Source of the DNA: Acidobacteriota bacterium
GTDB taxonomy: Bacteria > Acidobacteriota > Blastocatellia > Pyrinomonadales > Pyrinomonadaceae
Assembly (NCBI GenBank): GCA_003222895.1
Contig: QHXI01000056.1
Span: forward strand, 62,001-126,000
Reading direction: 5' to 3'
DNA: 64,000 nucleotides
Each line of letters begins with the position of its first letter. The stretch's first letter is position 1. The position numbers and the translations under genes are program-made. Of this stretch, positions 1 to 64,000 are shown piece after piece. The notes under the pieces are model-generated. The model saw only the letters and a program-made list of their open reading frames with translations, was not told the origin of the DNA and searched no databases.

Positions 1-33
1 CGGTGGGCGTGAACGAAAAGTGGTCATGATCGT
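1..33. repeat. Direct repeat, copy A
   Basis: This 33-base segment (core GGGCGTGAACGAAAAG) recurs in the same orientation at 3043-3075 with three mismatches. The two copies bracket the TonB-dependent receptor gene. It is not a recognised attachment site; the relationship is read directly from the sequence. Confidence 0.7.
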
Positions 34-380
34 GCGATGACATCGCTTGAGTATCAATACGTACTGAGACTCCAGGCGAGGGCCTTGCGTGGGGGGCTCT
101 CGAAGAGCACGGCAAACACGTTTGAATACTCAAACAGAATAAGTCTCCAGGAAGCGGGATTTCCCTTGAAGGTGAAGGCAATCAGGCGTAAGCTCCCCCT
201 TCAACATTCCCCAGTCAAGTGACTCAACCAAACTGATTTTTCTTTTAGGATACAAGGCCTGCATTAGAAGTTTCCCAAGAGTGGGTCAATCCGTTCGGTG
301 TTCTCTAGATAATTTGGGGAGTCCGCGTTCCGGTCGCCCTTTTTTGCGACGTGCGAGAGTTCTGTTCAGAGATTTTTGCG
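34..380. other. Leader region without a convincing gene
   Basis: A short open frame of about 61 codons is present, but it has no good ribosome binding site and no recognisable protein character. No tRNA, terminator or clear promoter was seen. The stretch probably holds the promoter of the downstream receptor gene. Confidence 0.4.
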
Positions 381-2978
381 ATGACTGATCTGTTCCTTCC
401 GTGCCGTAGCCAACAACTGTTAAATCTGAAAAGGAGGCTCAGGCTGACTTTCAGTTGCTTGTGTGTGCTCGCTTTTCTTTTGCAGTTGGCGACAGTCTCT
501 CGACCGGCGAACGCTCAGGGCGTGACTGGCAGCATCAAAGGCACAGTTAGCGCAACGGCCGGCGACACCACAACTCAGCCGGAACTAGTTCCCGGTGCGC
601 GCCTGACTCTCGTCAACCGCGATCTGCCCAACGCCAGCTTCAAAACCGTTTCAGACGACACGGGTAATTTTGGATTTCTCGAACTGCCAGCCGGTTACTA
701 CATCCTCACTGTCGAAGCCAACGCGCTCCCTCGCGTCACGCGCGAAATTCATCTGACGACGGGCGCGAGCCTGGTCGTGGAAATTATCCTGACTGCGACG
801 CTTTCCGAATCGGTCACGGTCCGTGACGAAGAGGGGTTACTAAGCGCCGGAGAAACGGTTACGTCGAATACGGTGCGCGCCCAGAAGCTCGAGCAGCTTC
901 CTTTGCGTGCTGATAATGTTCAGGGTGCTTTGCCGCTTACGCCCAGTGTGATCCGTGACGTTGCTGGAAGGGACCACATTAAGGGCACCCGCGCGGGCGA
1001 GAACACCTATACGCTCAATGGCGCGGACGTTACAGATCCTGTCAGCGGCAACTTGGCTTTTGATATTCCGCTGGAAGCAGCCGCCAACGTGCACGTCGAG
1101 GACAACCCCTACTCCGCAGAGTTCGGCAAAGCCACGGGCGGCGCGAGTAATTTGGAAACCAAGACGGGCGGAGACAAGTTTAAGTTTGGCGCGGCGCGCA
1201 TCTTTCCAGTCTTTCACAACATCATCGGCGGCAAGGTCGATTCTTTCCGGCCGCGCCTGACTTTCGAAGGCCCCATAATCCAGAAACGGCTAAACTTTCT
1301 CCAATCGTTCGAATATCGCTTCTCGAGGGTTTACGTGCCGAGCCTGTCGGCGCCGCGCGACAATTCAACCTCTGAGGCCTTCAACTCTTTCACGCAACTC
1401 GATCTCACTGTGAACAGTGCGAATCGATTGAAGTTTGTGGCTGCTTTCTTTCCGGAAAAGAAACGCTACGTCGGACTGAACACTTTCAATCCGCAGGAAA
1501 CCACTCCGAACACCAAACAGCGCGGAGTACTGATTTCAGTTTCCGAACAGGCGACTTTTCAAAATCAATCTTTTCTCAGCTCGCTTTTCGCTTACAAGAC
1601 TTTCGATTTCGACGTCTTTGGCCAGGGAGCAAAGCCGCTGGTGCTGCTTCCTGATGGAAACACGGGGAGTTATTTTGCCGACACGCGCCGTTCGGCCCAG
1701 CGCTGGCAATCGCAGGAACAATATTTCGCGCGCACAATGACGCTCTTCGGTCAGCACTCAATCAAGTTCGGCGGTGAATTAGATCTTACTAACCTGACCG
1801 GACAATTTAACTTCCGGCCTATTGAGATCCGGCGAGGCGACCAAACCCTTAGCCAGCGAATTGATTTCAAGGGGCCGACCGACCTCAATCGATCGCTGAC
1901 GGAGTTGGGCAGCTTTATCCAGGATCGTTGGGTCATCAATCAGAGACTGACGCTGGATGGGGGCCTGCGCTTTGATCGCAACTCTATCTCGCATCAATAT
2001 GACACCTCGCCCCGCGTCTCGATGCTTTATCGTCCTTTCCGCAACGACCGCACGATCATTCGCGCCGGGATTGGTCTTTTCTACGATCGTAGTGCCTTAT
2101 CGACTCGATACTTCGAGCCTGAAAACCTTACTGAGGATGACGACCCGGTTGTTGGACCAGGATTAGGGTTCAATTCTCAGACGAGCTTTCCCAAGCGGGT
2201 GGTCACAACCTACGCACGCGATGGCCAAACGGTCGTCGACGGGCCGCGCGAATTCATGAACGTGGAAAGAAATCCTTTGCGAGACGCACGGAGCCTGCGA
2301 TGGAGCCTTCAGTTTGACCGCCGCCTGGCGAAACATTTGACGCTGCGGGCCGGTTATCTTCATCGTTTCACGAAGAACGAACCCGTAATAAGTCCAAAGC
2401 TAACAACAAGCCAGGCATTTCTTGTCCTCAAGAGTCGAGGCGTGTCGCGATACAATGAATTCCAGCTACTCGCGCTCTATGATGACCAGCGGTTCCATAA
2501 TTGGAACGTTTCCTATGTATGGTCCAAAGCAGAGGGCAGCCTGAATACGGCGGACAATTTCCTCGGCGACTTTCCCGCCTTCGTCGTGCGAGCGAACCAA
2601 TACGGAACGCTGCCTTTCGACATACCGCACCGCTTTATGGCTTATGGCGAAGTGAAAGCTCCCTTTGGCTTGACGGTGATGCCGGCCCTGGAAATTCGTT
2701 CTGGCTTTCCGTTTTCATTCGTGAACGATCAACTGGATTTCGTCGGCGTTCGCAACCGCGCGCGTTTTCCGATCTACCTTTCGCTGGACGCGACGGTCCT
2801 AAAAAGCCTCACTATTCCTTACTTCGACAAGAAAGCGCGGGTTGGCGTAATCGTTTTCAATATCACCAACCATTTCAATCCGCGCGATGTGCAGAATAAC
2901 CTGGGCAGCTCGCGCCTCGGAGAATTTTTCAACAGCTTGGGCACGTCTGTACGTGGCAAGTTTGAGTTGGATTTCTGA
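381..2978 (+). CDS. TonB-dependent receptor with carboxypeptidase-regulatory-like domain
   Basis: Predicted outer-membrane receptor of 865 residues, importing an unknown substrate using energy from TonB. A basic stretch followed by a hydrophobic segment ending near PANAQ forms a signal peptide. A carboxypeptidase-regulatory-like beta-sandwich follows (about residues 45-125, with GSIKGTVSA and a DDTGNFGF motif), then a plug domain (LPLRADNVQGALPLTPSV, then NGADVTDP) and a long beta-barrel rich in alternating aromatic segments, ending in an aromatic residue (FELDF). This arrangement is typical of the abundant Acidobacteriota receptors, although the protein is shorter than many of them. I prefer the ATG start; an in-frame GTG ten codons upstream would only lengthen the pre-signal part. 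No substrate can be inferred from the neighbours. Confidence 0.85.
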   Translation: MTDLFLPCRSQQLLNLKRRLRLTFSCLCVLAFLLQLATVSRPANAQGVTGSIKGTVSATAGDTTTQPELVPGARLTLVNRDLPNASFKTVSDDTGNFGFLELPAGYYILTVEANALPRVTREIHLTTGASLVVEIILTATLSESVTVRDEEGLLSAGETVTSNTVRAQKLEQLPLRADNVQGALPLTPSVIRDVAGRDHIKGTRAGENTYTLNGADVTDPVSGNLAFDIPLEAAANVHVEDNPYSAEFGKATGGASNLETKTGGDKFKFGAARIFPVFHNIIGGKVDSFRPRLTFEGPIIQKRLNFLQSFEYRFSRVYVPSLSAPRDNSTSEAFNSFTQLDLTVNSANRLKFVAAFFPEKKRYVGLNTFNPQETTPNTKQRGVLISVSEQATFQNQSFLSSLFAYKTFDFDVFGQGAKPLVLLPDGNTGSYFADTRRSAQRWQSQEQYFARTMTLFGQHSIKFGGELDLTNLTGQFNFRPIEIRRGDQTLSQRIDFKGPTDLNRSLTELGSFIQDRWVINQRLTLDGGLRFDRNSISHQYDTSPRVSMLYRPFRNDRTIIRAGIGLFYDRSALSTRYFEPENLTEDDDPVVGPGLGFNSQTSFPKRVVTTYARDGQTVVDGPREFMNVERNPLRDARSLRWSLQFDRRLAKHLTLRAGYLHRFTKNEPVISPKLTTSQAFLVLKSRGVSRYNEFQLLALYDDQRFHNWNVSYVWSKAEGSLNTADNFLGDFPAFVVRANQYGTLPFDIPHRFMAYGEVKAPFGLTVMPALEIRSGFPFSFVNDQLDFVGVRNRARFPIYLSLDATVLKSLTIPYFDKKARVGVIVFNITNHFNPRDVQNNLGSSRLGEFFNSLGTSVRGKFELDF

Positions 2979-3042
2979 ACAGTCTGTCTTAATCACAAAG
3001 ACCCGAAAAACACTAAGTGCAAACCGGAAACGGCACGTTCGA

Positions 3043-3075
3043 CGGCGGGCGTGAACGAAAAGTTGTAATGATCGT
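3043..3075. repeat. Direct repeat, copy B
   Basis: Second copy of the 33-base repeat at the left end of the window, with three differences, located 64 bases after the receptor stop codon. Confidence 0.7.
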
Positions 3076-3169
3076 CGCTCCTTGCTCATGGTAGATGTAG
3101 AATCCTTTTCTCAGTTGACTCACCCTCGCGCGGTCCAAAGGTTCAAATCTCTCCCGAAAGGAGAACCAA

Positions 3170-4183
3170 ATGCCTGATCCACCTAAAGAGACCTGGCTAA
3201 AGTCGCTTTGGAATGATCTTTCACAGACTCCGCGAAATCTATGGACCTTCTCCACTATCGTCGCTGCTCTCGGACTCTTGTTCATCGCGGCTTCAAAGAT
3301 TCCCTCACCATTCGGCTGGAAATCGCACGGACCCGCTGAGTTCGCAAGGGATGTCGGGATAGCCCTGCTCGTTGCGCCGCTCGTTACGATCATTTATGAG
3401 GGCGGCACGCGACGCAGCGCCAGGCTTACAGAGCTGCGCGAATACATTAACGCTGCGATGGTCTCGTTCACCACCAAGGAGATGTGGCGAGAAATTCACG
3501 ACCAGATAGTTCACCGCAACCTGACCCGCCGAAATGTCGAGATCACGATAACGTACCGGCGGGAGCTAGCGGATGACGATGGCAATACGATTGCTGTTCC
3601 TGAAGGTGTCGCCGTACTTGAAGTAAATTACGAGTATGACCTGTTTCGATATGTGGGAACGTCCGAACGCGTCTGGGTTCGTCACGCCCTGGATTTCCAT
3701 ATGTGGGACGACGGGTTGCGCGTTCCTTGTTTCAATTCGGCTACTGTGATCAAAGAGGGCGCAAAGACTGAATACGGAAAGAACTCGCCACAGATTTACG
3801 ATCAGAATTTGGGAATAGTGGAAATTCCCGTCGCCCTGTCAGGCGGAGAATCCGCACATATCATCACGAACAGGTTCGAAAAAATTTTCATTCCGGGCAT
3901 GTACATCGTCATCATGCCGGATATCGTAACGCAGGCCGAAGAGGCGACGAACACAAAAACGATAACTCTCAGAATAAAGGGTCTGCCTGATCATTTGGAA
4001 GCAAATGCTACCGTCTGGTTCGGTCCACATCACGACGAATTCAAAAAAGAGCCGGACAAATTGGAATGGAATTACAGATGGCCGATGCTAGCTGGCCAAG
4101 GAATAAGCGTAGTGTTCACGAAAAAAACCGGAGTGGCGATTGCAGAGTCATCACGTGCTACGGAAGAACGCTCGGCGGCCTGA
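3170..4183 (+). CDS. Hypothetical protein with two N-terminal membrane segments
   Basis: Unrecognised protein of 337 residues. Two hydrophobic segments lie near residues 25-43 and 60-77 (LWTFSTIVAALGLLFIA and VGIALLVAPLVTIIY). They are followed by basic residues and a long soluble domain of mixed alpha/beta character that is presumably cytoplasmic. The start is well supported by AAAGGAGAACC just upstream of the ATG. It is convergent with the next gene, and the two stop codons are directly adjacent. The soluble part has beta-rich segments (EITITYRREL, AVLEVNYEYDLF) but no motif I can assign. A membrane-bound sensor or effector is possible but not shown. Confidence 0.75.
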   Translation: MPDPPKETWLKSLWNDLSQTPRNLWTFSTIVAALGLLFIAASKIPSPFGWKSHGPAEFARDVGIALLVAPLVTIIYEGGTRRSARLTELREYINAAMVSFTTKEMWREIHDQIVHRNLTRRNVEITITYRRELADDDGNTIAVPEGVAVLEVNYEYDLFRYVGTSERVWVRHALDFHMWDDGLRVPCFNSATVIKEGAKTEYGKNSPQIYDQNLGIVEIPVALSGGESAHIITNRFEKIFIPGMYIVIMPDIVTQAEEATNTKTITLRIKGLPDHLEANATVWFGPHHDEFKKEPDKLEWNYRWPMLAGQGISVVFTKKTGVAIAESSRATEERSAA

Positions 4184-4480
4184 CTAAGTTTCGGCGTTGG
4201 ATTGGTCAGCATCGCGTGGGTGCGGAGTTGCCCGCAAGATGTCGGCAAACTTCTCAACGTCTTCACGGGTTCGTTCCATTCTTCGACGGCTCTCAAGGTA
4301 AGCCTGCCACTGCGGCGTTAACGTGAGGGCCTTGGTCGTATCTTGATCGAGTGCCTGCGCCATCACCGCTACCAAGTCGCTGACGACGCGCGTGTGATCG
4401 AGCAACGATTCGATGATCGAATGCGCTAACTCCACCTGGGTAAGGTCGCTTTCAGCGGTGTCGGTTTGATCGTCAGACAT
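4184..4480 (-). CDS. Small acidic hypothetical protein
   Basis: A protein of 98 residues, predicted largely helical and acidic (many D/E and Q), with no signal peptide or membrane segment. Its stop codon abuts the stop of the convergent upstream gene with no intergenic bases. The start region lies close to a composite palindromic repeat. I do not recognise the family. The codon pattern is consistent with neighbouring genes. Confidence 0.55.
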   Translation of the reverse strand: MSDDQTDTAESDLTQVELAHSIIESLLDHTRVVSDLVAVMAQALDQDTTKALTLTPQWQAYLESRRRMERTREDVEKFADILRATPHPRDADQSNAET

Positions 4481-4489
4481 TGTCTGAGA

Positions 4490-4650
4490 GTCCCGTAGGG
4501 ACGAAATCTTTATAGGCCACCGATCTGCTAAATTCCCTCAAAGCTCCGGTAGGAGCGAAATATCCTGAGGCTGAATGAAACATGCCGCTCCTAAAGGAAC
4601 TTTGACAAATGCGACAACGCGACTATAAATATTTCGCGCCTAACGGAGCT
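4490..4650. repeat. Composite palindromic element, GAAATATTTATAG family, copy 1
   Basis: The left end is a small hairpin (GTCCC gta GGGAC) followed by GAAATCTTTATAG. The right end is CTATAAATATTTCGCGCC with another gene-end hairpin. In between are further palindromes around GCTCC/GGAGC. The right edge touches the stop codon of the YgfZ-like gene. Three more elements with the same plan are at 27218, 44757 and 56426. Confidence 0.7.
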
Positions 4651-5678
4651 CAATCCCGATACCAACTGCCGCGCACAAACGGAAGCTCGACGACGGAGGC
4701 GGCAGTTTTTTCGCCTTGAGCTAACACTTTGACCTCAATGCCTGGCGTCAAATAATCATACTTCAAATAGGCCAGGGCAATCCGCCGACTGAGTCGCGGT
4801 GAGAATGTCGTCGAGGTCATGCGACCGATCTCCTGATCGTCGAGCGAGAAAATCTTTGCGTCCTTTTCAACTTGATGCTCGTTTTCGAAAACGATGCCGG
4901 TTAACTTTTTTGCGACGTGACCTCGATGCTTGATTCGAACAATGATCTCCTGACCGAGGTAACAGCCTTTCGTGTCGCTCACCGCCTCTTCGAGATTAAT
5001 CTCAGGAATGACTGTCGTCTGGTCCATGTCAATGCCAAAGCGCGGGATGCCCGCTTCGATGCGCAACGTTTCCGCCACCTCTTCATCGACTTGCATAACG
5101 CCGGTTGCGTTTAGTAAATCGCCGAGCCGTTGAGCGTCGGCCGTTTCAACAAAAAAATGGTATCCGTCTTCGCCCGTGTTGGTCGCGCGTATTATTGTGA
5201 CTGTCGGACCGTCACCGAGTTTCAGATTACTAGCTTCGTTATGCCCGATCTCAGATGATTCTCTTCCAAAGGCTGACGCGATGATTTCGGCAGCCTCGCG
5301 CCCTTGCAATGAAAGCGTCGCAATTTCGCTGCTCACATCGGTAACTCGAAAATCTCCCGCCAGCGTAAAGCGCTCGAGCAGCTTGATCACAAAGTCGCGC
5401 GTCGCTGCTTCCGTATCGATCAGATAACCATCTTCACGATGAAGCACGCGCACAACGGCGATCAGACGCCCCTGCACATTCGCGAATGCCGCCGGCATCC
5501 ACGAATTCCGCGCCAGCGTTTTCATGTCGTTGGTGATCAGGCCGTTGAGAAACATCTGCGCATCCGCGCCGCTCACCAGAATGCGGCCGCGTGCGGAAAG
5601 ATCTATCAAGCCTGCGCCGCCGTCGCGTACGGCGGAATAGGCAGCACGATTGGATTCACTCGTTTCGTTGTAGTTCAT
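4650..5678 (-). CDS. ygfZ: YgfZ/GcvT-like folate-binding protein
   Basis: Predicted tetrahydrofolate-dependent cytosolic protein that supports iron-sulfur cluster enzymes and tRNA modification such as MiaB activity. The family hallmark K-G-C-Y-x-G-Q-E is present at residues 237-244 (KGCYLGQE), preceded by the typical segment LRIEAGIPRFGIDM near 205-218. At 342 residues the length fits the family. The start codon lies 15 bases after the stop of the uracil-DNA glycosylase gene, so the two are probably one transcript. That pairing makes sense, since the partner is a putative iron-sulfur enzyme. The stop codon overlaps the edge of a palindromic repeat. Confidence 0.88.
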   Translation of the reverse strand: MNYNETSESNRAAYSAVRDGGAGLIDLSARGRILVSGADAQMFLNGLITNDMKTLARNSWMPAAFANVQGRLIAVVRVLHREDGYLIDTEAATRDFVIKLLERFTLAGDFRVTDVSSEIATLSLQGREAAEIIASAFGRESSEIGHNEASNLKLGDGPTVTIIRATNTGEDGYHFFVETADAQRLGDLLNATGVMQVDEEVAETLRIEAGIPRFGIDMDQTTVIPEINLEEAVSDTKGCYLGQEIIVRIKHRGHVAKKLTGIVFENEHQVEKDAKIFSLDDQEIGRMTSTTFSPRLSRRIALAYLKYDYLTPGIEVKVLAQGEKTAASVVELPFVRGSWYRD

Positions 5679-5693
5679 CGGTCGCGGACGAGG

Positions 5694-6302
5694 TTAAGCT
5701 GCCATTAACTTAATCGCTCTCGCCACTACTTTGTAATCACGCAACTGGGCGCGTTCATGTCGACTGGTAATCAAGACCTGCGGACTCGGATGATAAAGCG
5801 GAATCAGCATCCGATCGTTCCAACGTAGCACCTTCGCCGCGTCATCTTTCATTTTGAACTCATGATAGTGAACCAGCTTAAGCGTCTCAAGCGCAACGCC
5901 ACCAAGTGTCACCACGATCGACGGATCGATTAGCTCGATCGTGCGCCGCAGAAAGTCGGAACAGTTTCGCAACTCATTTGCACTTGGCCGCCGATTTGCG
6001 CCCGATTCTTTTTGCGGATTGCAGAGCGCGGCGCTGGTAATGAAGATTTCCGATCGCTTCAAACCAATTGAATCGAGAAATCGATCGAAGTTCTTGCCCG
6101 ATTGATCGCCCGAGAATGGCACCCGCGTTCGATCGGCGCCTTTACGTCCCGGGGCCTCGCCGATGAACATCACCCGCGCATTAATCGATCCGTTCAGTTC
6201 GCTCAAGACAGCAGCTCGCTCGCACATCTCCGGACATCGAACGCAGTTGGCCGCTTGGGCGACCAGCCCGTGAAACAGATTGTCCTTGGTCATCAAAATC
6301 AT
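5694..6302 (-). CDS. Uracil-DNA glycosylase superfamily protein (family 4-like)
   Basis: DNA-repair enzyme expected to excise uracil from DNA. It is 202 residues long with GEAPG at residues 48-52 and the C-terminal YHPSP motif typical of the superfamily. Cysteines at 20, 23, 94 and 114 match the spacing expected for the 4Fe-4S cluster of family 4/5 enzymes (CVRC, then ALC and NC). The acidic or asparagine residue usual right after GEAPG is replaced by an RKG segment, so substrate preference may differ. The start could be this ATG or the ATG three codons later. It is the first gene of a two-gene operon with ygfZ. Confidence 0.8.
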
Positions 6303-6368
6303 TGACTTCTCACACCCATTCGCATAAAAGTGGCCGCGCTATTCCCCAAAACATCACGAGGAGACGTT

Positions 6369-6788
6369 ATGCATCGAGTATTGTACCTTTGTTTGTTCGT
6401 GTTCGCGTGCGCCGTTCCCGCGCTGGCCCAGGACGCCGTGAAGGCTGATCCGAAGCACTACAAAGTAGAATTCCAGAACGCCACGGTTCGGGTTCTCCGT
6501 ATCCACTATGGACCACACGAAAAGTCAGTGTGGCACTCGCATCCGAATGCTGTCGCGGTCGCAGTCACCGACGCGCATATCAAATTCAATCTGCCGGGTG
6601 GCAAGAGTCGGGAACAAAATTTCACGGCGGGGCAAACGGTGTGGACTCCGGCCGGAAAGCATCTGCCAGAGAACCTTTCAGACAGTGATTTCGAGGTTAT
6701 TCTCGTCGAAATGAAAGCAAAGCGTCGGACTACGGTGAAGAAGCCCACTGCCCCGCCGGAATCCGGTAACGGTGGCAAGAAAAGCTGA
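6369..6788 (+). CDS. Secreted cupin-domain protein
   Basis: Predicted exported protein of 139 residues. A signal peptide (VLYLCLFVFACAVPALAQ) is followed by a single cupin fold: the HxH pattern WHSHPNAVAVAV in the first cupin motif, and GQTVWTPAGKHLPEN in the second with a histidine in metal-ligand position. The C-terminal tail is lysine-rich and low-complexity. I chose the ATG preceded by GAGGAGAC rather than an upstream in-frame codon, because it begins right at the signal peptide. Cupins of this small type bind a metal; the substrate is unknown. Confidence 0.75.
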   Translation: MHRVLYLCLFVFACAVPALAQDAVKADPKHYKVEFQNATVRVLRIHYGPHEKSVWHSHPNAVAVAVTDAHIKFNLPGGKSREQNFTAGQTVWTPAGKHLPENLSDSDFEVILVEMKAKRRTTVKKPTAPPESGNGGKKS

Positions 6789-6840
6789 GATGCGTGCGGC
6801 TTAATACGCGATCGGGCAACCCTCACCTTGCCCATCTCGC

Positions 6841-8142
6841 TTAGCTTGTCTCTTCGATTGACTTCCGCCGCTCTCGGATACGCTCAACCAGGGTTGCGAA
6901 TCCGACACCGGATAACGCGAGCAGGATTGCCTCAATTCCCCATCGATGCCGTCCTTCGACGTAGTAGAGGCTCTGTAGAATTGACAAGGCCACCAAGAAC
7001 ACAACGATGAGCGTTGCGAGGTGCGAAGCCGGCGGGCCCAACCTGATGGTGCGCCACAGCCCAACTATCGCTAGAAATAACGCGAGCGCATAGTACAGCA
7101 GATACAAATTCCGCCAGGCGCTCGGGTACTCGACGCCAGTTTCGGGCGCAAACCACCAGAATTGATATAGCTTCGTGACGAACAACCGCAGGAACGATAA
7201 CGGACTTGCACGTATGAACTCGCGTGACTTTTGCGCGAACCAATTCGCTTGAGCGATCTCGTTTGGTTGTCGGCGCATTTCCGACTGCTCCTGCGGCGAC
7301 AAGGTGTCAATGACCAGCGTGCCATTGTTGAGATACGATCCGCCGGTCGCATGCGGATTGTTGCCTCGCCAGAAGTCTTCCGCATCCGTAGTCAGAAGAA
7401 AAACAAATTGATGGTGAAGAACTGAATTTCGAATTGTCCAGGGAGCAAGAATCGCGGCCGAGCATAAGCCGGCCACGATCAGACTGCGAATCGCGTTGGG
7501 CCATTTTCGTTTCGGCGTAATCGCTAATAACCAGAGGCCTGCGATTGGCAGGAAGATAACAATCGTGCCGCGTGACAATGTTCCCAGACCGACTATCAAT
7601 CCAAAGATAACAAACCGTCGTAAGGCGGGGCGCTCGGCAATACGGAGAGTTTGAAGCAGCGCTAACGCAAAGAACAGCGCATCGAAGATCAATGGATGCG
7701 CTTTAGTTGCGCCGTAGATTACCAACCCCGGATGAAGCGCGACCAGAAGTCCCGCAGCAAATCCGGCAATTGAACCTGCATACAAACGTTCGGCTATTAG
7801 GGAAGCAATCGCAGCGAGTGTTCCGCCGGCGGCGATTTGAATCAGCATTACCGGGACAATGGATCCAAACAACCAATACCCGGCGAAACTAAGCCACGAG
7901 TACAACGGCGCGGCGAACGAATAATAATTGACGTCGAGGTGTGGAAACAGAAACCCGCGGCCGGCAATCATCGATCGGGCAATCCAATCGTATTCCAGGA
8001 GTTGGGGATGACGAATGCCTCCAGTTGCCAGCCCCACGACCAGTCGCACAAACGCACCGAACAGAGCGACAAGCCAATAGACTACCCGGCGATTCTTGTG
8101 GATTTCATGTTCGCGAACGGAGGTCTGTTGCCGCTTTCGCAT
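6841..8142 (-). CDS. GT-C family membrane glycosyltransferase (GT39/ArnT-like)
   Basis: Integral membrane protein of 433 residues with about ten hydrophobic segments. The first loop after the N-terminal helix carries an acidic pair (LLEYDWIARSM) in the position where GT-C enzymes bind lipid-phosphate sugars, and a later loop holds WRGNNPHATGG. This is consistent with transfer of a sugar from a polyprenyl-phosphate donor to an envelope acceptor. The divergently transcribed neighbour encodes a DPM-like GT2 enzyme that could make such a donor. The ATG start is preferred over a TTG two codons upstream. Confidence 0.75.
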   Translation of the reverse strand: MRKRQQTSVREHEIHKNRRVVYWLVALFGAFVRLVVGLATGGIRHPQLLEYDWIARSMIAGRGFLFPHLDVNYYSFAAPLYSWLSFAGYWLFGSIVPVMLIQIAAGGTLAAIASLIAERLYAGSIAGFAAGLLVALHPGLVIYGATKAHPLIFDALFFALALLQTLRIAERPALRRFVIFGLIVGLGTLSRGTIVIFLPIAGLWLLAITPKRKWPNAIRSLIVAGLCSAAILAPWTIRNSVLHHQFVFLLTTDAEDFWRGNNPHATGGSYLNNGTLVIDTLSPQEQSEMRRQPNEIAQANWFAQKSREFIRASPLSFLRLFVTKLYQFWWFAPETGVEYPSAWRNLYLLYYALALFLAIVGLWRTIRLGPPASHLATLIVVFLVALSILQSLYYVEGRHRWGIEAILLALSGVGFATLVERIRERRKSIEETS

Positions 8143-8246
8143 ATTCAAATTTTAGAATGTCTGGCAAGAGTAAATGCGACCTAATTTTTTTTCTTGCATT
8201 GGACCGCGTTGCTTGCTTACACTGCGCTCCCCACCAGTGAAAAGTA

Positions 8247-8990
8247 ATGCTTGCCCAGTTCAGCCAACGGAGTATAAGTGTCTTCTTTCCTGCCTTCAAC
8301 GATGAGCAGACTATCTCTTCGTTGGTCGGTACCGCGTTGGAAGTTCTTCCTGAGTTGACTAACGACTATGAAGTGCTGGTGATCAATGACGGCAGCCGGG
8401 ACGGCACTGCACAGATCATCGACAAGCTCGCCGAGGCATTTCCTAAGGTAAGAGCAATACACCACCCGAACAATCTAGGTTATGGAGCGGCGTTGCGGAG
8501 TGGGTTCCGTCACGCAACCAAAGAACTTGTTTTCTACACAGATGGTGATGGTCAATACGACGTTCGCGAGCTGCGGCGATTAGTTCCATTAATGACCGAC
8601 GCAGTCGATGTGGTTAACGGTTACAAGTTGCGCCGCGCAGATTCTCGCAGCCGCAGAGTAGTTGGCGAGCTTTACAACCGCGTTGCGCGGAAAATTTTTC
8701 AACTGCCGATCCGAGATGTCGATTGTGATTTTCGACTTATCCGCCGGCGGGCGCTGCGGGCAATTGGTGACCTTCCAAACAGCGGCGCGGCCTGCGTTCA
8801 ATTGGTGCGAAAGCTTGACTCCAGTGACGCCGCCTTCGCCGAAGTTGCAGTGAATCATTATCCGCGACTGCATGGCAAGTCACAGTTTTTTACCGTCACG
8901 AACGTAACCCGAACGCTTATTGATTTCAGCTTTTTTGCCGCGCAGGCATGTATTGCGGGCTTGGTTTTTTTCGTCGGAGATATTTACTGA
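8247..8990 (+). CDS. GT2 family glycosyltransferase, DPM1-like
   Basis: Cytoplasmic GT-A fold enzyme of 247 residues. FFPAFNDE opens the nucleotide-binding half, VINDGSRDGT follows, and DGDGQYD near residues 97-103 is the metal-binding motif. An arginine-rich segment (CDFRLIRRRAL) lies in the acceptor half, and a short hydrophobic C-terminus (FFAAQACIAGLVFFV) may anchor it to the membrane. This resembles polyprenyl-phosphate mannosyl/glucosyl transferases. It is divergent from the GT39-like gene and convergent with the methyltransferase. Confidence 0.82.
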   Translation: MLAQFSQRSISVFFPAFNDEQTISSLVGTALEVLPELTNDYEVLVINDGSRDGTAQIIDKLAEAFPKVRAIHHPNNLGYGAALRSGFRHATKELVFYTDGDGQYDVRELRRLVPLMTDAVDVVNGYKLRRADSRSRRVVGELYNRVARKIFQLPIRDVDCDFRLIRRRALRAIGDLPNSGAACVQLVRKLDSSDAAFAEVAVNHYPRLHGKSQFFTVTNVTRTLIDFSFFAAQACIAGLVFFVGDIY

Positions 8991-9026
8991 TCGGATCGAG
9001 TATGCTGGTGAGCCAACTGGCGGTAA

Positions 9027-9800
9027 CTAGCTATGTATTCGTTTTTGCGCAATGCAAATCGCTGAGAGACCCAACCGCAATTTTGAATTCGGACGGCTCA
9101 ACAAGCGAGCTTCACTTGCCAGTATCTTACGCAGCGGATCGTTCATCCACTTGAGCCCGCTAGAAAAAGGTTTCACTTCTGAACCTCGATCAAACCCAAT
9201 TGGCTTCAGTATTAACCTTCGCGCGATCGCTAGTGGCAGCAGCCAACTATTAGCGTAAGTGACGCGCATTACCTCGAATTTTGCCTGCTCAATTTTCTTA
9301 ACTAACGTGTCGAGGCTGTAGCGTCTAAGGGCGTTCGTCGCCTTATCGTGCTCACCATACAGCCATTGGTGGGCAGCGACACGCGTGAAGCAGATTCCGC
9401 CTGGCCGCAGCACGCGATGCATCTCTCGCAATGCCGAATCATCGGCGTTTGCTCCGGGCGGATAGATCAGGACATCAAAGCTCGTTACAAGATCAAAGCT
9501 ATTGTCGGCTAATGGCAGAGATGTAACTGAACCCTGAACGAGATTTAAATTGCCTCGACTTCGACAGAAGTTCAGCGCCGCCACGGTTACATCGACTCCA
9601 ACGACAGCTCCGTTTTGCGCGTAGCGGCGCAACCAATCTAAGTTTGCTCCGGTGCCGCAACCCGCATCCAGAACGCGCCAATCTTTTTTATCGCTTGAGC
9701 AAATCGGATCGAGCAGTGCCGCCGCGATTTCGCGCATGCCTGCGAACCACCAGAAGTTATCCTCGAGTTGATGAAGGTAGACGTAATCCTGCGGCTGCAT
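9027..9800 (-). CDS. Class I SAM-dependent methyltransferase
   Basis: Cytosolic enzyme of 257 residues. Motif I is VLDAGCGTGANLDWL (about 43-57), the acidic residue of motif II follows in VVGVDVTVAAL, and SLPLADNSFDLV and MHRVLRPGG complete the Methyltransf_11 pattern. The substrate is unknown. A WWFAGMREI segment before the domain is common in methyltransferases of polysaccharide or glycan clusters, which fits the neighbouring glycosyltransferases. The ATG start is unambiguous. Confidence 0.85.
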   Translation of the reverse strand: MQPQDYVYLHQLEDNFWWFAGMREIAAALLDPICSSDKKDWRVLDAGCGTGANLDWLRRYAQNGAVVGVDVTVAALNFCRSRGNLNLVQGSVTSLPLADNSFDLVTSFDVLIYPPGANADDSALREMHRVLRPGGICFTRVAAHQWLYGEHDKATNALRRYSLDTLVKKIEQAKFEVMRVTYANSWLLPLAIARRLILKPIGFDRGSEVKPFSSGLKWMNDPLRKILASEARLLSRPNSKLRLGLSAICIAQKRIHS

Positions 9801-9839
9801 GCGTTTGCGAGTTTACAACACGACGAAAAGAAGTAGGGC

Positions 9840-9893
9840 AAAGCGCAAAGGGCTCTTTGCATTTTGCCCCTCGCTCTTTGCCCTTTGCGCTTT
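9840..9893. repeat. Inverted repeat with 14-bp arms
   Basis: The arms AAAGCGCAAAGGGC and GCCCTTTGCGCTTT are exact reverse complements about 26 bases apart. The inner sequence repeats the words CTCTTTGC and TTTGCCC. It lies just after the stop of the downstream lipoprotein gene and may act as a transcript-end structure, though no clean T-run follows. Confidence 0.7.
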
Positions 9894-9905
9894 CCGTTAG
9901 CCTCG

Positions 9906-10883
9906 CTACTTCGTAATTGTTATATCGCGTGTGGTTGAGTTGTAGCCGCCGTTATCAACGACGTTGCCAGTCTTGGGATCGATCAGTTCGACTGTCACGC
10001 GATGCTTGCCGTTGATCCATCCGGTTAACCAGATCGGTTCCCTCTTATCGAGAAAATGGGATGGCCCGCCATCGACTGAATAACGCACTTCGTAATCGCC
10101 GCCATCGTCTTTCAATTTCGCATTAGACAGCCAAAAATCGATCATGATCGGATCGGCATCTTCGCCTTTGTACTCGCCCTTGGGACGGCTGTAGGTCAAC
10201 AACGGCTTTTTTGGATCGACGTTGCCGGCCTGACTCTGCCCGTAACTCTTCCCTTCGCGCGCTGGTGTCGCACTCGCCGAGGCAGTCGCAGCCGGACTCT
10301 TGGTCGGACTCGCCATCGTTTGTCCGTCCTTCGTCGTGGTCGGCTTCGAAGCATCACCGCCGCCTTTCACGGTGAACTCGACCATCTGAAACGCGCCGTC
10401 GTTCTTGTAGCTTTCGTGCCACGGACGCGACGGAAACACGCGCAACGTGTGCTTGCCGGCCGCGACGTTGCGCAACTCAAACGGTTGGCCGATTTCGTAG
10501 TAGGCCTCGTACGGTTCGTTGTCGAGAATCACGTGAATGTGATTGCCCTTCTGCGTCGCCGGATCTTTGTGCGGCATGTAGCCTTTTAGATCGCCGCCTA
10601 ATTCCAGCTTCAGTTCGACGGTCGATCCGTCGATCGTCGCATTGTTCGCGGGCGAAACAATTTTCAGCGTTGGCTTCGCCTGATTCTGTTCGCCGCGATC
10701 TTTCATCATCTGTTCGATCTTCTGTGGCCGCGAGACGAGCGTCAGCTCTTGCGCGCCTGGCGGCGTCGCTGCCGTAGTCGCCGTCGTGTTCGCGTTGTCG
10801 GGCGCCGGCTGGCATCCGCTGACCGCCAGAATTGCAGCCAAAGAAAAAACTCCCTTAAGGATCATGCCTTTCGTGGATAGCAT
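9906..10883 (-). CDS. Lipoprotein with two beta-sandwich-like halves
   Basis: Predicted lipoprotein of 325 residues. The lipobox is LAVSGC, with the lipidated cysteine near residue 24, followed by a Thr/Ala-rich linker. The first half holds IVSPANNATIDGSTVELKLEL and the second holds DFWLSNAKL and YEVRYSVDGG; both look like small immunoglobulin-like or DUF4399-type repeats, joined by a Ser/Thr/Pro linker near 180-210. HIHVILDN resembles a metal-binding surface seen in DUF4399 proteins. AAAGGAG upstream supports the chosen ATG. The function is unknown. Confidence 0.7.
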   Translation of the reverse strand: MLSTKGMILKGVFSLAAILAVSGCQPAPDNANTTATTAATPPGAQELTLVSRPQKIEQMMKDRGEQNQAKPTLKIVSPANNATIDGSTVELKLELGGDLKGYMPHKDPATQKGNHIHVILDNEPYEAYYEIGQPFELRNVAAGKHTLRVFPSRPWHESYKNDGAFQMVEFTVKGGGDASKPTTTKDGQTMASPTKSPAATASASATPAREGKSYGQSQAGNVDPKKPLLTYSRPKGEYKGEDADPIMIDFWLSNAKLKDDGGDYEVRYSVDGGPSHFLDKREPIWLTGWINGKHRVTVELIDPKTGNVVDNGGYNSTTRDITITK

Positions 10884-11133
10884 CTCCGGTCTCCTTTTAT
10901 TAAATTCGGTTTGATTGAAGTATAACCCCGAAACTCAAGACCGAGCGAGCGGTGTGTGTAGTGTCCAGCAACTCAAACCTCTCGGATTTACAGAAATTAT
11001 TGTTGGCTGCGAAACCCTTTGCTATCATGCACCCACTTGAAGGGCGGCTGGAAGCCGCAGATCCAAAGGCTCGTTTTCCCACGTCTGCATCGGCATGCGG
11101 GCATGTCCCGAAACACAATCTCACTTGAACATC

Positions 11134-12024
11134 ATGACTCAAATTGACGAGACCACGCTGAAAACGATCGCCGACAAAGTAACGAAAGGCGAATGCATAC
11201 TTTTCCTGGGCGCGGGCGCGCATTATCCGCCGCCTGAAGCGTCCGGCTACGCCTATCCCGAGGCACTGCGTCCGCCGTTGGGTAGCGCTCTATCCAGGTC
11301 GCTGGCGACTGAATGTGAATTTGAAAAAGCGTTTCCAAAAGAAGGCGTTACCAATCTGCAACGGGTGTCGCTGTTCTACGAAGTAAAGAAGAACCGGCAA
11401 AACCTGGTTAAGAAGGTTTCGGACGCTGTCTTCATGGGCAAGAGGCCCTCGCCAATTCTTTGCGCGCTGGCCCGACTCAAGTTTCCTTTAGTGATCACGA
11501 CTAATTATGATCAGTTATTTGAAAGTGCTTTGCAGTCAGCAGGCAAGACACCGCTCGTCAGCATATACAACAAAACCGGAGACCAGCCGACGCGAGATTA
11601 TCCGGGCAATCTCGATCCCAATCAGCCCTTCGTCGTAAAAGTTCACGGCGACGTGCAGAGTCCTGAATCAATCGTCATCACGGACGAAGACTATATTCAG
11701 TTTGTGCTCCGCATGAGCGACAAAGAGCCGTTCAATCCCGTGCCGCTTACGTTTCGATTTTTCTTTACGAAATGGCCGACGTTATTTGTCGGCTACAGTT
11801 TGCTTGATTACAACCTTCGGCTGCTTTTCAAAACGCTGCGCTGGAAGATCGATCCGTCGATCTTCCCGGACACTTACTCGGTTGATATCGCTCCAGATCC
11901 GTTGATAGTCGACGTTTACTATAACCGGCAGCGTTACATCAACTTCATCACCCAGGATGTGTGGACTTTCGTGCCCAGCCTTTATCAAATGGTCACCGGA
12001 GAGGAGATGCCGAAACAATGCTAA
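11134..12024 (+). CDS. SIR2-domain protein, predicted NAD+-consuming effector
   Basis: Protein of 296 residues formed almost entirely by a SIR2 fold. The nucleotide motif FLGAGAH is at 24-30, TTNYD at 122-126 carries the catalytic-type Asn124, and KVHGD at 169-173 carries the catalytic-type His171. FVGYSLLDYNLR near 218-229 closes the Rossmann core in the way seen in bacterial SIR2 effectors. All key residues are therefore present. In known defence systems (DSR, Thoeris, SIR2-HerA, type V AVAST) such domains deplete NAD+ after phage sensing. The stop codon overlaps the start of the STAND ATPase gene in ATGCTAA, so the two are translationally coupled. An ATG 13 codons upstream is possible but adds no conserved sequence. 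Confidence 0.85.
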   Translation: MTQIDETTLKTIADKVTKGECILFLGAGAHYPPPEASGYAYPEALRPPLGSALSRSLATECEFEKAFPKEGVTNLQRVSLFYEVKKNRQNLVKKVSDAVFMGKRPSPILCALARLKFPLVITTNYDQLFESALQSAGKTPLVSIYNKTGDQPTRDYPGNLDPNQPFVVKVHGDVQSPESIVITDEDYIQFVLRMSDKEPFNPVPLTFRFFFTKWPTLFVGYSLLDYNLRLLFKTLRWKIDPSIFPDTYSVDIAPDPLIVDVYYNRQRYINFITQDVWTFVPSLYQMVTGEEMPKQC

Positions 12025-13868
12025 CCGCCACTGCTACACTGGTCCCCGCCGCGCTACCCGAATCGCCGTTTCGCGGCATCGAATCGTTTCGCTACGTCGA
12101 CCAGCCGATCTTTTTTGCGCGCAACGAAGACACGCGCAAACTCCTGCGATATGTCGCCGTCTATCGCGGCGTGCTCTTCTATGGCGAGTCAGGTTGCGGA
12201 AAATCCTCGCTAATCAATGCCGGATTTATCCCGGCCATCATTGACGAGGGCTTCACGCCAGATCGCCTGAGAGTGCAACCCAAGCCCGGCGAAGAGATCA
12301 TCGTTGAGCGCATTTCGACGAAAGACACTGGCGAGGCGCCTTACCTTCCTTCGAGTTTCATCGGTGACGAGAACTCAGCCTCACGCGTCGTCCTTTCTAC
12401 CGATAAGCTCAGAGACCGTCTTCAAGAACTGCGCGCCTCGTCACCGACGCGCCGGCCACTGTTAATCTTCGATCAGTTCGAAGAGTTCGCCACTCTGTTT
12501 GAAGAAGCTCCGCGCGGAGACGACATTGAATCTGCGCAGCAAGCGCAGCAAGCCATTTTGAAACTTATCGTGGAGTTGCAGCGCGACGTCACGCTGCCGG
12601 TCAAGCTGCTGTTCTCGTTTCGTGAAGACTACTTGGCCAAGCTGAGCAAATTAATTTCGCTGTGGCCCGACCTCTCTGACCAGAGCTTACGACTGACGCC
12701 TCCGAGCAAGGACGCGTTGCCCACGATCATTCGCGGCTCGTTCGAAAAATATCCCGGCAGCTTCGGTAAAGAGTTGTCGGCGAACCTGACCGATGAATTG
12801 GTGACCGCGCTTGAAGCCCGCAACGAAGGCGGCAAGCTGAATCTTTCGGAAGTACAAATCGCCTGTCTTCAATTGTGGAAAGCCGGCGACCCGGAAGTGC
12901 TTTTCAAAGCGAAAGGCGTTCAGGGATTGCTGGAAGATTATCTTTCCGATTCGCTCAATCGACTTCCAGAAAACCTCCGTGATCCGGCGGTCGCGCTTTT
13001 AAGTCGCATGGTGACTCCGTCGGGAACGCGCAACATCGTTTCTGAATACGATCTGATTTCCCAGGTCTGCGAAGACGAGGGAATTCCCGAAGATCGCGTG
13101 AAGGAAGCGTGTCAGGCGTTGGTTCAGCAAACTAAGTTGGTCCGCCGCGAGCGCCGCTATGACACTTATTTTTACGACATCGTCAGCGAGTTTCTGGTTC
13201 CGTGGATCAGACGGAAGAAGTTCGAGCGAAATGCGGAAATCGAGCGGCGCAAGCTGGAAGTAATCGAAAAACGAAAGCGAAGAAAGGTATTCGCATTTGC
13301 GCTGGCGAGTTTGGTCCTGGCGCTGGCGATCGGTCTGACGGCTTTCCTCATTATCAGAGAGCGAAACAGAACAATCACTTTTCAGCAGCAAACTGGTTAT
13401 TTGAAAATCTTGCAGGAAAAAGCGGTGCAAGACGCACAATCAGCCCAAGCTCGCGCCGAACAGGAGCGGAAGCAGGCGGACGAGATGGCAATGGTGGCGG
13501 AGTATGCGCGAGCGCACGCAGTTCAGGAACAGCAGGCGGCTCTGAAGGAATACACCGATGTCAGTGCGCAGTTTCAGGCTCTGCAAAAAACGTCGGATGG
13601 TCTCAAGAAGGAAAATGACAAACTAAATCAGAAGATACAGGACCTTAATTCTCAGGTCTTGCAAGCCAATAGCAAAGCCAGGTCGCAAACCGACGCGCTA
13701 TTCAAAGAGACTTATTCGGGCTTGGTCGATACCGAAAGGAAAATGAACGAACTCCGCAAGCAACTGGACCCTAAGCTGAATTACCAGGCTTATCAGTTAA
13801 GCGGCCAGATTCAATCTCAGCTAAGCAAAGTGAGGTCCGATCTTCGGTCAGTAGAATTCAAGTACTGA
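12018..13868 (+). CDS. STAND-family (nSTAND1-like) ATPase with one membrane segment and C-terminal coiled coil
   Basis: Protein of 616 residues. The N-terminus PFRGIESFRYVDQPIFFARN is the usual lead-in of nSTAND1 ATPases. Walker A is GESGCGKSS at 56-64, and Walker B LLIFDQFEEF has the acidic pair near 152-156. A winged-helix-like part ends around residue 400. A strongly basic stretch (ERRKLEVIEKRKRRK) precedes a single membrane helix at about 424-446, and the rest to 616 is a Gln/Glu/Lys-rich coiled coil. By the positive-inside rule the ATPase is cytoplasmic and the coiled coil lies outside. There are no WD40 or TPR repeats, which are the usual sensors. The start ATG overlaps the SIR2 stop and has GAGGAG upstream. 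The likely role is a signalling or threat-sensing partner of the SIR2 effector. Confidence 0.8.
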   Translation: MLTATATLVPAALPESPFRGIESFRYVDQPIFFARNEDTRKLLRYVAVYRGVLFYGESGCGKSSLINAGFIPAIIDEGFTPDRLRVQPKPGEEIIVERISTKDTGEAPYLPSSFIGDENSASRVVLSTDKLRDRLQELRASSPTRRPLLIFDQFEEFATLFEEAPRGDDIESAQQAQQAILKLIVELQRDVTLPVKLLFSFREDYLAKLSKLISLWPDLSDQSLRLTPPSKDALPTIIRGSFEKYPGSFGKELSANLTDELVTALEARNEGGKLNLSEVQIACLQLWKAGDPEVLFKAKGVQGLLEDYLSDSLNRLPENLRDPAVALLSRMVTPSGTRNIVSEYDLISQVCEDEGIPEDRVKEACQALVQQTKLVRRERRYDTYFYDIVSEFLVPWIRRKKFERNAEIERRKLEVIEKRKRRKVFAFALASLVLALAIGLTAFLIIRERNRTITFQQQTGYLKILQEKAVQDAQSAQARAEQERKQADEMAMVAEYARAHAVQEQQAALKEYTDVSAQFQALQKTSDGLKKENDKLNQKIQDLNSQVLQANSKARSQTDALFKETYSGLVDTERKMNELRKQLDPKLNYQAYQLSGQIQSQLSKVRSDLRSVEFKY

Positions 13869-13917
13869 CGCTATTGCCAAAGGCCGGTGCCTCACTTCGT
13901 TTAGGCTGCGGCGCGCA

Positions 13918-14547
13918 TCACGCGGCGGCGCGAGTTTCGATCTTATTCATCAGCCGCTGATCGACAGCTTGCCAATCGATGTTCGTGAAGAATGCCTCGA
14001 TGTACTTCGGCCGATCCGCAGGCTTGTAGTCGAGTATGAACGCGTGCTCCCAGACGTCCATCACCAGCACGGGAATGAATCCCGCGACGTTTCCGGTCTC
14101 GTGCAGCGTAATCCAGTGATTCGAGAGATTGCCATTGGCGGGATTCTCGTAACAGATGGCCCAACCGACGCCGCGCATCTTGCCGATGCCGACGAACTCG
14201 GCCTTCCAAATATCGTAGCTGCCGAAACTTTGTTCCGCGGCTTTGCGAAATCCCGAACTGCGGTCTGCGTCGCCGGTGCCGCCGCCGGTCTTTAGGTTGT
14301 CGAAATAATATTCGTGCAGCACCATCCCGTTGTATTCAAAACCAAGACGGCGATTCAGCTCGGAATATTCGGCGAACTCTTCCTGATCGACCTTGCCACC
14401 TTTGACGAACTCGGAAATTTTCTCGTTCAGCTTGTTCGTCTCTTTCACATAGCCTTCGTAAAGTTTGAAGTGCATCTCTAACGTTTCATCCGAGATTCCC
14501 TTCAAATTGCTGAGATTGAACTGTCGCGCTTTGTAAGTTGGCCCCAT
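13918..14547 (-). CDS. sod: Superoxide dismutase, Fe/Mn type
   Basis: Cytosolic or periplasm-independent antioxidant enzyme converting superoxide to peroxide and oxygen. It is 209 residues long. The metal ligands are His26 (EMHFKLYEGYV), His78 (MVLHEYYFDNL), Asp164 and His168 (DVWEHAF). C-terminal DYKPADRPKYIEAFF is the family signature region. No signal peptide is seen. AGGAGGAAACG just before the ATG is a strong ribosome binding site. Sequence alone does not settle iron versus manganese. Confidence 0.92.
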   Translation of the reverse strand: MGPTYKARQFNLSNLKGISDETLEMHFKLYEGYVKETNKLNEKISEFVKGGKVDQEEFAEYSELNRRLGFEYNGMVLHEYYFDNLKTGGGTGDADRSSGFRKAAEQSFGSYDIWKAEFVGIGKMRGVGWAICYENPANGNLSNHWITLHETGNVAGFIPVLVMDVWEHAFILDYKPADRPKYIEAFFTNIDWQAVDQRLMNKIETRAAA

Positions 14548-14670
14548 CGTTTCCTCCTAAAAATGCAGCATGATTTAAGTCAGCATCGCATACGCATGCG
14601 AAATATTTTCCGCTGAATTGTCGGGCGAAATTGTGGCGAAGCGATGGAGAGGATGAGCCAATACTGTTGC

Positions 14671-14698
14671 AAAGAAAAAGGGCGGAATAAGTCCGCCC
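14671..14698 (-). terminator. Rho-independent terminator
   Basis: On the minus strand the stem GGGCGGA/TCCGCCC with a five-base loop is followed directly by a run read as TTTTTCTTT. It lies downstream of the PuuD-like gene, whose stop is about 115 bases away, and in the same orientation. Confidence 0.85.
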
Positions 14699-14812
14699 TC
14701 AACAGTTTTCCATAAATTGCGCAGATTCCAAGATTTAAGAGATATCAATCGAACAGCCATGCAAATCCCATCGCCGAAATCTCTCTAATCTGCGGATTCG
14801 TTATCGCATTAG

Positions 14813-15610
14813 TTAGTGCCCGCCGAAAATCAACCAGTCGCCGTGCGAGGTCCCCATGAATAGCAGCATCGGCAGCGACAGCCACGCGTTGGTGCGTGAA
14901 GCGATGAAAGCCTGACGAGCCAACTCCGGCGCGGCCGGCGGTCCGCCCGTCAGAGCGCCGATCATTCGCTTGTTGTTTGGCCAGATAATGCCCCACACAT
15001 TCAACAACATGATGATGCCGAACGCGCCACCGACGCCGATCGACAGCGTCTTGTTGCTGGCGAAGTGCTGCGCGTGAACAGTCAAACTCGAGTCGAGCCA
15101 CTTAAGAATCACCACCGCCATCACCACCGTCAGAATAAACGCCACGATTGCAAAGACCCAGCCTTTCTTAATCAGCGCCGGAACTTTCTTGATCAGCAGA
15201 AACTCGATTAGGAACGTGATGATCGGAATAAAGAACCAGACAATTAACATTATCCGGCCGCTGACGTTTGCGCCCGTTGCATTCGCCAGCCGCACGTCGG
15301 GCCGGGCAATGTACATCGCGTAATAACCAAGCCCCGCCAGCACCGTCAACACTGCGCCCCAGCGAAAATACCAAAGCGCGGGTAACAACAAATCGGGATT
15401 AACTTTCTTCTTTGTGTCCCCGTCCAGTTTCTTCTGCAGCGGCACGTTCACCAGATTGAAAAAGTACAGCAGTCCGATCCAGGTGATGCCGCCCACAAAG
15501 TGCAGCCAGCGCAGAACGATATGAGAAATCTCTTCGCCACTCGGCGCTTTGAAAACCCCGTCGAGCATTCCCAAAGCCACACCGATATGAGACGTCGATT
15601 CGATAAGCAT
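14813..15610 (-). CDS. PuuD-like (urate hydroxylase membrane domain) protein
   Basis: Integral membrane protein of 265 residues with seven or so hydrophobic helices. RWLHFVGGITWIGLLYFFN near residues 34-52 and LWYFRWGAVLTVLAGLGYY resemble the membrane domain of urate hydroxylase PuuD. It lacks the C-terminal cytochrome c domain that PuuD uses to pass electrons on, and no purine catabolism genes are nearby, so the urate activity is uncertain. C-terminal LPMLLFMGTSHGDW is also seen in the family. CTGGAGGATCT supports the start. Confidence 0.7.
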   Translation of the reverse strand: MLIESTSHIGVALGMLDGVFKAPSGEEISHIVLRWLHFVGGITWIGLLYFFNLVNVPLQKKLDGDTKKKVNPDLLLPALWYFRWGAVLTVLAGLGYYAMYIARPDVRLANATGANVSGRIMLIVWFFIPIITFLIEFLLIKKVPALIKKGWVFAIVAFILTVVMAVVILKWLDSSLTVHAQHFASNKTLSIGVGGAFGIIMLLNVWGIIWPNNKRMIGALTGGPPAAPELARQAFIASRTNAWLSLPMLLFMGTSHGDWLIFGGH

Positions 15611-15809
15611 AGATCCTCCAGACTAATCAGCAGTTTGTGCGTACCGCATGGATAAGCGAGCAAATACGACAAGTTCCCGTAGAACCGCATTGTGTTTATT
15701 TCCCGCGAAGATTACACCCAGACGCCGCCGCGGCGCAATACTAATAGAAGATTTGAATTCGCGAAGAGGGCTTGCAGGTTCATGATTTACTGCGGTAAAG
15801 GTACTGCAA

Positions 15810-16718
15810 ATGAAGCTCAGGCTTTTAGCTTTTGCAGTCTTGTGGTTGGCGTTCCCGGTAGTTTGCAGCGCGCAAAGAACACGGATAATCAGTGCCGCAG
15901 AGGGCGCGCGAAGCATAACTGTAATCACGGAACCGAACGCGATCGTCTGGGTCGATGAGATCCGCCGCGGGACGACAGATTCCCACGGAACGTTGTCATC
16001 GGTAACATTAACCCCGGGCGCGCACACGTTGCGCGTTCGAGCGGACCGATTCAAAGAATCTTCTTCGCCGATCGCCGCCACGCAGCGCGGTGAGATCCGT
16101 GTGCGTCTGATGCGCACGACTGAAGAAGCTGAATTACTCTTCCAACAAGCCGAAGCCGCGCGCGAAACTGCGAGAGACGACGCCGCGCGTCAGAATGCAG
16201 CCGGACTCTACCGGCGCACGTTGAAAATTCGATCCGCTTTTCCCGCTGCGCATGTTGGGTTGGCGCGGGTGCTGCTCGAGCTCAACGACACGAATGGAGG
16301 GTTAGCGGAAGTTGATGCCGCGCGCCACGTACGACCCGTGTATCCAGAGGCGTCCGCCGTTGAAGGCCGTATCTATCGCGAGACCGGACAGACCGACGAT
16401 GCGATCGGCGCTTTCAATCGCGCGATTCGCGAAGCGCACGGCTTTCAACCAGAAGCGCACGTCGGCATCGGACGCGTCTACGAAGACAAGGGTCAGTACG
16501 AATTAGCCGCACGCGAATTCGCCATCGCCATCAAACAGCTCTCGGATACTGAGCCGGTGATTTACCAGATGCTGGGGGCGGCTTACGAAAAGAGCGGCAA
16601 CCGCGCGGAAGCAATCACAGCTTATGAAAACTATCTGCGTCTGGCGCCGAACGGATCTCTCGCGCCCGCCGTAAAATCCATCGTTGACCAATTGAAATCT
16701 GAACGCCCGGAAGATTAG
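15810..16718 (+). CDS. Secreted PEGA-like and tetratricopeptide-repeat protein
   Basis: Predicted exported protein of 302 residues with a signal peptide (LLAFAVLWLAFPVVCSAQ). A PEGA-like domain follows (SITVITEPNAIVWVDEIRRG, then LTPGAHTLRVRADRF), and then at least four TPR units from about residue 105 to the end (for example GAFNRAIREAHGFQPEAHVG and YEKSGNRAEAITAYENYLRL). TPRs mediate protein contacts. The stop codon lies inside the left arm of an inverted repeat. The partner is unknown. Confidence 0.75.
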   Translation: MKLRLLAFAVLWLAFPVVCSAQRTRIISAAEGARSITVITEPNAIVWVDEIRRGTTDSHGTLSSVTLTPGAHTLRVRADRFKESSSPIAATQRGEIRVRLMRTTEEAELLFQQAEAARETARDDAARQNAAGLYRRTLKIRSAFPAAHVGLARVLLELNDTNGGLAEVDAARHVRPVYPEASAVEGRIYRETGQTDDAIGAFNRAIREAHGFQPEAHVGIGRVYEDKGQYELAAREFAIAIKQLSDTEPVIYQMLGAAYEKSGNRAEAITAYENYLRLAPNGSLAPAVKSIVDQLKSERPED

Positions 16719-16820
16719 CCACAGATTCACACAGATAGACACAGATAAGAGCAAGTGGAATAATCAGCCCGCTTCTCAGTCCTTTATCTGTGCTAATCCG
16801 TGTTCATCTGTGGCTAATCT
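16712..16820. repeat. Inverted repeat element, CCACAGAT family, copy 1
   Basis: The 15-base ends AGATTAGCCACAGAT and ATCTGTGGCTAATCT are exact reverse complements; internal words ACACAGATA and TATCTGTG continue the imperfect arms. It overlaps the stop of the TPR gene and ends one base before the aminotransferase ATG. A related element is at 53886-53978. Confidence 0.85.
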
Positions 16821-16821
16821 T

Positions 16822-18015
16822 ATGAGTTCACCCGTACCAAGATCATCTCGGCGCGTCTCTCGCAAAGCATCACAATTCACCGAATCCGTCATTCGCGAAA
16901 TGACTCGCGAAGCGATGAAGTACGGCGCCGTCAATCTGTCGCAAGGCTTCCCTGATTTCGCCGCGCCCGACGACATCAAGCGCGTCGCCATGCAAGCGAT
17001 CGCCGACGACGTAAATCAATACGCGATCACCTGGGGCGCAAAAGATTTTCGCGACGCGATTGCGAAAAAGACGAAGTGGTACCTCGGGTTTGAGATCGAT
17101 CCCGAAACCGAAATCACAGTCACCTGCGGATCGACCGAGGGAATGATCTCCGCGATGATGGCGACCGTCGATCCGGGCGAAGAAGTGATCGTCTTCGAAC
17201 CGTTTTACGAGAATTATGCGCCCGACGCGATCCTTTCAGATGCGAAGCCGCGCTACGTTCCTTTGCGTGCGCCGGATTGGAGCTTCGATCGCGAAGAGCT
17301 GCGCGCGGCGTTCAACGCAAAGACGAAAGCGATCATCATCTGCAACCCGAACAATCCTACCGGCAAAGTTTTCACGCGTGACGAGATGGAATTCATTGCC
17401 GGACTTTGCCAGGAGTTCGATGCGCTCTGCTTCACTGATGAGATTTACGAACACATTCTTTATCCGCGTGCGGGCGCCGAGATCGCGCATATCTCGATGG
17501 CCCAGATCGAAGGCATGCGCGACCGCACGGTCATTGTCAACTCGATGTCCAAGACTTATTCAGTCACGGGTTGGCGCGTCGGTTACTGCATCGCTTCACC
17601 TGAGATCACCGGGGCGATTCGAAAAGTACATGATTTCCTGACCGTCGGCGCGGCCGCGCCTTTGCAAGCCGCCGGCGCTTACGCGCTCTCGCTGCCGCCT
17701 TCCTATTACGATCAACTGCAAGAGAATTACGAAGCGCGACGCGATCTGATTCTGCCGGAATTGGAGAAAGCGGGTTTTGGGACTTTTCGTCCGGACGGTG
17801 CTTATTACGTCATGACCGACATCAGCGCGTTCGGTTTCAAAGATGATATTGAATTCACGCGGCACTTGATTCGCGAAATCGGCGTCGCGTGCGTGCCGGG
17901 CTCGAGCTTCTACAGCGATCCGTTGAAAGGTTCACGGCAAGTTCGGTTTTGCATCTGCAAGAAAGACGAAACGCTGATGCTGGCGGCGGAGCGTTTGAAG
18001 AAGCTGCAAGGCTAA
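16822..18015 (+). CDS. PLP-dependent aminotransferase, class I/II (kynurenine/methionine aminotransferase-like)
   Basis: Fold-type I aminotransferase of 397 residues, predicted cytosolic. AVNLSQGFPDFAAP opens the substrate region, NPNNPTGKVF gives the conserved Asn, DEIYEHILY the Asp, and NSMSKTYSVTGWRVGY carries the PLP-binding lysine. RFCICKKDE near the end holds the carboxylate-binding arginine. Such KAT/YbdL-like enzymes transaminate aromatic amino acids, kynurenine or methionine; the substrate cannot be fixed here. An in-frame GTG four codons upstream lies inside the repeat, so the ATG is preferred. Confidence 0.87.
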   Translation: MSSPVPRSSRRVSRKASQFTESVIREMTREAMKYGAVNLSQGFPDFAAPDDIKRVAMQAIADDVNQYAITWGAKDFRDAIAKKTKWYLGFEIDPETEITVTCGSTEGMISAMMATVDPGEEVIVFEPFYENYAPDAILSDAKPRYVPLRAPDWSFDREELRAAFNAKTKAIIICNPNNPTGKVFTRDEMEFIAGLCQEFDALCFTDEIYEHILYPRAGAEIAHISMAQIEGMRDRTVIVNSMSKTYSVTGWRVGYCIASPEITGAIRKVHDFLTVGAAAPLQAAGAYALSLPPSYYDQLQENYEARRDLILPELEKAGFGTFRPDGAYYVMTDISAFGFKDDIEFTRHLIREIGVACVPGSSFYSDPLKGSRQVRFCICKKDETLMLAAERLKKLQG

Positions 18016-18184
18016 TCAGCCGCGCTTTTATGACAACGCTCTCTCTATAAACTCAGCACATTCAAACCTAGACAGGGTGCGCCTTTTAGGTTAAATTTAG
18101 TCCCCCTGAACACAGATTGGTCTTTCCCCTTAATCAAGTTATTTGATTTAGTTTGCGGTAGTTCCCTTTTCATCCGATCCCCCC

Positions 18185-18736
18185 TTGGGTTTTCTACGCC
18201 TGTCTAAAAAAGTGTTGAGTCACAATCTCGGGACAATCACGCGTAAGCCACGCGGCTCTCACGCACCGGAACAGGCCTCAGGCTTCAATCCGAACCAGGC
18301 GTTCGCCAATAATCCGCGAAAACGATCCCCGTCAAAAACCCCTGTCGCGGGCAAGCGCAAAACGAAGCAGTCAAGCAAAAGGATCCTCGTGGTCGACGAC
18401 GTCACCGACGTGACGGAGATGGTGGCGCTCTTCCTCAGGCACGCCGGCTATGACGTGGCGACGGCGAATTCGCCGAAAGCCGCGGTTGAATTGGCCGCCG
18501 ACACTCCGTTCGATCTGGTTATCTCTGACATCGGCATGCCTGAGATGAACGGCTATGAACTGGCCGAGTCTTTGCGCGCGCGCGACGAATATCGCAGGAC
18601 TCCGATGATCGCAGTGACGGGCTACACTGACTACGACGACCGCGGTCGATCTCTACGCGCGGGGTTCAATGCTCATATGACGAAACCAATCAACCCATCG
18701 CAGTTGCTCAACCTGGTCGAGGAACTCCTCGACTAA
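18185..18736 (+). CDS. Single-domain response regulator
   Basis: Two-component receiver protein. The receiver core covers about residues 66-183: acidic pair Asp71/Asp72, phospho-acceptor Asp115 (LVISDIGMPEMNGYEL), Thr145 (AVTGYT) and Lys167 (HMTKPI) are all present. There is no output domain, so it probably acts by binding a partner or in a phosphorelay. The N-terminal 65 residues are basic and low-complexity. The start is uncertain (TTG here, or a GTG nine codons on); there is no ATG before the receiver domain and no clear ribosome binding site. No histidine kinase gene is adjacent. Confidence 0.75.
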   Translation: MGFLRLSKKVLSHNLGTITRKPRGSHAPEQASGFNPNQAFANNPRKRSPSKTPVAGKRKTKQSSKRILVVDDVTDVTEMVALFLRHAGYDVATANSPKAAVELAADTPFDLVISDIGMPEMNGYELAESLRARDEYRRTPMIAVTGYTDYDDRGRSLRAGFNAHMTKPINPSQLLNLVEELLD

Positions 18737-18793
18737 CTCGCAAACAAACCAGTTGCTTTGTTTCGATCGTTCCGGCATTCTTGCTCGTAAGCG

Positions 18794-20521
18794 ATGGAAG
18801 AGCTTCGGGAATCACCGGCAGTTCCGGAAAGCACGAGCAAGCCAACTCTCAACAGTTGGATCAAATCTGATTCAGCAATTCGCGCTGCGGATCTTCTCGC
18901 CGGAGCGATCGTTATCGCGCTGATTTTTTGGTGGCTTCAATATTCGACCGAAGCGATTTGCTGCGGAGATTACGATGGCTACTATCACATCAAATGGTCG
19001 CGCCTGATTTGGGACAATTTGCGCGCGGGCCATTTTCCTCCGGCCTTTCCCTGGCTGCCGCTGACGACCCTCAATCCAAAGAACTACGTCGATCATCATC
19101 TGCTGTATCACATCATTCTGATTCCCTTCACCTGGTTTCGAGATTTGCAGACCGGCGCGAAAGTCTCCGCGGTTTTATTCGCGAGTCTCGCCGTCTTCTC
19201 CTGCTACTGGCTGGTGGTTCGTTATGAAATTCGTTATCGGCTAATCTGGCTGCTCGCGTTGCTCGCTTCGTCGGCGCCGTTTTTGTATCGAATGAACATG
19301 ACGAAGGCGCCGCCGTTTGCGATCATCTTTCTGGTCCTCGGCACTTATCTCCTGTTCGAAAAGAAATATTTGCCATTGCTGCCCCTGGCATTTGTCTTTG
19401 CGCTGACTTACGACATGTTCGTGCTATTGGGTGTCGCCGTCGCCATCTGGACGATTGTAATCGGCTGGAGCGAAGAAAGATTCGAATGGCGGCCGCTCGT
19501 GTGCGTCGGCGTCGGTTCGGCGTTGGGCCTGATGATCAATCCGTATTTTCCGCACAACCTTTATCTTTTTTGGGAACATGCGCGCGTCAAGATTACCCCG
19601 GGCGGATTTGCCACCAAGGTCGGGCAGGAATGGTATCCGTACGACACTCACGAATTCGTAGTCAATTGCTATGTCGCGCTGGCCGCGATGCTCGTCGGTT
19701 ACATCACGTTTGACTGGAGCGATCGGAAACGAGCGCAGCGTCCGTTGTTCTTCCTGATTTTCGCAACCACGCTACTGCTGATGATTGCTCGGTGGAAGCG
19801 CTTCGCGGAATATTTTCCGCCGTTCGCGATCTTGTTTGCCGCATTCACGCTCGAAAGTCTCTGGCGCGGCAGGGCCGTGTTCACTCATCTGCCGCAGGAT
19901 GTGATGGCTGACTTGCAACCGTTCCTCGATCGCGAGGACGCCGCCGTGGTCAAAAAAGAAGAGAAGGAAAAAGAAAACTGGCGGCTGATCAAAGCCGGTA
20001 TCGTTGCGATTGGTCTGGGAGCGGCGCTATTTTCGAACGTCTATCGCACGGCAAAAGATATTCGCGAAAGCGATCCGCGTGAACACTATGCGAAGGGCAT
20101 CTACTGGATGCGCGCGAACGTTCCCGCCGGCGAGATGATCTTCAATACTGATTGGGACGATTTTCCGCGACTCTTTTATTTTGATCCAACGCACGTTTAC
20201 ACTTCGGGACTTGATCCGACATATCTGCACGATCAGAACCGGGATTTGTCCGATCTCTACGTGAAAATCACAACCGGCGATGACGAAGATCCCGGGCCAA
20301 AGATTCGCGATCGTTTCGGGGCCCGCTGGATTTTCACCGACAATTCCGACGATCACGTGTCCTTCATCGACAACGCGCTGAAAAGCGGCTGGTTCGATCG
20401 CGTTCATGACGAGTCGGATTGCACCATCCTGCACATCCGCGATCAAAAAGGCGAGCCGCCGCCTGAAGATAAGAAGAATGATGATGACAAAGACAACGGT
20501 GACGCGGATAATTCGCCCTAG
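18794..20521 (+). CDS. Polytopic membrane protein, GT-C/STT3-like
   Basis: Protein of 575 residues with about ten membrane helices in the first two thirds and a soluble C-terminal part. CCGDYDGYYHIKWSRLIWDN in the first extramembrane loop resembles the acidic substrate-binding loop of oligosaccharyltransferase-type (STT3) and other GT-C enzymes, and the soluble part begins like theirs (IYWMRANVPAGEMIFNTDWD). It ends in a Lys/Asp-rich tail. A lipid-linked sugar transferase is the best guess, but no sequence motif proves it. A small lipoprotein gene follows 17 bases later, probably in the same transcript. Confidence 0.6.
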   Translation: MEELRESPAVPESTSKPTLNSWIKSDSAIRAADLLAGAIVIALIFWWLQYSTEAICCGDYDGYYHIKWSRLIWDNLRAGHFPPAFPWLPLTTLNPKNYVDHHLLYHIILIPFTWFRDLQTGAKVSAVLFASLAVFSCYWLVVRYEIRYRLIWLLALLASSAPFLYRMNMTKAPPFAIIFLVLGTYLLFEKKYLPLLPLAFVFALTYDMFVLLGVAVAIWTIVIGWSEERFEWRPLVCVGVGSALGLMINPYFPHNLYLFWEHARVKITPGGFATKVGQEWYPYDTHEFVVNCYVALAAMLVGYITFDWSDRKRAQRPLFFLIFATTLLLMIARWKRFAEYFPPFAILFAAFTLESLWRGRAVFTHLPQDVMADLQPFLDREDAAVVKKEEKEKENWRLIKAGIVAIGLGAALFSNVYRTAKDIRESDPREHYAKGIYWMRANVPAGEMIFNTDWDDFPRLFYFDPTHVYTSGLDPTYLHDQNRDLSDLYVKITTGDDEDPGPKIRDRFGARWIFTDNSDDHVSFIDNALKSGWFDRVHDESDCTILHIRDQKGEPPPEDKKNDDDKDNGDADNSP

Positions 20522-20538
20522 ATTTTGGAGTTAGACAA

Positions 20539-20931
20539 ATGAGAGAAGTATTTAAGAATTTCGCGTTCGTCATTCTGATTCTTATCGCGGCAATTGGTTT
20601 CACGGCTTGTCACCGGGGCGCTTCATCCAATGACGAGACTCCCGACACTTCGACCTATCGGCCAGAATCCACGCCGGCTACGCAATTCGAACGCGACCTG
20701 AAATATGTCCGCGACGCCCACTTCGCTTATGTCTGGGTTTTCACGCGCAAAGATGGAAAAGAATTGACGCCGGAAGATTCTGACGCGCTACACACGAACG
20801 CGTCGAAGGTAGTCGATTGGGTGAAGACAGATCAGAATCGTGTGATCGCCGGTTCGAACTTTCCGCTCGAAGGCCCGCAACTCGCCGCGCTGCAAAAGCG
20901 ATTTAAGATCGAAGATTATTCAGGAAAGTAA
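20539..20931 (+). CDS. Small hypothetical lipoprotein
   Basis: Protein of 130 residues with a signal segment and lipobox GFTAC (Cys near 24), then a polar linker and a compact helical domain (FERDLKYVRDAHFAYVWVF). TTGGAG is seven bases before the ATG. It sits 17 bases after the STT3-like gene and may work with it. The family was not recognised. Confidence 0.65.
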   Translation: MREVFKNFAFVILILIAAIGFTACHRGASSNDETPDTSTYRPESTPATQFERDLKYVRDAHFAYVWVFTRKDGKELTPEDSDALHTNASKVVDWVKTDQNRVIAGSNFPLEGPQLAALQKRFKIEDYSGK

Positions 20932-20943
20932 CTCGCGGTGCAT

Positions 20944-21025
20944 GTCAGAACCGGGAGCTGTAGCGACCGGATCATCCAATCAAGTCGAGCGGTAGATCCG
21001 CCTCGCTACCGCTCGGGGTTCTGAC
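20944..21025. repeat. Inverted repeat with GTCAG ends, copy 1
   Basis: Begins GTCAGAACCGGGAGC and ends with its near reverse complement closing in CTGAC, with GTAGCGA/TCGCTAC inside. It lies between convergent genes. Related elements with the same GTCAG ends are at 59531-59610 and 61926-61993, and a single arm is inside the S9 peptidase gene. Confidence 0.85.
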
Positions 21026-21045
21026 ACGACGCTTCAACTGGCGAT

Positions 21046-23802
21046 TTACTTCGCTGGCGGATTCTTTTCGAAATCTCCTGACTTGAAGATCGAAATCTTC
21101 GCCGGGTCCACATATTTGCGCATCGCGGCGTTGATTTGTTCGGGCGTCAGCGCTTTGATCCTCGCCTCAAAATCCGCGTCCCATTTGAAGTCGCGATTAA
21201 TGAACAGGTACGTGTTCGAGCGGCCGAGCAGTTCGTTGTCCTGGGCGCGGCTGACCTGACGAGATTGCAGGTATCCAGACTTTGCGGCTGCGACCTCTTC
21301 GGCCGTAAATCCGTCTTTCAGCATGCGGGCAATTTCATCCATGAACGCGGCTTCAAGCTTCGCGGCGTTTTGCGGCGCGTAGATCGCCGTCGCCGTGAAT
21401 CGTCCGTAATGATCGATTGCGCTCACGAAGACTCCCGCACCAACGCCGTAGCTCAATCCTTCTTTCTGGCGAATGCGTGCAGCTAAACGCGAATTCAAAA
21501 AGCCTCCGCCGAGCATGTAGTGGCCCAGAGTGATCGCCGGATAATCTGGATTGTCGTCCTTCATATCGAACAGAAAACCTGCGACGAAGAACGCATTAGC
21601 TTTGTCCGGCGCCGGAAAAGATTGATTGACAGGTTTCACCGCGGCGAGGACGCTGGGCACGCGAGTGAACGGCTTCGGACTCTTCCAGTTGCCGAACAAA
21701 TCGCCCGCGAGTTTTGAAATCTCCTGCGGATCGAAATCACCAATCACCGTCAACTGCGCATTCGAGGCGCCGTAGAAGTCTTTGTAGAACTGCTTCGCCT
21801 GATCGAGCGTTGCGGCGTTCAGTTCCGCAATGTCTTCCTCAGGAGTTGAGACGTAACGAATGTCTCCTTTTGGATAGGGACTGATGTGACGATTGAAAGC
21901 AGTGAAGGCAATCTGCGTCGGCTCGCTCTTCTGCTGTTCGATGCCGGCCAGCTCTTCCTGCTTCAGCAGCGCTAGTTCGGATTCGGGAAACGAAGGTTCG
22001 CGCAGAATTTCGGCCGCTAAACGCATGACCGCCGGCAAATTTTCGCGTGTCGTTTCGATCGAAACGGTTGCCTGTGTGCCGGCGCCAAAGACAAACAGAC
22101 GCGCCTTTAAGCGATCGAGTTCGTCCTGAAGCTGCTGCCGCGTGTGCTTGCTGGTGCCGCGCATCAGCATTGACCCGGCGATATCCGCCGCGGTTCCGCG
22201 ATTCATCAAACTCTTTTCGTCGCCGTAACGCAGCACCATCTGGGCGACCACTTTGCCGCCGCGCGTTTTCTTCGGCAGCAGCGCGAGCTTGATGCCACTC
22301 GACTCGCTCCGCGTCATCCGCGATTCGATATTCAACGGCGATGGATCGAAGGCTTCTCCGGCGGCGACAGCCGCGTCACCTTTGTAATCCTTCAACATCG
22401 CGGTCAGATCAGGCGTCGCGGGAATTTCGGCGCGATCTGGTTTGGGAGTAGGAACAAACATTCCAAGCGTCCGGTTCGAAGGCTTGAAGTAGCGAGCCGC
22501 GACCTGCCCCACCTCTTCGGTCGTAATTTTGCGGAGACGATCGCGGTGCAGAAAGAACAGACGCCAGTCGCCGGCGCCTATAAACTCGCTCAAGGTCAAC
22601 CCGACCTGATCCGAATTGTTCAGTTGCAGCTCGATGTTCTTCAGGATCTGCGCGCGGGCGCGCTCGACCTCTTCCTTAGTCGGCGGATTCGCGGCGATGC
22701 CTTCGATGGTTTGGACGAACGTGTCGCGCGCCGCCTCAAGCGAATCTCCCTGCCGGACCTCTGCGCCGAAGATTGCCACCGTTGGGTCGTGCCACTGAAA
22801 GTCGAAGGCAAAGGCAGAGCTGGCTTTCTTTGTCTCGACCAGCGTCTTATGCAAGCGCCCGGACGGATCATCGCCAAGCACCTGCGTGATGATATCTACG
22901 GCGGCGAAGTCCGGATGCGAACCGGCCGGCACATGATAGATGGCCTGCAACATCTGCGTGTCGCCGGTGCGACGCAGCGTTACCGATCGCTCGCCGTCCT
23001 GAGTCGGCTCGACGGTGTAAATCTTTTGCAGCGTGCGCGTCGGGCGCGGAATGGGCGAGAAGTATTTATCAACGAGCGCCAGCGTCTTTGTCTCGTCGAA
23101 CTTGCCAGCCACGAGTAACACGGAGTTATCCGGCTGATAGTACTTGTGGTAGAAGGCCTGCAGACGTTCAATCGGTACGTTTTCGATGTCCGAGCGCGCG
23201 CCTACGGTCTCTTTACCGTAGTTGTGCCACAGGTAGGCGGTGGACATTACGCGATCGAGCAGAACGCGGAAAGGACTGTTCTCGTCCATTTCGAACTCGT
23301 TGCGCACCACCGTCATCTCGCTATCCAGATCTTTCTTTGCGATGAAGCTGTTGACCATTCGATCCGATTCGAGATCGAACGCCCAGTTAAGATTTTCGTC
23401 CGTGGCGGCGAAGGTCTCGAAATAGTTTGTCCGGTCCGACCAAGTGGTGCCGTTCGGGCGCGCACCGTGCGCGGTCAACTCCTGCGGAATGTTTGTGTGC
23501 TTGGTCGAGCCTTTGAAGGACAAGTGCTCAAGCAGGTGGGCCATGCCGGTCTCGCCATAATCTTCCACCGCTGAGCCCACCCGATAAGTGATGTTAACCG
23601 TGATTGTCTGCTTGGACTGATCAGGGAACATCAAGACGCGCAGTCCGTTCGGTAACTGATATTCGGTGATGCCTTCGACCGAGGTGATGCGCTCGATGCC
23701 CTTCGGCAGCGTTACTTGATTCTGTGCGAAGGCGAGGATCGAATTTAAAAGTAACAGCGAGAGTGCCAGCAACAATACTGAGACTTTGGGGATTCTTTTC
23801 AT
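21046..23802 (-). CDS. M16 family zinc peptidase, tandem-domain, exported
   Basis: Pitrilysin-type metallopeptidase of 918 residues expected in the periplasm (signal peptide VSVLLLALSLLLLNSILAFAQ). The inverted zinc motif HxxEH is intact in GMAHLLEHLSF, at His89, Glu92 and His93, so the N-terminal half is the active one. The C-terminal half repeats the fold without the motif, as expected for the pair. TVEP and LGGGFLNSRLAARIRQ are typical surfaces of the family. The start is the ATG directly preceded by GGAGAACTACC; longer in-frame starts would put 26 residues before the signal. It degrades peptides of unknown origin. Confidence 0.88.
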   Translation of the reverse strand: MKRIPKVSVLLLALSLLLLNSILAFAQNQVTLPKGIERITSVEGITEYQLPNGLRVLMFPDQSKQTITVNITYRVGSAVEDYGETGMAHLLEHLSFKGSTKHTNIPQELTAHGARPNGTTWSDRTNYFETFAATDENLNWAFDLESDRMVNSFIAKKDLDSEMTVVRNEFEMDENSPFRVLLDRVMSTAYLWHNYGKETVGARSDIENVPIERLQAFYHKYYQPDNSVLLVAGKFDETKTLALVDKYFSPIPRPTRTLQKIYTVEPTQDGERSVTLRRTGDTQMLQAIYHVPAGSHPDFAAVDIITQVLGDDPSGRLHKTLVETKKASSAFAFDFQWHDPTVAIFGAEVRQGDSLEAARDTFVQTIEGIAANPPTKEEVERARAQILKNIELQLNNSDQVGLTLSEFIGAGDWRLFFLHRDRLRKITTEEVGQVAARYFKPSNRTLGMFVPTPKPDRAEIPATPDLTAMLKDYKGDAAVAAGEAFDPSPLNIESRMTRSESSGIKLALLPKKTRGGKVVAQMVLRYGDEKSLMNRGTAADIAGSMLMRGTSKHTRQQLQDELDRLKARLFVFGAGTQATVSIETTRENLPAVMRLAAEILREPSFPESELALLKQEELAGIEQQKSEPTQIAFTAFNRHISPYPKGDIRYVSTPEEDIAELNAATLDQAKQFYKDFYGASNAQLTVIGDFDPQEISKLAGDLFGNWKSPKPFTRVPSVLAAVKPVNQSFPAPDKANAFFVAGFLFDMKDDNPDYPAITLGHYMLGGGFLNSRLAARIRQKEGLSYGVGAGVFVSAIDHYGRFTATAIYAPQNAAKLEAAFMDEIARMLKDGFTAEEVAAAKSGYLQSRQVSRAQDNELLGRSNTYLFINRDFKWDADFEARIKALTPEQINAAMRKYVDPAKISIFKSGDFEKNPPAK

Positions 23803-23854
23803 GGTAGTTCTCCAGAGACTTAAGAATTTGAAATGCGGCCGGGTGACGCGCATT

Positions 23855-24883
23855 CTAAGGCAAGAGGACGAGCTTGCCAAACTGTTTTCGATCTTCCATC
23901 AATTCGTGGGCTTGCCGAGCCTCCGCGAACGGCAGGGTTCGATCGACGACTGCGCGAATTTGGCCGGATTCGATAAATTTCATCGCCGCCAGTAAATCTG
24001 CTTTTGATCCCATCATGGATCCCAGGATCGTCAGATGACGATAGAAAACGTGCCGCAAATCCGTGCGCGCATCAAAGCCGCTGGTCGCGCCGCAGGTGAC
24101 CAGCCGCCCGCCTTTCTTCAAAGAAATAATCGAACCCGGCCAGGTCGCTTCACCGGTGTGCTCGAAAACAACGTCGACGCCGCGGCCGTTCGTCAGCCGT
24201 CTAACTTCTTTGGGCCAACCGTCGCGGGTGTAATTGATTGTTTCGTCCGCGCCGAGTTCGCGCGCCTTCGCGAGTTTCTCATCTGAACTCGCGGTCGTGA
24301 TTACGCGCGCGCCGCGCAGCCTGGCGATCTGAATTCCGATCGACCCAACGCCGCTGCCGGCCGCGTGAATCAAAATATCTTCGCCGGGCTGGACCTGCGC
24401 GCGCGCGACCAGCATGTGCCACGCTGTTAGTGTCACGAGCGGCAGTGCCGCCGCCTCTGACCAGCTCAATGCTTTCGGTTTTGGAATTACATTCACGCCC
24501 GGCACCGCGACAAGTTCCGCATAACCGCCATCGCGTCGATAGCCGATGATGTCGTACTCGTCGCACATGCTGTCACGTCCGGCGGAACATTCCGCGCAAT
24601 GACCGCATGAGACACCGGGCTGAATCATCACTTCATCACCAGGATTGACCCAGGTGACCAAGTCGCCGGCTTCGCGCACCACGCCCGCAACATCACATCC
24701 GAGAATATGCGGCAGCGGAATCTTGATTCCCGGCAAGCCATTTCGCACCCACACGTCGAGATGATTCAGCGCACAGGCACGCACTTCGATCAAGACTTCG
24801 TTGGCTTTTATTTGCGGATCGGGAACTTCGGCGAGCTGTAGAACTTCAGGCCCGCCGTGTTGGTTGAAGATAACTGCTTTCAT
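23855..24883 (-). CDS. Zinc-binding alcohol dehydrogenase / quinone oxidoreductase family protein
   Basis: Medium-chain dehydrogenase of 342 residues. PHILGCDVAGVV and GDEVMIQPG give the GroES-like catalytic part; CGHCAECSAGRDSMC is the four-cysteine structural zinc site; HAAGSGVGSIGIQIA is the NAD(P)-binding glycine motif. The start is the ATG opening MKAVIFNQHGG. The upstream in-frame 70 codons include no conserved sequence and cross a hairpin. The substrate is unknown; the neighbouring amidohydrolase and M16 peptidase give no clear pathway. Confidence 0.85.
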   Translation of the reverse strand: MKAVIFNQHGGPEVLQLAEVPDPQIKANEVLIEVRACALNHLDVWVRNGLPGIKIPLPHILGCDVAGVVREAGDLVTWVNPGDEVMIQPGVSCGHCAECSAGRDSMCDEYDIIGYRRDGGYAELVAVPGVNVIPKPKALSWSEAAALPLVTLTAWHMLVARAQVQPGEDILIHAAGSGVGSIGIQIARLRGARVITTASSDEKLAKARELGADETINYTRDGWPKEVRRLTNGRGVDVVFEHTGEATWPGSIISLKKGGRLVTCGATSGFDARTDLRHVFYRHLTILGSMMGSKADLLAAMKFIESGQIRAVVDRTLPFAEARQAHELMEDRKQFGKLVLLP

Positions 24884-24957
24884 TATTGTCTTGCCAACGT
24901 TCTTAATCGAATGCGTCACGGCTCCTAAAAGCGCTGGCCTAGGAACCCTGTGGGGTA

Positions 24958-24977
24958 AGCCATCTAAAGATGGCTTA
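24958..24977. repeat. Short hairpin between genes
   Basis: Stem AAGCCATC with a four-base loop and GATGGCTT. There is no T-run on either strand, so it is probably a small dispersed repeat rather than a terminator. Confidence 0.5.
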
Positions 24978-25019
24978 TAGTTACACACGCTATCCGTCTT
25001 CAAACTGAACCTGTACTTC

Positions 25020-26627
25020 CTATCGGGCTTGACTGACGATCCTTTTCCGCAGTGCTCGCCCCGCCAACACGCCCGTGAAAATTCCGTTCTCAACCGCTAG
25101 TTTTCCGTTGACGATAACGTAACGCATTCCCACGGCGAGCAATTCCGGTTGTTCATAAGTTGAGCGGTCCGCCAGAGTCTTTTCATCGAACACGATCACA
25201 TCCGCGAAGTAGCCTTCCCGAATCAAGCCGCGTTCAGGAATGCGAAAGAACTCTGCAGTCAAAGCGCTGCTGTTTCGCACCGCGAAAGGCAGCGAGATCA
25301 ATTTCGTTTGAAAAACATAGTCGTGGAGTTTCTTCGGAAAGGTTCCGAACTTGCGCGGGTGACCGGCGGATCCGTCTGAACATGTCATCACAAATTTTTC
25401 TTTCATGAACCGACGAATATCTTTCTCGTTCATGTTGAAGGACGCGACACCCGCGCCGCCAACGTTCTTAATAATGTCGAGCGCGACTTCGACCGCGGGT
25501 TTGTTTTGCTCCTGCGCAAGTTGATTCAGACGCTTGCCCACCAAAGCGTGATCGCGCGCATCGACGATCAGCAAAGACTCAGCACCGCCACGGCCACGCA
25601 GATTCTCTTGCATCTCGGCAATCAACTTTGGACGCACCTGCGGGTCGTCGATGCGCTTGAGCAGCTCTGCACGCCCGCCAACTTCGGCCCATCGCGGAAT
25701 CAGCGACGCCTGCAAACTCGTGCCTGAGGCCGTGTACGGATATTGGCAGGCGCTAGCTGAAATTCCCTGCGAACGCGCTTTCTTGATCAAGTCGATCGCC
25801 TGTTTGCTCTGATTCCATGAATCAGGCCCGAGCGCTTTGATGTGCGAGATGTGCACCGGAATCCTTGCGTCGCGGCCAATCTGAATCGTCTCTTTGATCG
25901 AACCGAGTAGACCGATTCCCGCTGTGCTCTCAGATCGCATGTGCGTGTCGTACACACCGCCTTTCGCTGCTGCGATTTTCGCCAGTTCGATCACTTCTTC
26001 GGTCTTTGCATAGCTCTGCGGCGCGTAATACAGACCCGTCGACAATCCGAAAGCGCCCTCATCCATCGCGCGGGCCACGTACTGCTTCATCTCTTCCAGT
26101 TGCGTCGCGTTCGGTTGCGAGTCACTTGACCCCAGCGCCTTGCCGCGAATCGTGCCGAAACCGGCGAGTAAGATCGCGTTCGTTCCGATGCCTTGATCGT
26201 CCCACTTGCGCAGCGTGTCACCGATGTTAATGACGCTGCCGCCGTCGTTGCCGGTGATCACGGTCGTGACGCCTTGCATTAAGTACGCTTGATTACTTTT
26301 CGTTTGATCGCTGGTCAGATCGCCGAGCGTGTGCGTGTGCGGATCGATGAAACCCGGAGCGACCATCAATCCGGTCGCATCGATCGCGCGGGCGGCTTCG
26401 ACCTGCGACTTGCCGGCATCGCCGACGAACACGATCCGATCGCCACGAATGCCGACGTCAGCCTTTCGCGGTTTCTGGCCGGATCCGTCGACGAGCTTGC
26501 CGTGCAGAATCAGCAGATCAAGTTTTGTCGTTGAAGATTCTTGCGCGGAAGATTCGAGCTGAAAAAGACTAAATGCAAGAAGGCCGGCAAGTAACAGAGT
26601 CCCAATGAATCGCAGAGATGAGCGCAT
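25020..26627 (-). CDS. Exported D-aminoacylase-like amidohydrolase
   Basis: Amidohydrolase-superfamily enzyme of 535 residues with a signal peptide (FIGTLLLAGLLAFSLFQLESSAQ). PGFIDPHTHTLGDL is the metal-binding HxH, HISHIKALG and the late CSDGSAGHPRKFGTF supply further ligands, and LLILHGKLVDGSGQKPRKAD is the beta-sandwich lead-in. This matches N-acyl-D-amino-acid deacylase family proteins (D-aminoacylases), which release acyl groups from D-amino acids; export suggests periplasmic substrates. The chosen ATG sits before the signal peptide. The preceding SRPBCC gene stops 25 bases earlier, so co-transcription is likely. Confidence 0.82.
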   Translation of the reverse strand: MRSSLRFIGTLLLAGLLAFSLFQLESSAQESSTTKLDLLILHGKLVDGSGQKPRKADVGIRGDRIVFVGDAGKSQVEAARAIDATGLMVAPGFIDPHTHTLGDLTSDQTKSNQAYLMQGVTTVITGNDGGSVINIGDTLRKWDDQGIGTNAILLAGFGTIRGKALGSSDSQPNATQLEEMKQYVARAMDEGAFGLSTGLYYAPQSYAKTEEVIELAKIAAAKGGVYDTHMRSESTAGIGLLGSIKETIQIGRDARIPVHISHIKALGPDSWNQSKQAIDLIKKARSQGISASACQYPYTASGTSLQASLIPRWAEVGGRAELLKRIDDPQVRPKLIAEMQENLRGRGGAESLLIVDARDHALVGKRLNQLAQEQNKPAVEVALDIIKNVGGAGVASFNMNEKDIRRFMKEKFVMTCSDGSAGHPRKFGTFPKKLHDYVFQTKLISLPFAVRNSSALTAEFFRIPERGLIREGYFADVIVFDEKTLADRSTYEQPELLAVGMRYVIVNGKLAVENGIFTGVLAGRALRKRIVSQAR

Positions 26628-26652
26628 GGCGCATAATAATGCGTCATCGTTG

Positions 26653-27201
26653 TTATTCAATCAATTCTTTCAAGCCATCGAGAGCTTCCGCCCAAAACTT
26701 TTTCATCCTGGCGGCAGCCTTCGCGTCAGGCAGTTTGTTATGTTGTGCCACGACCTGGGTTTTGCCGTCGGCTTTGGCGAGGAACGCTGTGGCCACAATC
26801 GTCTTGCCGTCTTCCCAGTTGAGGCGCAGCGATTTGTTCATAGTCGCCGTGCGAATCGTCACGTTCGACGGCAACCATTTCTTTCGCGTCTTCTCGTCAG
26901 TCCATGCCTTGTACGCCTTCGAAAGGGGCGCCGCGACTGTGCGGCTGACGCTGATTTCAAAGCCGCCCGGCTTTTCATGTACGTCGCGCAGTCCGCGCGC
27001 CTGCTCGTAAGTAACCGCAACCATCTGCGTCCACCACGGCCGCACATCATGTTTGTCGCGAAGATGCGCGACAATTTCCTGGTGCGTCATCTTCTTCGCG
27101 CCGGCCGCGTCGAGATGCTTGAACCAGCGCGACCAAGTCTTGCCCGTCTTCGCTTCGACAGCTTCGTCGCTCATGCGAGGTTTGATTTGTTCTTTGGGCA
27201 T
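26653..27201 (-). CDS. SRPBCC (AHSA1-like) protein with N-terminal DUF4287-like segment
   Basis: Protein of 182 residues. The N-terminal 65 residues (EAKTGKTWSRWFKHLDAAGA, IVAHLRDKH) resemble DUF4287. A START/SRPBCC fold follows, with VSRTVAAPLSKAYKAWTDEKTRKKWLP as the typical opening helix-strand. Such proteins bind hydrophobic ligands; none is known here. It belongs with the AraC, VOC and DUF4287/DUF5655 genes just upstream on the same strand, a combination often seen together in soil bacteria. The start is chosen at MPKEQIK. Confidence 0.75.
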   Translation of the reverse strand: MPKEQIKPRMSDEAVEAKTGKTWSRWFKHLDAAGAKKMTHQEIVAHLRDKHDVRPWWTQMVAVTYEQARGLRDVHEKPGGFEISVSRTVAAPLSKAYKAWTDEKTRKKWLPSNVTIRTATMNKSLRLNWEDGKTIVATAFLAKADGKTQVVAQHNKLPDAKAAARMKKFWAEALDGLKELIE

Positions 27202-27217
27202 GGTCGTCTTTGAGAAT

Positions 27218-27382
27218 CGCTCCGGCTGGAGCGACATGTTTATAGTCCCTGCTTCCCTATTGCGGAATTAGCTCCTTTAGGAGCGAAATGTTTAGCACGC
27301 CAACATCAACATTGCGCTCCTAAAGGAGCGTTATCCTAAGATAGGCTTTGTAGCTATAAACATCCGGCCCCTAACGGGGCTA
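27218..27382. repeat. Composite palindromic element, GAAATATTTATAG family, copy 2
   Basis: The left hairpin CGCTCC ggct GGAGCG is followed by a TTTATAG-like word. The middle holds GCTCCTTTAGGAGC and CGCTCCTAAAGGAGCG palindromes. The right part is CTATAAACATC then a GCCCC/GGGGC hairpin. It has the same plan as copies 1, 3 and 4. Confidence 0.7.
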
Positions 27383-27384
27383 AC

Positions 27385-28018
27385 TTATTCATCTCGATCA
27401 TACGCAACTTTCACCCATCGCTTCACTTCGTCGTCGATATCATTCAGCGAAGTTATTTCAAAACGATGTGTGATTCGATCCTTTTTTGCAAAGCCGCCGG
27501 TATCGATCAAGCGCTTGGGAGTTTTCTTGGTGTCGCCGAGCGCGAGTCCAAAAATCGATTCGCGTCTGCGTCGTCGGTTTGATTTGCGCAAAGACGTGAT
27601 TGCGATAAAGCGGCACGATCGTCTGACACGGACAAGCCTTGGTGTCTGTACCGATCGATAAACCAAGTTTGAGAAGCCCCTCGTAGATTGGCCGCAGATG
27701 TTCCTTCTTACCGGCGAACATTACCTCGACGTACTTCTCGGCCGCGTTCAGATATGCGTCGGGGTCGCCCATCTCTTCGCCTTTTCCAATAGAACGCTCC
27801 GCCAGCCACCAGGCTGCGTTGGTCCCGAGACCATGCTGTTGCTTCAACCAATCACGACGCGCTTGTTCGGTGTGAGGTCCTTCTTTCTTGATGAACTTCA
27901 TCCATTCATCCAGCGTGCGGCCGGTTTTCTGCTTCAATTCGGCGATCCACTTTTGCGTCATCAACACGCCGGGATGAACGCCGTAAATTGATTTCGCTTT
28001 GCTTGCGCTCTTCGCCAA
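27385..28018 (-). pseudogene. Frameshifted DUF4287/DUF5655 protein gene
   Basis: Two overlapping frames together give one protein. The first frame holds DUF4287 (GVHPGVLMTQKWIAELKQKT, TNAAWWLAERS) and the start of DUF5655 (TKACPCQTIVPLYRNHVFAQ up to RIDF). The second frame continues with GLALGDTKKTPKRL to the true C-terminus. The junction is a run of five T on the coding strand (27550-27554 as A); with four T the frame is open throughout, giving about 210 residues. It is either a recent pseudogene or a base-calling error. It lies between the VOC and SRPBCC genes on one strand, so an operon member. Confidence 0.8.
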
Positions 28019-28034
28019 TTTTTAACCTCACGTA

Positions 28035-28463
28035 TTAGGCAGTCGTCGCCGCTTCTTTGTCCTGGCCCAGACTAAACCAGTTGCCTGAATTGTCTTTCAT
28101 CACCGTCGCCGTGCCCCATGATTGAACGCTCGGCGGACCTTTGAATTCTACTCCGCGCTTCGTCAATTCATCGAAGGTCTTATGGATGTCGTCAGACTCG
28201 AACACGCCGCCGCCCAGCATGCCTTTATCGATCAGGGATCGCAGTTGCGCCGCGGACTCTTCATCCAACATCATCCCTGGATTTGGCTCCATCAAAATAA
28301 TTTCAAAACCGGGCTGCGTCGGAATTTTCATCGTAAGCCAGCGAAAATCCTCGCCGATTTTGGCGTCCGTGTCGACTTCAAAGCCCAGCTTGTCGCGATA
28401 GAATTCCAGCGCTTCCTGCTGGTTTTTTACCCACACCAGAACGTGCGACATTCGTGTAATCAT
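28035..28463 (-). CDS. VOC-superfamily (glyoxalase/bleomycin resistance-like) protein
   Basis: Small cytosolic protein of 142 residues with two betaalphabetabetabeta units (SHVLVWVKNQQEALEFYRDKLG and FESDDIHKTFDELTKRGVEF). The terminal KDNSGNWFSL motif carries the last expected strand. It may bind or isomerise a small hydrophobic or sulfur compound; the metal ligands are partly conserved. It is 133 bases after the AraC regulator on the same strand, separated by a palindrome. Confidence 0.82.
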   Translation of the reverse strand: MITRMSHVLVWVKNQQEALEFYRDKLGFEVDTDAKIGEDFRWLTMKIPTQPGFEIILMEPNPGMMLDEESAAQLRSLIDKGMLGGGVFESDDIHKTFDELTKRGVEFKGPPSVQSWGTATVMKDNSGNWFSLGQDKEAATTA

Positions 28464-28552
28464 AGTTTGTTTCTCTCCTTCTCAATTATTGAGGACGAGG
28501 ATAAGAGTTTTCGGCACAGGATGCTTCTCGAAAATTGCTAAAGAGATCATTT

Positions 28553-28649
28553 ACCTCTCCCGCTGGGAGAGGGTCAGGGTGAGGGCTTGATCGCGCTCAG
28601 CTTCGCCCCTCATCCCCCGCCCTTCTCCCAACTGGAGAAGGGAGAGAGC
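28553..28649. repeat. Inverted repeat element, CTCTCCC/GGGAGAG family
   Basis: CTCTCCCgctGGGAGAG at the left, GGTCAGGGTGAGGG inside, then CCCTCATCCCCC and CTTCTCCCaactGGAGAAGGGAG at the right. Overall an imperfect inverted repeat. It overlaps the 3' end of the AraC-type regulator gene and supplies its last residues. Confidence 0.75.
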
Positions 28650-29061
28650 CCCCAAGACCAAACATCTGAATAAAGCAGCCGGGCACTTTATTCAGCGATT
28701 CACGTTCACGTCGTCGATAGTTGATGGGTGCGTGCCCGACGCTCTTGTGGAACAGAGAGCTAAAGGATCCCAGGCTTTGAAAGCCGACTTCAAAACAGAC
28801 TTCAGTCACGCTCAAGCTGGGAGCGCGCAATAATTCCTTGGCTTTGTCGATGCGTCGCTTAATCAAATATTGGCGCGGCGTAGTGTCGAAGGTTTCGCGA
28901 AACAGGCGCAGGAAATGATAGCGAGAAAGACAGGCTTGCTTTGAGATTTCAGCGAGATCGAGCGGCTGATCGTAACATTCGTCGATGAATTTCCGCGCGC
29001 GCCACAGCCGCTCACGAAGATCGGCGTTTGGATGTTTCCGACTTTTGATCTTGTCAGGCAT
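28597..29061 (-). CDS. AraC-family transcriptional regulator (DNA-binding domain only)
   Basis: Protein of 154 residues with two helix-turn-helix units: LDLAEISKQACLSRYHFLRLF and LSVTEVCFEVGFQSLGSFSSLF, with LLRAPSLSV between. There is no separate N-terminal sensor domain, so any signal must act in another way. The C-terminal 18 residues (GSLPSPVGRRAGDEGRS) are translated from the palindromic element and look unrelated to the family; the original stop was probably earlier. It likely controls the VOC gene and others downstream on the same strand. Confidence 0.8.
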   Translation of the reverse strand: MPDKIKSRKHPNADLRERLWRARKFIDECYDQPLDLAEISKQACLSRYHFLRLFRETFDTTPRQYLIKRRIDKAKELLRAPSLSVTEVCFEVGFQSLGSFSSLFHKSVGHAPINYRRRERESLNKVPGCFIQMFGLGGSLPSPVGRRAGDEGRS

Positions 29062-29136
29062 CGAGGCGAACAGTTAAGTCAACGCTAAATTGAGCGAGAT
29101 TCTACTGCCGGTTTGCAAAAAGAGGAAGTGTCCTGT

Positions 29137-29865
29137 CTATCGACCCGGGTTGTACCAGTAACGATCCGCCAGTTTTTCGTCGTGCCAGTTCCAGGTCAGA
29201 AGACTCTTGAAAATGTGACCAAGCATCCAGAAGTAATGCCAGTCCCCAAACTGATCGAACTTGCGTGTACAACCCAGAGCCTTCACTTGCGGCAGCCTCA
29301 CAGTGCGTTGACCGCGCGCTCGACCGAGGCGCTTCAACGCCCACGGGAACTTAACGTCTTCGGCGTATAGCCGCGACTCGTCGTAACCTCCAACTGCTTC
29401 AAAATCTTCGCGCCGGCAAAACGACAAGCCGATGTCCAGGCCCGTGAGCAAAACCATCGGCAGAAACGTCCAGTAAGTAATGAATAAGGGAAACGACATC
29501 CTTTCCATTGTCGCGCCGGTCACTCCCCAAACGTATTTGCCAGTCTTCATGACCAGATCAATCGCGTCGAAAGTTTGCGGATGAACGGCGGAGTCGGCGT
29601 CGATGAAGCAGAGGATCTCGCCGGTCGACGCTCTCGCGCCGCCGTTCCGCGCAGCGCCAATGCGACGCTTGGCCACGTGAACGACTCGCGCGCCGTAGAC
29701 AGCAGCGACTTCGGCCGTGCGATCAGTCGAGGCGTTATCGGCGACGAGGATTTCGACTTGGTTGCGCCCGCCCGAGTAATTCGCGCGCGCGATCTCGATC
29801 GATTTCAGCAACCGCGGCAGATACTGCTCTTCGTTGTAAGCGGGGATGATGACAGAGAATCTCAT
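29137..29865 (-). CDS. GT2 family glycosyltransferase
   Basis: GT-A enzyme of 242 residues. SVIIPAYNEE opens the fold, ILVADNASTDRTAEV follows, FIDADSAVHP gives the DxD metal site and the conserved CRREDFEAVGGYDES loop follows. A middle hydrophobic stretch (PLFITYWTFLPMVLLTGLD) suggests membrane association. Acceptor and sugar unknown. Transcribed toward the AraC gene, 75 bases away. Confidence 0.83.
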   Translation of the reverse strand: MRFSVIIPAYNEEQYLPRLLKSIEIARANYSGGRNQVEILVADNASTDRTAEVAAVYGARVVHVAKRRIGAARNGGARASTGEILCFIDADSAVHPQTFDAIDLVMKTGKYVWGVTGATMERMSFPLFITYWTFLPMVLLTGLDIGLSFCRREDFEAVGGYDESRLYAEDVKFPWALKRLGRARGQRTVRLPQVKALGCTRKFDQFGDWHYFWMLGHIFKSLLTWNWHDEKLADRYWYNPGR

Positions 29866-30114
29866 CGATTGAAGGGGACAGAAAAATCAAATCTAGCTTA
29901 ACTGCCGACATCGATCAATCGAAAATACTTAGTCGCGCCCGGGCGGGACCATCCAAACCTTGAGAATGCCTTCGCACTCTCTTACATAAATCTTAAGAGT
30001 CTAAGGCGTTTGTTGTGATCGTTCGGCGTTTGTCTTGCTCTGCGCGCTATGCGCGGGCGGCGGCATCGTATTAGCAGCAATTATTATCAGCAAACCCGAT
30101 GATTGGAGGAAACA

Positions 30115-30615
30115 ATGAGGAACATTACATTGAATAGATTGTTGTTGGCGATAGCTCTCCTAATTTTGGCGCTTCCAGTTGTGGCTTCGGCGCAGACTTA
30201 CAATCGTTATTACGAGCGTTCGTATGATAATAATTCCGACAGCCGCGATTTGCATGACGCGATTGTGCGCCTCGATAATTCGAGCGCGCGTCTGCAAGGC
30301 GATCTGAACGTAGGCAGAGAGCGCCGAGTTTTGGGTGGTCTCTTTTCGTTCTCGGTCCGAACCGTCGACAGCGACGCTATAGCTGAAGTGCGCGACTTTC
30401 GACGCGCAGTGAGAGACTTGCGCGCGAGTTCGCGTGGCGGATTTGATCTGGACCGCAGCGTAGATGAGGCGCGCATGGTCCTCAATCGAGGCGTTCAGCT
30501 TGATCGCTATCTGAGATTGCGAACTGGCAGAACGGATGTAGATTCCGATCTGACCGACATCAGATCGAATCTGCAGATAGTTGCGGATGCGTATGGTCTG
30601 AGCATGCCTTACTAA
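30115..30615 (+). CDS. Small secreted helical protein
   Basis: Protein of 166 residues with a signal peptide (LLLAIALLILALPVVASAQ) and then a helical, Arg/Asp-rich body (DLHDAIVRLDNSSARLQGDL). The ATG has TGGAGGAAACA upstream, a strong ribosome binding site, so expression may be high. A good terminator follows about 55 bases after the stop. The family was not recognised. Regions before the start back to the divergent GT2 gene are about 250 bases and probably hold promoters for both genes. Confidence 0.7.
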   Translation: MRNITLNRLLLAIALLILALPVVASAQTYNRYYERSYDNNSDSRDLHDAIVRLDNSSARLQGDLNVGRERRVLGGLFSFSVRTVDSDAIAEVRDFRRAVRDLRASSRGGFDLDRSVDEARMVLNRGVQLDRYLRLRTGRTDVDSDLTDIRSNLQIVADAYGLSMPY

Positions 30616-30670
30616 CCTCAGACTGGCGATGATTCAAAAACGAATCGTCGGTAACCTGCGCACTCGACAT

Positions 30671-30708
30671 AGCCCCGCCGTTGACTACTCAGCGAGCGGG
30701 GCTTTTGT
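30671..30708 (+). terminator. Rho-independent terminator
   Basis: Stem AGCCCCGC/GCGGGGCT with a 17-base loop, followed by TTTGTTT. It closes the small secreted-protein gene and lies just before rsmI. Confidence 0.8.
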
Positions 30709-30740
30709 TTGTCTCAATCTCAATGCCACAATGCAGCCTA

Positions 30741-31595
30741 ATGCCCGGCACGCTCTACATCGTGGCCACACCGATTGGCAACCTCGAAGACATAACTCAG
30801 CGCGCGTTGCGCATCTTGCGCGAAGTCGATCTGATCGCCTGCGAAGACACGCGTCACACGCGCAAGCTGCTAAATCACTTTGGCATCGAGACTAAGACGA
30901 TTAGCTATCACGAACATAACGAACGCGAACGAGCCGATGAGCTTTGCGCGTTGCTTGAATCGGGAAAAAACGTCGCGATTGTTTCAGATGCGGGCACGCC
31001 GTTAATTAGCGATCCGGGATTTCGCGTCGTGAATCTCGCGGCTGAGAAAGGTATCCCAGTTGTTCCCGTTCCGGCAGCATCGGCGCTCGTCGCCGCGTTA
31101 AGCGCCTCGGGTCTTGCTTCCGATCAGTTCTTCTTTGCCGGTTTCCTGCCGCCGCGCGCGAATCCGAGGATTGCTGCCTTAGAGAAGCTACGATCGATTG
31201 ACGCCACGCTGATCTTCTATGAAGCGCCACATCGAATTGCGGCAACCTTGCGCGATGCATTGGCAGTTCTCGGAGATCGCGAAGCCGTGATCGCACGCGA
31301 ACTCACGAAACTTTACGAAGAGTTCGCTCGCGGAAAGCTGAGTAAATTAATCGAGAGATTCTCAGACGCAAAGCACGCGCGCGGCGAAATGGTGCTCATG
31401 ATCGCCGGTGCGCAATCGATCGCCCCGCACGAACAGGGCGTTCCGTCCGCTCAATTGGCAGAGCGAGTTGGCGAACTTGAAAATGAAGGGATGGATTCAA
31501 AGGCCGCACTGAAAAAAGCAGCGCGCGAGCTGGGTTTGAAACGGGATGAAGCTTATCGAATGATGCTGACTCAGAAGAATCGCCGCAGCAGATAA
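30741..31595 (+). CDS. rsmI: 16S rRNA (cytidine(1402)-2'-O)-methyltransferase RsmI
   Basis: SAM-dependent methyltransferase of 284 residues that modifies C1402 in the 16S rRNA decoding centre. It begins MPGTLYIVATPIGNLEDIT, then CEDTRHTRKLLNHF, VSDAGTPLISDPG and VPVPAASALVAALSASG, all RsmI signatures of the SAM-binding cleft. The start is the ATG at the conserved first residues; in-frame ATGs six and twenty codons upstream add nothing conserved. It overlaps the convergent DUF2905 gene by 25 bases at its 3' end. Confidence 0.93.
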   Translation: MPGTLYIVATPIGNLEDITQRALRILREVDLIACEDTRHTRKLLNHFGIETKTISYHEHNERERADELCALLESGKNVAIVSDAGTPLISDPGFRVVNLAAEKGIPVVPVPAASALVAALSASGLASDQFFFAGFLPPRANPRIAALEKLRSIDATLIFYEAPHRIAATLRDALAVLGDREAVIARELTKLYEEFARGKLSKLIERFSDAKHARGEMVLMIAGAQSIAPHEQGVPSAQLAERVGELENEGMDSKAALKKAARELGLKRDEAYRMMLTQKNRRSR

Positions 31596-31789
31596 AGCAG
31601 CAGGCTAAACACCACCGAAACAATCAGCATGGAAACGATCGGCACATAAACCCGCATGTTATCGTTTTCATAACGGATATCGCCCGGCAATTTTCCGAAC
31701 CAGGACAACGCTCCGGCGTAGGCTAGCAGACCCACAACCACCACGCCTACGCCTAACACAATCAAAATTAATCCAGCCGAACGATTCAT
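31571..31789 (-). CDS. DUF2905 small membrane protein
   Basis: Protein of 72 residues with two membrane helices (GLILIVLGVGVVVVGLLAY and YVPIVSMLIVSVVFSLLLYL) flanking the family loop FGKLPGDIRYENDNMRVYVP. Function unknown. The start is the ATG opening MNRSAGL. Its 3' end overlaps the end of rsmI on the opposite strand. Confidence 0.8.
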   Translation of the reverse strand: MNRSAGLILIVLGVGVVVVGLLAYAGALSWFGKLPGDIRYENDNMRVYVPIVSMLIVSVVFSLLLYLLRRFF

Positions 31790-31844
31790 TGCGTCGTAGG
31801 AGCGCCCCCCATCCTGCGTGCGGTTCGCGGCATCCTGCTGCAGT

Positions 31845-32999
31845 TTATCGCGCAAAATTTCCGATCGGTCCGTCGGGTTTGATGATATCTCTCAATACCG
31901 AATACGGAACTAAAACGTTCTGCGGCCCGGCAGCGTAAGCTGCCACTTGATAAGGATCGAAAGTGATCCACAAGCCTTTCTTCGTAATCGCCCACGCGCG
32001 ATAGTTATCAGCGTGCGGCCCGGCGCCGGTCTCGAGCTGATCAGCAAGGATCATTGAGTCTTCTTTCTTTGCTCGCTCTTTCAATTCTTTGATGCAGTAA
32101 TCAGAAATTGTTTTCAGGTAATTAGACTTCGGATTGAACAGATCGCCGAGCGTTAGCTTCTTTCCATTCTTCACATCGTAATTCAGCGCCACGGTCATGG
32201 AGTTTCCATGCGCCGCGCCCCGTGAATAACTGCCTTCGCCGAACTCGAGACTGATCAAATCGTCGGTCGCATACCGAAAATCGTATCCGGCATTAAGAGT
32301 CGATGTCTGCGTCTCAGCCGGCAGCTCGCTCGCTTCGTCTCCCTCCTGAGAATTCTCAGCCGTTTTGAAAGCGGCAACGTCTTTCGTAATCATTGCGCGC
32401 GCTTCGCGATTGAAACCATCGAACCGCGAGTCGCCGTCGATCTGCGGAAATTCTGCCTCGATCGTATACAGCTTCTCTTTGTTGTTCTCCTTAATGACTT
32501 TTGGCACGACCCGGATCGGCGCGCTGAACTCGAGCGGCTGCTGCGTCACCACGAAATCCGTCGATTTCGATCCGTCAGGTTTCGACCATTTGCCTTGGAT
32601 CTCGACTAAGCTCGGATCGGGAGAGTCTTTCGCCGCTTGCCACTTCCCTTTGAAGAGCCCGGTTTGTTTGCCCGTTTCATCCGACTCAGTCAGTTGCGCG
32701 TTGCCGTCGTTGTCGACTGTTCCCGCCAGCGCGATGTCCTTGCCGACCCTTGGGTAAAGATAATTTCCAGTGAGATGATCGCCGTCGCGCACCAGAATCA
32801 TTTCGATCGAGAGACTGTTGTTGATGCTCCCGCGGAAGAAAAACTTCTGCCCGGTTTGCGCCGCGCCGCCGCCCACCGGCACATCCGCAGATGGAGAAGA
32901 ATTGCTCGCAGTAGACTGCTTGACGATTTGTTTGCGACAAGCTCCGGCAATTAGTAGGCCTGCAATTATGAATAGACCAATCTTGAATTTGATGTTCAT
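31845..32999 (-). CDS. Lipoprotein with DUF4163/DUF3298 (RsiV-like) domains
   Basis: Predicted lipoprotein of 384 residues: signal segment and lipobox AGAC (Cys near 21), a Gln/Ser linker, an N-terminal beta-rich domain (GNYLYPRVGKDIALAGTV), then DUF4163-like and DUF3298-like parts (SYSRGAAHGNSMTVALNYDV, LTLGDLF, WITFDPYQVAAYAAGPQNV). The latter pair forms the lysozyme-sensing portion in Bacillus RsiV; here it lacks an anti-sigma region, so it is probably a plain envelope protein. Its start overlaps the stop of the CYTH gene by four bases (ATGA), indicating coupling. Confidence 0.8.
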   Translation of the reverse strand: MNIKFKIGLFIIAGLLIAGACRKQIVKQSTASNSSPSADVPVGGGAAQTGQKFFFRGSINNSLSIEMILVRDGDHLTGNYLYPRVGKDIALAGTVDNDGNAQLTESDETGKQTGLFKGKWQAAKDSPDPSLVEIQGKWSKPDGSKSTDFVVTQQPLEFSAPIRVVPKVIKENNKEKLYTIEAEFPQIDGDSRFDGFNREARAMITKDVAAFKTAENSQEGDEASELPAETQTSTLNAGYDFRYATDDLISLEFGEGSYSRGAAHGNSMTVALNYDVKNGKKLTLGDLFNPKSNYLKTISDYCIKELKERAKKEDSMILADQLETGAGPHADNYRAWAITKKGLWITFDPYQVAAYAAGPQNVLVPYSVLRDIIKPDGPIGNFAR

Positions 33000-33592
33000 G
33001 ATTTTCGTGCAGCGTTTGCGTTCAGTAATCCGCTTCTCGTAATTTCGTTTCTTACCTCTTCAATGTTGAGTTCGCTCAATCGCCCGCCAGTAAATACTTC
33101 ATTGTTCGTAACATCGGCGATAGCAAAAGGGGGCGCGGGAAAATTGTCCAGCTCGTCGTCGTTGTCGAAACTCGTTTCCGCCAAGACCAAACCAAACAGA
33201 TCGCCAATAAACATATCGACCGCGAACTCGCGCCCTTCGAATTCGAACTTGTAGCGGTTCTTGCGAATCTCGTTCGCTTCGAATATCGAAAGCGTCTCTG
33301 CCTCAATCGCACTTAGATAAGTGTTGGTAATGATCGTGCGCGACAAGTCATCTGGATTCGGCGCGAACTTCTGTGTGAATTTCACGATCCATTTGTTGGT
33401 CTGTGGATCGCGCACCTTGCGAATGCGCAGTCGCGTTCCCGTGATGTAGTTGTCGGTAATTTGCAGATGATGAGCGGCGCGCGACAAACCTTCGGGCAAA
33501 TCATGCAAGAGATAGCGCCGCTCGCGCTCGACGCGTGCGTACTTGCTCTCGGGCACAATGGTGTTGAAATCAGTTAGTTTAGCAACTCCCAT
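32996..33592 (-). CDS. CYTH-domain protein
   Basis: Predicted cytosolic protein of 198 residues with the tunnel-fold signature near the start (ARVERERRYLLHDL, corresponding to E-x-E-R) and RLRIRKVRD with the basic tunnel residues. CYTH enzymes hydrolyse triphosphates or cyclise ATP; which of these applies is unknown. The C-terminal part (DNFPAPPFAIADVT) resembles adenylate-cyclase-like members. It starts 88 bases from the divergent Fic gene, and the operator between them may serve both genes. Confidence 0.75.
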   Translation of the reverse strand: MGVAKLTDFNTIVPESKYARVERERRYLLHDLPEGLSRAAHHLQITDNYITGTRLRIRKVRDPQTNKWIVKFTQKFAPNPDDLSRTIITNTYLSAIEAETLSIFEANEIRKNRYKFEFEGREFAVDMFIGDLFGLVLAETSFDNDDELDNFPAPPFAIADVTNNEVFTGGRLSELNIEEVRNEITRSGLLNANAARKS

Positions 33593-33599
33593 GTCTGGA

Positions 33600-33670
33600 A
33601 CTTTACATAGCCCGTGTGCTTATGTAAAGTTAACGCGCTAACTTTACATATTGAGATTCATATGTAAACT
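33600..33670. promoter_or_regulatory. Four-half-site operator upstream of the Fic gene
   Basis: Half-sites ACTTTACATA (33600), TATGTAAAGT (33621), ACTTTACATA (33641) and TATGTAAACT (33661) alternate in orientation. Their starts are 20 to 21 bases apart, so all face one side of the helix. The middle pair forms a 30-base palindrome (33621-33650) with a CGCG centre. The segment lies between the divergent CYTH and Fic genes. Confidence 0.8.
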
Positions 33671-33680
33671 TGCATTCACT

Positions 33681-34856
33681 ATGAAGCTACCACCTTTCAA
33701 AGCGGGAACGTACAAACAACAATATCAATACAAAAGCTTCATGCCAACTCTGATCAATCAGCAATTTTATTGGAGTGACCCTACCATCGATGTACTGTTG
33801 GAGGACGCAACACGTCTGCTTGGAGAACTAAACGCCTACTCGCATCTAGTGCCGGACGTTGACTTCTTCATCAGGATGCACGTGTTCAAGGAAGCCACAA
33901 CTTCAAGCCGTATAGAAGGAACCCAAACCAAGATTGAGGAGGCGGTATTACCTGAGGAAGAAATTGAGCCGGAGAGACGGGACGATTGGTTAGAAGTACA
34001 GAATTACACTAGCTCAATGAACCACGCTATCGATGCTTTAGACAAGCTGCCACTCTCGATGAGATTGCTTCGAGATGCCCATAAGATTCTAATGTCAGCA
34101 GCGCGAGGCGAACATCGCAATCCTGGCCAGATACGTCGAAGTCAAAACTGGATCGGTGGCTCAAGCCTGAAGGACGCCGTTTTTATTCCGCCCTCGCATC
34201 AGGAACTACCAGAACTCATTAGTGATTTGGAAAAGTTTTGGCACAACGAAAAATTAGCAATTCCACACTTAATTAGAATTGCAATCAGTCACTACCAGTT
34301 CGAGACAATCCATCCGTTTCTTGATGGGAACGGTCGAATTGGCCGGTTGCTAATAACTTTCTATCTAGTGGACAAACAACTGCTCACAAAGCCTACACTC
34401 TACCTCTCTGAGTTTTTTGAGCGCAATAGAGGCGCGTACTACGATGCTCTCACAGTAGTACGAACATCGAATGACATAGAGCATTGGATCAAATTCTTTC
34501 TTTCGGGAGTTTCCGAGACTGCCGCCAACAGCAAGCAAACATTCGAAAAAATCATAGAATTACGCAGAACGTGCGAGGAACGGATTCTTGAGTTAGGAAA
34601 ACGAGCGGCCAAAGCACAAGAACTACTACGGCGTTTGTATTCACAACCAGTCCTGAGCGCTAATCAAGTTGCGGAAAAATTGAAGATTACCCATCAATCA
34701 GCCAGCTCTCTGATCCGGGCATTCGAAGCGCAAGACATCCTAAGAGAAATTACGGGACGCAAGAAGCACCGGCTATTTGTTTTTTCCAAATATCTTAATC
34801 TATTCACGACTCACGTTTCCCGTCAGACGCTCCGACCTCCCAAGAGAAATAAGTGA
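33681..34856 (+). CDS. Fic/DOC family protein with C-terminal winged helix
   Basis: Predicted AMP- or other nucleotidyl-transferase of 391 residues. The Fic motif [12 protein letters not shown] is at 211-222. An N-terminal self-inhibitory helix motif, S-x-x-x-E-G (SSRIEG, 75-80), should block it until released. [20 protein letters not shown] near 335-355 is a winged-helix DNA-binding part, so it probably represses its own promoter through the operator just upstream. Base composition is clearly more AT-rich than the neighbours, suggesting acquisition by transfer. The ATG start is after the operator; an earlier TTG lies inside it. Confidence 0.87.
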
Positions 34857-34870
34857 AGCAATACGGATGA

Positions 34871-35917
34871 TTATTTCGTCACAACCGTCCCCATCTTCAC
34901 AACTTCGAAATTCGATCCTTTGATTGTTTTCAGCATTCCCAAATCGTCGTCGCTCCATCTTGGATCCGGCGCGCCGCTCAGAAACCAATTCGAGCCGTTG
35001 TCAGCGACAAACATTCCGTACTTCTTCAAAGCACGCAGGATAACCTGGTTCGATTGAGAGAATGTCGAGATATCGAACGACGCTTTCAAGCGCACGCGCA
35101 TGCCCATCGGCGGCAAGTTCGGATTGTCGCTCTCGCCCGCGTGGTGGCGCGCTGGAAAAATGTAACCGCGCCGGCTGTGCTGGATCGTGAACCGCAGCGC
35201 ATGTCTGATCTCGCGCTGTTCAAAAACTTCATCATATCGAACCAGTCCGGGAAAAATCGGCAAACCCGCGGCGTCAGTCGAGGTCCAACCATCAGGCCGC
35301 GTCGCATTCGATTTCAGGTCGAACGCGGCGCCGCTCTTCGCATTCCAACTTCCGTTGTTCTGTGGGTATGCGCCGAACATTTCATATAGTTTCCAGTTGT
35401 CGCGATCAATTACCAGCACATGACGATCCCCGTCTGAGTTAGGACCCCCTTCGATCGGCGCGTTGCGCGGAACTGGGTATGGGCCAGGATCGCTTTCGCT
35501 TCCATACGCAGTGAAGTTGATCGGAACGCGCGGCTGGGACCCGGAGACTACGATGTAAGGAATTCCATTCGGCGCGCCGCGATAAACCGTGCCAAAATCA
35601 GGATGCAGCCCGGCATCGACGCCGATACTTGCGATCAATCGAGCCGAGTTCGGATCGACCGGAGCATTTGAGATTTCCTGATTCCACGGATTGTCGGGCG
35701 GAAAAACTTTCGTCCCGTGAAGACTCGCGCCCGAACCGAGACCAGGCAGCAGCGCCGGCTTTGGTGTCACCACGCGAGGCCGAGTGGTAAGCGGTGTTTG
35801 AACTGCCACCGCCGTCATGAAATTCCCCGACCGATCGCTGGCGTTGCTTCCGGATAATTCGAAAGGGATCAGTGCCAGGAATGCAGTCAAAGCGATTAAG
35901 ATGATTCGCGTGTTCAT
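34871..35917 (-). CDS. Secreted hypothetical protein
   Basis: Protein of 348 residues with a signal peptide (IILIALTAFLALIPFELSGS) and a Pro/Gly-rich body with FPPDNPWNQEISNAPVDPNS and GDRHVLVIDRDNWKLYEMF. The phrase RHALRFTIQHSRRGYIFPARH is probably in the core. I recognise the type from soil bacterial genomes but not a function. Convergent with the Fic gene, 14 bases away. Confidence 0.65.
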   Translation of the reverse strand: MNTRIILIALTAFLALIPFELSGSNASDRSGNFMTAVAVQTPLTTRPRVVTPKPALLPGLGSGASLHGTKVFPPDNPWNQEISNAPVDPNSARLIASIGVDAGLHPDFGTVYRGAPNGIPYIVVSGSQPRVPINFTAYGSESDPGPYPVPRNAPIEGGPNSDGDRHVLVIDRDNWKLYEMFGAYPQNNGSWNAKSGAAFDLKSNATRPDGWTSTDAAGLPIFPGLVRYDEVFEQREIRHALRFTIQHSRRGYIFPARHHAGESDNPNLPPMGMRVRLKASFDISTFSQSNQVILRALKKYGMFVADNGSNWFLSGAPDPRWSDDDLGMLKTIKGSNFEVVKMGTVVTK

Positions 35918-36254
35918 CAGTTATGTCGATCGAGCGTCGAATATCTCTTAAGATGCTCCCCGCCCGCTTAGTATAGTCAAGTTAGCCTGGAAGTTCAGGA
36001 ACGGTAATCCTCTAAAAGCCGAAGTTTAGTCCCTCAATAGTTTCAAATCTTGTCGCTTGTTCCGGTTTGCGATCGCTGCTCTTGTGTGATTGCCAGTCAA
36101 CCAAGTTCATCGGTCGGTTACGACGCGCACAATCTTACTTATGATTAGTTCGTCATGACAGAAAGCAGAAGCAATCAAAGATGGTGACTCGTTTCCTTGT
36201 GCCTTCGTGTCTTCGAGGTAAAGGAAAGGAATAGTGCTAAGCCAATTACCTGAT
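35918..36254. other. Gap without a gene
   Basis: No convincing frame on either strand and no RNA signature. A segment near 36191-36225 (CTTGTGCCTTCGTGTCTTCG) resembles one arm of the CCACAGAG-type repeats. The upstream part probably carries the promoter of the secreted-protein gene. Confidence 0.4.
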
Positions 36255-38090
36255 TCAGTTATTCGGGCTGTGAGTTTGTTCCAGGTGCCGCAAAATGGAC
36301 TGCGCCAACAGAAGCCGGGCCACAATTCGTAATTCATTTCGTTGGAATCGATCGGCGAGGCCTTTGGTGCGGTCAAAGTCTGCTCTCCCCAACGCAACGA
36401 CGCCAGGTGAATATCTCAGCATTGAGGATGTCAGCGGAATCTGAGGCTGCTGCATGATGATCTCGCCATTCTTAATGGCGCCGCTCTTCACGATTTTGTC
36501 GACCAGCAACAGTTTGGAGATGTCGTCGTTGGCGCGATCGATGATCGGCTCGATCATAACGAAGGCCTTCGGCGGATCCACCAGCGCATAGCTAAGCATG
36601 ACCGCAAGCAACGCATTTGATTGTGTCTCGTTCGCAAGGTCTACCTTCACCATGGCGCGAGCATCATCGAGCAGCTTCACTGCTTCGTCATGTTGGTCTT
36701 TTTTCTCGAGCACCATCGCCAGTTGGGACATCGCTATGGCGCGCTGTTCTCCGGCGCGAATTAACGGCAACAATTTTTCGAGGTCATCAGCGTTGCCCTG
36801 GCTGATGTCATAGTACATTTGCTCGTTAGCAAGGGAATCAAGCGCTACTTTTCTTTCGTCTTCGTTTTCGAGTTGACTGGTTATCAACTCGCGATAACGA
36901 TCCGACTCGCCACGCGCCACCGCTTTGGCCGCCGCTCTATGAAACAGCGCCGGTCGCTGATCATCAGCGACTTTGTTGGCGGCTTTGATCAACTCTTCAG
37001 GTGTCGCACTCTCGAACATTGCATTGAAATTGTTCCAGTCCCGCTCCGGCTGCGGCAGCGTGCGGTTGAGTTCCGTGAGCTGCAACTTTAGTTTCGCGGC
37101 GCGATCCGGCGCGTACTGCTCGATCTCAGGCATCACGAATCGTATGTCTTGTAGGAGGATATTTGGTGGCTTTGTGGCGTTGAGCGCCGCATTTGTAAGC
37201 ATGCCGACCAGATCTTGCTTTTCATCGTCGTCAAGCTTCAATCGTTTGAATGATGAATTCAGAGAAAAACTCGCCGTGAGAACAGCGCCGTCGGTTCTGG
37301 CCGATTGAAGCAACTGGATAGCAATGTACGGAGCGAACGTGCTGGTGCTAAAGTTTTCTGTTTTGAGCTTCGCGATAATCTCGCCGGCCAACTGCGCGCC
37401 GGTGTCCTGATCTTTTTGCATGACTTGATTTAGCAAGTTCAGGATTTGGAATGTCAGCCCCTTGGCCATGCTTTCGTGCGCAATCTGCAACGCTCGTTTG
37501 GAATCATTCGCAGCGGCCGCAAAGGCGATCTCCTGTTCTAGATCAGAGTCGTCGGCAGCTTGAAACGCACCCGGCGTTTGCGGCGGGGGCGGTTGACGCG
37601 TCGAGCGCATCATGTCGAGCGCCAGTTGAGGATCGTGCTGTGCGACCTGGCGCAGAAATTCACGCCGCGTTTCAACCGTGGCGTAATACTGATTTGCCTG
37701 TTCCCTGGTTGGACCATTCGTTCGCGCCGGCTTCGCGGAGTTATTCGGCTCCTTGGCGTTCGTTTCATCGAGCGCCTGAAGAGCCGGCAAGTTAAGATTG
37801 TTGAGCGCTTCCCAAAAAAGGTTGCGCGCCCGTTTTTCGTCATGCGGCCATAACAAATCCGCCGCGGTCGCCAGAACATACGAACGATTCGCCGGCAGTT
37901 TCAGACCCCACGCTGCTCCAATCACTTCATCGAGAAGATTTAGCGTCTTCTTCTCGAGTTCCTTCTGCTTCGCCGCTTCGGCTTTCTCTTTGTCGTCAAT
38001 CTGTGCGCGAAGACAAACAGAACTTTCGAGCGTGATGAAGATAAAGAACAGCAGAAGACAAACGGCTCTGACTGTGACTTTGACGTTCAT
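36255..38090 (-). CDS. Secreted helical-repeat protein
   Basis: Protein of 611 residues with a signal peptide (AVCLLLFFIFITLESSVCLRAQ) and an almost fully helical body (many Leu/Ala/Gln helices such as LLPLIRAGEQRAIAMSQLAM), giving the impression of a TPR- or HEAT-like superhelix. Lys/Glu-rich start after the signal. No catalytic motif is seen. Similar proteins in Acidobacteriota are uncharacterised. The ATG at MNVKVTV is preferred over a GTG 15 codons upstream. Confidence 0.65.
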   Translation of the reverse strand: MNVKVTVRAVCLLLFFIFITLESSVCLRAQIDDKEKAEAAKQKELEKKTLNLLDEVIGAAWGLKLPANRSYVLATAADLLWPHDEKRARNLFWEALNNLNLPALQALDETNAKEPNNSAKPARTNGPTREQANQYYATVETRREFLRQVAQHDPQLALDMMRSTRQPPPPQTPGAFQAADDSDLEQEIAFAAAANDSKRALQIAHESMAKGLTFQILNLLNQVMQKDQDTGAQLAGEIIAKLKTENFSTSTFAPYIAIQLLQSARTDGAVLTASFSLNSSFKRLKLDDDEKQDLVGMLTNAALNATKPPNILLQDIRFVMPEIEQYAPDRAAKLKLQLTELNRTLPQPERDWNNFNAMFESATPEELIKAANKVADDQRPALFHRAAAKAVARGESDRYRELITSQLENEDERKVALDSLANEQMYYDISQGNADDLEKLLPLIRAGEQRAIAMSQLAMVLEKKDQHDEAVKLLDDARAMVKVDLANETQSNALLAVMLSYALVDPPKAFVMIEPIIDRANDDISKLLLVDKIVKSGAIKNGEIIMQQPQIPLTSSMLRYSPGVVALGRADFDRTKGLADRFQRNELRIVARLLLAQSILRHLEQTHSPNN

Positions 38091-38261
38091 CGGTAATATG
38101 AAACAGAGACACCAGTCTGGGGTTGTAAGAACCATACTACTTCACGCGACTGGCGGCAATACTGGCGGATGCTGCGAATCTCAAATGGAATGCGAGGCCC
38201 GGCAGCGCAAGTTGTTACGTTGCGTAAACACCGGAACGAAGAATTTCGGAGGATCGAAAAA

Positions 38262-38351
38262 ATGAGCGTCTCTCGGAAACTATGGGACATGAGCGCGATG
38301 GAGCGGCCGGTGTTTGTGATGAAGAATGGCGTGGTTTATCGGAGGGATTAA
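38262..38351 (+). pseudogene. C-terminal remnant of an amidohydrolase-type protein
   Basis: A short frame ending in LWDMSAMERPVFVMKNGVVYRRD. This resembles the last strand of imidazolonepropionase-like amidohydrolases, where a conserved VMKNGVVY closes the protein. No other part of the enzyme is present upstream. It is a fragment left by deletion, or a chance resemblance of a very short sequence. Confidence 0.4.
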
Positions 38352-38414
38352 CGCTTCATAATTTGCCTCGACCAGCTCACCGAGATGAAGATGCCTTGGA
38401 TGTGCCCAATCAAC

Positions 38415-38512
38415 CAGCCCGCGCAGCAGGCGGCAGCGTAAAGCCTGGGGCGTAGCCCCAGGAATACACGTGAACAAATTTGACAAGCCCGCGAAGCGGG
38501 CGATAGAGGTTG
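38415..38512. repeat. Dispersed palindromic repeat, CCTGGGG family, copy 1
   Basis: AGCCCGCgcagcaGGCGG, then AAAGCCTGGGG with GCCCCAGG, then AGCCCGCGAAGCGGGCGATAG. The word AAAGCCTGGGG and a nearby CCCGCGAAG hairpin recur in the element at 60103-60352. It lies in the 340-base gap before the VanX-like gene, where nothing else was seen. Confidence 0.75.
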
Positions 38513-38690
38513 CGATGTCTAACCGATCATCTGTCGTCCGCTGCCGCGGGCTTTAATGTTTTTGGGGAACAAGTTCCTGGGATTCCGCTCGCTTCGCTCG
38601 CTCATCCAAGGTAAACTCTGCCGCCGCTCCGCGCCTCGTCGTCCGTGAATCTCACTTGAGTCTGACTCAGTAATTCGCATAATCAGCAGC

Positions 38691-39818
38691 ATGCGCCTAC
38701 TTGATCGCAAACAAATGCATCGCCCACTCTCATTCGGGCTGCTCTTAATTCTGGTTATCTGCGCGATCGCGACTTTTCCTTCAACCGCATCGCGATTAGC
38801 GGCCCAGAGAATTGCGCCGCCGCCACCCAAACCTGCACCGGCTCCCGCGCGTTGGCGCGGACTCATCGGCGAGTATGGTCCGGATGACAATGTTCTGATC
38901 CTTCTGGAGAAGGACGGAAAGCTGTTCGCCTTGTTCAAGCGAACTGATTACGAACCGCTCGATGAAGTCTCGAAGAACGCTTTGAAGTTTCAGGCTTCTG
39001 AAACGAACGCTCGGCAATATCTCGTCTTTAAACGCGACCCACGCGGGCGCGCAACCCAAGCCGAGACCATGCTGAATCCCTGGGCAAGTCGGCAGCCTTT
39101 AGCAAGGGATGTGCTGCTCCCTTCGACGATGCTCAAGCGGCGGCAGATTGAACCTGAATCAGGCAATCAACTACGCATCAGACCGGTCAGGCCGGTTGCC
39201 GACTTGATGAAAGAAGCGCTCGCGGCGCAACCACCGAAAGAGACCGGAGACTTTCGCGAAACGGATCTCGTGGAACTAACCAAGCTCGATCCGACGATCA
39301 GACTAGAGATTCGTTACGCGACGACAAACAATTTTCTCGGCACGGTTTTCTATTCGCAAGCCCGAGCTTTCATGCAACGTCCGGCAGCCGAAGCCGTCGT
39401 ACGCGCAAATCGCACTCTGAAACAGTATGGTTATGGTTTGTTGATTCACGATGCTTACCGGCCGTGGTACGTGACCAAAGTTTTCTGGGACGCGACACCC
39501 GATGATAAGAAAGTCTTCGTCGCCGATCCTTCGAAGGGCTCGCGGCACAATCGCGGCTGCGCTGTCGATCTCACCCTGTACGATCTCAAAACGAAAAAAC
39601 CGGTTGAGATGGTCAGCACTTACGACGAAACAACCGCGCGCGCTTATCCGGATTATCCCGGCGGCACTTCATTGCAGCGCTGGCACCGGCAGCTCCTACG
39701 CGAAGCGATGGAATCAGAAGGCTTCACCGTTTACTCGGCTGAGTGGTGGCACTTCGATTACAAGGATTGGCAAAAATATCGGATCGGAAACGTGAGGTTT
39801 GAGGAATTGCGGAATTGA
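38691..39818 (+). CDS. VanX-type D-Ala-D-Ala dipeptidase (M15D), exported
   Basis: Predicted secreted zinc dipeptidase of 375 residues. After a signal region (LILVICAIATFPSTASRLAAQ) and a 150-residue N-terminal extension, the VanX core starts at LVELTKLDPTIRLEIRYATTNNF. The zinc motif SRHNRGCAVD (near 283-292) and EWWHFD (near 350-355) are intact, and DAYRPWYVTK supplies the catalytic arginine. The exported form probably recycles or degrades D-Ala-D-Ala in the envelope rather than conferring glycopeptide resistance, since no VanA/VanH genes are nearby. An ATG eight codons later is an alternative start. Confidence 0.87.
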   Translation: MRLLDRKQMHRPLSFGLLLILVICAIATFPSTASRLAAQRIAPPPPKPAPAPARWRGLIGEYGPDDNVLILLEKDGKLFALFKRTDYEPLDEVSKNALKFQASETNARQYLVFKRDPRGRATQAETMLNPWASRQPLARDVLLPSTMLKRRQIEPESGNQLRIRPVRPVADLMKEALAAQPPKETGDFRETDLVELTKLDPTIRLEIRYATTNNFLGTVFYSQARAFMQRPAAEAVVRANRTLKQYGYGLLIHDAYRPWYVTKVFWDATPDDKKVFVADPSKGSRHNRGCAVDLTLYDLKTKKPVEMVSTYDETTARAYPDYPGGTSLQRWHRQLLREAMESEGFTVYSAEWWHFDYKDWQKYRIGNVRFEELRN

Positions 39819-39821
39819 ACC

Positions 39822-39868
39822 ATTGGTTCATTGATCCATTGGGTCATTGAATCAATGAGTCAGTGATC
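39822..39868. repeat. Short CATTG-rich repeat
   Basis: The words CATTGGTTCATTGATC, CATTGGGTCATTG and CATTGAATCAATG follow one another between convergent genes. It is a simple palindromic string that overlaps the end of the NADAR gene. Confidence 0.5.
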
Positions 39869-40538
39869 AATTCTTTTGCAGCTCTTTCCTAATGGTCATC
39901 AGTATTTCGTAATACCGCCACGCGGCCGGCGCGCCTGGCTCCTGATGATGATCGGGCTTTAAGATTAGGTCGCCGGTCGACAACAAAACCTTCTTCACTT
40001 CTGGATTCTGTTTCACCTTTTCCCAGGTCGCTTCGACGATTAGTTTGTAATGCTCGCCGGGGACGGCCGGTTTGTATTCGAAGCGCTTTCCTTCGAAACT
40101 CACCCAGGTGATCTTCATCTTGTCCATGTTTGCACTGGCCAGCGCCCCAGCATGATTTGCTTCAAACGAAACCATCTGCGCGACTTGATCGCGCGTATAT
40201 TTCCACTCAATTCCGGTAAACTTCGCGCGCGCATCGTCGATCCCTTCGGGATACTTCATCATCTGCCAGAAGCCTTCGAGACTCGCGTAACGCTTGCCAT
40301 GAAAAACAAACGGCGTCGGCGCGAAATTCGAAAGCAACCCAAGTTCATTTCGCTTCGAGAGAATTACTTCGCCCGCGCCTGCTTCCTGCGGCAGGATTTC
40401 CCAATCAGGTTTCTTCGGATCGACGATGGGCGCGAACCAGTGCGCGGGATAACGCGGGTCGCGAATAGCCGTTTGCGCGGACGCGTGATTGGGTACAACG
40501 ATTGTGAGAATGACTATGACGAAAAGCGCTGCGCGCAT
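39867..40538 (-). CDS. Exported NADAR-domain protein
   Basis: Protein of 223 residues with a clear signal peptide (ALFVIVILTIVVPNHASAQ) in front of a NADAR-like fold: LGLLSNFAPTPFVFHGKRY, then SLEGFWQMMKYPE and a late LLSTGDLIL. NADAR proteins act on ADP-ribosylated guanine or related pyrimidine intermediates inside cells, so export is unexpected. Alternatively it has a different periplasmic substrate. Its ATG is 42 bases after the vWA gene's stop, so it is probably in that transcript. Confidence 0.7.
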   Translation of the reverse strand: MRAALFVIVILTIVVPNHASAQTAIRDPRYPAHWFAPIVDPKKPDWEILPQEAGAGEVILSKRNELGLLSNFAPTPFVFHGKRYASLEGFWQMMKYPEGIDDARAKFTGIEWKYTRDQVAQMVSFEANHAGALASANMDKMKITWVSFEGKRFEYKPAVPGEHYKLIVEATWEKVKQNPEVKKVLLSTGDLILKPDHHQEPGAPAAWRYYEILMTIRKELQKN

Positions 40539-40579
40539 GATTTGTTTCGGCCCTGGCCGCTCAAGAGACCCAAGTAATT

Positions 40580-42202
40580 TCAATTGGCGTAATAACCTGA
40601 TCTCAAGCGCGGCGACAAATCAGGACGGTCTACGATCTGGACGTCAATCGCGCGCCACGATCCATCGCGCTTCGCATTCGTCGGCTTATAACCCAAGCTA
40701 TAAGTCTTTCCCAAGTCGTCGATGACTTGTTCATAGACGCCGGTGAGATCTTGAATCTTGCGCGCTTTGTAATAGAGGCCGCCACTCTCTTCAGCCAAGC
40801 GCGCCAGAGTCTTGCGCGCGCTCTCATAGACCACATGCGAGTAAGGATCGCTGCCTTCCGTGTCGAGATAGATCGGAACGATCAAAGTATCATTGCGTCG
40901 CACCGCCTCTAATAAGTCGGCAAAGCTAATCGTCGAACCAGCGTTGCCCCAACCCGACAACGCATTGTCAACGCCGTCGGTCATGAACACAATTGCCCGA
41001 CGTCGTTCCAGCGTTTTTGGACCAATCACCTGGTCGAGGCTGAACTTGAGAGCATCCCAGACTTTCGAGCCGCCGTCGCCTTCGATTTTTTTGACGCTCT
41101 GCAGGAGTTTCGCGCGGTCTTGCGTCAACGGTGAGACAACAGTTACACCGTCTGAGAAAGTTACGATGGCTAAGCGATCTGACGGGCGGGCCGCCTCGAT
41201 GAAATGTTTAGTCGATTTGCGAATCAGATCGCGCTTACCTGTCGTGGAACCCGACAGATCAATCAACAACACGAGATCAAAAGGCACCTGAGTCGCCGAG
41301 AAAAAACTGATCGACTCTTCGTGTCCGTCTTCGATCACCTTGAAGTCTTTTTGTTCGAGGTCGGTCACGTGCGCGCGCAGCTTCTCACTGTAAACGCTCA
41401 CATCCAAACTGACCAGGTTCGTGTCGACGCGCACGACATCCTCTTCGTTACTCGTTCCGGGCAACAACAAGTCTGATTCAGCCCTGTTCGCGCGTGCCGG
41501 TTTGGTCGCGGTAGCTAGCGTTGGCCGTTCGGGGGATTTCACCAGCGGCATCCGGTAGATTCGCTGAAGGCTTCTCAGATATTCGTCCAACGGCGGAAGG
41601 TGGAATTCCTTTCGACGGGCGTCTACCAAAGCTGCGGATTCAAGCGGGTACAGCACCAGAAAGCCGTCTTGAATTGTCGCCTGCGTTCCAAACAACTGCT
41701 TGAGCCCGACGCTCAAGCGCAGCCGATCGACATAGCCAGCAAGGTCAGAGCGATCCAATTCGCCTTTCTGCGTGGCCGCGACGATCACCGGCAACAGATC
41801 CCGTTGCATCTCTAAAGATGAGCTGTCCTTGAGCAGCAAGAAGGCGGCAGCCACACCCTTCGGTCCGACGGCAGCGGCGCTCGGCCAGCCGTATTGTTTC
41901 AGAAGTGGACAGAAGTCGGCGCTGGTCTTTTCTCGCGAGGCTCTGAGGCGGCCCATAAGCTCGTCATCTTTTCGCTGTTCGGCAATCGTTTGTTCAAAGC
42001 GTTTTCGCGATTTTTCTTTCAGCTTGATCAGCTTGTCCTGCAGCTCTTGGTTGAATGAGTCCGCTGGCGACGAATTCAGGTGAGCGAGCATTTTCTTGAC
42101 GTCGTCGTCGTTCAGGCACTTGGTTTGCGCAGTTCCGTGAGTTGAGCACAACGCGAAGATGCAACTGAGTAGCAGGAGAAAAAATGAACGAAATCTGAAC
42201 AT
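40580..42202 (-). CDS. VWFA-related Acidobacterial-type protein, secreted
   Basis: Protein of 540 residues with a signal peptide (FFLLLLSCIFALCSTHGTAQ), an N-terminal helical domain of about 200 residues and a C-terminal vWA domain opening with VRVDTNLVSLDVSVYSEKLR. The MIDAS motif DLSGST starts at Asp315, and MTDGVDN provides the last ligand. This vWA subtype is widespread and expanded in Acidobacteriota (TIGR03436-like); the function is unknown. It is 20 bases after the S9 peptidase gene. Confidence 0.82.
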   Translation of the reverse strand: MFRFRSFFLLLLSCIFALCSTHGTAQTKCLNDDDVKKMLAHLNSSPADSFNQELQDKLIKLKEKSRKRFEQTIAEQRKDDELMGRLRASREKTSADFCPLLKQYGWPSAAAVGPKGVAAAFLLLKDSSSLEMQRDLLPVIVAATQKGELDRSDLAGYVDRLRLSVGLKQLFGTQATIQDGFLVLYPLESAALVDARRKEFHLPPLDEYLRSLQRIYRMPLVKSPERPTLATATKPARANRAESDLLLPGTSNEEDVVRVDTNLVSLDVSVYSEKLRAHVTDLEQKDFKVIEDGHEESISFFSATQVPFDLVLLIDLSGSTTGKRDLIRKSTKHFIEAARPSDRLAIVTFSDGVTVVSPLTQDRAKLLQSVKKIEGDGGSKVWDALKFSLDQVIGPKTLERRRAIVFMTDGVDNALSGWGNAGSTISFADLLEAVRRNDTLIVPIYLDTEGSDPYSHVVYESARKTLARLAEESGGLYYKARKIQDLTGVYEQVIDDLGKTYSLGYKPTNAKRDGSWRAIDVQIVDRPDLSPRLRSGYYAN

Positions 42203-42222
42203 GAACTTTAGTTTGATTGCAT

Positions 42223-44712
42223 TTACTTTCGGTTAATCGTCCTGGTGTTGACGCGAACCTCAGGCTTCAAATTATCCACGAACAATTTCAGTATTCGCTT
42301 GTATTCGTCCGCCCAACTTTCTTCGCGTTCGAAGCCGTGGTCTTCGACAGGATAAGGCGCGACTTCCCAATTCGTCTTCCGCAATTCGATCAGCTTCTCT
42401 ACCAAGCGTACCGTATCCTGGAAGTTAACGTTCGTATCGACCATGCCGTGACAAATTAGCAGCGCGCCTTTCAAACCACTCGCGAAATAGATCGGCGAGC
42501 TTTGCTTGTAAGCTTCCGCGTCGTTCTGCGGCAGATTTAGGATGTTCGCCGTGTAAGGATTGTTGTAGTGCGCCCAATCGGTCACCGGCCGCAACGCCGC
42601 GCCCGCCGCGAACACGTCAGCTTGAGTAAACATCGCCATCAAAGTGATGAAACCTCCATAGCTTCCGCCATATATGCCAACCCGCTTCGGATCTATTCCG
42701 TGTTCCTTCACCAAATAATTCACGGCGTCGACTTGATCGGTTAAGTCTTTGCCGCCCATGTGTCGATAGATTCCGGTGCGCCAATCGCGGCCGTAACCGG
42801 CGCTGCCGCGATAGTCGATGTCGAAGACAATGAAGCCACGCTCCATCAAGAGATGATGAAACATGTATTCGCGATAGTAGGAACTCCACCATTTGTGCAC
42901 GTTCTGCAAATAACCTGCGCCGTGAACGAAGATCACTGCCGGCCCGCCGCCTTTGTAATTCGCCGGCAAGTAAAAGCGACCATAAACCGTCGCACCGTCG
43001 CGCGCTTTGAAACTTACGATTGGTGGATCGATCCATTTGTAAGTGAAGAACTCGGGATTTGGCGAGGTGGTTACTTTCCTGGCGGCGTCATTTGCGCTTG
43101 CGGTGAACGGCTGATTCGGAAACACATAAAGCTCCGGCGGTTTGTTGCTGTACGAACGCACGTCCGCGATCATCGTTTCATCGGCCGAGATATCGACTTG
43201 GTTTTGTCCCGGCAGTCCCGTGATTTGCGTGCGCGTGCCGCCGCCGATCGACATCGAATAAAGATGCCGTTCGAACGGACTGGCTTCGCTCGAAGTGAAA
43301 AAGAATTTCGTTTTGTCCTGCGACAGCCGCACGTCTGAAACTTCGAACTGACCCGATGTGAGTGGCTTCGGCTCGCCGCCATCGATCGAGACTGAATACA
43401 GATGCGCCCAGCCGTCGCGCTCTGATTCGAAATAGACGTGTTCGTTGTCCGGCAACCAACCGAGCGTGTTTGCTCCGGGACCATCGACCCAGTCATCGTC
43501 ATGCACGTTCGCTCGAATCTTGGTCTTGCCTGTAGCCGGATCGAGCAGCATCAGCCAACGATCTTTGTTGTCCGCTGCGCGCGCCATCAGGACCGCATGC
43601 TTGCCATCTTCAGACCATTGCAGTTGCGACAACTGCACATCGCGATCCTTTGGCGCGGTTTGCGTTTTGGCTTGCGCGTCAACCCGGTCGCTACCGCTCC
43701 CGGTACTGACTCGCGCCTGTTCGTTCATTTCCGTCCGCTGTGCGGGTGGCGCGGCCGGAAGTTTCTGACCGTGATCGACATTCCTGGTCTCGCCGGTTTC
43801 TACGTCGATGATTACCAGTCGCGCATGGTTCTGCCTATCGCCGACTTTCGTTCGTCCGGGGAGGTCTTCGGTGTAAGCGGATTCAGTGACGTAGTTCGGC
43901 ACGATGGTGTTCTTATTGCCGGCGGCGGGTTCGGTAAGTGTCGCAACTACGTACTGCCCGTCGGGCGATAGCGAAAGGTTCGCTATGCCCTGACCAGTTG
44001 GAATATTGAAGGACTTCCGCTTTTCGCGTTCTTTCCGTTTCTTCTCCTGCTCTTCGCGCTGCTCGGCCCGCTCGCGCACCGCGTCGAGCAACGCGCGCTC
44101 TTCCTTCTTCAAATATTCCTGGCTGTCAGTTCCCCTCGGCGTAGCGCCCGGCGCAGCAACGCCGACGCGAATATCGGTAAGCTGTTCGACCGCACCGCCA
44201 TCAATCGACATCACATAAAGATTATTCAGACGCGTGAAGTAGATCCGTTTCTGATCGAAAGTGAAATGCGGATTCGTCTCAGCGTCGACGGTCTTCGTGA
44301 TTTGCCGGCGTGCTTGCTTTGCCTGATCGTAGATAAAGATGTCGCCTTCATCGGTGAACACAGTCATCGACTTATCTTTCGACAATTCACCGTTCGCGGG
44401 CGGCGCTTGTTTCGCTTCTTCATCAGTCAGACGACGAAGACCCGAGCCGTCGCGATTCACGACGTAAAGACTGGCCTCTTTCAAACGCGGCTCATCGGGC
44501 TGCTTCCAACGAAAGTAAACTCGCTGACTGTCCTGAGACCAATAGACGCCGCTTGGCGGATAACCGACGAGACGTGGCCCGCGCATGATGTTGTCGACGG
44601 TGAGATTGAACGGTTTGGGCGACGACGAAGATGTCTGCGCGAGAACGAATTGGGGAGCGAGCAAAGAGAAGACGCAGAGGAGAAACAGCGAAAATCTGAG
44701 CGAAGTTTTCAT
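42223..44712 (-). CDS. S9 family (prolyl oligopeptidase/DPP IV-like) peptidase, exported
   Basis: Secreted serine peptidase of 829 residues with a signal peptide and a beta-propeller built of WD-like/PD40 strands. The alpha/beta-hydrolase part holds the catalytic serine in GGSYGGF (Ser684), the aspartate in HGMVDTNVNF and the histidine in EDHGF. The segment VSTGSGSDR between propeller strands is encoded by one arm of a repeat (43681-43710), so it is an in-frame insertion. The start is the ATG before MKTSLRFSL. Such enzymes cut peptides after proline; the target is unknown. Confidence 0.88.
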   Translation of the reverse strand: MKTSLRFSLFLLCVFSLLAPQFVLAQTSSSSPKPFNLTVDNIMRGPRLVGYPPSGVYWSQDSQRVYFRWKQPDEPRLKEASLYVVNRDGSGLRRLTDEEAKQAPPANGELSKDKSMTVFTDEGDIFIYDQAKQARRQITKTVDAETNPHFTFDQKRIYFTRLNNLYVMSIDGGAVEQLTDIRVGVAAPGATPRGTDSQEYLKKEERALLDAVRERAEQREEQEKKRKEREKRKSFNIPTGQGIANLSLSPDGQYVVATLTEPAAGNKNTIVPNYVTESAYTEDLPGRTKVGDRQNHARLVIIDVETGETRNVDHGQKLPAAPPAQRTEMNEQARVSTGSGSDRVDAQAKTQTAPKDRDVQLSQLQWSEDGKHAVLMARAADNKDRWLMLLDPATGKTKIRANVHDDDWVDGPGANTLGWLPDNEHVYFESERDGWAHLYSVSIDGGEPKPLTSGQFEVSDVRLSQDKTKFFFTSSEASPFERHLYSMSIGGGTRTQITGLPGQNQVDISADETMIADVRSYSNKPPELYVFPNQPFTASANDAARKVTTSPNPEFFTYKWIDPPIVSFKARDGATVYGRFYLPANYKGGGPAVIFVHGAGYLQNVHKWWSSYYREYMFHHLLMERGFIVFDIDYRGSAGYGRDWRTGIYRHMGGKDLTDQVDAVNYLVKEHGIDPKRVGIYGGSYGGFITLMAMFTQADVFAAGAALRPVTDWAHYNNPYTANILNLPQNDAEAYKQSSPIYFASGLKGALLICHGMVDTNVNFQDTVRLVEKLIELRKTNWEVAPYPVEDHGFEREESWADEYKRILKLFVDNLKPEVRVNTRTINRK
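43681..43710 (-). repeat. Single arm of the GTCAG-ended repeat inside the S9 peptidase gene
   Basis: On the minus strand this begins GTCAGTACCGGGAGCGGTAG. Its first 27 bases match the left arm of the element at 59531-59610 exactly. It is in frame and encodes VSTGSGSDR. Confidence 0.88.
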
Positions 44713-44756
44713 TAGGTTGATCAAAGGGTGACTCGACGACCGGCAATTTTGCGGAT

Positions 44757-44898
44757 CATGCCGTTAGGCATGAAATATTTATAGAACTTGCATCCCTAAA
44801 ATATTACGAGCTTGGCGAATTGCAAGGCAGTTCGCCAAGCTCGAAGATACCAACTAACGTGAAATCAAGGCTATAAACATCTCGCCGCTCTGCGGCGA
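44757..44898. repeat. Composite palindromic element, GAAATATTTATAG family, copy 3
   Basis: CATGCC gtta GGCATG followed by AAATATTTATAG at the left; a central palindrome CGAGCTTGGCGAA/TTCGCCAAGCTCG; CTATAAACATC and a TCGCCG/CGGCGA hairpin at the right. It lies just before the DUF2911 gene in transcription order. Confidence 0.75.
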
Positions 44899-44916
44899 CA
44901 CCCTCACGTTTCGCTA

Positions 44917-45873
44917 TTACATCTTGCCCGACTTCATATTCGCCACGCGTTTTTCGAAGGCGGCGGTATCCGCCTTGTCAGCCTTGCCTTTCGCGATCGC
45001 GGCATCGGCAGCCGTCAACGCTTCGTCTTTCTTTCCGGCAGCCCAAAGGATGTTGGCCTTGGTAGAAAGGTTGCGAAATGTCTCTTTCACTTTGATCGAC
45101 TGATCGACAAACTTCAGAGCTTCCGGATAGTTCTTGTCGCCAAGATAGGTTTGCGCAACCTGCAGCGGAAGCACTTCGTTGCTCGGATTCGCGGCGATCA
45201 TCGCATCGGCCTTCGCGCGCCAAAGCGCTTTTATTTCTTTCACGTCAACAGTGAATGGAACAGTCACTTTCTCCCAACGCAGGTTGACGGTCGCGGAATT
45301 ATCGGTGACCGGATCGAACGTGTACGCGAGCCATTCCTGATTGTCCGCCGTGGTCTGCGGCTTTGCCTTAATGCGCAACGCATCCTTCTTCGCGTCATAG
45401 CTAAACGCGCCCCATTGTCCCGGATCATTATTGAAGATGAAGGTCCATTCGTCTTTACCCGGAATTGTTTCCAGGCTGTAGGTCCCGGCCTTCAATGGCT
45501 GGCCATTAATCATGACATCGTCCGTGATCTGGAACATCGTCGCTTCATTCGCCCCGGCTCGCCACACGTGATTGTAGGGAACGATCGGTTCGCCGGGTTT
45601 GCGTTCGTTCTGATTGTCGAGTGTGGCTTCGCCTTTTGCGCGCGACTCCATCGTGGCCGGAGCGTCGGCGAAAATCGTTCGCCCTTTCACCGGCGGCCGG
45701 CTGTAAGTAATCGTGATGTCCGTAACTCCGATTGTCTGCATCACGCTGGCTTTTTGACTGGGACGAATCGGTTTGATCGCAAGCGGCGGTTGTTGCGCGA
45801 AAGCGTGTCCCGCACATCCAGCAGCTAACAGAATCACGAGTCTGAGTAGTGAAAGTCGTCTTATGCAAATCAT
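44917..45873 (-). CDS. DUF2911 protein, copy 1, exported
   Basis: Protein of 318 residues with a signal peptide (LLRLVILLAAGCAGHAFAQ), then the DUF2911 body: RPSQKASVMQTIGVTDITITYSRP, GRTIFADAP, NHVWRAGANEATMFQITDDV, LKAGTYSLETIPG. The C-terminal third has TPR-like helices (ALKFVDQSIKVKETF, AANPSNEVLPLQVAQ). A close paralogue is immediately upstream. Function unknown. It is the ATG at MICIRRLS that starts the signal. Confidence 0.85.
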   Translation of the reverse strand: MICIRRLSLLRLVILLAAGCAGHAFAQQPPLAIKPIRPSQKASVMQTIGVTDITITYSRPPVKGRTIFADAPATMESRAKGEATLDNQNERKPGEPIVPYNHVWRAGANEATMFQITDDVMINGQPLKAGTYSLETIPGKDEWTFIFNNDPGQWGAFSYDAKKDALRIKAKPQTTADNQEWLAYTFDPVTDNSATVNLRWEKVTVPFTVDVKEIKALWRAKADAMIAANPSNEVLPLQVAQTYLGDKNYPEALKFVDQSIKVKETFRNLSTKANILWAAGKKDEALTAADAAIAKGKADKADTAAFEKRVANMKSGKM

Positions 45874-45958
45874 GGTGGCACTCCTTGACTGTCTAGAGAT
45901 TTCGCCGCGCATTATGTATCGCGGCGGTAGCGAGCGGCAAGCAACGAAAGAGTATGCT

Positions 45959-46057
45959 CTTTGTGTCTCAGTGTCTCCTCTGTGCCTCTGTGGTGAAAAA
46001 TGTCTGGGAAAACTTCACCACAGAGACGCAGAGGATTCACAGAGACACTGAGAAAAG
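45959..46057. repeat. Inverted repeat element, CCACAGAG family
   Basis: CTTTGTGTCTCAGTGTCTC at the left and GAGACACTGAGAAAAG at the right, with CTCTGTGGTGAA and TTCACCACAGAG inner arms. It lies between the two DUF2911 genes. Confidence 0.85.
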
Positions 46058-46064
46058 CGACACC

Positions 46065-47048
46065 TTACATCTTCCCGGCTTTCAGATCCGCGAGAAACTT
46101 TTCGAAACGTGTGGTATCGGTTCCTTCGGCCTTTCCTCGAACGACGGCCTGTTCAGCGACGGCAATTGCTTCCGGCTTCTTGCCCATGTTGAAAAGCAGA
46201 TTCGCCTTGGTTCGCAGATTCTGAAATGTCTCTTTGATCTTGATCGACTTATCGACCCAGGCCATCGCATCCTCGAATTTGTCGTCGTTGAAGTAGGCGC
46301 TACCGACGGCGAGCGGTATCTGCCAGTCCGAAGGGTTGGCGGCGATCATCGCATCAATCTTCGAACGCACCAGCGCATCCTGGTTTGGCACTTCGACCGT
46401 GAAGGGCACCGCGATCTTCTCCCATCTCAGGATCACCTGAGCCGAGTTCGCCGTCAGCGCAGGAATCTCGTAAGACAGTTGTTCCTGCGAATCGCTCTTC
46501 CAAACCGGCTTCACTTTCATCCGTAACGCATCTTGCTTAGCGTCATAGCGAAAGCTGCCCCATTGATCGGCGGTCTTGTTGAAGATGATCGTGAATTCTT
46601 CCTTGCCGGGAATGATATGCAGGCTGTAAGCGCCGGCCGCAAGTTTCTGCCCGTTCACCACCACGTCATCCGAGACGGTGAACTTGGTCGCTTCGTTCGC
46701 GCCCGCCCGCCACACGTGACCGTTCGGCGCCATCGGAAAGTCCTTGCCGCCACCAGCCGCGCCATCGACGGTGCCTTCACCTTCAGCACCCGGAGCGACT
46801 GAGTTCGCTTTGATGAGCGCTGCTACTTTCTCGGAAGAGATGTCGCCCCAAAGAGTTCGCCCCCTCACCGCCGGGCGATGATAAGTGACTGAGATGTCAG
46901 TGATCCCGATCGTCTGCGATACCGTCGCCGACGGACTTGCTTGTGGCAGACGGACCTTCGGCGGCTGTTGCGCAAATGCGAGCGACGCCAGACCTGCGAG
47001 CATGAAAATGAAAACGAGCGAAACAGAAACGCGCTTGATTGAAATCAT
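46065..47048 (-). CDS. DUF2911 protein, copy 2, exported
   Basis: Protein of 327 residues, a paralogue of the previous gene with the same order: signal peptide (LVFIFMLAGLASLAFAQ), TIGITDISVTYHRPAVRGR, HVWRAGANEATKFTVSDDV, LAAGAYSLHIIPG and C-terminal TPR-like helices. It has an additional Gly/Ala-rich loop (GAEGEGTVDGAAGGGKD) before the HVWRAGANE motif. The two copies are separated only by a palindromic repeat, indicating tandem duplication with later divergence. The stop codon is seven bases from the repeat. Confidence 0.85.
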   Translation of the reverse strand: MISIKRVSVSLVFIFMLAGLASLAFAQQPPKVRLPQASPSATVSQTIGITDISVTYHRPAVRGRTLWGDISSEKVAALIKANSVAPGAEGEGTVDGAAGGGKDFPMAPNGHVWRAGANEATKFTVSDDVVVNGQKLAAGAYSLHIIPGKEEFTIIFNKTADQWGSFRYDAKQDALRMKVKPVWKSDSQEQLSYEIPALTANSAQVILRWEKIAVPFTVEVPNQDALVRSKIDAMIAANPSDWQIPLAVGSAYFNDDKFEDAMAWVDKSIKIKETFQNLRTKANLLFNMGKKPEAIAVAEQAVVRGKAEGTDTTRFEKFLADLKAGKM

Positions 47049-47242
47049 TTTTTGAATCTCCCCTGCTGCGAAATGTGTCGCGCATTATGAACGCGGCGCG
47101 AAAGGTAAACAATAGGTTGACGGTTCGAATTCGAATGAATTTACAACTTTTTACAAAGTGGAGCACCCGCATCGACCGGGGTCCCCGGCGCGGCAGCCGC
47201 GCTGGGGTGGGCTGACGGACGGTTCCCATGATCCGGCAGCGC

Positions 47243-48190
47243 TTATTCGATATGCTTCTGATATTTCTCGCCCGCCTCGATCGCAAACGGCAAACGATTC
47301 TGTTTCGGCGGCAAGGGACACGTCGCGAACTTCGTAAACGCGCAGGGCGGACTATAGGCTTTGTTGAAGTCGATAATCACGCGGCCGGAAGCGTCGGGCG
47401 GATCGACGTAGAGATAACGTCCGGCAGGATAAGTTTCTTTGCCGCTGGTCTTGTCGGCAATGATCATAAAAAACCGCGGCTCGTCCTTTTCGGTGATCGC
47501 GTCGAGCCGATATTCCTGACCGGCGGCCGTGAACTTGATCGCGCCCGGCGAACTCTCCGAGCTTTCCATATTCAGCACGTTCACAATCGGCATCTGCTTC
47601 GGTGGATTGTAAGGTTCGAATTGCGCTTCGATGCGCCATTTCAAATCCGCGGGATAAAATTCAGTGTCTTTGAAGTTGAGACGATCCGGATTCTGCGAAT
47701 CTTTCACGCGCACGCCAAGTTTATTTCCGCGCTTGATGATCTGAAAGCTGACCGAATCGAAATGCACAATCGTCGGCTTGTCATCATCATCGGTTTTCAA
47801 TTCAAGCGACTTGATCGGCTTGCCATCGACGGTAAAACCTGGCTGCGTTGCATCAATCTTTACAGCGCCTTTTGCCAACGAAAACGATCCGGCGTGCGCC
47901 GCGAGTTTTGAAATCACTATGTCGTTCGCGCGGTCGCTGCCAAATTTGTTCTCGCCTTCCTTCAGCCAAAACAATCCGACGAGAGTGAGCCATCCACTGT
48001 CACCCTTTAGATCAGCCCAGCGTTTCTGTTGCCATTGCGAAAGTTCCTGCGCGTAAGCATTCGGATCGATCTGTGATTTGGAAGGATTACGAGCGCACGC
48101 GCTGATGAACAACATCGAGACCAGAAACGAGAGCGTCGCGAGTTTGAAAGTGACCAGACTTGGACCACTCGCTCGAACGGTCATTTTCAT
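47243..48190 (-). CDS. DUF1684 lipoprotein
   Basis: Protein of 315 residues. A hydrophobic segment with a lipobox (FISAC, Cys near 32) is followed by the family body: LKGDSGWLTLVGLFWLKEGEN, GVRVKD, and the hallmark C-terminal SPPCAFTKFATCPLPPKQNRL with paired cysteines. Family function unknown. Downstream, 47155-47230 holds a GC-rich hairpin. Confidence 0.85.
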   Translation of the reverse strand: MKMTVRASGPSLVTFKLATLSFLVSMLFISACARNPSKSQIDPNAYAQELSQWQQKRWADLKGDSGWLTLVGLFWLKEGENKFGSDRANDIVISKLAAHAGSFSLAKGAVKIDATQPGFTVDGKPIKSLELKTDDDDKPTIVHFDSVSFQIIKRGNKLGVRVKDSQNPDRLNFKDTEFYPADLKWRIEAQFEPYNPPKQMPIVNVLNMESSESSPGAIKFTAAGQEYRLDAITEKDEPRFFMIIADKTSGKETYPAGRYLYVDPPDASGRVIIDFNKAYSPPCAFTKFATCPLPPKQNRLPFAIEAGEKYQKHIE

Positions 48191-48278
48191 TCTGTATTTA
48201 TTTTTCCCGCCGATAACCGAGAATTGATAATATCACTTTGAGAGCAGTTGGTTAGTCCGTTATTCGGCGACATTGGGA

Positions 48279-48771
<493 letters not shown>

Positions 48772-48806
48772 GGGAATCAGTCTATCACGCGAAACCGTGG
48801 TCGTAA

Positions 48807-51524
48807 TCAACTTAGCATCTTTTCAATCACGCCATAACTCGCTTCCAACGCTTCGCTGAGTTTCTCAGGTTGGCTGCCGCCACCTTCAGCCATGTCCGCT
48901 TTACCGCCGCCGCGCCCACCGATGATCGGAGCGAGTTCTTTGATGACTTGTCCGGCCGGAACTTTCTTCGTGAGGTCGTCCGAGGTGCGCACGATCAACG
49001 AAGCCTTGCCGTCATTGGCGCGTCCAATCACGACCACGCCTGACTTGATTCGATCGAGCAGCGTGTCGGAAAGTTGGCGCATGCCCGCGGCGTCAAGACC
49101 GCTGGCTTCTTTCGCCAGGACCTTTACGCCATTGATCTCGCGAGCTTCGTCGCCGTTCGATGCCGAAGTTCCAATCGCACCGCTGGCGATTTTCAATTTC
49201 AGTTCTTCGGCTTCGCGTCTTGCTTTCTTTAGTTCGTCCTGCAATTTTCCTATGACTGCCGGAAGCTCCGCGCGCGACGTTCGCAGATTCGCGGCCGTCT
49301 CTTCGATTAACTTTTCGTCTTCGCGAAATCTTTCGTACGCGTCAAAGCCGGTGACCGCGCGAATGCGCCGCACGCCGGAAGCGATCGATTCATCGCTGGT
49401 GATTTTGAAAACGCCGATGTCCCCGGTCGCGCGCACGTGCGTGCCGCCGCACAGCTCTTTCGAAAAGCCGGGCACCGTCAGCACGCGCATCATCCCCGAA
49501 TATTTTTCACCAAACAGGGCCATCGCACCGGACTTGATCGCCTCTTCGACGGGCATGACGTCGGTATCGACTTTCACGTTGCGCAGGACTTGCTCGTTAA
49601 CCAAACGCTCGACTTCCTTGATCTCGTCTTCCGTCATCGGCTGAAAATGATTGAAGTCAAACCGCAGATAATTCGGCGCGACGACAGAACCGGCCTGCTT
49701 CACATGTCCACCGAGGACTTCGCGCAGCGCAGCATGCATCAGATGCGTGGCCGTGTGATTGCGCCGCGTCGCGTCGCGCTTTTCAACATCGACTTCGGCG
49801 GTGACCGTATCGCCGACTTTCAAAATTCCCTTTTCGACTTTGACCTTGTGAACGATCAGGCCTTGAACGGGTGAATAGGTATCGACAACCTGCGCAACGA
49901 GGGCCGTACCACCCGCGTGAGCGGGTGGGTTAATGAGGCTACCAACATCGCCGACCTGGCCGCCTGACTCAGCATAAAAAGGCGTCTGATCGAGAACGAC
50001 TTCACCTTCAACACCTTGGTTCAGCGCCTGAACCTCTGCATCGCCGCGAATTAGAGATAGAACTTTTCCGTCATCGACTCGCGTCGTTTCATAACCGCGA
50101 AATAGGGACTGAATTCGGTTCGCGACCTCTGCGTAAACTGGCTTTGTGTTAGCCTTGGCCTCGCCTCTCACCGACGTGCCGGTCTGCTGAAGCTGTCGAA
50201 TCGCATCACCAAATAACTCGTCAAAAGTTTCTTCGTCTTGAGCCCAGACTTCGCCGCGTTCCGCCAAGCTGATTCTGATTAAGTCACGAGGCACGCCGAA
50301 AGTGTCGTAAATAAAGGCGGTTTCCAAAGCGGGAATCATCCCGTCACTTGGTGCTTTAGCGAACAACTCATCCAACTTCTGCAACCCAACCGTCAACGTC
50401 GATCCAAATCGCTCCTCTTCCAACTTAACCATCTTCTCGATGAAATCGCGGTGAGCTTCCAGCTCCGGATAAGGCTCGCCCATCTGATCGACTACGACGT
50501 TCGTGACTTTATGGAAGAACAAGCCTTCGAAACCCAGCGCGTGCCGTCCCTGATAAATCGCCCGTCGCATGATTTTGCGCAGCACGTAATTCCGTCCTTC
50601 GTTTGCCGGCAGAATTCCATCAGCGATCGAAAACGCAGTCGCGCGCGCATGATCGGCGATCACCCGCATCGCGAAACCTTCCTGCGTTTCAGCTTCGTAT
50701 TTGCGGCTTGAAAGTTTGGCGACGAATTCGACGATGTTCTTCAGGAGATCCGTTTCGTAATTCGACTTCACGCCTTGCATGATCACAGCGGTGCGTTCCA
50801 GCCCCAATCCTGTATCGACCGAGGGCTTGGGCAAAGGTTCAAGATCATATTTGCCCGGCTCAACTTCGACTCGGTTGTACTGCATGAAGACCAGGTTCCA
50901 AATCTCCATCGTCGTGTCGCCCGGGCCGTTCACCAAATCAATGCGATTCTTTGTTGGGTCATCCGGATCATCGCCGAGGTAATAATGAATCTCGCTGCAT
51001 GGCCCGCACGGCCCGGTCTCGCCCATCTGCCAGAAATTATCCCTCCGGCCAAAGCGAAGAATCTTTTCAAGAGGCGCGCCGACTTGTTCCCAGAACTTTT
51101 CCGCATCTTCGTCCGGTCCAACCGCATCATCTCCGCCGAATACTGTGAACCAGAGACGCCGCGAATCCATCTTCAGTTCATTCACCAGAAAGTCCCACGC
51201 AAACTTGATCGCATCTTCTTTGAAGTAATCGCCGAAAGAAAAATTCCCGAGCATCTCGAAGAAAGTCTGGTGACGCGCGGTCTTGCCGACTTCATCCAAG
51301 TCGTTGTGCTTGCCACCGGCGCGCAGACATTTCTGCGATGAGCATGCCCGCACGTAATCGCGCTTCTCAATTCCGAGAAAGACATCCTTGAATTGGTTCA
51401 TGCCCGCGTTGGTAAACAACAACGTCGGATCGTTGGCGGGCAGAAGCGGACTCGAGCGCACACGCGTATGGCCTTGCCGCTCAAAGTACTGCAGGAATTT
51501 TTCGCGAATTTCGTTACCAGTCAT
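48807..51524 (-). CDS. alaS: Alanyl-tRNA synthetase
   Basis: Class II aminoacyl-tRNA synthetase of 905 residues charging tRNA-Ala, cytosolic. The N-terminal catalytic domain (FTNAGMNQFKDVFLG, then DDAVGPDEDAEKFWEQ) is followed by the editing domain (NHTATHLMHA and CGGTHVRATGDI) and the C-Ala oligomerisation region. A 12-residue stretch NPPAHAGGTALV in the linker before the editing domain is encoded by a palindrome and is absent from usual AlaS. Its start ATG lies in a TTATGAC tandem. Confidence 0.96.
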   Translation of the reverse strand: MTGNEIREKFLQYFERQGHTRVRSSPLLPANDPTLLFTNAGMNQFKDVFLGIEKRDYVRACSSQKCLRAGGKHNDLDEVGKTARHQTFFEMLGNFSFGDYFKEDAIKFAWDFLVNELKMDSRRLWFTVFGGDDAVGPDEDAEKFWEQVGAPLEKILRFGRRDNFWQMGETGPCGPCSEIHYYLGDDPDDPTKNRIDLVNGPGDTTMEIWNLVFMQYNRVEVEPGKYDLEPLPKPSVDTGLGLERTAVIMQGVKSNYETDLLKNIVEFVAKLSSRKYEAETQEGFAMRVIADHARATAFSIADGILPANEGRNYVLRKIMRRAIYQGRHALGFEGLFFHKVTNVVVDQMGEPYPELEAHRDFIEKMVKLEEERFGSTLTVGLQKLDELFAKAPSDGMIPALETAFIYDTFGVPRDLIRISLAERGEVWAQDEETFDELFGDAIRQLQQTGTSVRGEAKANTKPVYAEVANRIQSLFRGYETTRVDDGKVLSLIRGDAEVQALNQGVEGEVVLDQTPFYAESGGQVGDVGSLINPPAHAGGTALVAQVVDTYSPVQGLIVHKVKVEKGILKVGDTVTAEVDVEKRDATRRNHTATHLMHAALREVLGGHVKQAGSVVAPNYLRFDFNHFQPMTEDEIKEVERLVNEQVLRNVKVDTDVMPVEEAIKSGAMALFGEKYSGMMRVLTVPGFSKELCGGTHVRATGDIGVFKITSDESIASGVRRIRAVTGFDAYERFREDEKLIEETAANLRTSRAELPAVIGKLQDELKKARREAEELKLKIASGAIGTSASNGDEAREINGVKVLAKEASGLDAAGMRQLSDTLLDRIKSGVVVIGRANDGKASLIVRTSDDLTKKVPAGQVIKELAPIIGGRGGGKADMAEGGGSQPEKLSEALEASYGVIEKMLS
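49909..49928. repeat. Palindrome inside alaS
   Basis: CCACCCGC gtga GCGGGTGG, eight-base perfect arms with a four-base loop, read in frame as PPAHAGG on the minus strand. Confidence 0.8.
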
Positions 51525-51698
51525 AAGTCATAAGTCAGTGATCAGTAGTCAGTTGTTTTCCGTGTTTTTGACGGAGAGTTTTGACGACTGAGGTGCTGAC
51601 TATTTTGAGTTTAGCATGCGCCATGTAACGCGGCGAACCCGATCTGTTTATCTATCTCCTAATGTGATATACACGGTCCGTTATAGGAGCGATCCGCC

Positions 51699-52709
51699 AT
51701 GGCATTTCTCATTTTCGCCCTAACACTTTTTGCTTCACTTCAGGCCGGTCCCTCTTACAGTATTACCGGAGAAGTTCGCGACAGCGAAGGCAAGCTCGCT
51801 TGTGGAGTGGGGGTGGGCGCGCAGCAAATCGATGCAACACCAACCACGCCCAGACCGACCAGCCGCGGGACGGTTTCGGATGCGAGCGGCAGGTTTGTGA
51901 TCAAGTTGGACCGAGCCGGCAAGTATCGTTTGATATATAACGACGAGCAACACGGATACGTCCCGCAATACCTGCCGTTCTTTCGCGATCCAAACAATCC
52001 GCCGCCGCAAGTTGTTCTGACCAGCGAAGCGCCAACCGCACAAGTAAGTATTTCAATGTCGAAAAACGGTGTGCTGAGCGGTCAGGCAATCGACACTCAA
52101 ACACAACTGCCGATTGACCACGTGACACTTTTCATGTGTCACGCCGACAACCGATCTGCCTGTTGGAACATCAGCAGCAAATCGGCTGACGGCAATTTTT
52201 CTCTTCCTGCGCCATTCGTTCCTTTCACACTTCGAATCGTCTCGACTGAATACGAGGATTGGTCCGGTCCCCAGATGTCAGTCCTCGCGGGGACCAACAC
52301 GCCTCTGAGATTATTGATGAAGCGAAAGGCCGAAGCGGTCAACCGGGCAATAAGCGAGGCCGAGAAACGTGCGGGAATAAATCTTCCCGCGCCAAAGCAG
52401 ATGTCTCCGGACGATAATCAGATCTTTGACATCTATCCGCGAGTCACCAAACTTGAATGGGAAGCAATAGATGGCGCGGTTTCATACTCGGTAGAGGTGG
52501 ACTTTTGTGAATTCAGGCGAAACACTCATAAGTGCATTAATCCCCAGCCGTTGATCACGGTCATCCCTCCGACCTCAAACCTCACGAAGACGAGCTACGA
52601 ATTCAGGTTTATCGGAGCACAACCAGGCCGATGGCGAGTATGGGGCGTCGACAAAGAAGGTCGCGAGGGTTTTAAGAGCGGCTGGAGAACTTTCGTGTAT
52701 CTTCGTTAA
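51699..52709 (+). CDS. Secreted carboxypeptidase-regulatory-like protein
   Basis: Protein of 336 residues with a short signal segment (IFALTLFASLQAG) and repeated beta-sandwich units: SITGEVRDSEGKLACGVGV, GRFVIKLDRAGKYRLIY and NGVLSGQAIDTQTQLPIDHV. The C-terminal half (YPRVTKLEWEAIDGAVSYSV) resembles a fibronectin-type fold. ATAGGAGCG before the ATG is a fair ribosome site. Divergent from alaS. Function unknown. Confidence 0.7.
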   Translation: MAFLIFALTLFASLQAGPSYSITGEVRDSEGKLACGVGVGAQQIDATPTTPRPTSRGTVSDASGRFVIKLDRAGKYRLIYNDEQHGYVPQYLPFFRDPNNPPPQVVLTSEAPTAQVSISMSKNGVLSGQAIDTQTQLPIDHVTLFMCHADNRSACWNISSKSADGNFSLPAPFVPFTLRIVSTEYEDWSGPQMSVLAGTNTPLRLLMKRKAEAVNRAISEAEKRAGINLPAPKQMSPDDNQIFDIYPRVTKLEWEAIDGAVSYSVEVDFCEFRRNTHKCINPQPLITVIPPTSNLTKTSYEFRFIGAQPGRWRVWGVDKEGREGFKSGWRTFVYLR

Positions 52710-52791
52710 CGGCATTTTGCCGCCGGCCCTGGTTGAAGCCGCCGCTCCGCGGCTGGTTGAGTCTCAGGCGATCTTGAGTTATTGATAACTC

Positions 52792-53883
52792 GTGAGCCAA
52801 CTCCGACTCTGTCGTGTTGTTATCCTCGTAGTCTTTTGCGCGCTGCTCATCAGCGCGTGCAGTCAAACTCCTGAAAGACCGGCGCTGAAGTTTTCCGGCC
52901 GGCTGTTGCTGTTGTCGGGAACGGGCGCGAACGGCGCGGATCTAATGGAACTGACTGCGGCGCCCGGTGGCAACACGTATAACCTGTCGCCAATTATGAG
53001 CGGCGTGTTTGAAGCCGCGCCGAACCCCGATCAAACGCAACTCTTGTACGCGACAAAAGATCAGATCGGTTTGCGCGACGTGCATTCAGGCGCGGTCAAG
53101 TCGTTAATTAAGGGACCAGGCTTCTGTCTCGCCTGGTCGCCGGACGGCAAGCGATTTAGTTACCAGGAAAGCGGAGGCGCTCAGAGCAAGTCGACGAAGT
53201 TTTACGTTTCCGATCTTGAAGGAAAGAACAAGTTGATTTGGGAAGATTCCTCCGGCGCTGAAAGCGCGGACAATCGTTACTGTGCCCATTGGATCGCACC
53301 CGATCGGATTGTATTCGATCGATTCGTCGGCATGGTTCCAAAGGCCAGCAGCGAAAAGCTCAAACCGAATACGACCACCGTCGCGACTGTTGGTGACTCA
53401 GTAAAATTCATCGACGGCGAGCGCAAATGGTCCATCCAGGGCATCTGCGCGGCAGGCAGCGCCATTCTTACTCCCGCGGATCAGTCGTCGCCAACCTTGA
53501 TCGCCAAGAGCGTAGAGCATTTCGAAAAGTTGAATCCGACTTCTGGCCCGTCCGAAGGTCGCTTCATCGGCTTTGCGGCAAAGAGTTGCGTGCCTTTCTT
53601 CATTCAGCAATCGACCAGCACCACGACAGATCTGTTTTCGCTCAATCCGGCCAACTGGCAACAACTGCGATCGGCATCTATCACTCGAACTTTTACACCG
53701 GCGGCGAAGATGCTGATCAAATCATCGGCAAGATTGATGGTGGCTGGAGACGCTCCAGACAAGTTGTTGTTGATTGACACCGACAGCGGAGACGTCACGC
53801 CATTCTTTCCGGAGTCTGCTACGGCGGCGCGTAATGCGGGACCGGTGCAGTCTCCAGTGCCTGTGGTGTGGATCGAAAACTAG
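52792..53883 (+). CDS. Lipoprotein with PD40/WD40-like beta-propeller
   Basis: Protein of 363 residues; GTG start directly before the signal segment, lipobox LISAC (Cys near 23). Repeated strands such as LLLLSGTGANGADLMELT, TQLLYATKDQIGLRDV and LAWSPDGKRFSYQE suggest a PD40-type propeller. Anchored in the envelope; ligand unknown. Its stop is followed at once by an inverted repeat. Confidence 0.72.
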   Translation: MSQLRLCRVVILVVFCALLISACSQTPERPALKFSGRLLLLSGTGANGADLMELTAAPGGNTYNLSPIMSGVFEAAPNPDQTQLLYATKDQIGLRDVHSGAVKSLIKGPGFCLAWSPDGKRFSYQESGGAQSKSTKFYVSDLEGKNKLIWEDSSGAESADNRYCAHWIAPDRIVFDRFVGMVPKASSEKLKPNTTTVATVGDSVKFIDGERKWSIQGICAAGSAILTPADQSSPTLIAKSVEHFEKLNPTSGPSEGRFIGFAAKSCVPFFIQQSTSTTTDLFSLNPANWQQLRSASITRTFTPAAKMLIKSSARLMVAGDAPDKLLLIDTDSGDVTPFFPESATAARNAGPVQSPVPVVWIEN

Positions 53884-53885
53884 TT

Positions 53886-53978
53886 GGCCACAGATGAACA
53901 CCGATTCACACAGATAAATTGAACGCTTGACGAAGAGGCTGTTTGTAAATCTGTGTCATCCGTGTTCATCTGTGGCTG
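53886..53978. repeat. Inverted repeat element, CCACAGAT family, copy 2
   Basis: GGCCACAGATGAACACCGA at the left and CGTGTTCATCTGTGGC at the right, the same family as 16712-16820. It overlaps the 3' end of recX. Confidence 0.85.
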
Positions 53979-54534
53979 ATTCATCGTGTTTCGAAAGCGC
54001 CCGAACCTTTTCGCTCACCAACTCAAACTCAAATCCCTGTCGCAGCAAATGATCGAAAAGTTTTTTCGCGTCTTCCCTGGTCTTGGGTTTGCCGCGAAGC
54101 CGGATGCGTTTGGCGATCGCGCGATCAATCAAGTCTGATTCAGGAGTCGATTCGAATATTTGGTCGAGCGCAGCTGCGGCAGTTTGTTTGTCGACTTTCT
54201 TCAACCACAAATCGCGCTGCAAACGCCGCCGACCGATGGGCCGCTCGCGCAAACGCAGTGACGCGTAACTCTGTGCGAACTTGGCGTCATCGAGATAACC
54301 ATACTCGCGCAGGCGCGCGATAACTTCTTCGACGTTGGCCTTCGTCGCCCCGCGTCCTTCCAGCAGACGCTCGCGCAATTCTTCGACCGAACGTTGCTTT
54401 GCCGCCAACAGTTTCGCGGCGCGCTGGAAGACACGCTCGCGGGCCCCGGCCGGATCGAGCGGTTCGTTCTCTTCGCGACCTCGCTTTAGTTTTCCTCTTT
54501 GACCTCTGCGGTAAATGATCGAGTATTTAACCAC
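53956..54534 (-). CDS. recX: RecX regulatory protein
   Basis: Predicted cytosolic inhibitor of RecA filaments, 192 residues. AGARERVFQRAAKLLAAKQR, then EVIARLREYGYLDDAKFAQ and IGRRRLQRDLWLKKVD, and KKLFDHLLRQGFEFELVSEKV give the three-helix repeats of RecX. The N-terminal 20 or so residues (starting at a GTG within a CCTCTG-type repeat) and the last residues (ATDEHG) are translated from repeats, so the original ends may differ. No recA is nearby. Confidence 0.85.
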   Translation of the reverse strand: MVKYSIIYRRGQRGKLKRGREENEPLDPAGARERVFQRAAKLLAAKQRSVEELRERLLEGRGATKANVEEVIARLREYGYLDDAKFAQSYASLRLRERPIGRRRLQRDLWLKKVDKQTAAAALDQIFESTPESDLIDRAIAKRIRLRGKPKTREDAKKLFDHLLRQGFEFELVSEKVRALSKHDESATDEHG

Positions 54535-54619
54535 AGAGGACCCCGGACGAAGACATTATCAATCGCCAATCGGCAATCGTTGACTTAACAATCAATCGCA
54601 AATTCTGAAATTTGGGGAG

Positions 54620-54836
54620 TTATCCGAGATCGCGTTTGATTTTTTCCGAACTCGCGATCGGCACAGCCGGATCGCCGGTGTGTCGCGGCCCGAGACGCGT
54701 TGGGATTTCATGCCCGGTGACTTCGCGCGCGGTATCGACCACCTGCTTCACGGTACGCGTCGTGCCCCTCGTTCTGTAATTCCTCAGTGATGATGCTGCC
54801 GATGTAACCTGCGCCGACGGTAACGAGAACCTTCAT
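54620..54836 (-). pseudogene. galE: UDP-glucose 4-epimerase (galE) relic, internal deletion
   Basis: The relic starts with [20 protein letters not shown], the first beta-strand and glycine loop of GalE, up to about 27 codons. After a frame break it continues in another frame with [20 protein letters not shown] and [20 protein letters not shown], the C-terminal part of GalE. About 240 codons between the two are missing. It starts directly after the stop of the transporter gene. It is not functional as a GalE. Confidence 0.85.
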
Positions 54837-56393
54837 CTATTGAATGAATCCTTTCTTGAGCAGCCATTCGCGCGCGACAACTTTCTTATCCCGCTTCGCG
54901 CCATCAACCTCATAATTCAACTTGCGCATTTCGTCGGTTGAGATTGCTCCGGCGAGTCTCTGCATCACTTCCTTAAGCGCCGCCACTCGCTCGAACGCAT
55001 CCTTGCGAACCAGGAACACGCCTTCGTACGGCGGGAAGTAATGTCGATCGTCTTCAAGCTGAAACAGATCGAGCGCGGCGATGCGCCCATCGGTCGAGTT
55101 GCCGGCAATCAGGTCGACTTTATGAGAAGCCAGCGCCGTGTAAGTAAGGTCGAGCGACATGTCGTTAACGGCTGCAAACTCCAATCCGTACGTACGCGAG
55201 AATCCGGGATAACCATCTGGCCGCACCATAAAATCATGACCAAATCCTGCGCGCCACTGCGGCGCATGTCTCGCCGCGTCAGAGATTGTTTTCAGATTGT
55301 ACCGGCGCGCGTCTTCGCCGCGCACCAAGATCGCGAACGTGTTATCAAAACCTAGCGGCGCGCTCACGTCAACGTGGAATTGATCCTGGTATTCGCGTTT
55401 GACTTGTTGGTAAACAGCGCTCGGGTCAGTGATCGGTTGATGATGCAGAATCGCGGTGAACGCGGTGCCCGTGTATTCAGGATAAAGATCGATGTTTGCG
55501 GCGAGCAGAGCGCTGTGGCCCAGGTTTCCGCCGAGATCGAACTGGCGATCGACTTCGATATTCTTTGATTCCAGCATCTGGGCAACGATCTCCGCCAGCA
55601 GGATCGATTCGGTGAAATCCTTTGAGCCGACCGTGACATGCGCGGCTGAAGAGCTGGATCGTTTATGCAACCCGCGAAAGGCTGCATAAGTCATCGCGCC
55701 CACGCCGATTAATAAAAGTGCAAATGCCACGACGCGGAGAGGTTGGCGAGATGTCCGTTTTCGCTGGCTGCTCCAATCGAATTGCTTTTCGATCAAGCCG
55801 AAACCGAAATCTGCGATCAGGGCCATCAGCGCCGACGGCACCGCGCCGGCGAGGAGCAAGCGGTTGTCGTTGAGACGCAGTCCGCGAAAAATGTATTCGC
55901 CCAAGCCGCCAGCGCCGACTTCCGCGGCGATGATCGCGACGCCGATCGTAATTACCACGGCGACACGCACGCCGGTGAGAATGACGCTCATCGCGAGCGG
56001 CAGTTCGACCTGCAACAGCACTTGTCGATCGGTCATGCCCATCGCCACCGCAGCTTCGCGCACGGACCTGTCGACGCCAAGAATTCCCGTCACCGTATTA
56101 CGAATGATTGGCAGCAGTGCGTAGAAGACGAGGGCGACAATCGCGATGCGTGGACCAATGCCGCCAATGAATGGCAGTGGGATCAGAAAACCAAAAAGCG
56201 CGAGACTCGGGATCGTCTGCATCACGTTAGCGATGCCCAGCACCGGCGCGCGCAGACGTCGCCTGCGGGTTATCAGAATTCCTACCGGCAAGGCGATGAC
56301 GATGGCAATCGCGATCGAGAGAAAGACCAGCCAGAGGTGCTGCGCGATGTGCGACAAGATGTCTGACCAGTTGGATTGGAGGAACTCGATCAT
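54837..56393 (-). CDS. Osmoprotectant ABC transporter, fused permease and substrate-binding protein (OpuC-like)
   Basis: Protein of 518 residues. Residues 1-210 form the permease with five or so helices and the EAA-like loop GVDRSVREAAVAMGMTDRQV. A further helix (VVAFALLLIGVGAMTYAAF, about 223-243) leads into the binding domain, which begins near 247 with AHVTVGSKDFTESILLAEIV and ends at KKGFIQ. YPEYTGTAF is typical of glycine betaine/choline binding proteins. This fusion is known in the family. The ATPase gene is upstream on the same strand, separated by a palindromic element. Confidence 0.9.
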   Translation of the reverse strand: MIEFLQSNWSDILSHIAQHLWLVFLSIAIAIVIALPVGILITRRRRLRAPVLGIANVMQTIPSLALFGFLIPLPFIGGIGPRIAIVALVFYALLPIIRNTVTGILGVDRSVREAAVAMGMTDRQVLLQVELPLAMSVILTGVRVAVVITIGVAIIAAEVGAGGLGEYIFRGLRLNDNRLLLAGAVPSALMALIADFGFGLIEKQFDWSSQRKRTSRQPLRVVAFALLLIGVGAMTYAAFRGLHKRSSSSAAHVTVGSKDFTESILLAEIVAQMLESKNIEVDRQFDLGGNLGHSALLAANIDLYPEYTGTAFTAILHHQPITDPSAVYQQVKREYQDQFHVDVSAPLGFDNTFAILVRGEDARRYNLKTISDAARHAPQWRAGFGHDFMVRPDGYPGFSRTYGLEFAAVNDMSLDLTYTALASHKVDLIAGNSTDGRIAALDLFQLEDDRHYFPPYEGVFLVRKDAFERVAALKEVMQRLAGAISTDEMRKLNYEVDGAKRDKKVVAREWLLKKGFIQ

Positions 56394-56425
56394 TAGCAGA
56401 ACTTGGAACTAGATTGCTTTCTTCA

Positions 56426-56563
56426 GTCCCGTAGGGACGAAATATTTATAGAAGCATTGGCTGGTGGTGATCTTCACTCCGCAAGGAGCGATTCTATCGC
56501 TCCTTGCGGAGCGTGTCTGTCGGTGTAGTCTCCGTTCTATAAAAATTTCGCTCCTACGGAGCG
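56426..56563. repeat. Composite palindromic element, GAAATATTTATAG family, copy 4
   Basis: GTCCC gta GGGAC then GAAATATTTATAG at the left; central perfect palindrome CTCCGCAAGGAGCGAT/ATCGCTCCTTGCGGAG; CTATAAAAATTTCGC and GCTCC gta GGAGC (minus-strand sense) at the right. It lies between the two transporter genes and contains the stop codon of the ATPase gene. Confidence 0.8.
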
Positions 56564-57327
56564 AAGACAAGCCCGCCCTCCAAAGTTGCCAAATACGACC
56601 GCGCCAATTGGTTATCCGCCTTTGCGAAACCCGCCGGCGTTTCGAGCACAACAATTCGGCCTTTATCCATCAGCGCGATTCTTGATCCCAGCATTAACGC
56701 TTCGCGCACGTCGTGTGTGACGAAGATTACTGTCTTGCCGAGTCGCGTTCTTAACTCAGCAAATTCTTTTTGCAGCGAAGCGCGCGTTAAAGGATCGAGC
56801 GCGCCGAATGGTTCATCCATCAACAAGAGCGGAGGATCAGCCGCCAGCGCGCGCGCGACGCCGACACGTTGACGTTGGCCGCCAGAGAGTTCGCGGGGAT
56901 AACGATCGGCGAAGCGCGTCGCGTCGAGACCAACCAATGAAAGCATCTCGCTAACTCGTGCGCGCACTTGCGCGTCGTCCCACTTTTCGAGCGAAGGAAC
57001 CAGCCCGACATTTTCAGCAACCGTGAAATGCGGAAACAAACCCGCTTCCTGAATCACGTAGCCAGTCCGTCTTCGCAAACGAATCACATCCCAATCGGTA
57101 GTCGCTTTTCCTTCAACCACAACGTCACCCAAAGTCGGCGTTAGCAGTCGATTCACTAAACGCAGCGTTGTTGTCTTACCGCAGCCAGATTCGCCCAGCA
57201 GCACCAACGTCTCGCCTTGCGCCACACTGAGATTTAGTCGATCGATGATCGGTGGGCCAGAATCAATCGTGAAACTGACGTCGCGAAATTCGACCAGGTT
57301 ATCCGTGCTGGGCCTCGGCGTTGTCAT
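56554..57327 (-). CDS. Osmoprotectant ABC transporter ATP-binding protein (OpuCA-like)
   Basis: ATPase of 257 residues driving uptake of betaine/choline-type solutes through the adjacent permease. Walker A is GESGCGKTT, the Q-loop VIQEAGLFPHFTV, the signature LSGGQRQRV and Walker B LLLMDEPFGALD with H-loop THD. It lacks the CBS domains found in some OpuCA. The last codons, FAP, and the stop are inside the hairpin of the palindromic element. The start follows no strong Shine-Dalgarno sequence. Confidence 0.9.
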   Translation of the reverse strand: MTTPRPSTDNLVEFRDVSFTIDSGPPIIDRLNLSVAQGETLVLLGESGCGKTTTLRLVNRLLTPTLGDVVVEGKATTDWDVIRLRRRTGYVIQEAGLFPHFTVAENVGLVPSLEKWDDAQVRARVSEMLSLVGLDATRFADRYPRELSGGQRQRVGVARALAADPPLLLMDEPFGALDPLTRASLQKEFAELRTRLGKTVIFVTHDVREALMLGSRIALMDKGRIVVLETPAGFAKADNQLARSYLATLEGGLVFAP

Positions 57328-57354
57328 GACTTATGAACGTGCTAAGATTACGTC

Positions 57355-58886
<1,532 letters not shown>

Positions 58887-58894
58887 GCGATTTA

Positions 58895-58995
58895 TTTGGA
58901 GTGCCGTGGCAAGCGCAGCGCGACACCGCTTTGGATTGTATTGAGCTGCGATCCAAAGCGCCGTCGCCGCTTCGCTTTGCCGGCGCACTCCAAAA
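58895..58995. repeat. Inverted repeat element, TTTGGAGTGC family
   Basis: TTTGGAGTGC and GGCAAGCG near the left end mirror GCGCACTCCAAA and CGCTTTGCC at the right; CCGCTTTGGAT and ATCCAAAGCG form the inner arms. It lies between eno and the DinB-like gene. Confidence 0.82.
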
Positions 58996-59010
58996 TTGAC
59001 TCGAGGCATC

Positions 59011-59529
59011 ATGAACCTTTCAGACATCAGACAACTTTTCGATTACACCGAGTGGGCCAACGACCTGGCAATGGAAGCGGCGGACGAGTTGCTGGATAAA
59101 GATCTGCGCCGCGACGTTTCGATCAGTCACGGATCGATTTTCGGAACGCTCGCGCACATGGCCGGAGCGGAATGGATTTGGCTCGAACGCTGGCACGGCC
59201 GCTCGCCTGCAAAAGCTGAAGCGTGGTCCATGTGGACGCCCGAATCATGCGCGGACCTGGCCGGGCTGAACGATCGTTGGAACGAAGTTGTCGATCAGCG
59301 TGCGCAGTTCATTTCCGGACTCGATGAAGAACGCCTCGCGGCCGATCTACCGTTCAAGCTGCTCAGCGGCGATCCCAGTTCAATGCGGCTGGTCGATCAA
59401 ATGCGGCACGTCGCCAACCACGCGACGCTGCATCGCGGTCAAGTCGTCGGGATGATCCGCCAAATCGGAATCGATCCTCCATCGACTGATCTGTTGTTCT
59501 ATCTGCGACGCGACATCTCACCGAAATAG
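59011..59529 (+). CDS. DinB-family protein
   Basis: Protein of 172 residues with the four-helix DinB fold. DYTEWANDLAMEA is the first helix; the metal ligand histidines lie in LAHMAGAEWIW and HVANHATLHRGQV. DinB proteins bind a divalent metal and may act as thiol- or other transferases; the specific role is unknown. The start is the ATG opening MNLSDIRQL rather than an ATG five codons earlier, which lies in the repeat. Confidence 0.83.
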   Translation: MNLSDIRQLFDYTEWANDLAMEAADELLDKDLRRDVSISHGSIFGTLAHMAGAEWIWLERWHGRSPAKAEAWSMWTPESCADLAGLNDRWNEVVDQRAQFISGLDEERLAADLPFKLLSGDPSSMRLVDQMRHVANHATLHRGQVVGMIRQIGIDPPSTDLLFYLRRDISPK

Positions 59530-59530
59530 G

Positions 59531-59610
59531 GTCAGTACCGGGAGCGGTAGCGACCGGATCATGGCGCTAAGTGAACTCTTGATCCCGTCGCTACCGCTCC
59601 GGGTACTGAC
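59531..59610. repeat. Inverted repeat with GTCAG ends, copy 2
   Basis: The left arm begins GTCAGTACCGGGAGCGGTAG and the right arm ends CTACCGCTCCGGGTACTGAC. Two mismatches only over the 30-base arms. It lies between the DinB-like and GNAT genes. Confidence 0.9.
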
Positions 59611-59620
59611 ACAATTAACC

Positions 59621-60079
59621 ATGACCGACACCTGGCATCGCGGCGACTATACGATCAGCGCCGATCGTTTCAGACTCAACATCGATCTGATTCACAACTA
59701 TCTATCAAACGAATCGTACTGGGCGACTGGTCGCTCGCGCGAAGTCGTTGAGCGTTCGATCAAGAACTCGCTTCCGTTTGGCATCTACAAAGGCGAAGAA
59801 CAGATTGGCTTCGCGCGCATCGTGACTGACTATGCAACCTTCGCGTGGGTCGCTGACGTGTTCGTCTTACCCGAACATCGCGGCCAGGGCTTGTCGAAGT
59901 GGCTGATGGAAGTGATCATTGCGCATCCGCAGTTGCAGGGATTCCGTCGCTGGGTTCTGTCGACGAAAGATGCGCACGGCCTGTACGAGAAATTTGGTTT
60001 TATCAAGCTGCATCGGCCTGAGCGCTGGATGGAACGGCCCGATCCAAATATGAAAGAGAACCCCGACTATTGGCGTTGA
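59621..60079 (+). CDS. GNAT family N-acetyltransferase
   Basis: Predicted acetyltransferase of 152 residues, cytosolic. The acetyl-CoA-binding motif A is LPEHRGQGLSKWLME, preceded by the beta-strand YATFAWVADVFV. KFGFIKLHRPERWM is the usual C-terminal segment. The start is the ATG of MTDTWHRGDY, since the preceding 20 in-frame codons are repeat sequence. Substrate unknown. Confidence 0.85.
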   Translation: MTDTWHRGDYTISADRFRLNIDLIHNYLSNESYWATGRSREVVERSIKNSLPFGIYKGEEQIGFARIVTDYATFAWVADVFVLPEHRGQGLSKWLMEVIIAHPQLQGFRRWVLSTKDAHGLYEKFGFIKLHRPERWMERPDPNMKENPDYWR

Positions 60080-60102
60080 GTATCAGACAACCGAAATATT
60101 CT

Positions 60103-60352
60103 TAGCCTGTGGAGCAGGCGGCGGCATAAAGCCTGGGGTGGAACGAAGTGGAACCCCAGGATCGGAGAAGCAGAAACCCTGGCCCGCGAAGTGGGCAACA
60201 GCATCAATGATTTCTGCTCTAAGATATTTCGGGGAAAAACCGCGCAATAATTTATCAAACGCTGCCGCCGTGCGCACGGGCTCGGCTTAATTTATCGTCC
60301 TCGTTACCTGAGGCTCACGCCCCAGGCTTTATGCTGACACCTGCTACGCAGG
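60103..60352. repeat. MITE-like element with about 33-base inverted ends, CCTGGGG family, copy 2
   Basis: The left end (CCTGTGGAGCAGGCGGCGGC then ATAAAGCCTGGGG) and right end, reversed (CCTGCGTAGCAGGTGTCAGC then ATAAAGCCTGGGG), match over about 33 bases with four to five differences. A CCCGCGAAGTGGGCAAC hairpin lies inside. It spans the gap between the GNAT and gpmI genes. Confidence 0.8.
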
Positions 60353-60359
60353 TTTTTTT
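60339..60359 (+). terminator. Terminator-like hairpin before gpmI
   Basis: ACCTGC tac GCAGGT followed by seven T residues. It forms the right end of the MITE-like element and is only 15 bases upstream of the gpmI start, so it may end the GNAT transcript or act as an attenuator. Confidence 0.65.
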
Positions 60360-60374
60360 CGGAAAGCACTTCCT

Positions 60375-61955
60375 TTGACGAAGAATAAAACTCCACTCGC
60401 TTTAATCGTTCTCGACGGCTTTGGCTATCGCGCTGAACGTGAAGGCAACGCGATCGCGCAAGCCGAGATGCCTTACTATCGCGAACTGCTCGAGAAATAT
60501 CCGCACACTTTGCTGCAGGCGTCCGGCGAATGCGTCGGCTTGCCGAAAGGCGTGATGGGCAATTCGAACGTGGGCCATCTTTGCCTGGGCGCGGGACGTA
60601 TCGTGCGCACAGACGTGGAACGCATTAACCATGAACTCAAGACCGGTAGCTTCTTTCATAACCTCGCGCTCAACACGGCGATGGACAGCGCGCTCAAACA
60701 TGATCGCGCGTTGCACATCATGGGTCTTGTTTCTAATGGCCTGGTCCATTCGTCGCAGGAACATGCATACGCGCTTTTGCGCATGGCCAAAGACCGCGGC
60801 CTCCCGCGCGTTTACGTTCATTGTTTTCTTGATGGCCGGGACACGCCGCCCCAATCTGCCGAAAAGTACATAGCGATGATGCAGGACAAATGCCGTGAGA
60901 TCGGGATCGGTGAAATTGCTTCGCTCGTCGGACGTTACTACGCAATGGATCGCGACAAACGTTGGGATCGAATTGAGCGCGCTTACAAAATGCTGATCGA
61001 TGGTGAAGGCGAACGCGCGGCTGATCCGATTGCGGCGATTTACAGATCGTATGAACGCAAAATCACAGATGAGTTTGTTGAGCCGATTGTCATGACGCGC
61101 GAAGACGGGAAACCGGTCGCGACGATACAAGATGGCGACTCAGTAATCTTTTTCAACTTTCGCGCCGATCGGGCACGACAAATCACGAGCGCGATTGCTG
61201 TGCCCGGTTTTGACGAATTTTCCACGCCCAATCGACCGCATACACACTTTGTTTGCTTTGCGGTGTATGACAAGACTTATCCGCTGCCGGTCGCCTTCAC
61301 GCCGGAGTTGCCGCGGAACATTCTCGCGGACGTATTTGCCGTTAATGAAGTAGAAAACTTTCGTCTGGCTGAGACTGAAAAGTACGCGCACGTAACTTAT
61401 TTTTTCAACGGTGGCGCCGAGCACGAATTTCGGCATGAGAAGCGTCTGCTCGTGCCTTCGCCGAAAGTGGCGACTTACGATCTGATGCCTGAGATGTCCG
61501 CGTTCAAAATCACTGACAAGTTTTTGCGCGCGATCGACGAACGCGAAACGGATGTATTCATCGTTAACTTTGCGAACCCGGACATGGTTGGACATACCGG
61601 AAAACTCGATCAGACGATCCAAGCTTGCCAGTACGTCGATACGTGTCTCGGTTGGATTACCAAAGCGATGCGCACCGCGAAAGGCGCCGTTTTGATTACT
61701 GCCGATCACGGCAATGCTGAGCTGATGATCGATCCGAAAACGGGCGAGCCCCACACCGCGCACACAACTAATCCGGTGCCGTTTCATCTAATCGACGAAG
61801 ATTCAATCGGGGTAAAGCTGAATGAAGAAGGCGCGCTGGAAGACGTCGCGCCGACGATGCTCGGATTGTTGGGGCTTGAGCAACCGGTTGAGATGACGGG
61901 ACGAGATTTGCGGGAAGCATCGCGTGTCAGAAGCCCGACCGTTAGGGAGGGCTAG
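60375..61955 (+). CDS. gpmI: 2,3-bisphosphoglycerate-independent phosphoglycerate mutase
   Basis: Glycolytic enzyme of 526 residues, metal-dependent. ALIVLDGFGYR gives the first metal ligand aspartate; the catalytic serine is in GNSNVGHLCLG (usually NSEVGH, so one residue differs); HCFLDGRDTPP, NFRADRARQI and the late ITADHGNAELM are signature regions. A TTG start is used with GGAAAGC upstream. The C-terminal 9 residues (VRSPTVREG) are translated from the left arm of a perfect inverted repeat. Confidence 0.93.
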   Translation: MTKNKTPLALIVLDGFGYRAEREGNAIAQAEMPYYRELLEKYPHTLLQASGECVGLPKGVMGNSNVGHLCLGAGRIVRTDVERINHELKTGSFFHNLALNTAMDSALKHDRALHIMGLVSNGLVHSSQEHAYALLRMAKDRGLPRVYVHCFLDGRDTPPQSAEKYIAMMQDKCREIGIGEIASLVGRYYAMDRDKRWDRIERAYKMLIDGEGERAADPIAAIYRSYERKITDEFVEPIVMTREDGKPVATIQDGDSVIFFNFRADRARQITSAIAVPGFDEFSTPNRPHTHFVCFAVYDKTYPLPVAFTPELPRNILADVFAVNEVENFRLAETEKYAHVTYFFNGGAEHEFRHEKRLLVPSPKVATYDLMPEMSAFKITDKFLRAIDERETDVFIVNFANPDMVGHTGKLDQTIQACQYVDTCLGWITKAMRTAKGAVLITADHGNAELMIDPKTGEPHTAHTTNPVPFHLIDEDSIGVKLNEEGALEDVAPTMLGLLGLEQPVEMTGRDLREASRVRSPTVREG

Positions 61956-61993
61956 TCTTGGAAGAGGCCCTCCCTAACGGTCGGGCTTCTGAC
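61926..61993. repeat. Perfect 27-base inverted repeat with GTCAG ends, copy 3
   Basis: Arms of 27 bases with no mismatch (left begins GTCAGAAGCCCGACC, right ends GGTCGGGCTTCTGAC) and a 14-base loop. The loop starts with the gpmI stop codon. Confidence 0.93.
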
Positions 61994-62006
61994 ACGGTCA
62001 CACAAT

Positions 62007-63188
62007 ATGTCCGCTGCTACCGAAGCAATCACCAATCAGGCTCGTCCACGCGCAATCTCGCTGCGCTGGATCATCAGCGCGCGCGAAGATCTGATCTGGT
62101 TTATCGGCTCAGTCGCGTCGAGTTACTTACTCCTAATTCTCTACGTTACCGGAATCCTGCCGCTAATCCCGATGGTTGCCGGATGGGCGATCCTGATCGA
62201 TGCGCCGCATGTCTTCGGCACTTTCTCGCGAACTTATTTCGATAAGTCGGAGTGGAAGACACGCAAGCGTCTGATGCTCGGTTCCCTCCTGTTCTTTGTC
62301 ATTGGGCCAACGATGGTCTTGCTGGGAGCCGGTTTCACTTTCTTTTTTATCGCCGCGCTCTGGGCCTATTACCATTTGGTGAAGCAACACTATGGCTTCA
62401 TGGTGCTCTACAAAAAGAAGAACAACGACCTCGCGCCGATCGATAACACGCTGGATCGATTGCTCTTGATGTTCGCGTTCAATTATCCGTTCGTGGCGTT
62501 CATCGCCAACGATCCAAACGCGATGGCGCGGGTGCCGGCGATTCTTCGTGGTGGTGTTAACGCGGTGGCGACGCTGCTGCTGATCGGAACGATTGTTTTG
62601 GGAATTGGTTGGGTCGCGCGACAGATTCAACGGGCAATTTCGCGCGAGCCGCTCAATGTTCCGAAGTATTTATTGTTGGCCGCAGCGATTCCAATGCATT
62701 GGATCGCTTTGATTACGCCGATGCCAGCAAAACCGATCGCGCTGGTTGCGATTCTTACCATCTATCACAACCTGCAATATCACCGATTGATTTGGTTCCA
62801 TAATCAGAAGTACGGTTCGCCGAGGCGCAGCCCCGCCGAATCAAATAAGATAGCGACACCGGAAAGGCAGCGCCTTTCCACACTGGAGGGCGGCGAAGCC
62901 GCGAGCGAAGATTCGCGACAGAAGTTCGGCCCAGCCGCATTCATCAGCCGCCGCTTAATCTTCTACATCGCCTTTGGAATTCTGTTCGGCATCGTCTATC
63001 AAGGCCCACGCCAATACCTCGGCTACTTGAATCTGCACACCGGCGACTCGCCCGCAGCACTTTCGACTCCAATTCAATTGGGCATCGCGTTTCTGTGGGG
63101 CTACGCCTTTATTCACTACTACCTCGATTCGAAAATCTGGCGCGTGCGCAGAGATCCTGCGGTGGGTAAAGCGCTGAACATTAGTTAG
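62007..63188 (+). CDS. Polytopic membrane protein with conserved-looking histidines
   Basis: Protein of 393 residues with about nine helices. Histidine-bearing motifs at helix ends, WAILIDAPHVFGTFSRTYFD, LWAYYHLVKQHYGFMVLYKK, LTIYHNLQYHRLIWFHNQ and GYAFIHYYLDSKIWR, recall membrane di-metal proteins such as the Brp/Blh carotene oxygenases, but the resemblance is only in pattern. Between the seventh and eighth helices a loop of about 45 residues is coded by small palindromes. It follows gpmI by 51 bases, separated by the perfect inverted repeat. Function unknown. Confidence 0.6.
   Translation: MSAATEAITNQARPRAISLRWIISAREDLIWFIGSVASSYLLLILYVTGILPLIPMVAGWAILIDAPHVFGTFSRTYFDKSEWKTRKRLMLGSLLFFVIGPTMVLLGAGFTFFFIAALWAYYHLVKQHYGFMVLYKKKNNDLAPIDNTLDRLLLMFAFNYPFVAFIANDPNAMARVPAILRGGVNAVATLLLIGTIVLGIGWVARQIQRAISREPLNVPKYLLLAAAIPMHWIALITPMPAKPIALVAILTIYHNLQYHRLIWFHNQKYGSPRRSPAESNKIATPERQRLSTLEGGEAASEDSRQKFGPAAFISRRLIFYIAFGILFGIVYQGPRQYLGYLNLHTGDSPAALSTPIQLGIAFLWGYAFIHYYLDSKIWRVRRDPAVGKALNIS
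62815..62910. repeat. Palindromic insertion inside the membrane protein gene
   Basis: Includes the perfect hairpin GGAAAGGC agc GCCTTTCC (62861-62879) and GGCGGCGAAGCCGC nearby. It is in frame and encodes the loop SPRRSPAESNKIATPERQRL and what follows, a low-complexity part of the protein. Confidence 0.7.
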
Positions 63189-63204
63189 GTCATGGGCAAC
63201 ACAT

Positions 63205-63847
63205 ATGGACGCGTTTGGAAAGACCATAATAGCTATCTTGGTTGGTTGGTTGGTTACTTGGCCTTCTAAGTCCACGGATTGTTGAATTGATAACAAGACG
63301 GTATCGCAGGTCTGAGCTAAGGAGAAGTCTCTTTATCGAGTTGGAAGGATTGAGAGTAATTCTTGCCGCTAACGTTTACAACATTGCGGACAATAACCGC
63401 GCTGTTAATCGAGAACTCATTGAACTCGTAGAACCAATATTACGTTCAGACAAGGTTTTTCCGGAAAGTAAGAAGGCTGCGGATGAATTAAGCTCCTTGC
63501 TGCAGTATGCAGATGAGCAAATCGCCAGCATTATGGCTTTAAAGAAACCCGCCGGCGCGCTTAACTTGAAGAAGATCTCAGTGCCCTTTCTAACGTCACA
63601 GCTTTCTTCGCTATATCTTTTTTCAGCTGAGTTTCAGCGGATTGCGCTTAAGATTTGTTCGAGGCTGGCGATAATCAATGAGGAAATTGAAGTAGCTGCC
63701 TTTAACTACCGAAAGACTTTTGACCGACTTCCCCAACAAGACCATGCGACCGTGGTCACGAACTTTCTTCAGTCTTACCAAAACATCCAGGGTTTATGTC
63801 GGCCGCTCATTGATGATGTGAATCTTGTGCTGTCGATGAAGGAGTAG
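63205..63847 (+). CDS. Membrane-anchored hypothetical protein, frame broken at a TTGG tract
   Basis: From the ATG the reading frame gives MDAFGKTIIAILVGWL, then passes through four TTGG units and stops after 26 codons. With three units the frame would run on as LGLLSPRIVELITRRYRR to the end, a typical N-terminal membrane anchor followed by a helical body of about 200 residues. As sequenced, the body can only be read from an internal TTG codon in the tract. The base composition is AT-rich compared with the surroundings. Family not recognised. It may be phase variable or a sequencing slip. Confidence 0.55.
63238..63255 (+). repeat. TTGG tetranucleotide tract (four units)
   Basis: Four TTGG units then TT, inside the start region of the hypothetical gene. 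Removing one unit puts the ATG in frame with the long body. Confidence 0.9.
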
Positions 63848-63885
63848 TGAATTCTCGAACGGCTATCTGACTGATTGAAGTTTCA

Positions 63886-64000
63886 CTAGCCAAGAATTGT
63901 CTTGAGCGCATTCCTGAGCGAGAGACTGTCAGGCTGTTTGAGTTGGCCCAAGGTTCGAATGATTAGAAGCTTTTCAATCGTCGTCAGAATCGGCTTGATC
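63886..64000 (-). CDS. C-terminal end of a possible MazF/PemK-type toxin (partial)
   Basis: The minus strand reads 38 codons to a stop, ending IRTLGQLKQPDSLSLRNALK and TILG. The pattern LGQL...LRNALKTILG resembles the last helix of MazF/PemK endoribonucleases. The gene runs off the window, so most of the domain cannot be checked. Confidence 0.4.
   Translation of the reverse strand, partial: IKPILTTIEKLLIIRTLGQLKQPDSLSLRNALKTILG

Follow-up and report, generated by a model that had tools for sequence, protein, structure and literature searches.

The fic gene of the window (the whole 64,000-nucleotide stretch of DNA analysed here) is preceded by an array of four alternating half-sites which very probably constitutes its operator, bound by the C-terminal winged helix of the Fic protein itself and serving autorepression by Fic dimers. 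The evidence is computational: the sites themselves, a lattice conserved among homologues, co-variation of the half-site letters with the recognition helix, and overlap with promoter-like sites. The features concerned are the following (window positions):

32996-33592, minus strand: divergent gene, CYTH-like by a weak match (E 2e-4) to 2fbl and 3typ
33593-34870, no strand: segment missing from the sister genome G006 by comparison with it (array, fic and about 14 bp)
33600-33609, minus strand: half-site 1, TATGTAAAGT, exact match (forward-strand letters ACTTTACATA)
33621-33630, plus strand: half-site 2, TATGTAAAGT, exact match
33641-33650, minus strand: half-site 3, TATGTAAAGT, exact match (forward-strand letters ACTTTACATA)
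33661-33670, plus strand: half-site 4, TATGTAAACT, one mismatch
33621-33650, no strand: central convergent pair, a 30-bp inverted repeat
33602-33630, plus strand: promoter-like TTTACA-17-TAAAGT toward fic, on half-sites 1 and 2 (consensus match only)
33643-33670, plus strand: promoter-like TTTACA-16-TAAACT toward fic, on half-sites 3 and 4 (consensus match only)
33600-33628, minus strand: promoter-like TTTACA-17-TAAAGT toward the CYTH-like gene (consensus match only)
33668-33641, minus strand: second promoter-like match toward the CYTH-like gene (consensus match only)
33681-34856, plus strand: Fic protein of 391 aa, Fic_N + Fic + HTH_13, SoFic-like, class II (domain profiles, alignment, AlphaFold2 model)
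34659-34781, plus strand: winged helix-turn-helix, residues 327-367 (Pfam HTH_13, AlphaFold2 model)
34692-34730, plus strand: recognition helix, residues 338-350 (model), with Q339, the most half-site-informative column, at 34695-34697

The original prediction placed four half-sites of alternating orientation at 33600, 33621, 33641 and 33661, and this was borne out by sequence match: the 10-bp half-sites follow each other in steps of 21, 20 and 20 bp over 71 bp, and all four fall within the 88 bases that separate the CYTH-like gene from the fic ATG at 33681. The central pair, described there as a near-perfect palindrome of 30 bases, is paired at 28 of its 30 positions. The claim that all sites lie on one face of the helix was approximately right, except that 20 bp correspond to 1.9 turns and not to two full ones, so that each site is rotated by about 34 degrees relative to the one before.

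In the whole genome (4,774,423 bases) the exact 10-mer TATGTAAAGT is present in three copies, every one in the fic array. When the window was divided into 710 overlapping pieces of 180 bases and each was scored for alternating arrays, the two pieces lying on the array came out on top (10.5 and 7.5), the next one reaching 4.0, and none of 200 dinucleotide shuffles of the fic upstream region matched the array score. Across 396 genomes of the phylum, the pattern TATGTAAAGTTA-N-TAACTTTACATA was found in the window copy only; the exact operator would be this rare if its letters changed along with the helix. Upstream of another, distant Fic gene in this genome (L155, G000:C82:86759-87832) there is likewise an inverted repeat with a 20-bp step and half-sites TACTTTACAC and TGCTTTACAC (1/200 shuffles). 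On the other strand these have the core TGTAAAG in common with the window sites, so that cross-talk is conceivable.

Fic_N and Fic were matched by Pfam at E 7e-23 and 3e-18, respectively. The Fic motif HxFx[D/E]GNGRxxR is intact (residues 211-222), with nearly all positions invariant in the homologue alignment. On the N-terminal side of the Fic core, the inhibitory motif of class II proteins, (S/T)xxxE(G/N), reads S75-S-R-I-E79-G80, where S75, E79 and G80 are invariant among the aligned homologues. The winged helix proposed for the C-terminus was recovered by an HTH_13 match (E 8e-8) and by the AlphaFold2 model (mean pLDDT 86.8), in which helix 2 spans residues 327-334, the recognition helix spans 338-350 and residues 355-367 form a beta wing. 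The PADLOC SoFic profile covers residues 13-376 (E 1.7e-118), and the nearest solved structures include SoFic (3zcn and 3eqx) and Mycobacterium marinum Fic (7cb8). The NCBIfam SoFic equivalog profile NF046030 gave 178.8 bits, under its 550-bit cut-off, which makes the protein a relative of SoFic and not a strict equivalog. By its domains and profiles it is of the SoFic anti-phage defence type, with a predicted role in defence by AMPylation. Homologues align from ATG 33681, most likely the start of fic, which would place all four sites 5′ of the coding sequence. A longer reading frame starting at TTG 33651, which would include site 4, was dropped, as homologues begin at the equivalent of 33681.

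The divergent gene matched no Pfam family at E≤1e-3, and its CYTH-like label comes only from the weak match to 2fbl and 3typ, which we take to be CYTH proteins. Its start codon is located 7 bp from site 1. In the stretch scanned, the promoter-like matches for fic and for this gene are all inside the array. They are parts of half-sites, however, and the TTTACA/TAAAGT matches of the window may be a coincidence of the half-site sequence; the promoter phase conserved in homologues yields only poor hexamers in the window. Where homologues have a clear sigma-70 promoter (TTGACA-17-TAAAAT type), the -35 element abuts a half-site located inside the 17-bp spacer and the -10 element overlaps the next half-site. 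Of 20 consensus-like placements, 8 have the -10 element at one fixed phase, starting 2.5 bp beyond a convergent centre. With a promoter at either placement, the promoter region would lie beneath protein bound to the array.

We examined homologous genes, 80 of them fetched from many phyla and others added from viral contigs and from the phylum of the window. An alternating array was present upstream in 52/114 at no more than 1/200 shuffles, where about one was expected, and in 46/114 at 0/200 shuffles (the window and 45 homologues). Upstream inverted repeats were in excess where their centre distance was an even number from 16 to 26 bp, with a peak at 18 bp (0.36 of loci versus 0.01-0.03 in shuffles), and in many homologues the palindrome centres sit on an exact 20-bp lattice, as in L013 (-92.5, -72.5, -52.5, -32.5 and -12.5). 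The preferred step was 20 bp, for the alternating organisation only: a score of at least 4 was obtained for 39.5% of loci and 0% of shuffles. The same score was reached by 1.0% of 2116 control pieces from the same loci (2.7% of AT-rich ones), a control which is conservative since the pieces still contain the downstream arrays found later. A direct-repeat organisation (0-2% of loci, two steps excepted) was dropped. Arrays most commonly comprise four sites (21/45), and fic is inside an operon in 1/37 loci with an upstream array versus 13/37 without.

The autoregulation idea had been staked on conserved sites upstream of close homologues; such sites are present, and the idea survived. TATGTAAAG sites precede the genes of L004 (68% identical) and L122 (63%, same GTDB family), and at the nearest homologue, L085 (73%), the layout is the same, with TATTCAAAGT as the site and Y for H at residue 338 of the recognition helix. 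Among distant relatives of 38-43% identity (Synechocystis, Thermus, Phyllobacterium, Picosynechococcus), arrays were absent or weak, and no clear array was seen at four distant homologues borne on plasmids.

Half-sites of homologues have a TA(T) start in common, while the letters after it vary. To compare them, half-sites were oriented with TA first and loci lacking TA were left out (48/56 kept). Among 284 variable protein columns, the one sharing most mutual information with the half-site was Q339, the second residue of the helix (z 11.8, next column 6.5), and it also came first in two subsets (11.6 versus 5.6 and 9.8 versus 6.0). A partial Mantel comparison of helix and site, controlling for the Fic domain and the remaining HTH, gave r=0.30 for 47 non-redundant homologues (0/5000 permutations, numbers that are not strict probabilities because the homologues are related), whereas for the same homologues similarity of the Fic domain was uninformative (-0.015). 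Specific pairings were apparent: K339 with TATTTTACTT, N339 after F/Y with TATTTCA, the F/Y-Q helix with TATTCAAAGT, the H-Q-[ST]-A helix with TATGTAAA and the K-Q helix with TAGTCAA. On the Fic-domain tree, K339 with TATTTTACTT is found on separate branches (the L042 group, L049 and L041) and N339 with TATTTCA on distant ones. This co-variation indicates that the sites are bound by the Fic protein itself, and lends support across homologues to the direct autoregulation originally proposed.

Loci first taken as exceptions, free of arrays upstream, turned out on scanning elsewhere to carry arrays just 3′ of fic. The array is upstream only in 44 of 108 loci, downstream only in 21, on both sides in 3 and on neither in 29, the remainder being borderline. 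Out-of-sample prediction of the downstream half-sites from the nearest helix of the upstream set recovered 7.12/10 letters versus 6.01 when permuted (0/5000), and prediction from the nearest Fic domain 5.88/10. In particular, L020, L021, L022 and L069, with the helix [TS]HQTAS, have TGTAAA sites, as predicted from the window helix THQSAS. L012 (2025-2114) has the helix THQTANHLI, of the HQ type near that of the window, yet its downstream array is TATAAAATT; residue 342 (N versus S) may be involved. The loci with arrays on both sides are L059, L055 and L026, and in L026 the upstream array may be not an operator but a hairpin resembling a terminator.

Some operon-embedded fic loci without an upstream array carry restriction-modification genes. 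An array lies between fic and hsdR, immediately 5′ of hsdR, in L022 (1307-1377), L028 (2648-2719) and L032 (2628-2678), which suggests, for some Fic proteins, a role in controlling the restriction subunit encoded by the adjacent type I system.

The comparison with sister genomes bears on the history of the locus. No close homologue of the window fic was found in six other genomes of the genus (limit 1e-60). In G006, which lacks the segment 33593-34870, the gene at 34871-35917 and the CYTH-like gene abut (TAATG), and in the sister genome G001 a DUF6883 and DUF4926 pair occupies the spot of the window fic (L132 861-1442). The spot beside the CYTH-like gene thus appears to be a hotspot which takes up small accessory genes. 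As judged from these sequences, the array and fic behave as a single cassette. With the cassette between it and the gene formerly upstream of it, the CYTH-like gene may now rely on promoters of the array.

A mechanism can be proposed by reference to CccR of Yersinia pseudotuberculosis, a Fic-HTH protein which represses its own promoter via two inverted 10-bp sites, as shown by footprint and a lacZ fusion, and for which the dimer is required; it forms an N-terminal dimer with recognition helices 70.2 Å apart (PMC9755527). Each subunit of a dimer of the window Fic would read one 10-bp half-site. Adjacent half-sites are 20-21 bp (about 68-71 Å) apart, near the CccR distance, so that a dimer could bridge them, with up to two dimers along one side of the array. 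One or two dimers, pairing half-sites in a convergent or divergent manner and possibly binding cooperatively, would then be responsible for autorepression. Since the array overlaps the fic promoter region, binding would be expected to repress fic and not to activate it, and the level of a potentially toxic AMP-transferase would be kept low and self-limited. Leaky expression of wild-type SoFic appears to be toxic, a reason for tight self-control (PMC12249575). The divergent CYTH-like gene, with its start codon so close to site 1, would probably be repressed too.

Another host transcription factor might bind these sites and regulate both fic and the CYTH-like gene, as many winged-helix regulators bind inverted repeats of such size (general knowledge). 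We consider this very unlikely: the half-site tracks the Fic recognition helix across phyla while the Fic domain tells nothing about it, the 10-mer is absent elsewhere in the genome so that no other regulon member is seen, and the array belongs to the fic-bearing segment absent from G006. Chance or an AT-rich repeat artefact is hardly credible. AT-rich intergenic DNA does give weak palindromes, as the AT-rich controls illustrate, but this explanation was already refuted by the shuffles (0/200 for the window and 45 homologues), the fixed 20-bp lattice and the co-variation of helix and site.

The array could instead act mainly as a cis-tether or allosteric DNA cofactor which alters AMP-transferase or deAMPylase activity, control of transcription being secondary. 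DNA stimulates (de)AMPylation by CbFic2 (PMC10628234), the toxicity of EcSofic is controlled by its C-terminal domain (PMC12249575), and the array is just 3′ of fic in the 21 downstream-only loci, and in several of them no obvious gene follows it in the same direction. Given the CbFic2 result and these downstream arrays, which simple autorepression leaves unexplained, the array may have a role in enzyme activity. As the main function it is nevertheless unlikely, since the commonest layout has the array over the promoter, often at a fixed phase, and since autorepression was demonstrated for CccR whereas CbFic2 was assayed with random DNA only. Autorepression by Fic dimers is the reading that we retain for the window.

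PMC12249575 does not settle how toxic enzymes of the SoFic type are kept quiet before a phage attacks, and neither that paper nor PMC10628234 identifies the DNA sequence read by their winged helix. A predicted operator is now available for many such proteins, the helix-to-site code is testable through single substitutions, and the arrays next to hsdR (L022, L028, L032) provide a possible link from Fic proteins to the control of restriction genes. As a tentative generalisation, SoFic-type Fic proteins across phyla might form one family of self-addressed DNA-binding enzymes, with an array of alternating half-sites on a 20-bp lattice immediately before or after the gene, read by the protein's own recognition helix through a code residing mainly in residues 338-339, and a chain of dimers through which the state of the AMP-transferase is linked to control of the gene and, in some loci, of an adjacent restriction gene.

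CccR already provides a known case of a Fic-HTH protein that regulates its own gene. In the literature searched, which held few subscription papers or preprints, we found no description of the alternating 20-bp lattice, its spread over phyla, the helix-site code or the downstream arrays preceding hsdR, and the lattice, its spread, the code and the downstream variant appear undescribed. CccR resembles the window Fic in combining a Fic domain with a C-terminal HTH and in having inverted half-sites in its own promoter region. It differs in that its two half-sites are separated by a 26-bp spacer (a step of 36 bp), compared to four on an alternating lattice of 20-21 bp in the window. CccR is in addition a secreted T6SS effector, and it shares only 29% identity with SO_4266 over 45% of the latter, which is in turn distant from the window Fic.

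SoFic and EcSofic, single-gene anti-phage Fic proteins (3eqx, 3zcn; PMC12249575), share the Fic_N-Fic-wHTH order and the class II inhibitory motif, and 3zcn and 3eqx are among the best full-length structural relatives of the window Fic. Identity is nevertheless about 27%, and the 14 bp after fic in the window are too little for an AS1-like small gene directly downstream. DNA binding was not demonstrated for SoFic, according to PMC10628234. CbFic2 of Coxiella burnetii is likewise a class II Fic protein of related fold (8cil) with a C-terminal wHTH, through which it binds DNA; in contrast to the window, no operator is known for CbFic2, which was tested on random DNA and studied for histone AMPylation (PMC10628234). 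Finally, Phd-Doc and other toxin-antitoxin operators also involve a Fic-fold toxin autoregulated via operator repeats (general knowledge; PMC13034048). In those systems DNA is bound by a separate antitoxin, whereas in the window the toxin-like enzyme and the predicted DNA reader are a single chain.

Follow-up and report, generated by a model that had tools for sequence, protein, structure and literature searches.

A TTGG repeat lies near the end of the window (the whole stretch of DNA analysed, 64,000 nucleotides), in the first codons of a gene for a putative membrane protein. Is this repeat a switch that turns the protein on and off by slipped-strand changes in unit number, as a sequence-only reading of the same DNA proposed, or does it mark a simpler interruption of the gene? 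The features concerned are:

62007..63188, + strand: upstream neighbour, encoding 393 aa; several stretches are hydrophobic, and no Pfam family was matched
63205..63285, + strand: 26-codon frame that ends in TGA, its ATG matching the one at which the intact orthologue starts
63238..63255, + strand: TTGG tract, 4.5 units, in membrane-anchor codons, +4 nt relative to the orthologue
63242..63847, + strand: long frame further downstream, encoding the protein's helical body, 201 aa when read from an internal TTG
63886..64000, - strand: convergent gene for a PemK/MazF-type toxin, of which the 3' part is inside the window; it runs on past the window end, and a DUF2281 gene follows behind it

The tract and the two reading frames

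The tract is 18 nt long and falls inside the membrane-anchor codons of the gene. Its three-unit form gives two overlapping matches in the window, versus none in 100 dinucleotide shuffles. The complete 4.77-Mb genome has the exact four-unit 16-mer a single time, and the six other genomes of the genus lack it. In a sample of 310,473 bases (the window plus 20 stretches of its own genome) it is the sole tetranucleotide run of at least four units, with runs of exactly three units seen three times; Markov sequences of order 1, 2 and 3 (60 each) contained no run of at least four. The TTGG run is thus beyond the chance of base composition.

Translation from the ATG at 63205 gives MDAFGKTIIAILVGWLVTWPSKSTDC and ends after 26 codons at a TGA (63283-63285), and the next frame is open from a TTG at 63242 to a stop at 63845-63847. 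Re-reading of the sequence places the tract, the ATG and both frames where the earlier reading had put them. With one TTGG unit fewer, the two frames would join into 212 residues, in line with the continuous protein of about 213 residues previously predicted for three units, and the intact orthologue is 4 nt shorter at this point. The unit length is not divisible by three and the tract sits in the coding start region; judged by sequence, a one-unit change would toggle between a truncated and a full-length form of a conserved protein. A third ATG, at 63192, opens another frame through the tract (63192-63268), which reads MGNTYGRVWKDHNSYLGWLVGYLAF and then stops; its start is not hydrophobic, and no homologue matched it.

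Orthologue, distant homologues and the state of the gene

An orthologue was found in one other genome, G001 (Blastocatellia bacterium isolate UBA11740), a second species of the genus, among 145 genomes searched with the window's own genome (G000) included; 33 matched at E<=1, and G000 and G001 alone were kept. Three of the weak matches (L004, L005 and L010) are presumably unrelated SPFH-type proteins. The G001 orthologue is intact from ATG to stop, with 211 residues and 76% identity to the window protein, and its N-terminus from the equivalent ATG reads MDVVKTIVFVLLGWLLGLLSP... In the DNA alignment the window has four extra bases, placed at the tract.

When 396 genomes of the phylum were searched with a profile, three more homologues turned up (G415, G496 and G297), all unbroken, all in one genus of another family, and 23-26% identical to the G001 protein. 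In this search 11 matched at E<=0.01; G000 and these three were kept, and the other seven were dropped as covering just a short inner stretch of the protein. Two of three dropped matches (L039, L041, L042) we take to be ParB-like. A wider profile run on 77 genomes of the distant family returned the same three alone (E<=1e-4), and a profile search of the class returned G000 and G001 alone (2 of 162). Used as a query, the window protein had no relative among genome contigs, viral contigs or plasmids. With alignments or homologues as queries, viral contigs, plasmids and phages gave no match, and genome contigs gave G001's own record alone.

The motif ILGW(L/S)FGLLSPxIV is found at the N-terminus in two of the three distant homologues, and in looser form in the third; the N-termini of two read MPEPVEKIALLILGWLFGLLSP and MPESIEKILFLILGWSFGLLSP. 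From these shared N-termini, the motif across the tract is an old part of the protein. The TTGG tract itself is absent from all four homologues. Against the reading favoured below, the peptide encoded before the tract matches G001 with modest significance (69 of 5000 shuffles reach the score), and its match to G415 and G496 is not significant (4036 and 3983 of 5000). The window copy is a +4 frameshift of a real, conserved gene, and the earlier claim that the tract breaks a reading frame is borne out: the frame one unit shorter fits the family, and G001 has the ATG, an equivalent N-terminus and four nucleotides fewer. The earlier reading had also named the start used by relatives as a check, and G001 uses the ATG-started N-terminus and not the internal TTG.

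The protein is probably small, with an N-terminal membrane anchor followed by a helical body, and a membrane location is predicted from hydropathy. The N-terminal peak (Kyte-Doolittle, 19 residues) is 2.01-2.22 in the four intact homologues, and 1.11 and 1.39 in the TTG-started and 26-codon products of the window. A structure model is all-helical, although weak (mean pLDDT 56.9, from an alignment of two sequences). Family libraries gave no meaningful match for the protein, and the best hit in a search of solved structures had E 0.12. The gene points to a family of small anchored proteins, so far undescribed, whose members occur in accessory settings. Distant homologues are in such settings too. 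The G297 homologue lies between 131-nt direct repeats in a 17-copy array with genes between the copies (L090:1-12000), which in its repeats and genes resembles a large chromosomal integron cassette array, and the G496 homologue is near IS200-like and rve transposase genes.

The long frame has a dN/dS of 0.128 against G001, compared with 0.127 for the upstream gene, and its differences by codon position (41, 23 and 85) show a third-position excess. It has been under purifying selection over most of the period since the two species diverged. There is no clear excess decay: of the 33 columns at which the three distant homologues are invariant, 15 are matched by the window and 17 by G001. The break is therefore either recent or tolerated, two sequences being consistent with both.

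Origin of the extra unit

We favour, with somewhat better than even confidence, a once-intact gene for an anchored protein that gained one TTGG unit by slippage, a slow and in principle reversible change with no selected switch. The ancestral gene would have been intact, encoding a small protein with an N-terminal anchor and helical body; one unit would then have been gained by slipped-strand replication in the anchor codons, most likely from three to four units, leaving the sequenced clone without the full-length anchored protein. In so short a tract units would be gained and lost slowly, but the unit number could revert, as in S. aureus icaC. One-unit slippage most simply accounts for the +4, the difference being exactly four bases and falling at a TTGG run. 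An ancestor with three units is an inference: the sole close relative, G001, is without any tract. Programmed ribosomal frameshifting was considered and rejected, because the orthologue needs none.

The repeat itself needs no special origin, since the probability of Leu-Val-Gly-Trp being encoded as TTG GTT GGT TGG is 0.015 under local codon usage. One codon choice for this motif yields the TTGG run, and there is no sign of selection on the repeat as a switch. The locus would be a clear case of codon choice turning a conserved hydrophobic motif into a slippage-prone run.

An error of sequencing or assembly, with three units and an intact gene in the organism, is rather unlikely, although it has points in its favour. 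A single draft assembly, in 167 contigs, is the source of the tract length; decay of the long frame is not clearly in excess; and a study of frame transitions expects that conserved singletons are mostly sequencing errors (PMC3711429). Against it, of 12 orthologous genes compared with G005 only the hydrolase gene just past the window end is also frame-broken, by a ~77-nt deletion and not by a small indel; frameshifts are therefore not widespread in the assembly. The 12 were chosen by eye from 46 mechanical frames that had matches, shadow frames having been dropped. Exact gain of a unit in an 18-nt tract is also an atypical short-read error. That a shorter functional protein is made from the internal TTG at 63242, leaving the tract without a switching role, is still less probable. 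In its favour, this frame stays open over 201 codons, shows no clear excess of decay and keeps the GWLLGLLSP motif; however, no Shine-Dalgarno-like match was found upstream of the TTG, half the anchor is gone (1.11 against 2.01-2.22, as above), and the G001 orthologue has the full N-terminus from its ATG.

An evolved switch, with frequent unit changes and selection for a mixed on/off population of an accessory membrane protein, we regard as distinctly improbable. It fits the placement in N-terminal codons of a putative membrane protein, the unit that is not a multiple of three, the accessory island and a length of 4.5 units that exceeds chance in the Markov sequences of every order. On the other side, the tract is absent from G001 and the three distant homologues, it is the only run of at least four units in the sampled bases, and it is below the cut-off of at least five tetranucleotide units used by PhasomeIt in a Campylobacter survey (PMC6321876). 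It is above the cut-off of at least three in an H. influenzae study (PMC2651432). Of the on/off switch first proposed, then, the break in a real conserved frame holds, whereas the switch itself is not supported, the tract being short, a singleton in the sampled genome and missing from four homologues; it is at most a possible slow switch. Very improbable is a toggle between membrane-anchored and soluble forms, in which ribosomes starting at the ATG would stop at the TGA and might reinitiate at a TTG at 63287. Such a toggle would alter the location of the protein rather than its on/off state, the helical body being made without an anchor. No reinitiation TTG of this kind was seen in G001. The sequence TGA-A-TTG stands at 63283-63289, the in-frame TTG of the long frame following the stop of the 26-codon frame by one base.

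Three known systems are the nearest parallels. The icaC protein of S. aureus was truncated when its gene gained a ttta unit, and reversal by loss of that unit took place in about 1 in 45,000 divisions (PMC4117637), so a run this short is able to switch slowly; as here, a low-copy 4-nt tandem unit lies in a membrane-protein gene and one unit gives an early stop, but icaC variation was seen in culture and between strains and is reversible, whereas the window tract is known from one assembly. Phase-variable loci of Haemophilus influenzae share a frame-changing tetranucleotide unit in the 5' coding region, but have many more units (e.g. 8-16, in one CCAA tract) and vary between strains (PMC2651432). 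In Salmonella mutL, a copy change in a very short run, a three-copy 6-bp repeat, likewise gives a defective allele, but there the unit is in frame and the conversion was shown experimentally (PMC2955026). Were its unit number truly variable, the tract would give this environmental acidobacterium a slow contingency locus; among the titles and abstract openings returned by a narrow literature search, none described such a locus in Acidobacteriota.

The island and its neighbours

The upstream gene is present in six of the seven genomes of the genus, with no match in G006. In G002, G003, G004 and G005 a convergent alpha/beta-hydrolase-like gene comes a few hundred bases or less after it. Between these two genes, G000 and G001 have the tract gene together with a PemK-like and a DUF2281 gene. 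The earlier view of an accessory region is therefore right, as the three genes are absent between the flanking genes in G002-G005. The PemK_toxin domain (PF02452) was matched with E 1.5e-11 and 44.9 bits against a cut-off of 23.1, and the adjoining small antitoxin-type DUF2281 protein with E 7.5e-08, identifying the neighbour as a putative PemK/MazF toxin-antitoxin pair. That a MazF-type toxin comes next, as had been suggested, is thus correct as to the gene, which however lies on the opposite strand, is convergent and runs off the window end.

Between G000 and G001, the PemK/DUF2281 pair (63886-64000 and L062:5889-6402) has dS values of 0.31 and 0.43, against 1.20 for the tract gene, 1.16 for the upstream gene and 1.37 for gpmI. 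As the pair is far less diverged than these, this suggests that it may have been exchanged later.

Just past the window end, the alpha/beta-hydrolase-like gene (L001:2832-3533, - strand) is frame-broken by a ~77-nt deletion, and the missing stretch is present in the five congeners read. Within the upstream gene, the stretch 62801-62900 is less conserved (51%, versus about 80% before it) and differs in length between species, like a variable linker or insert.
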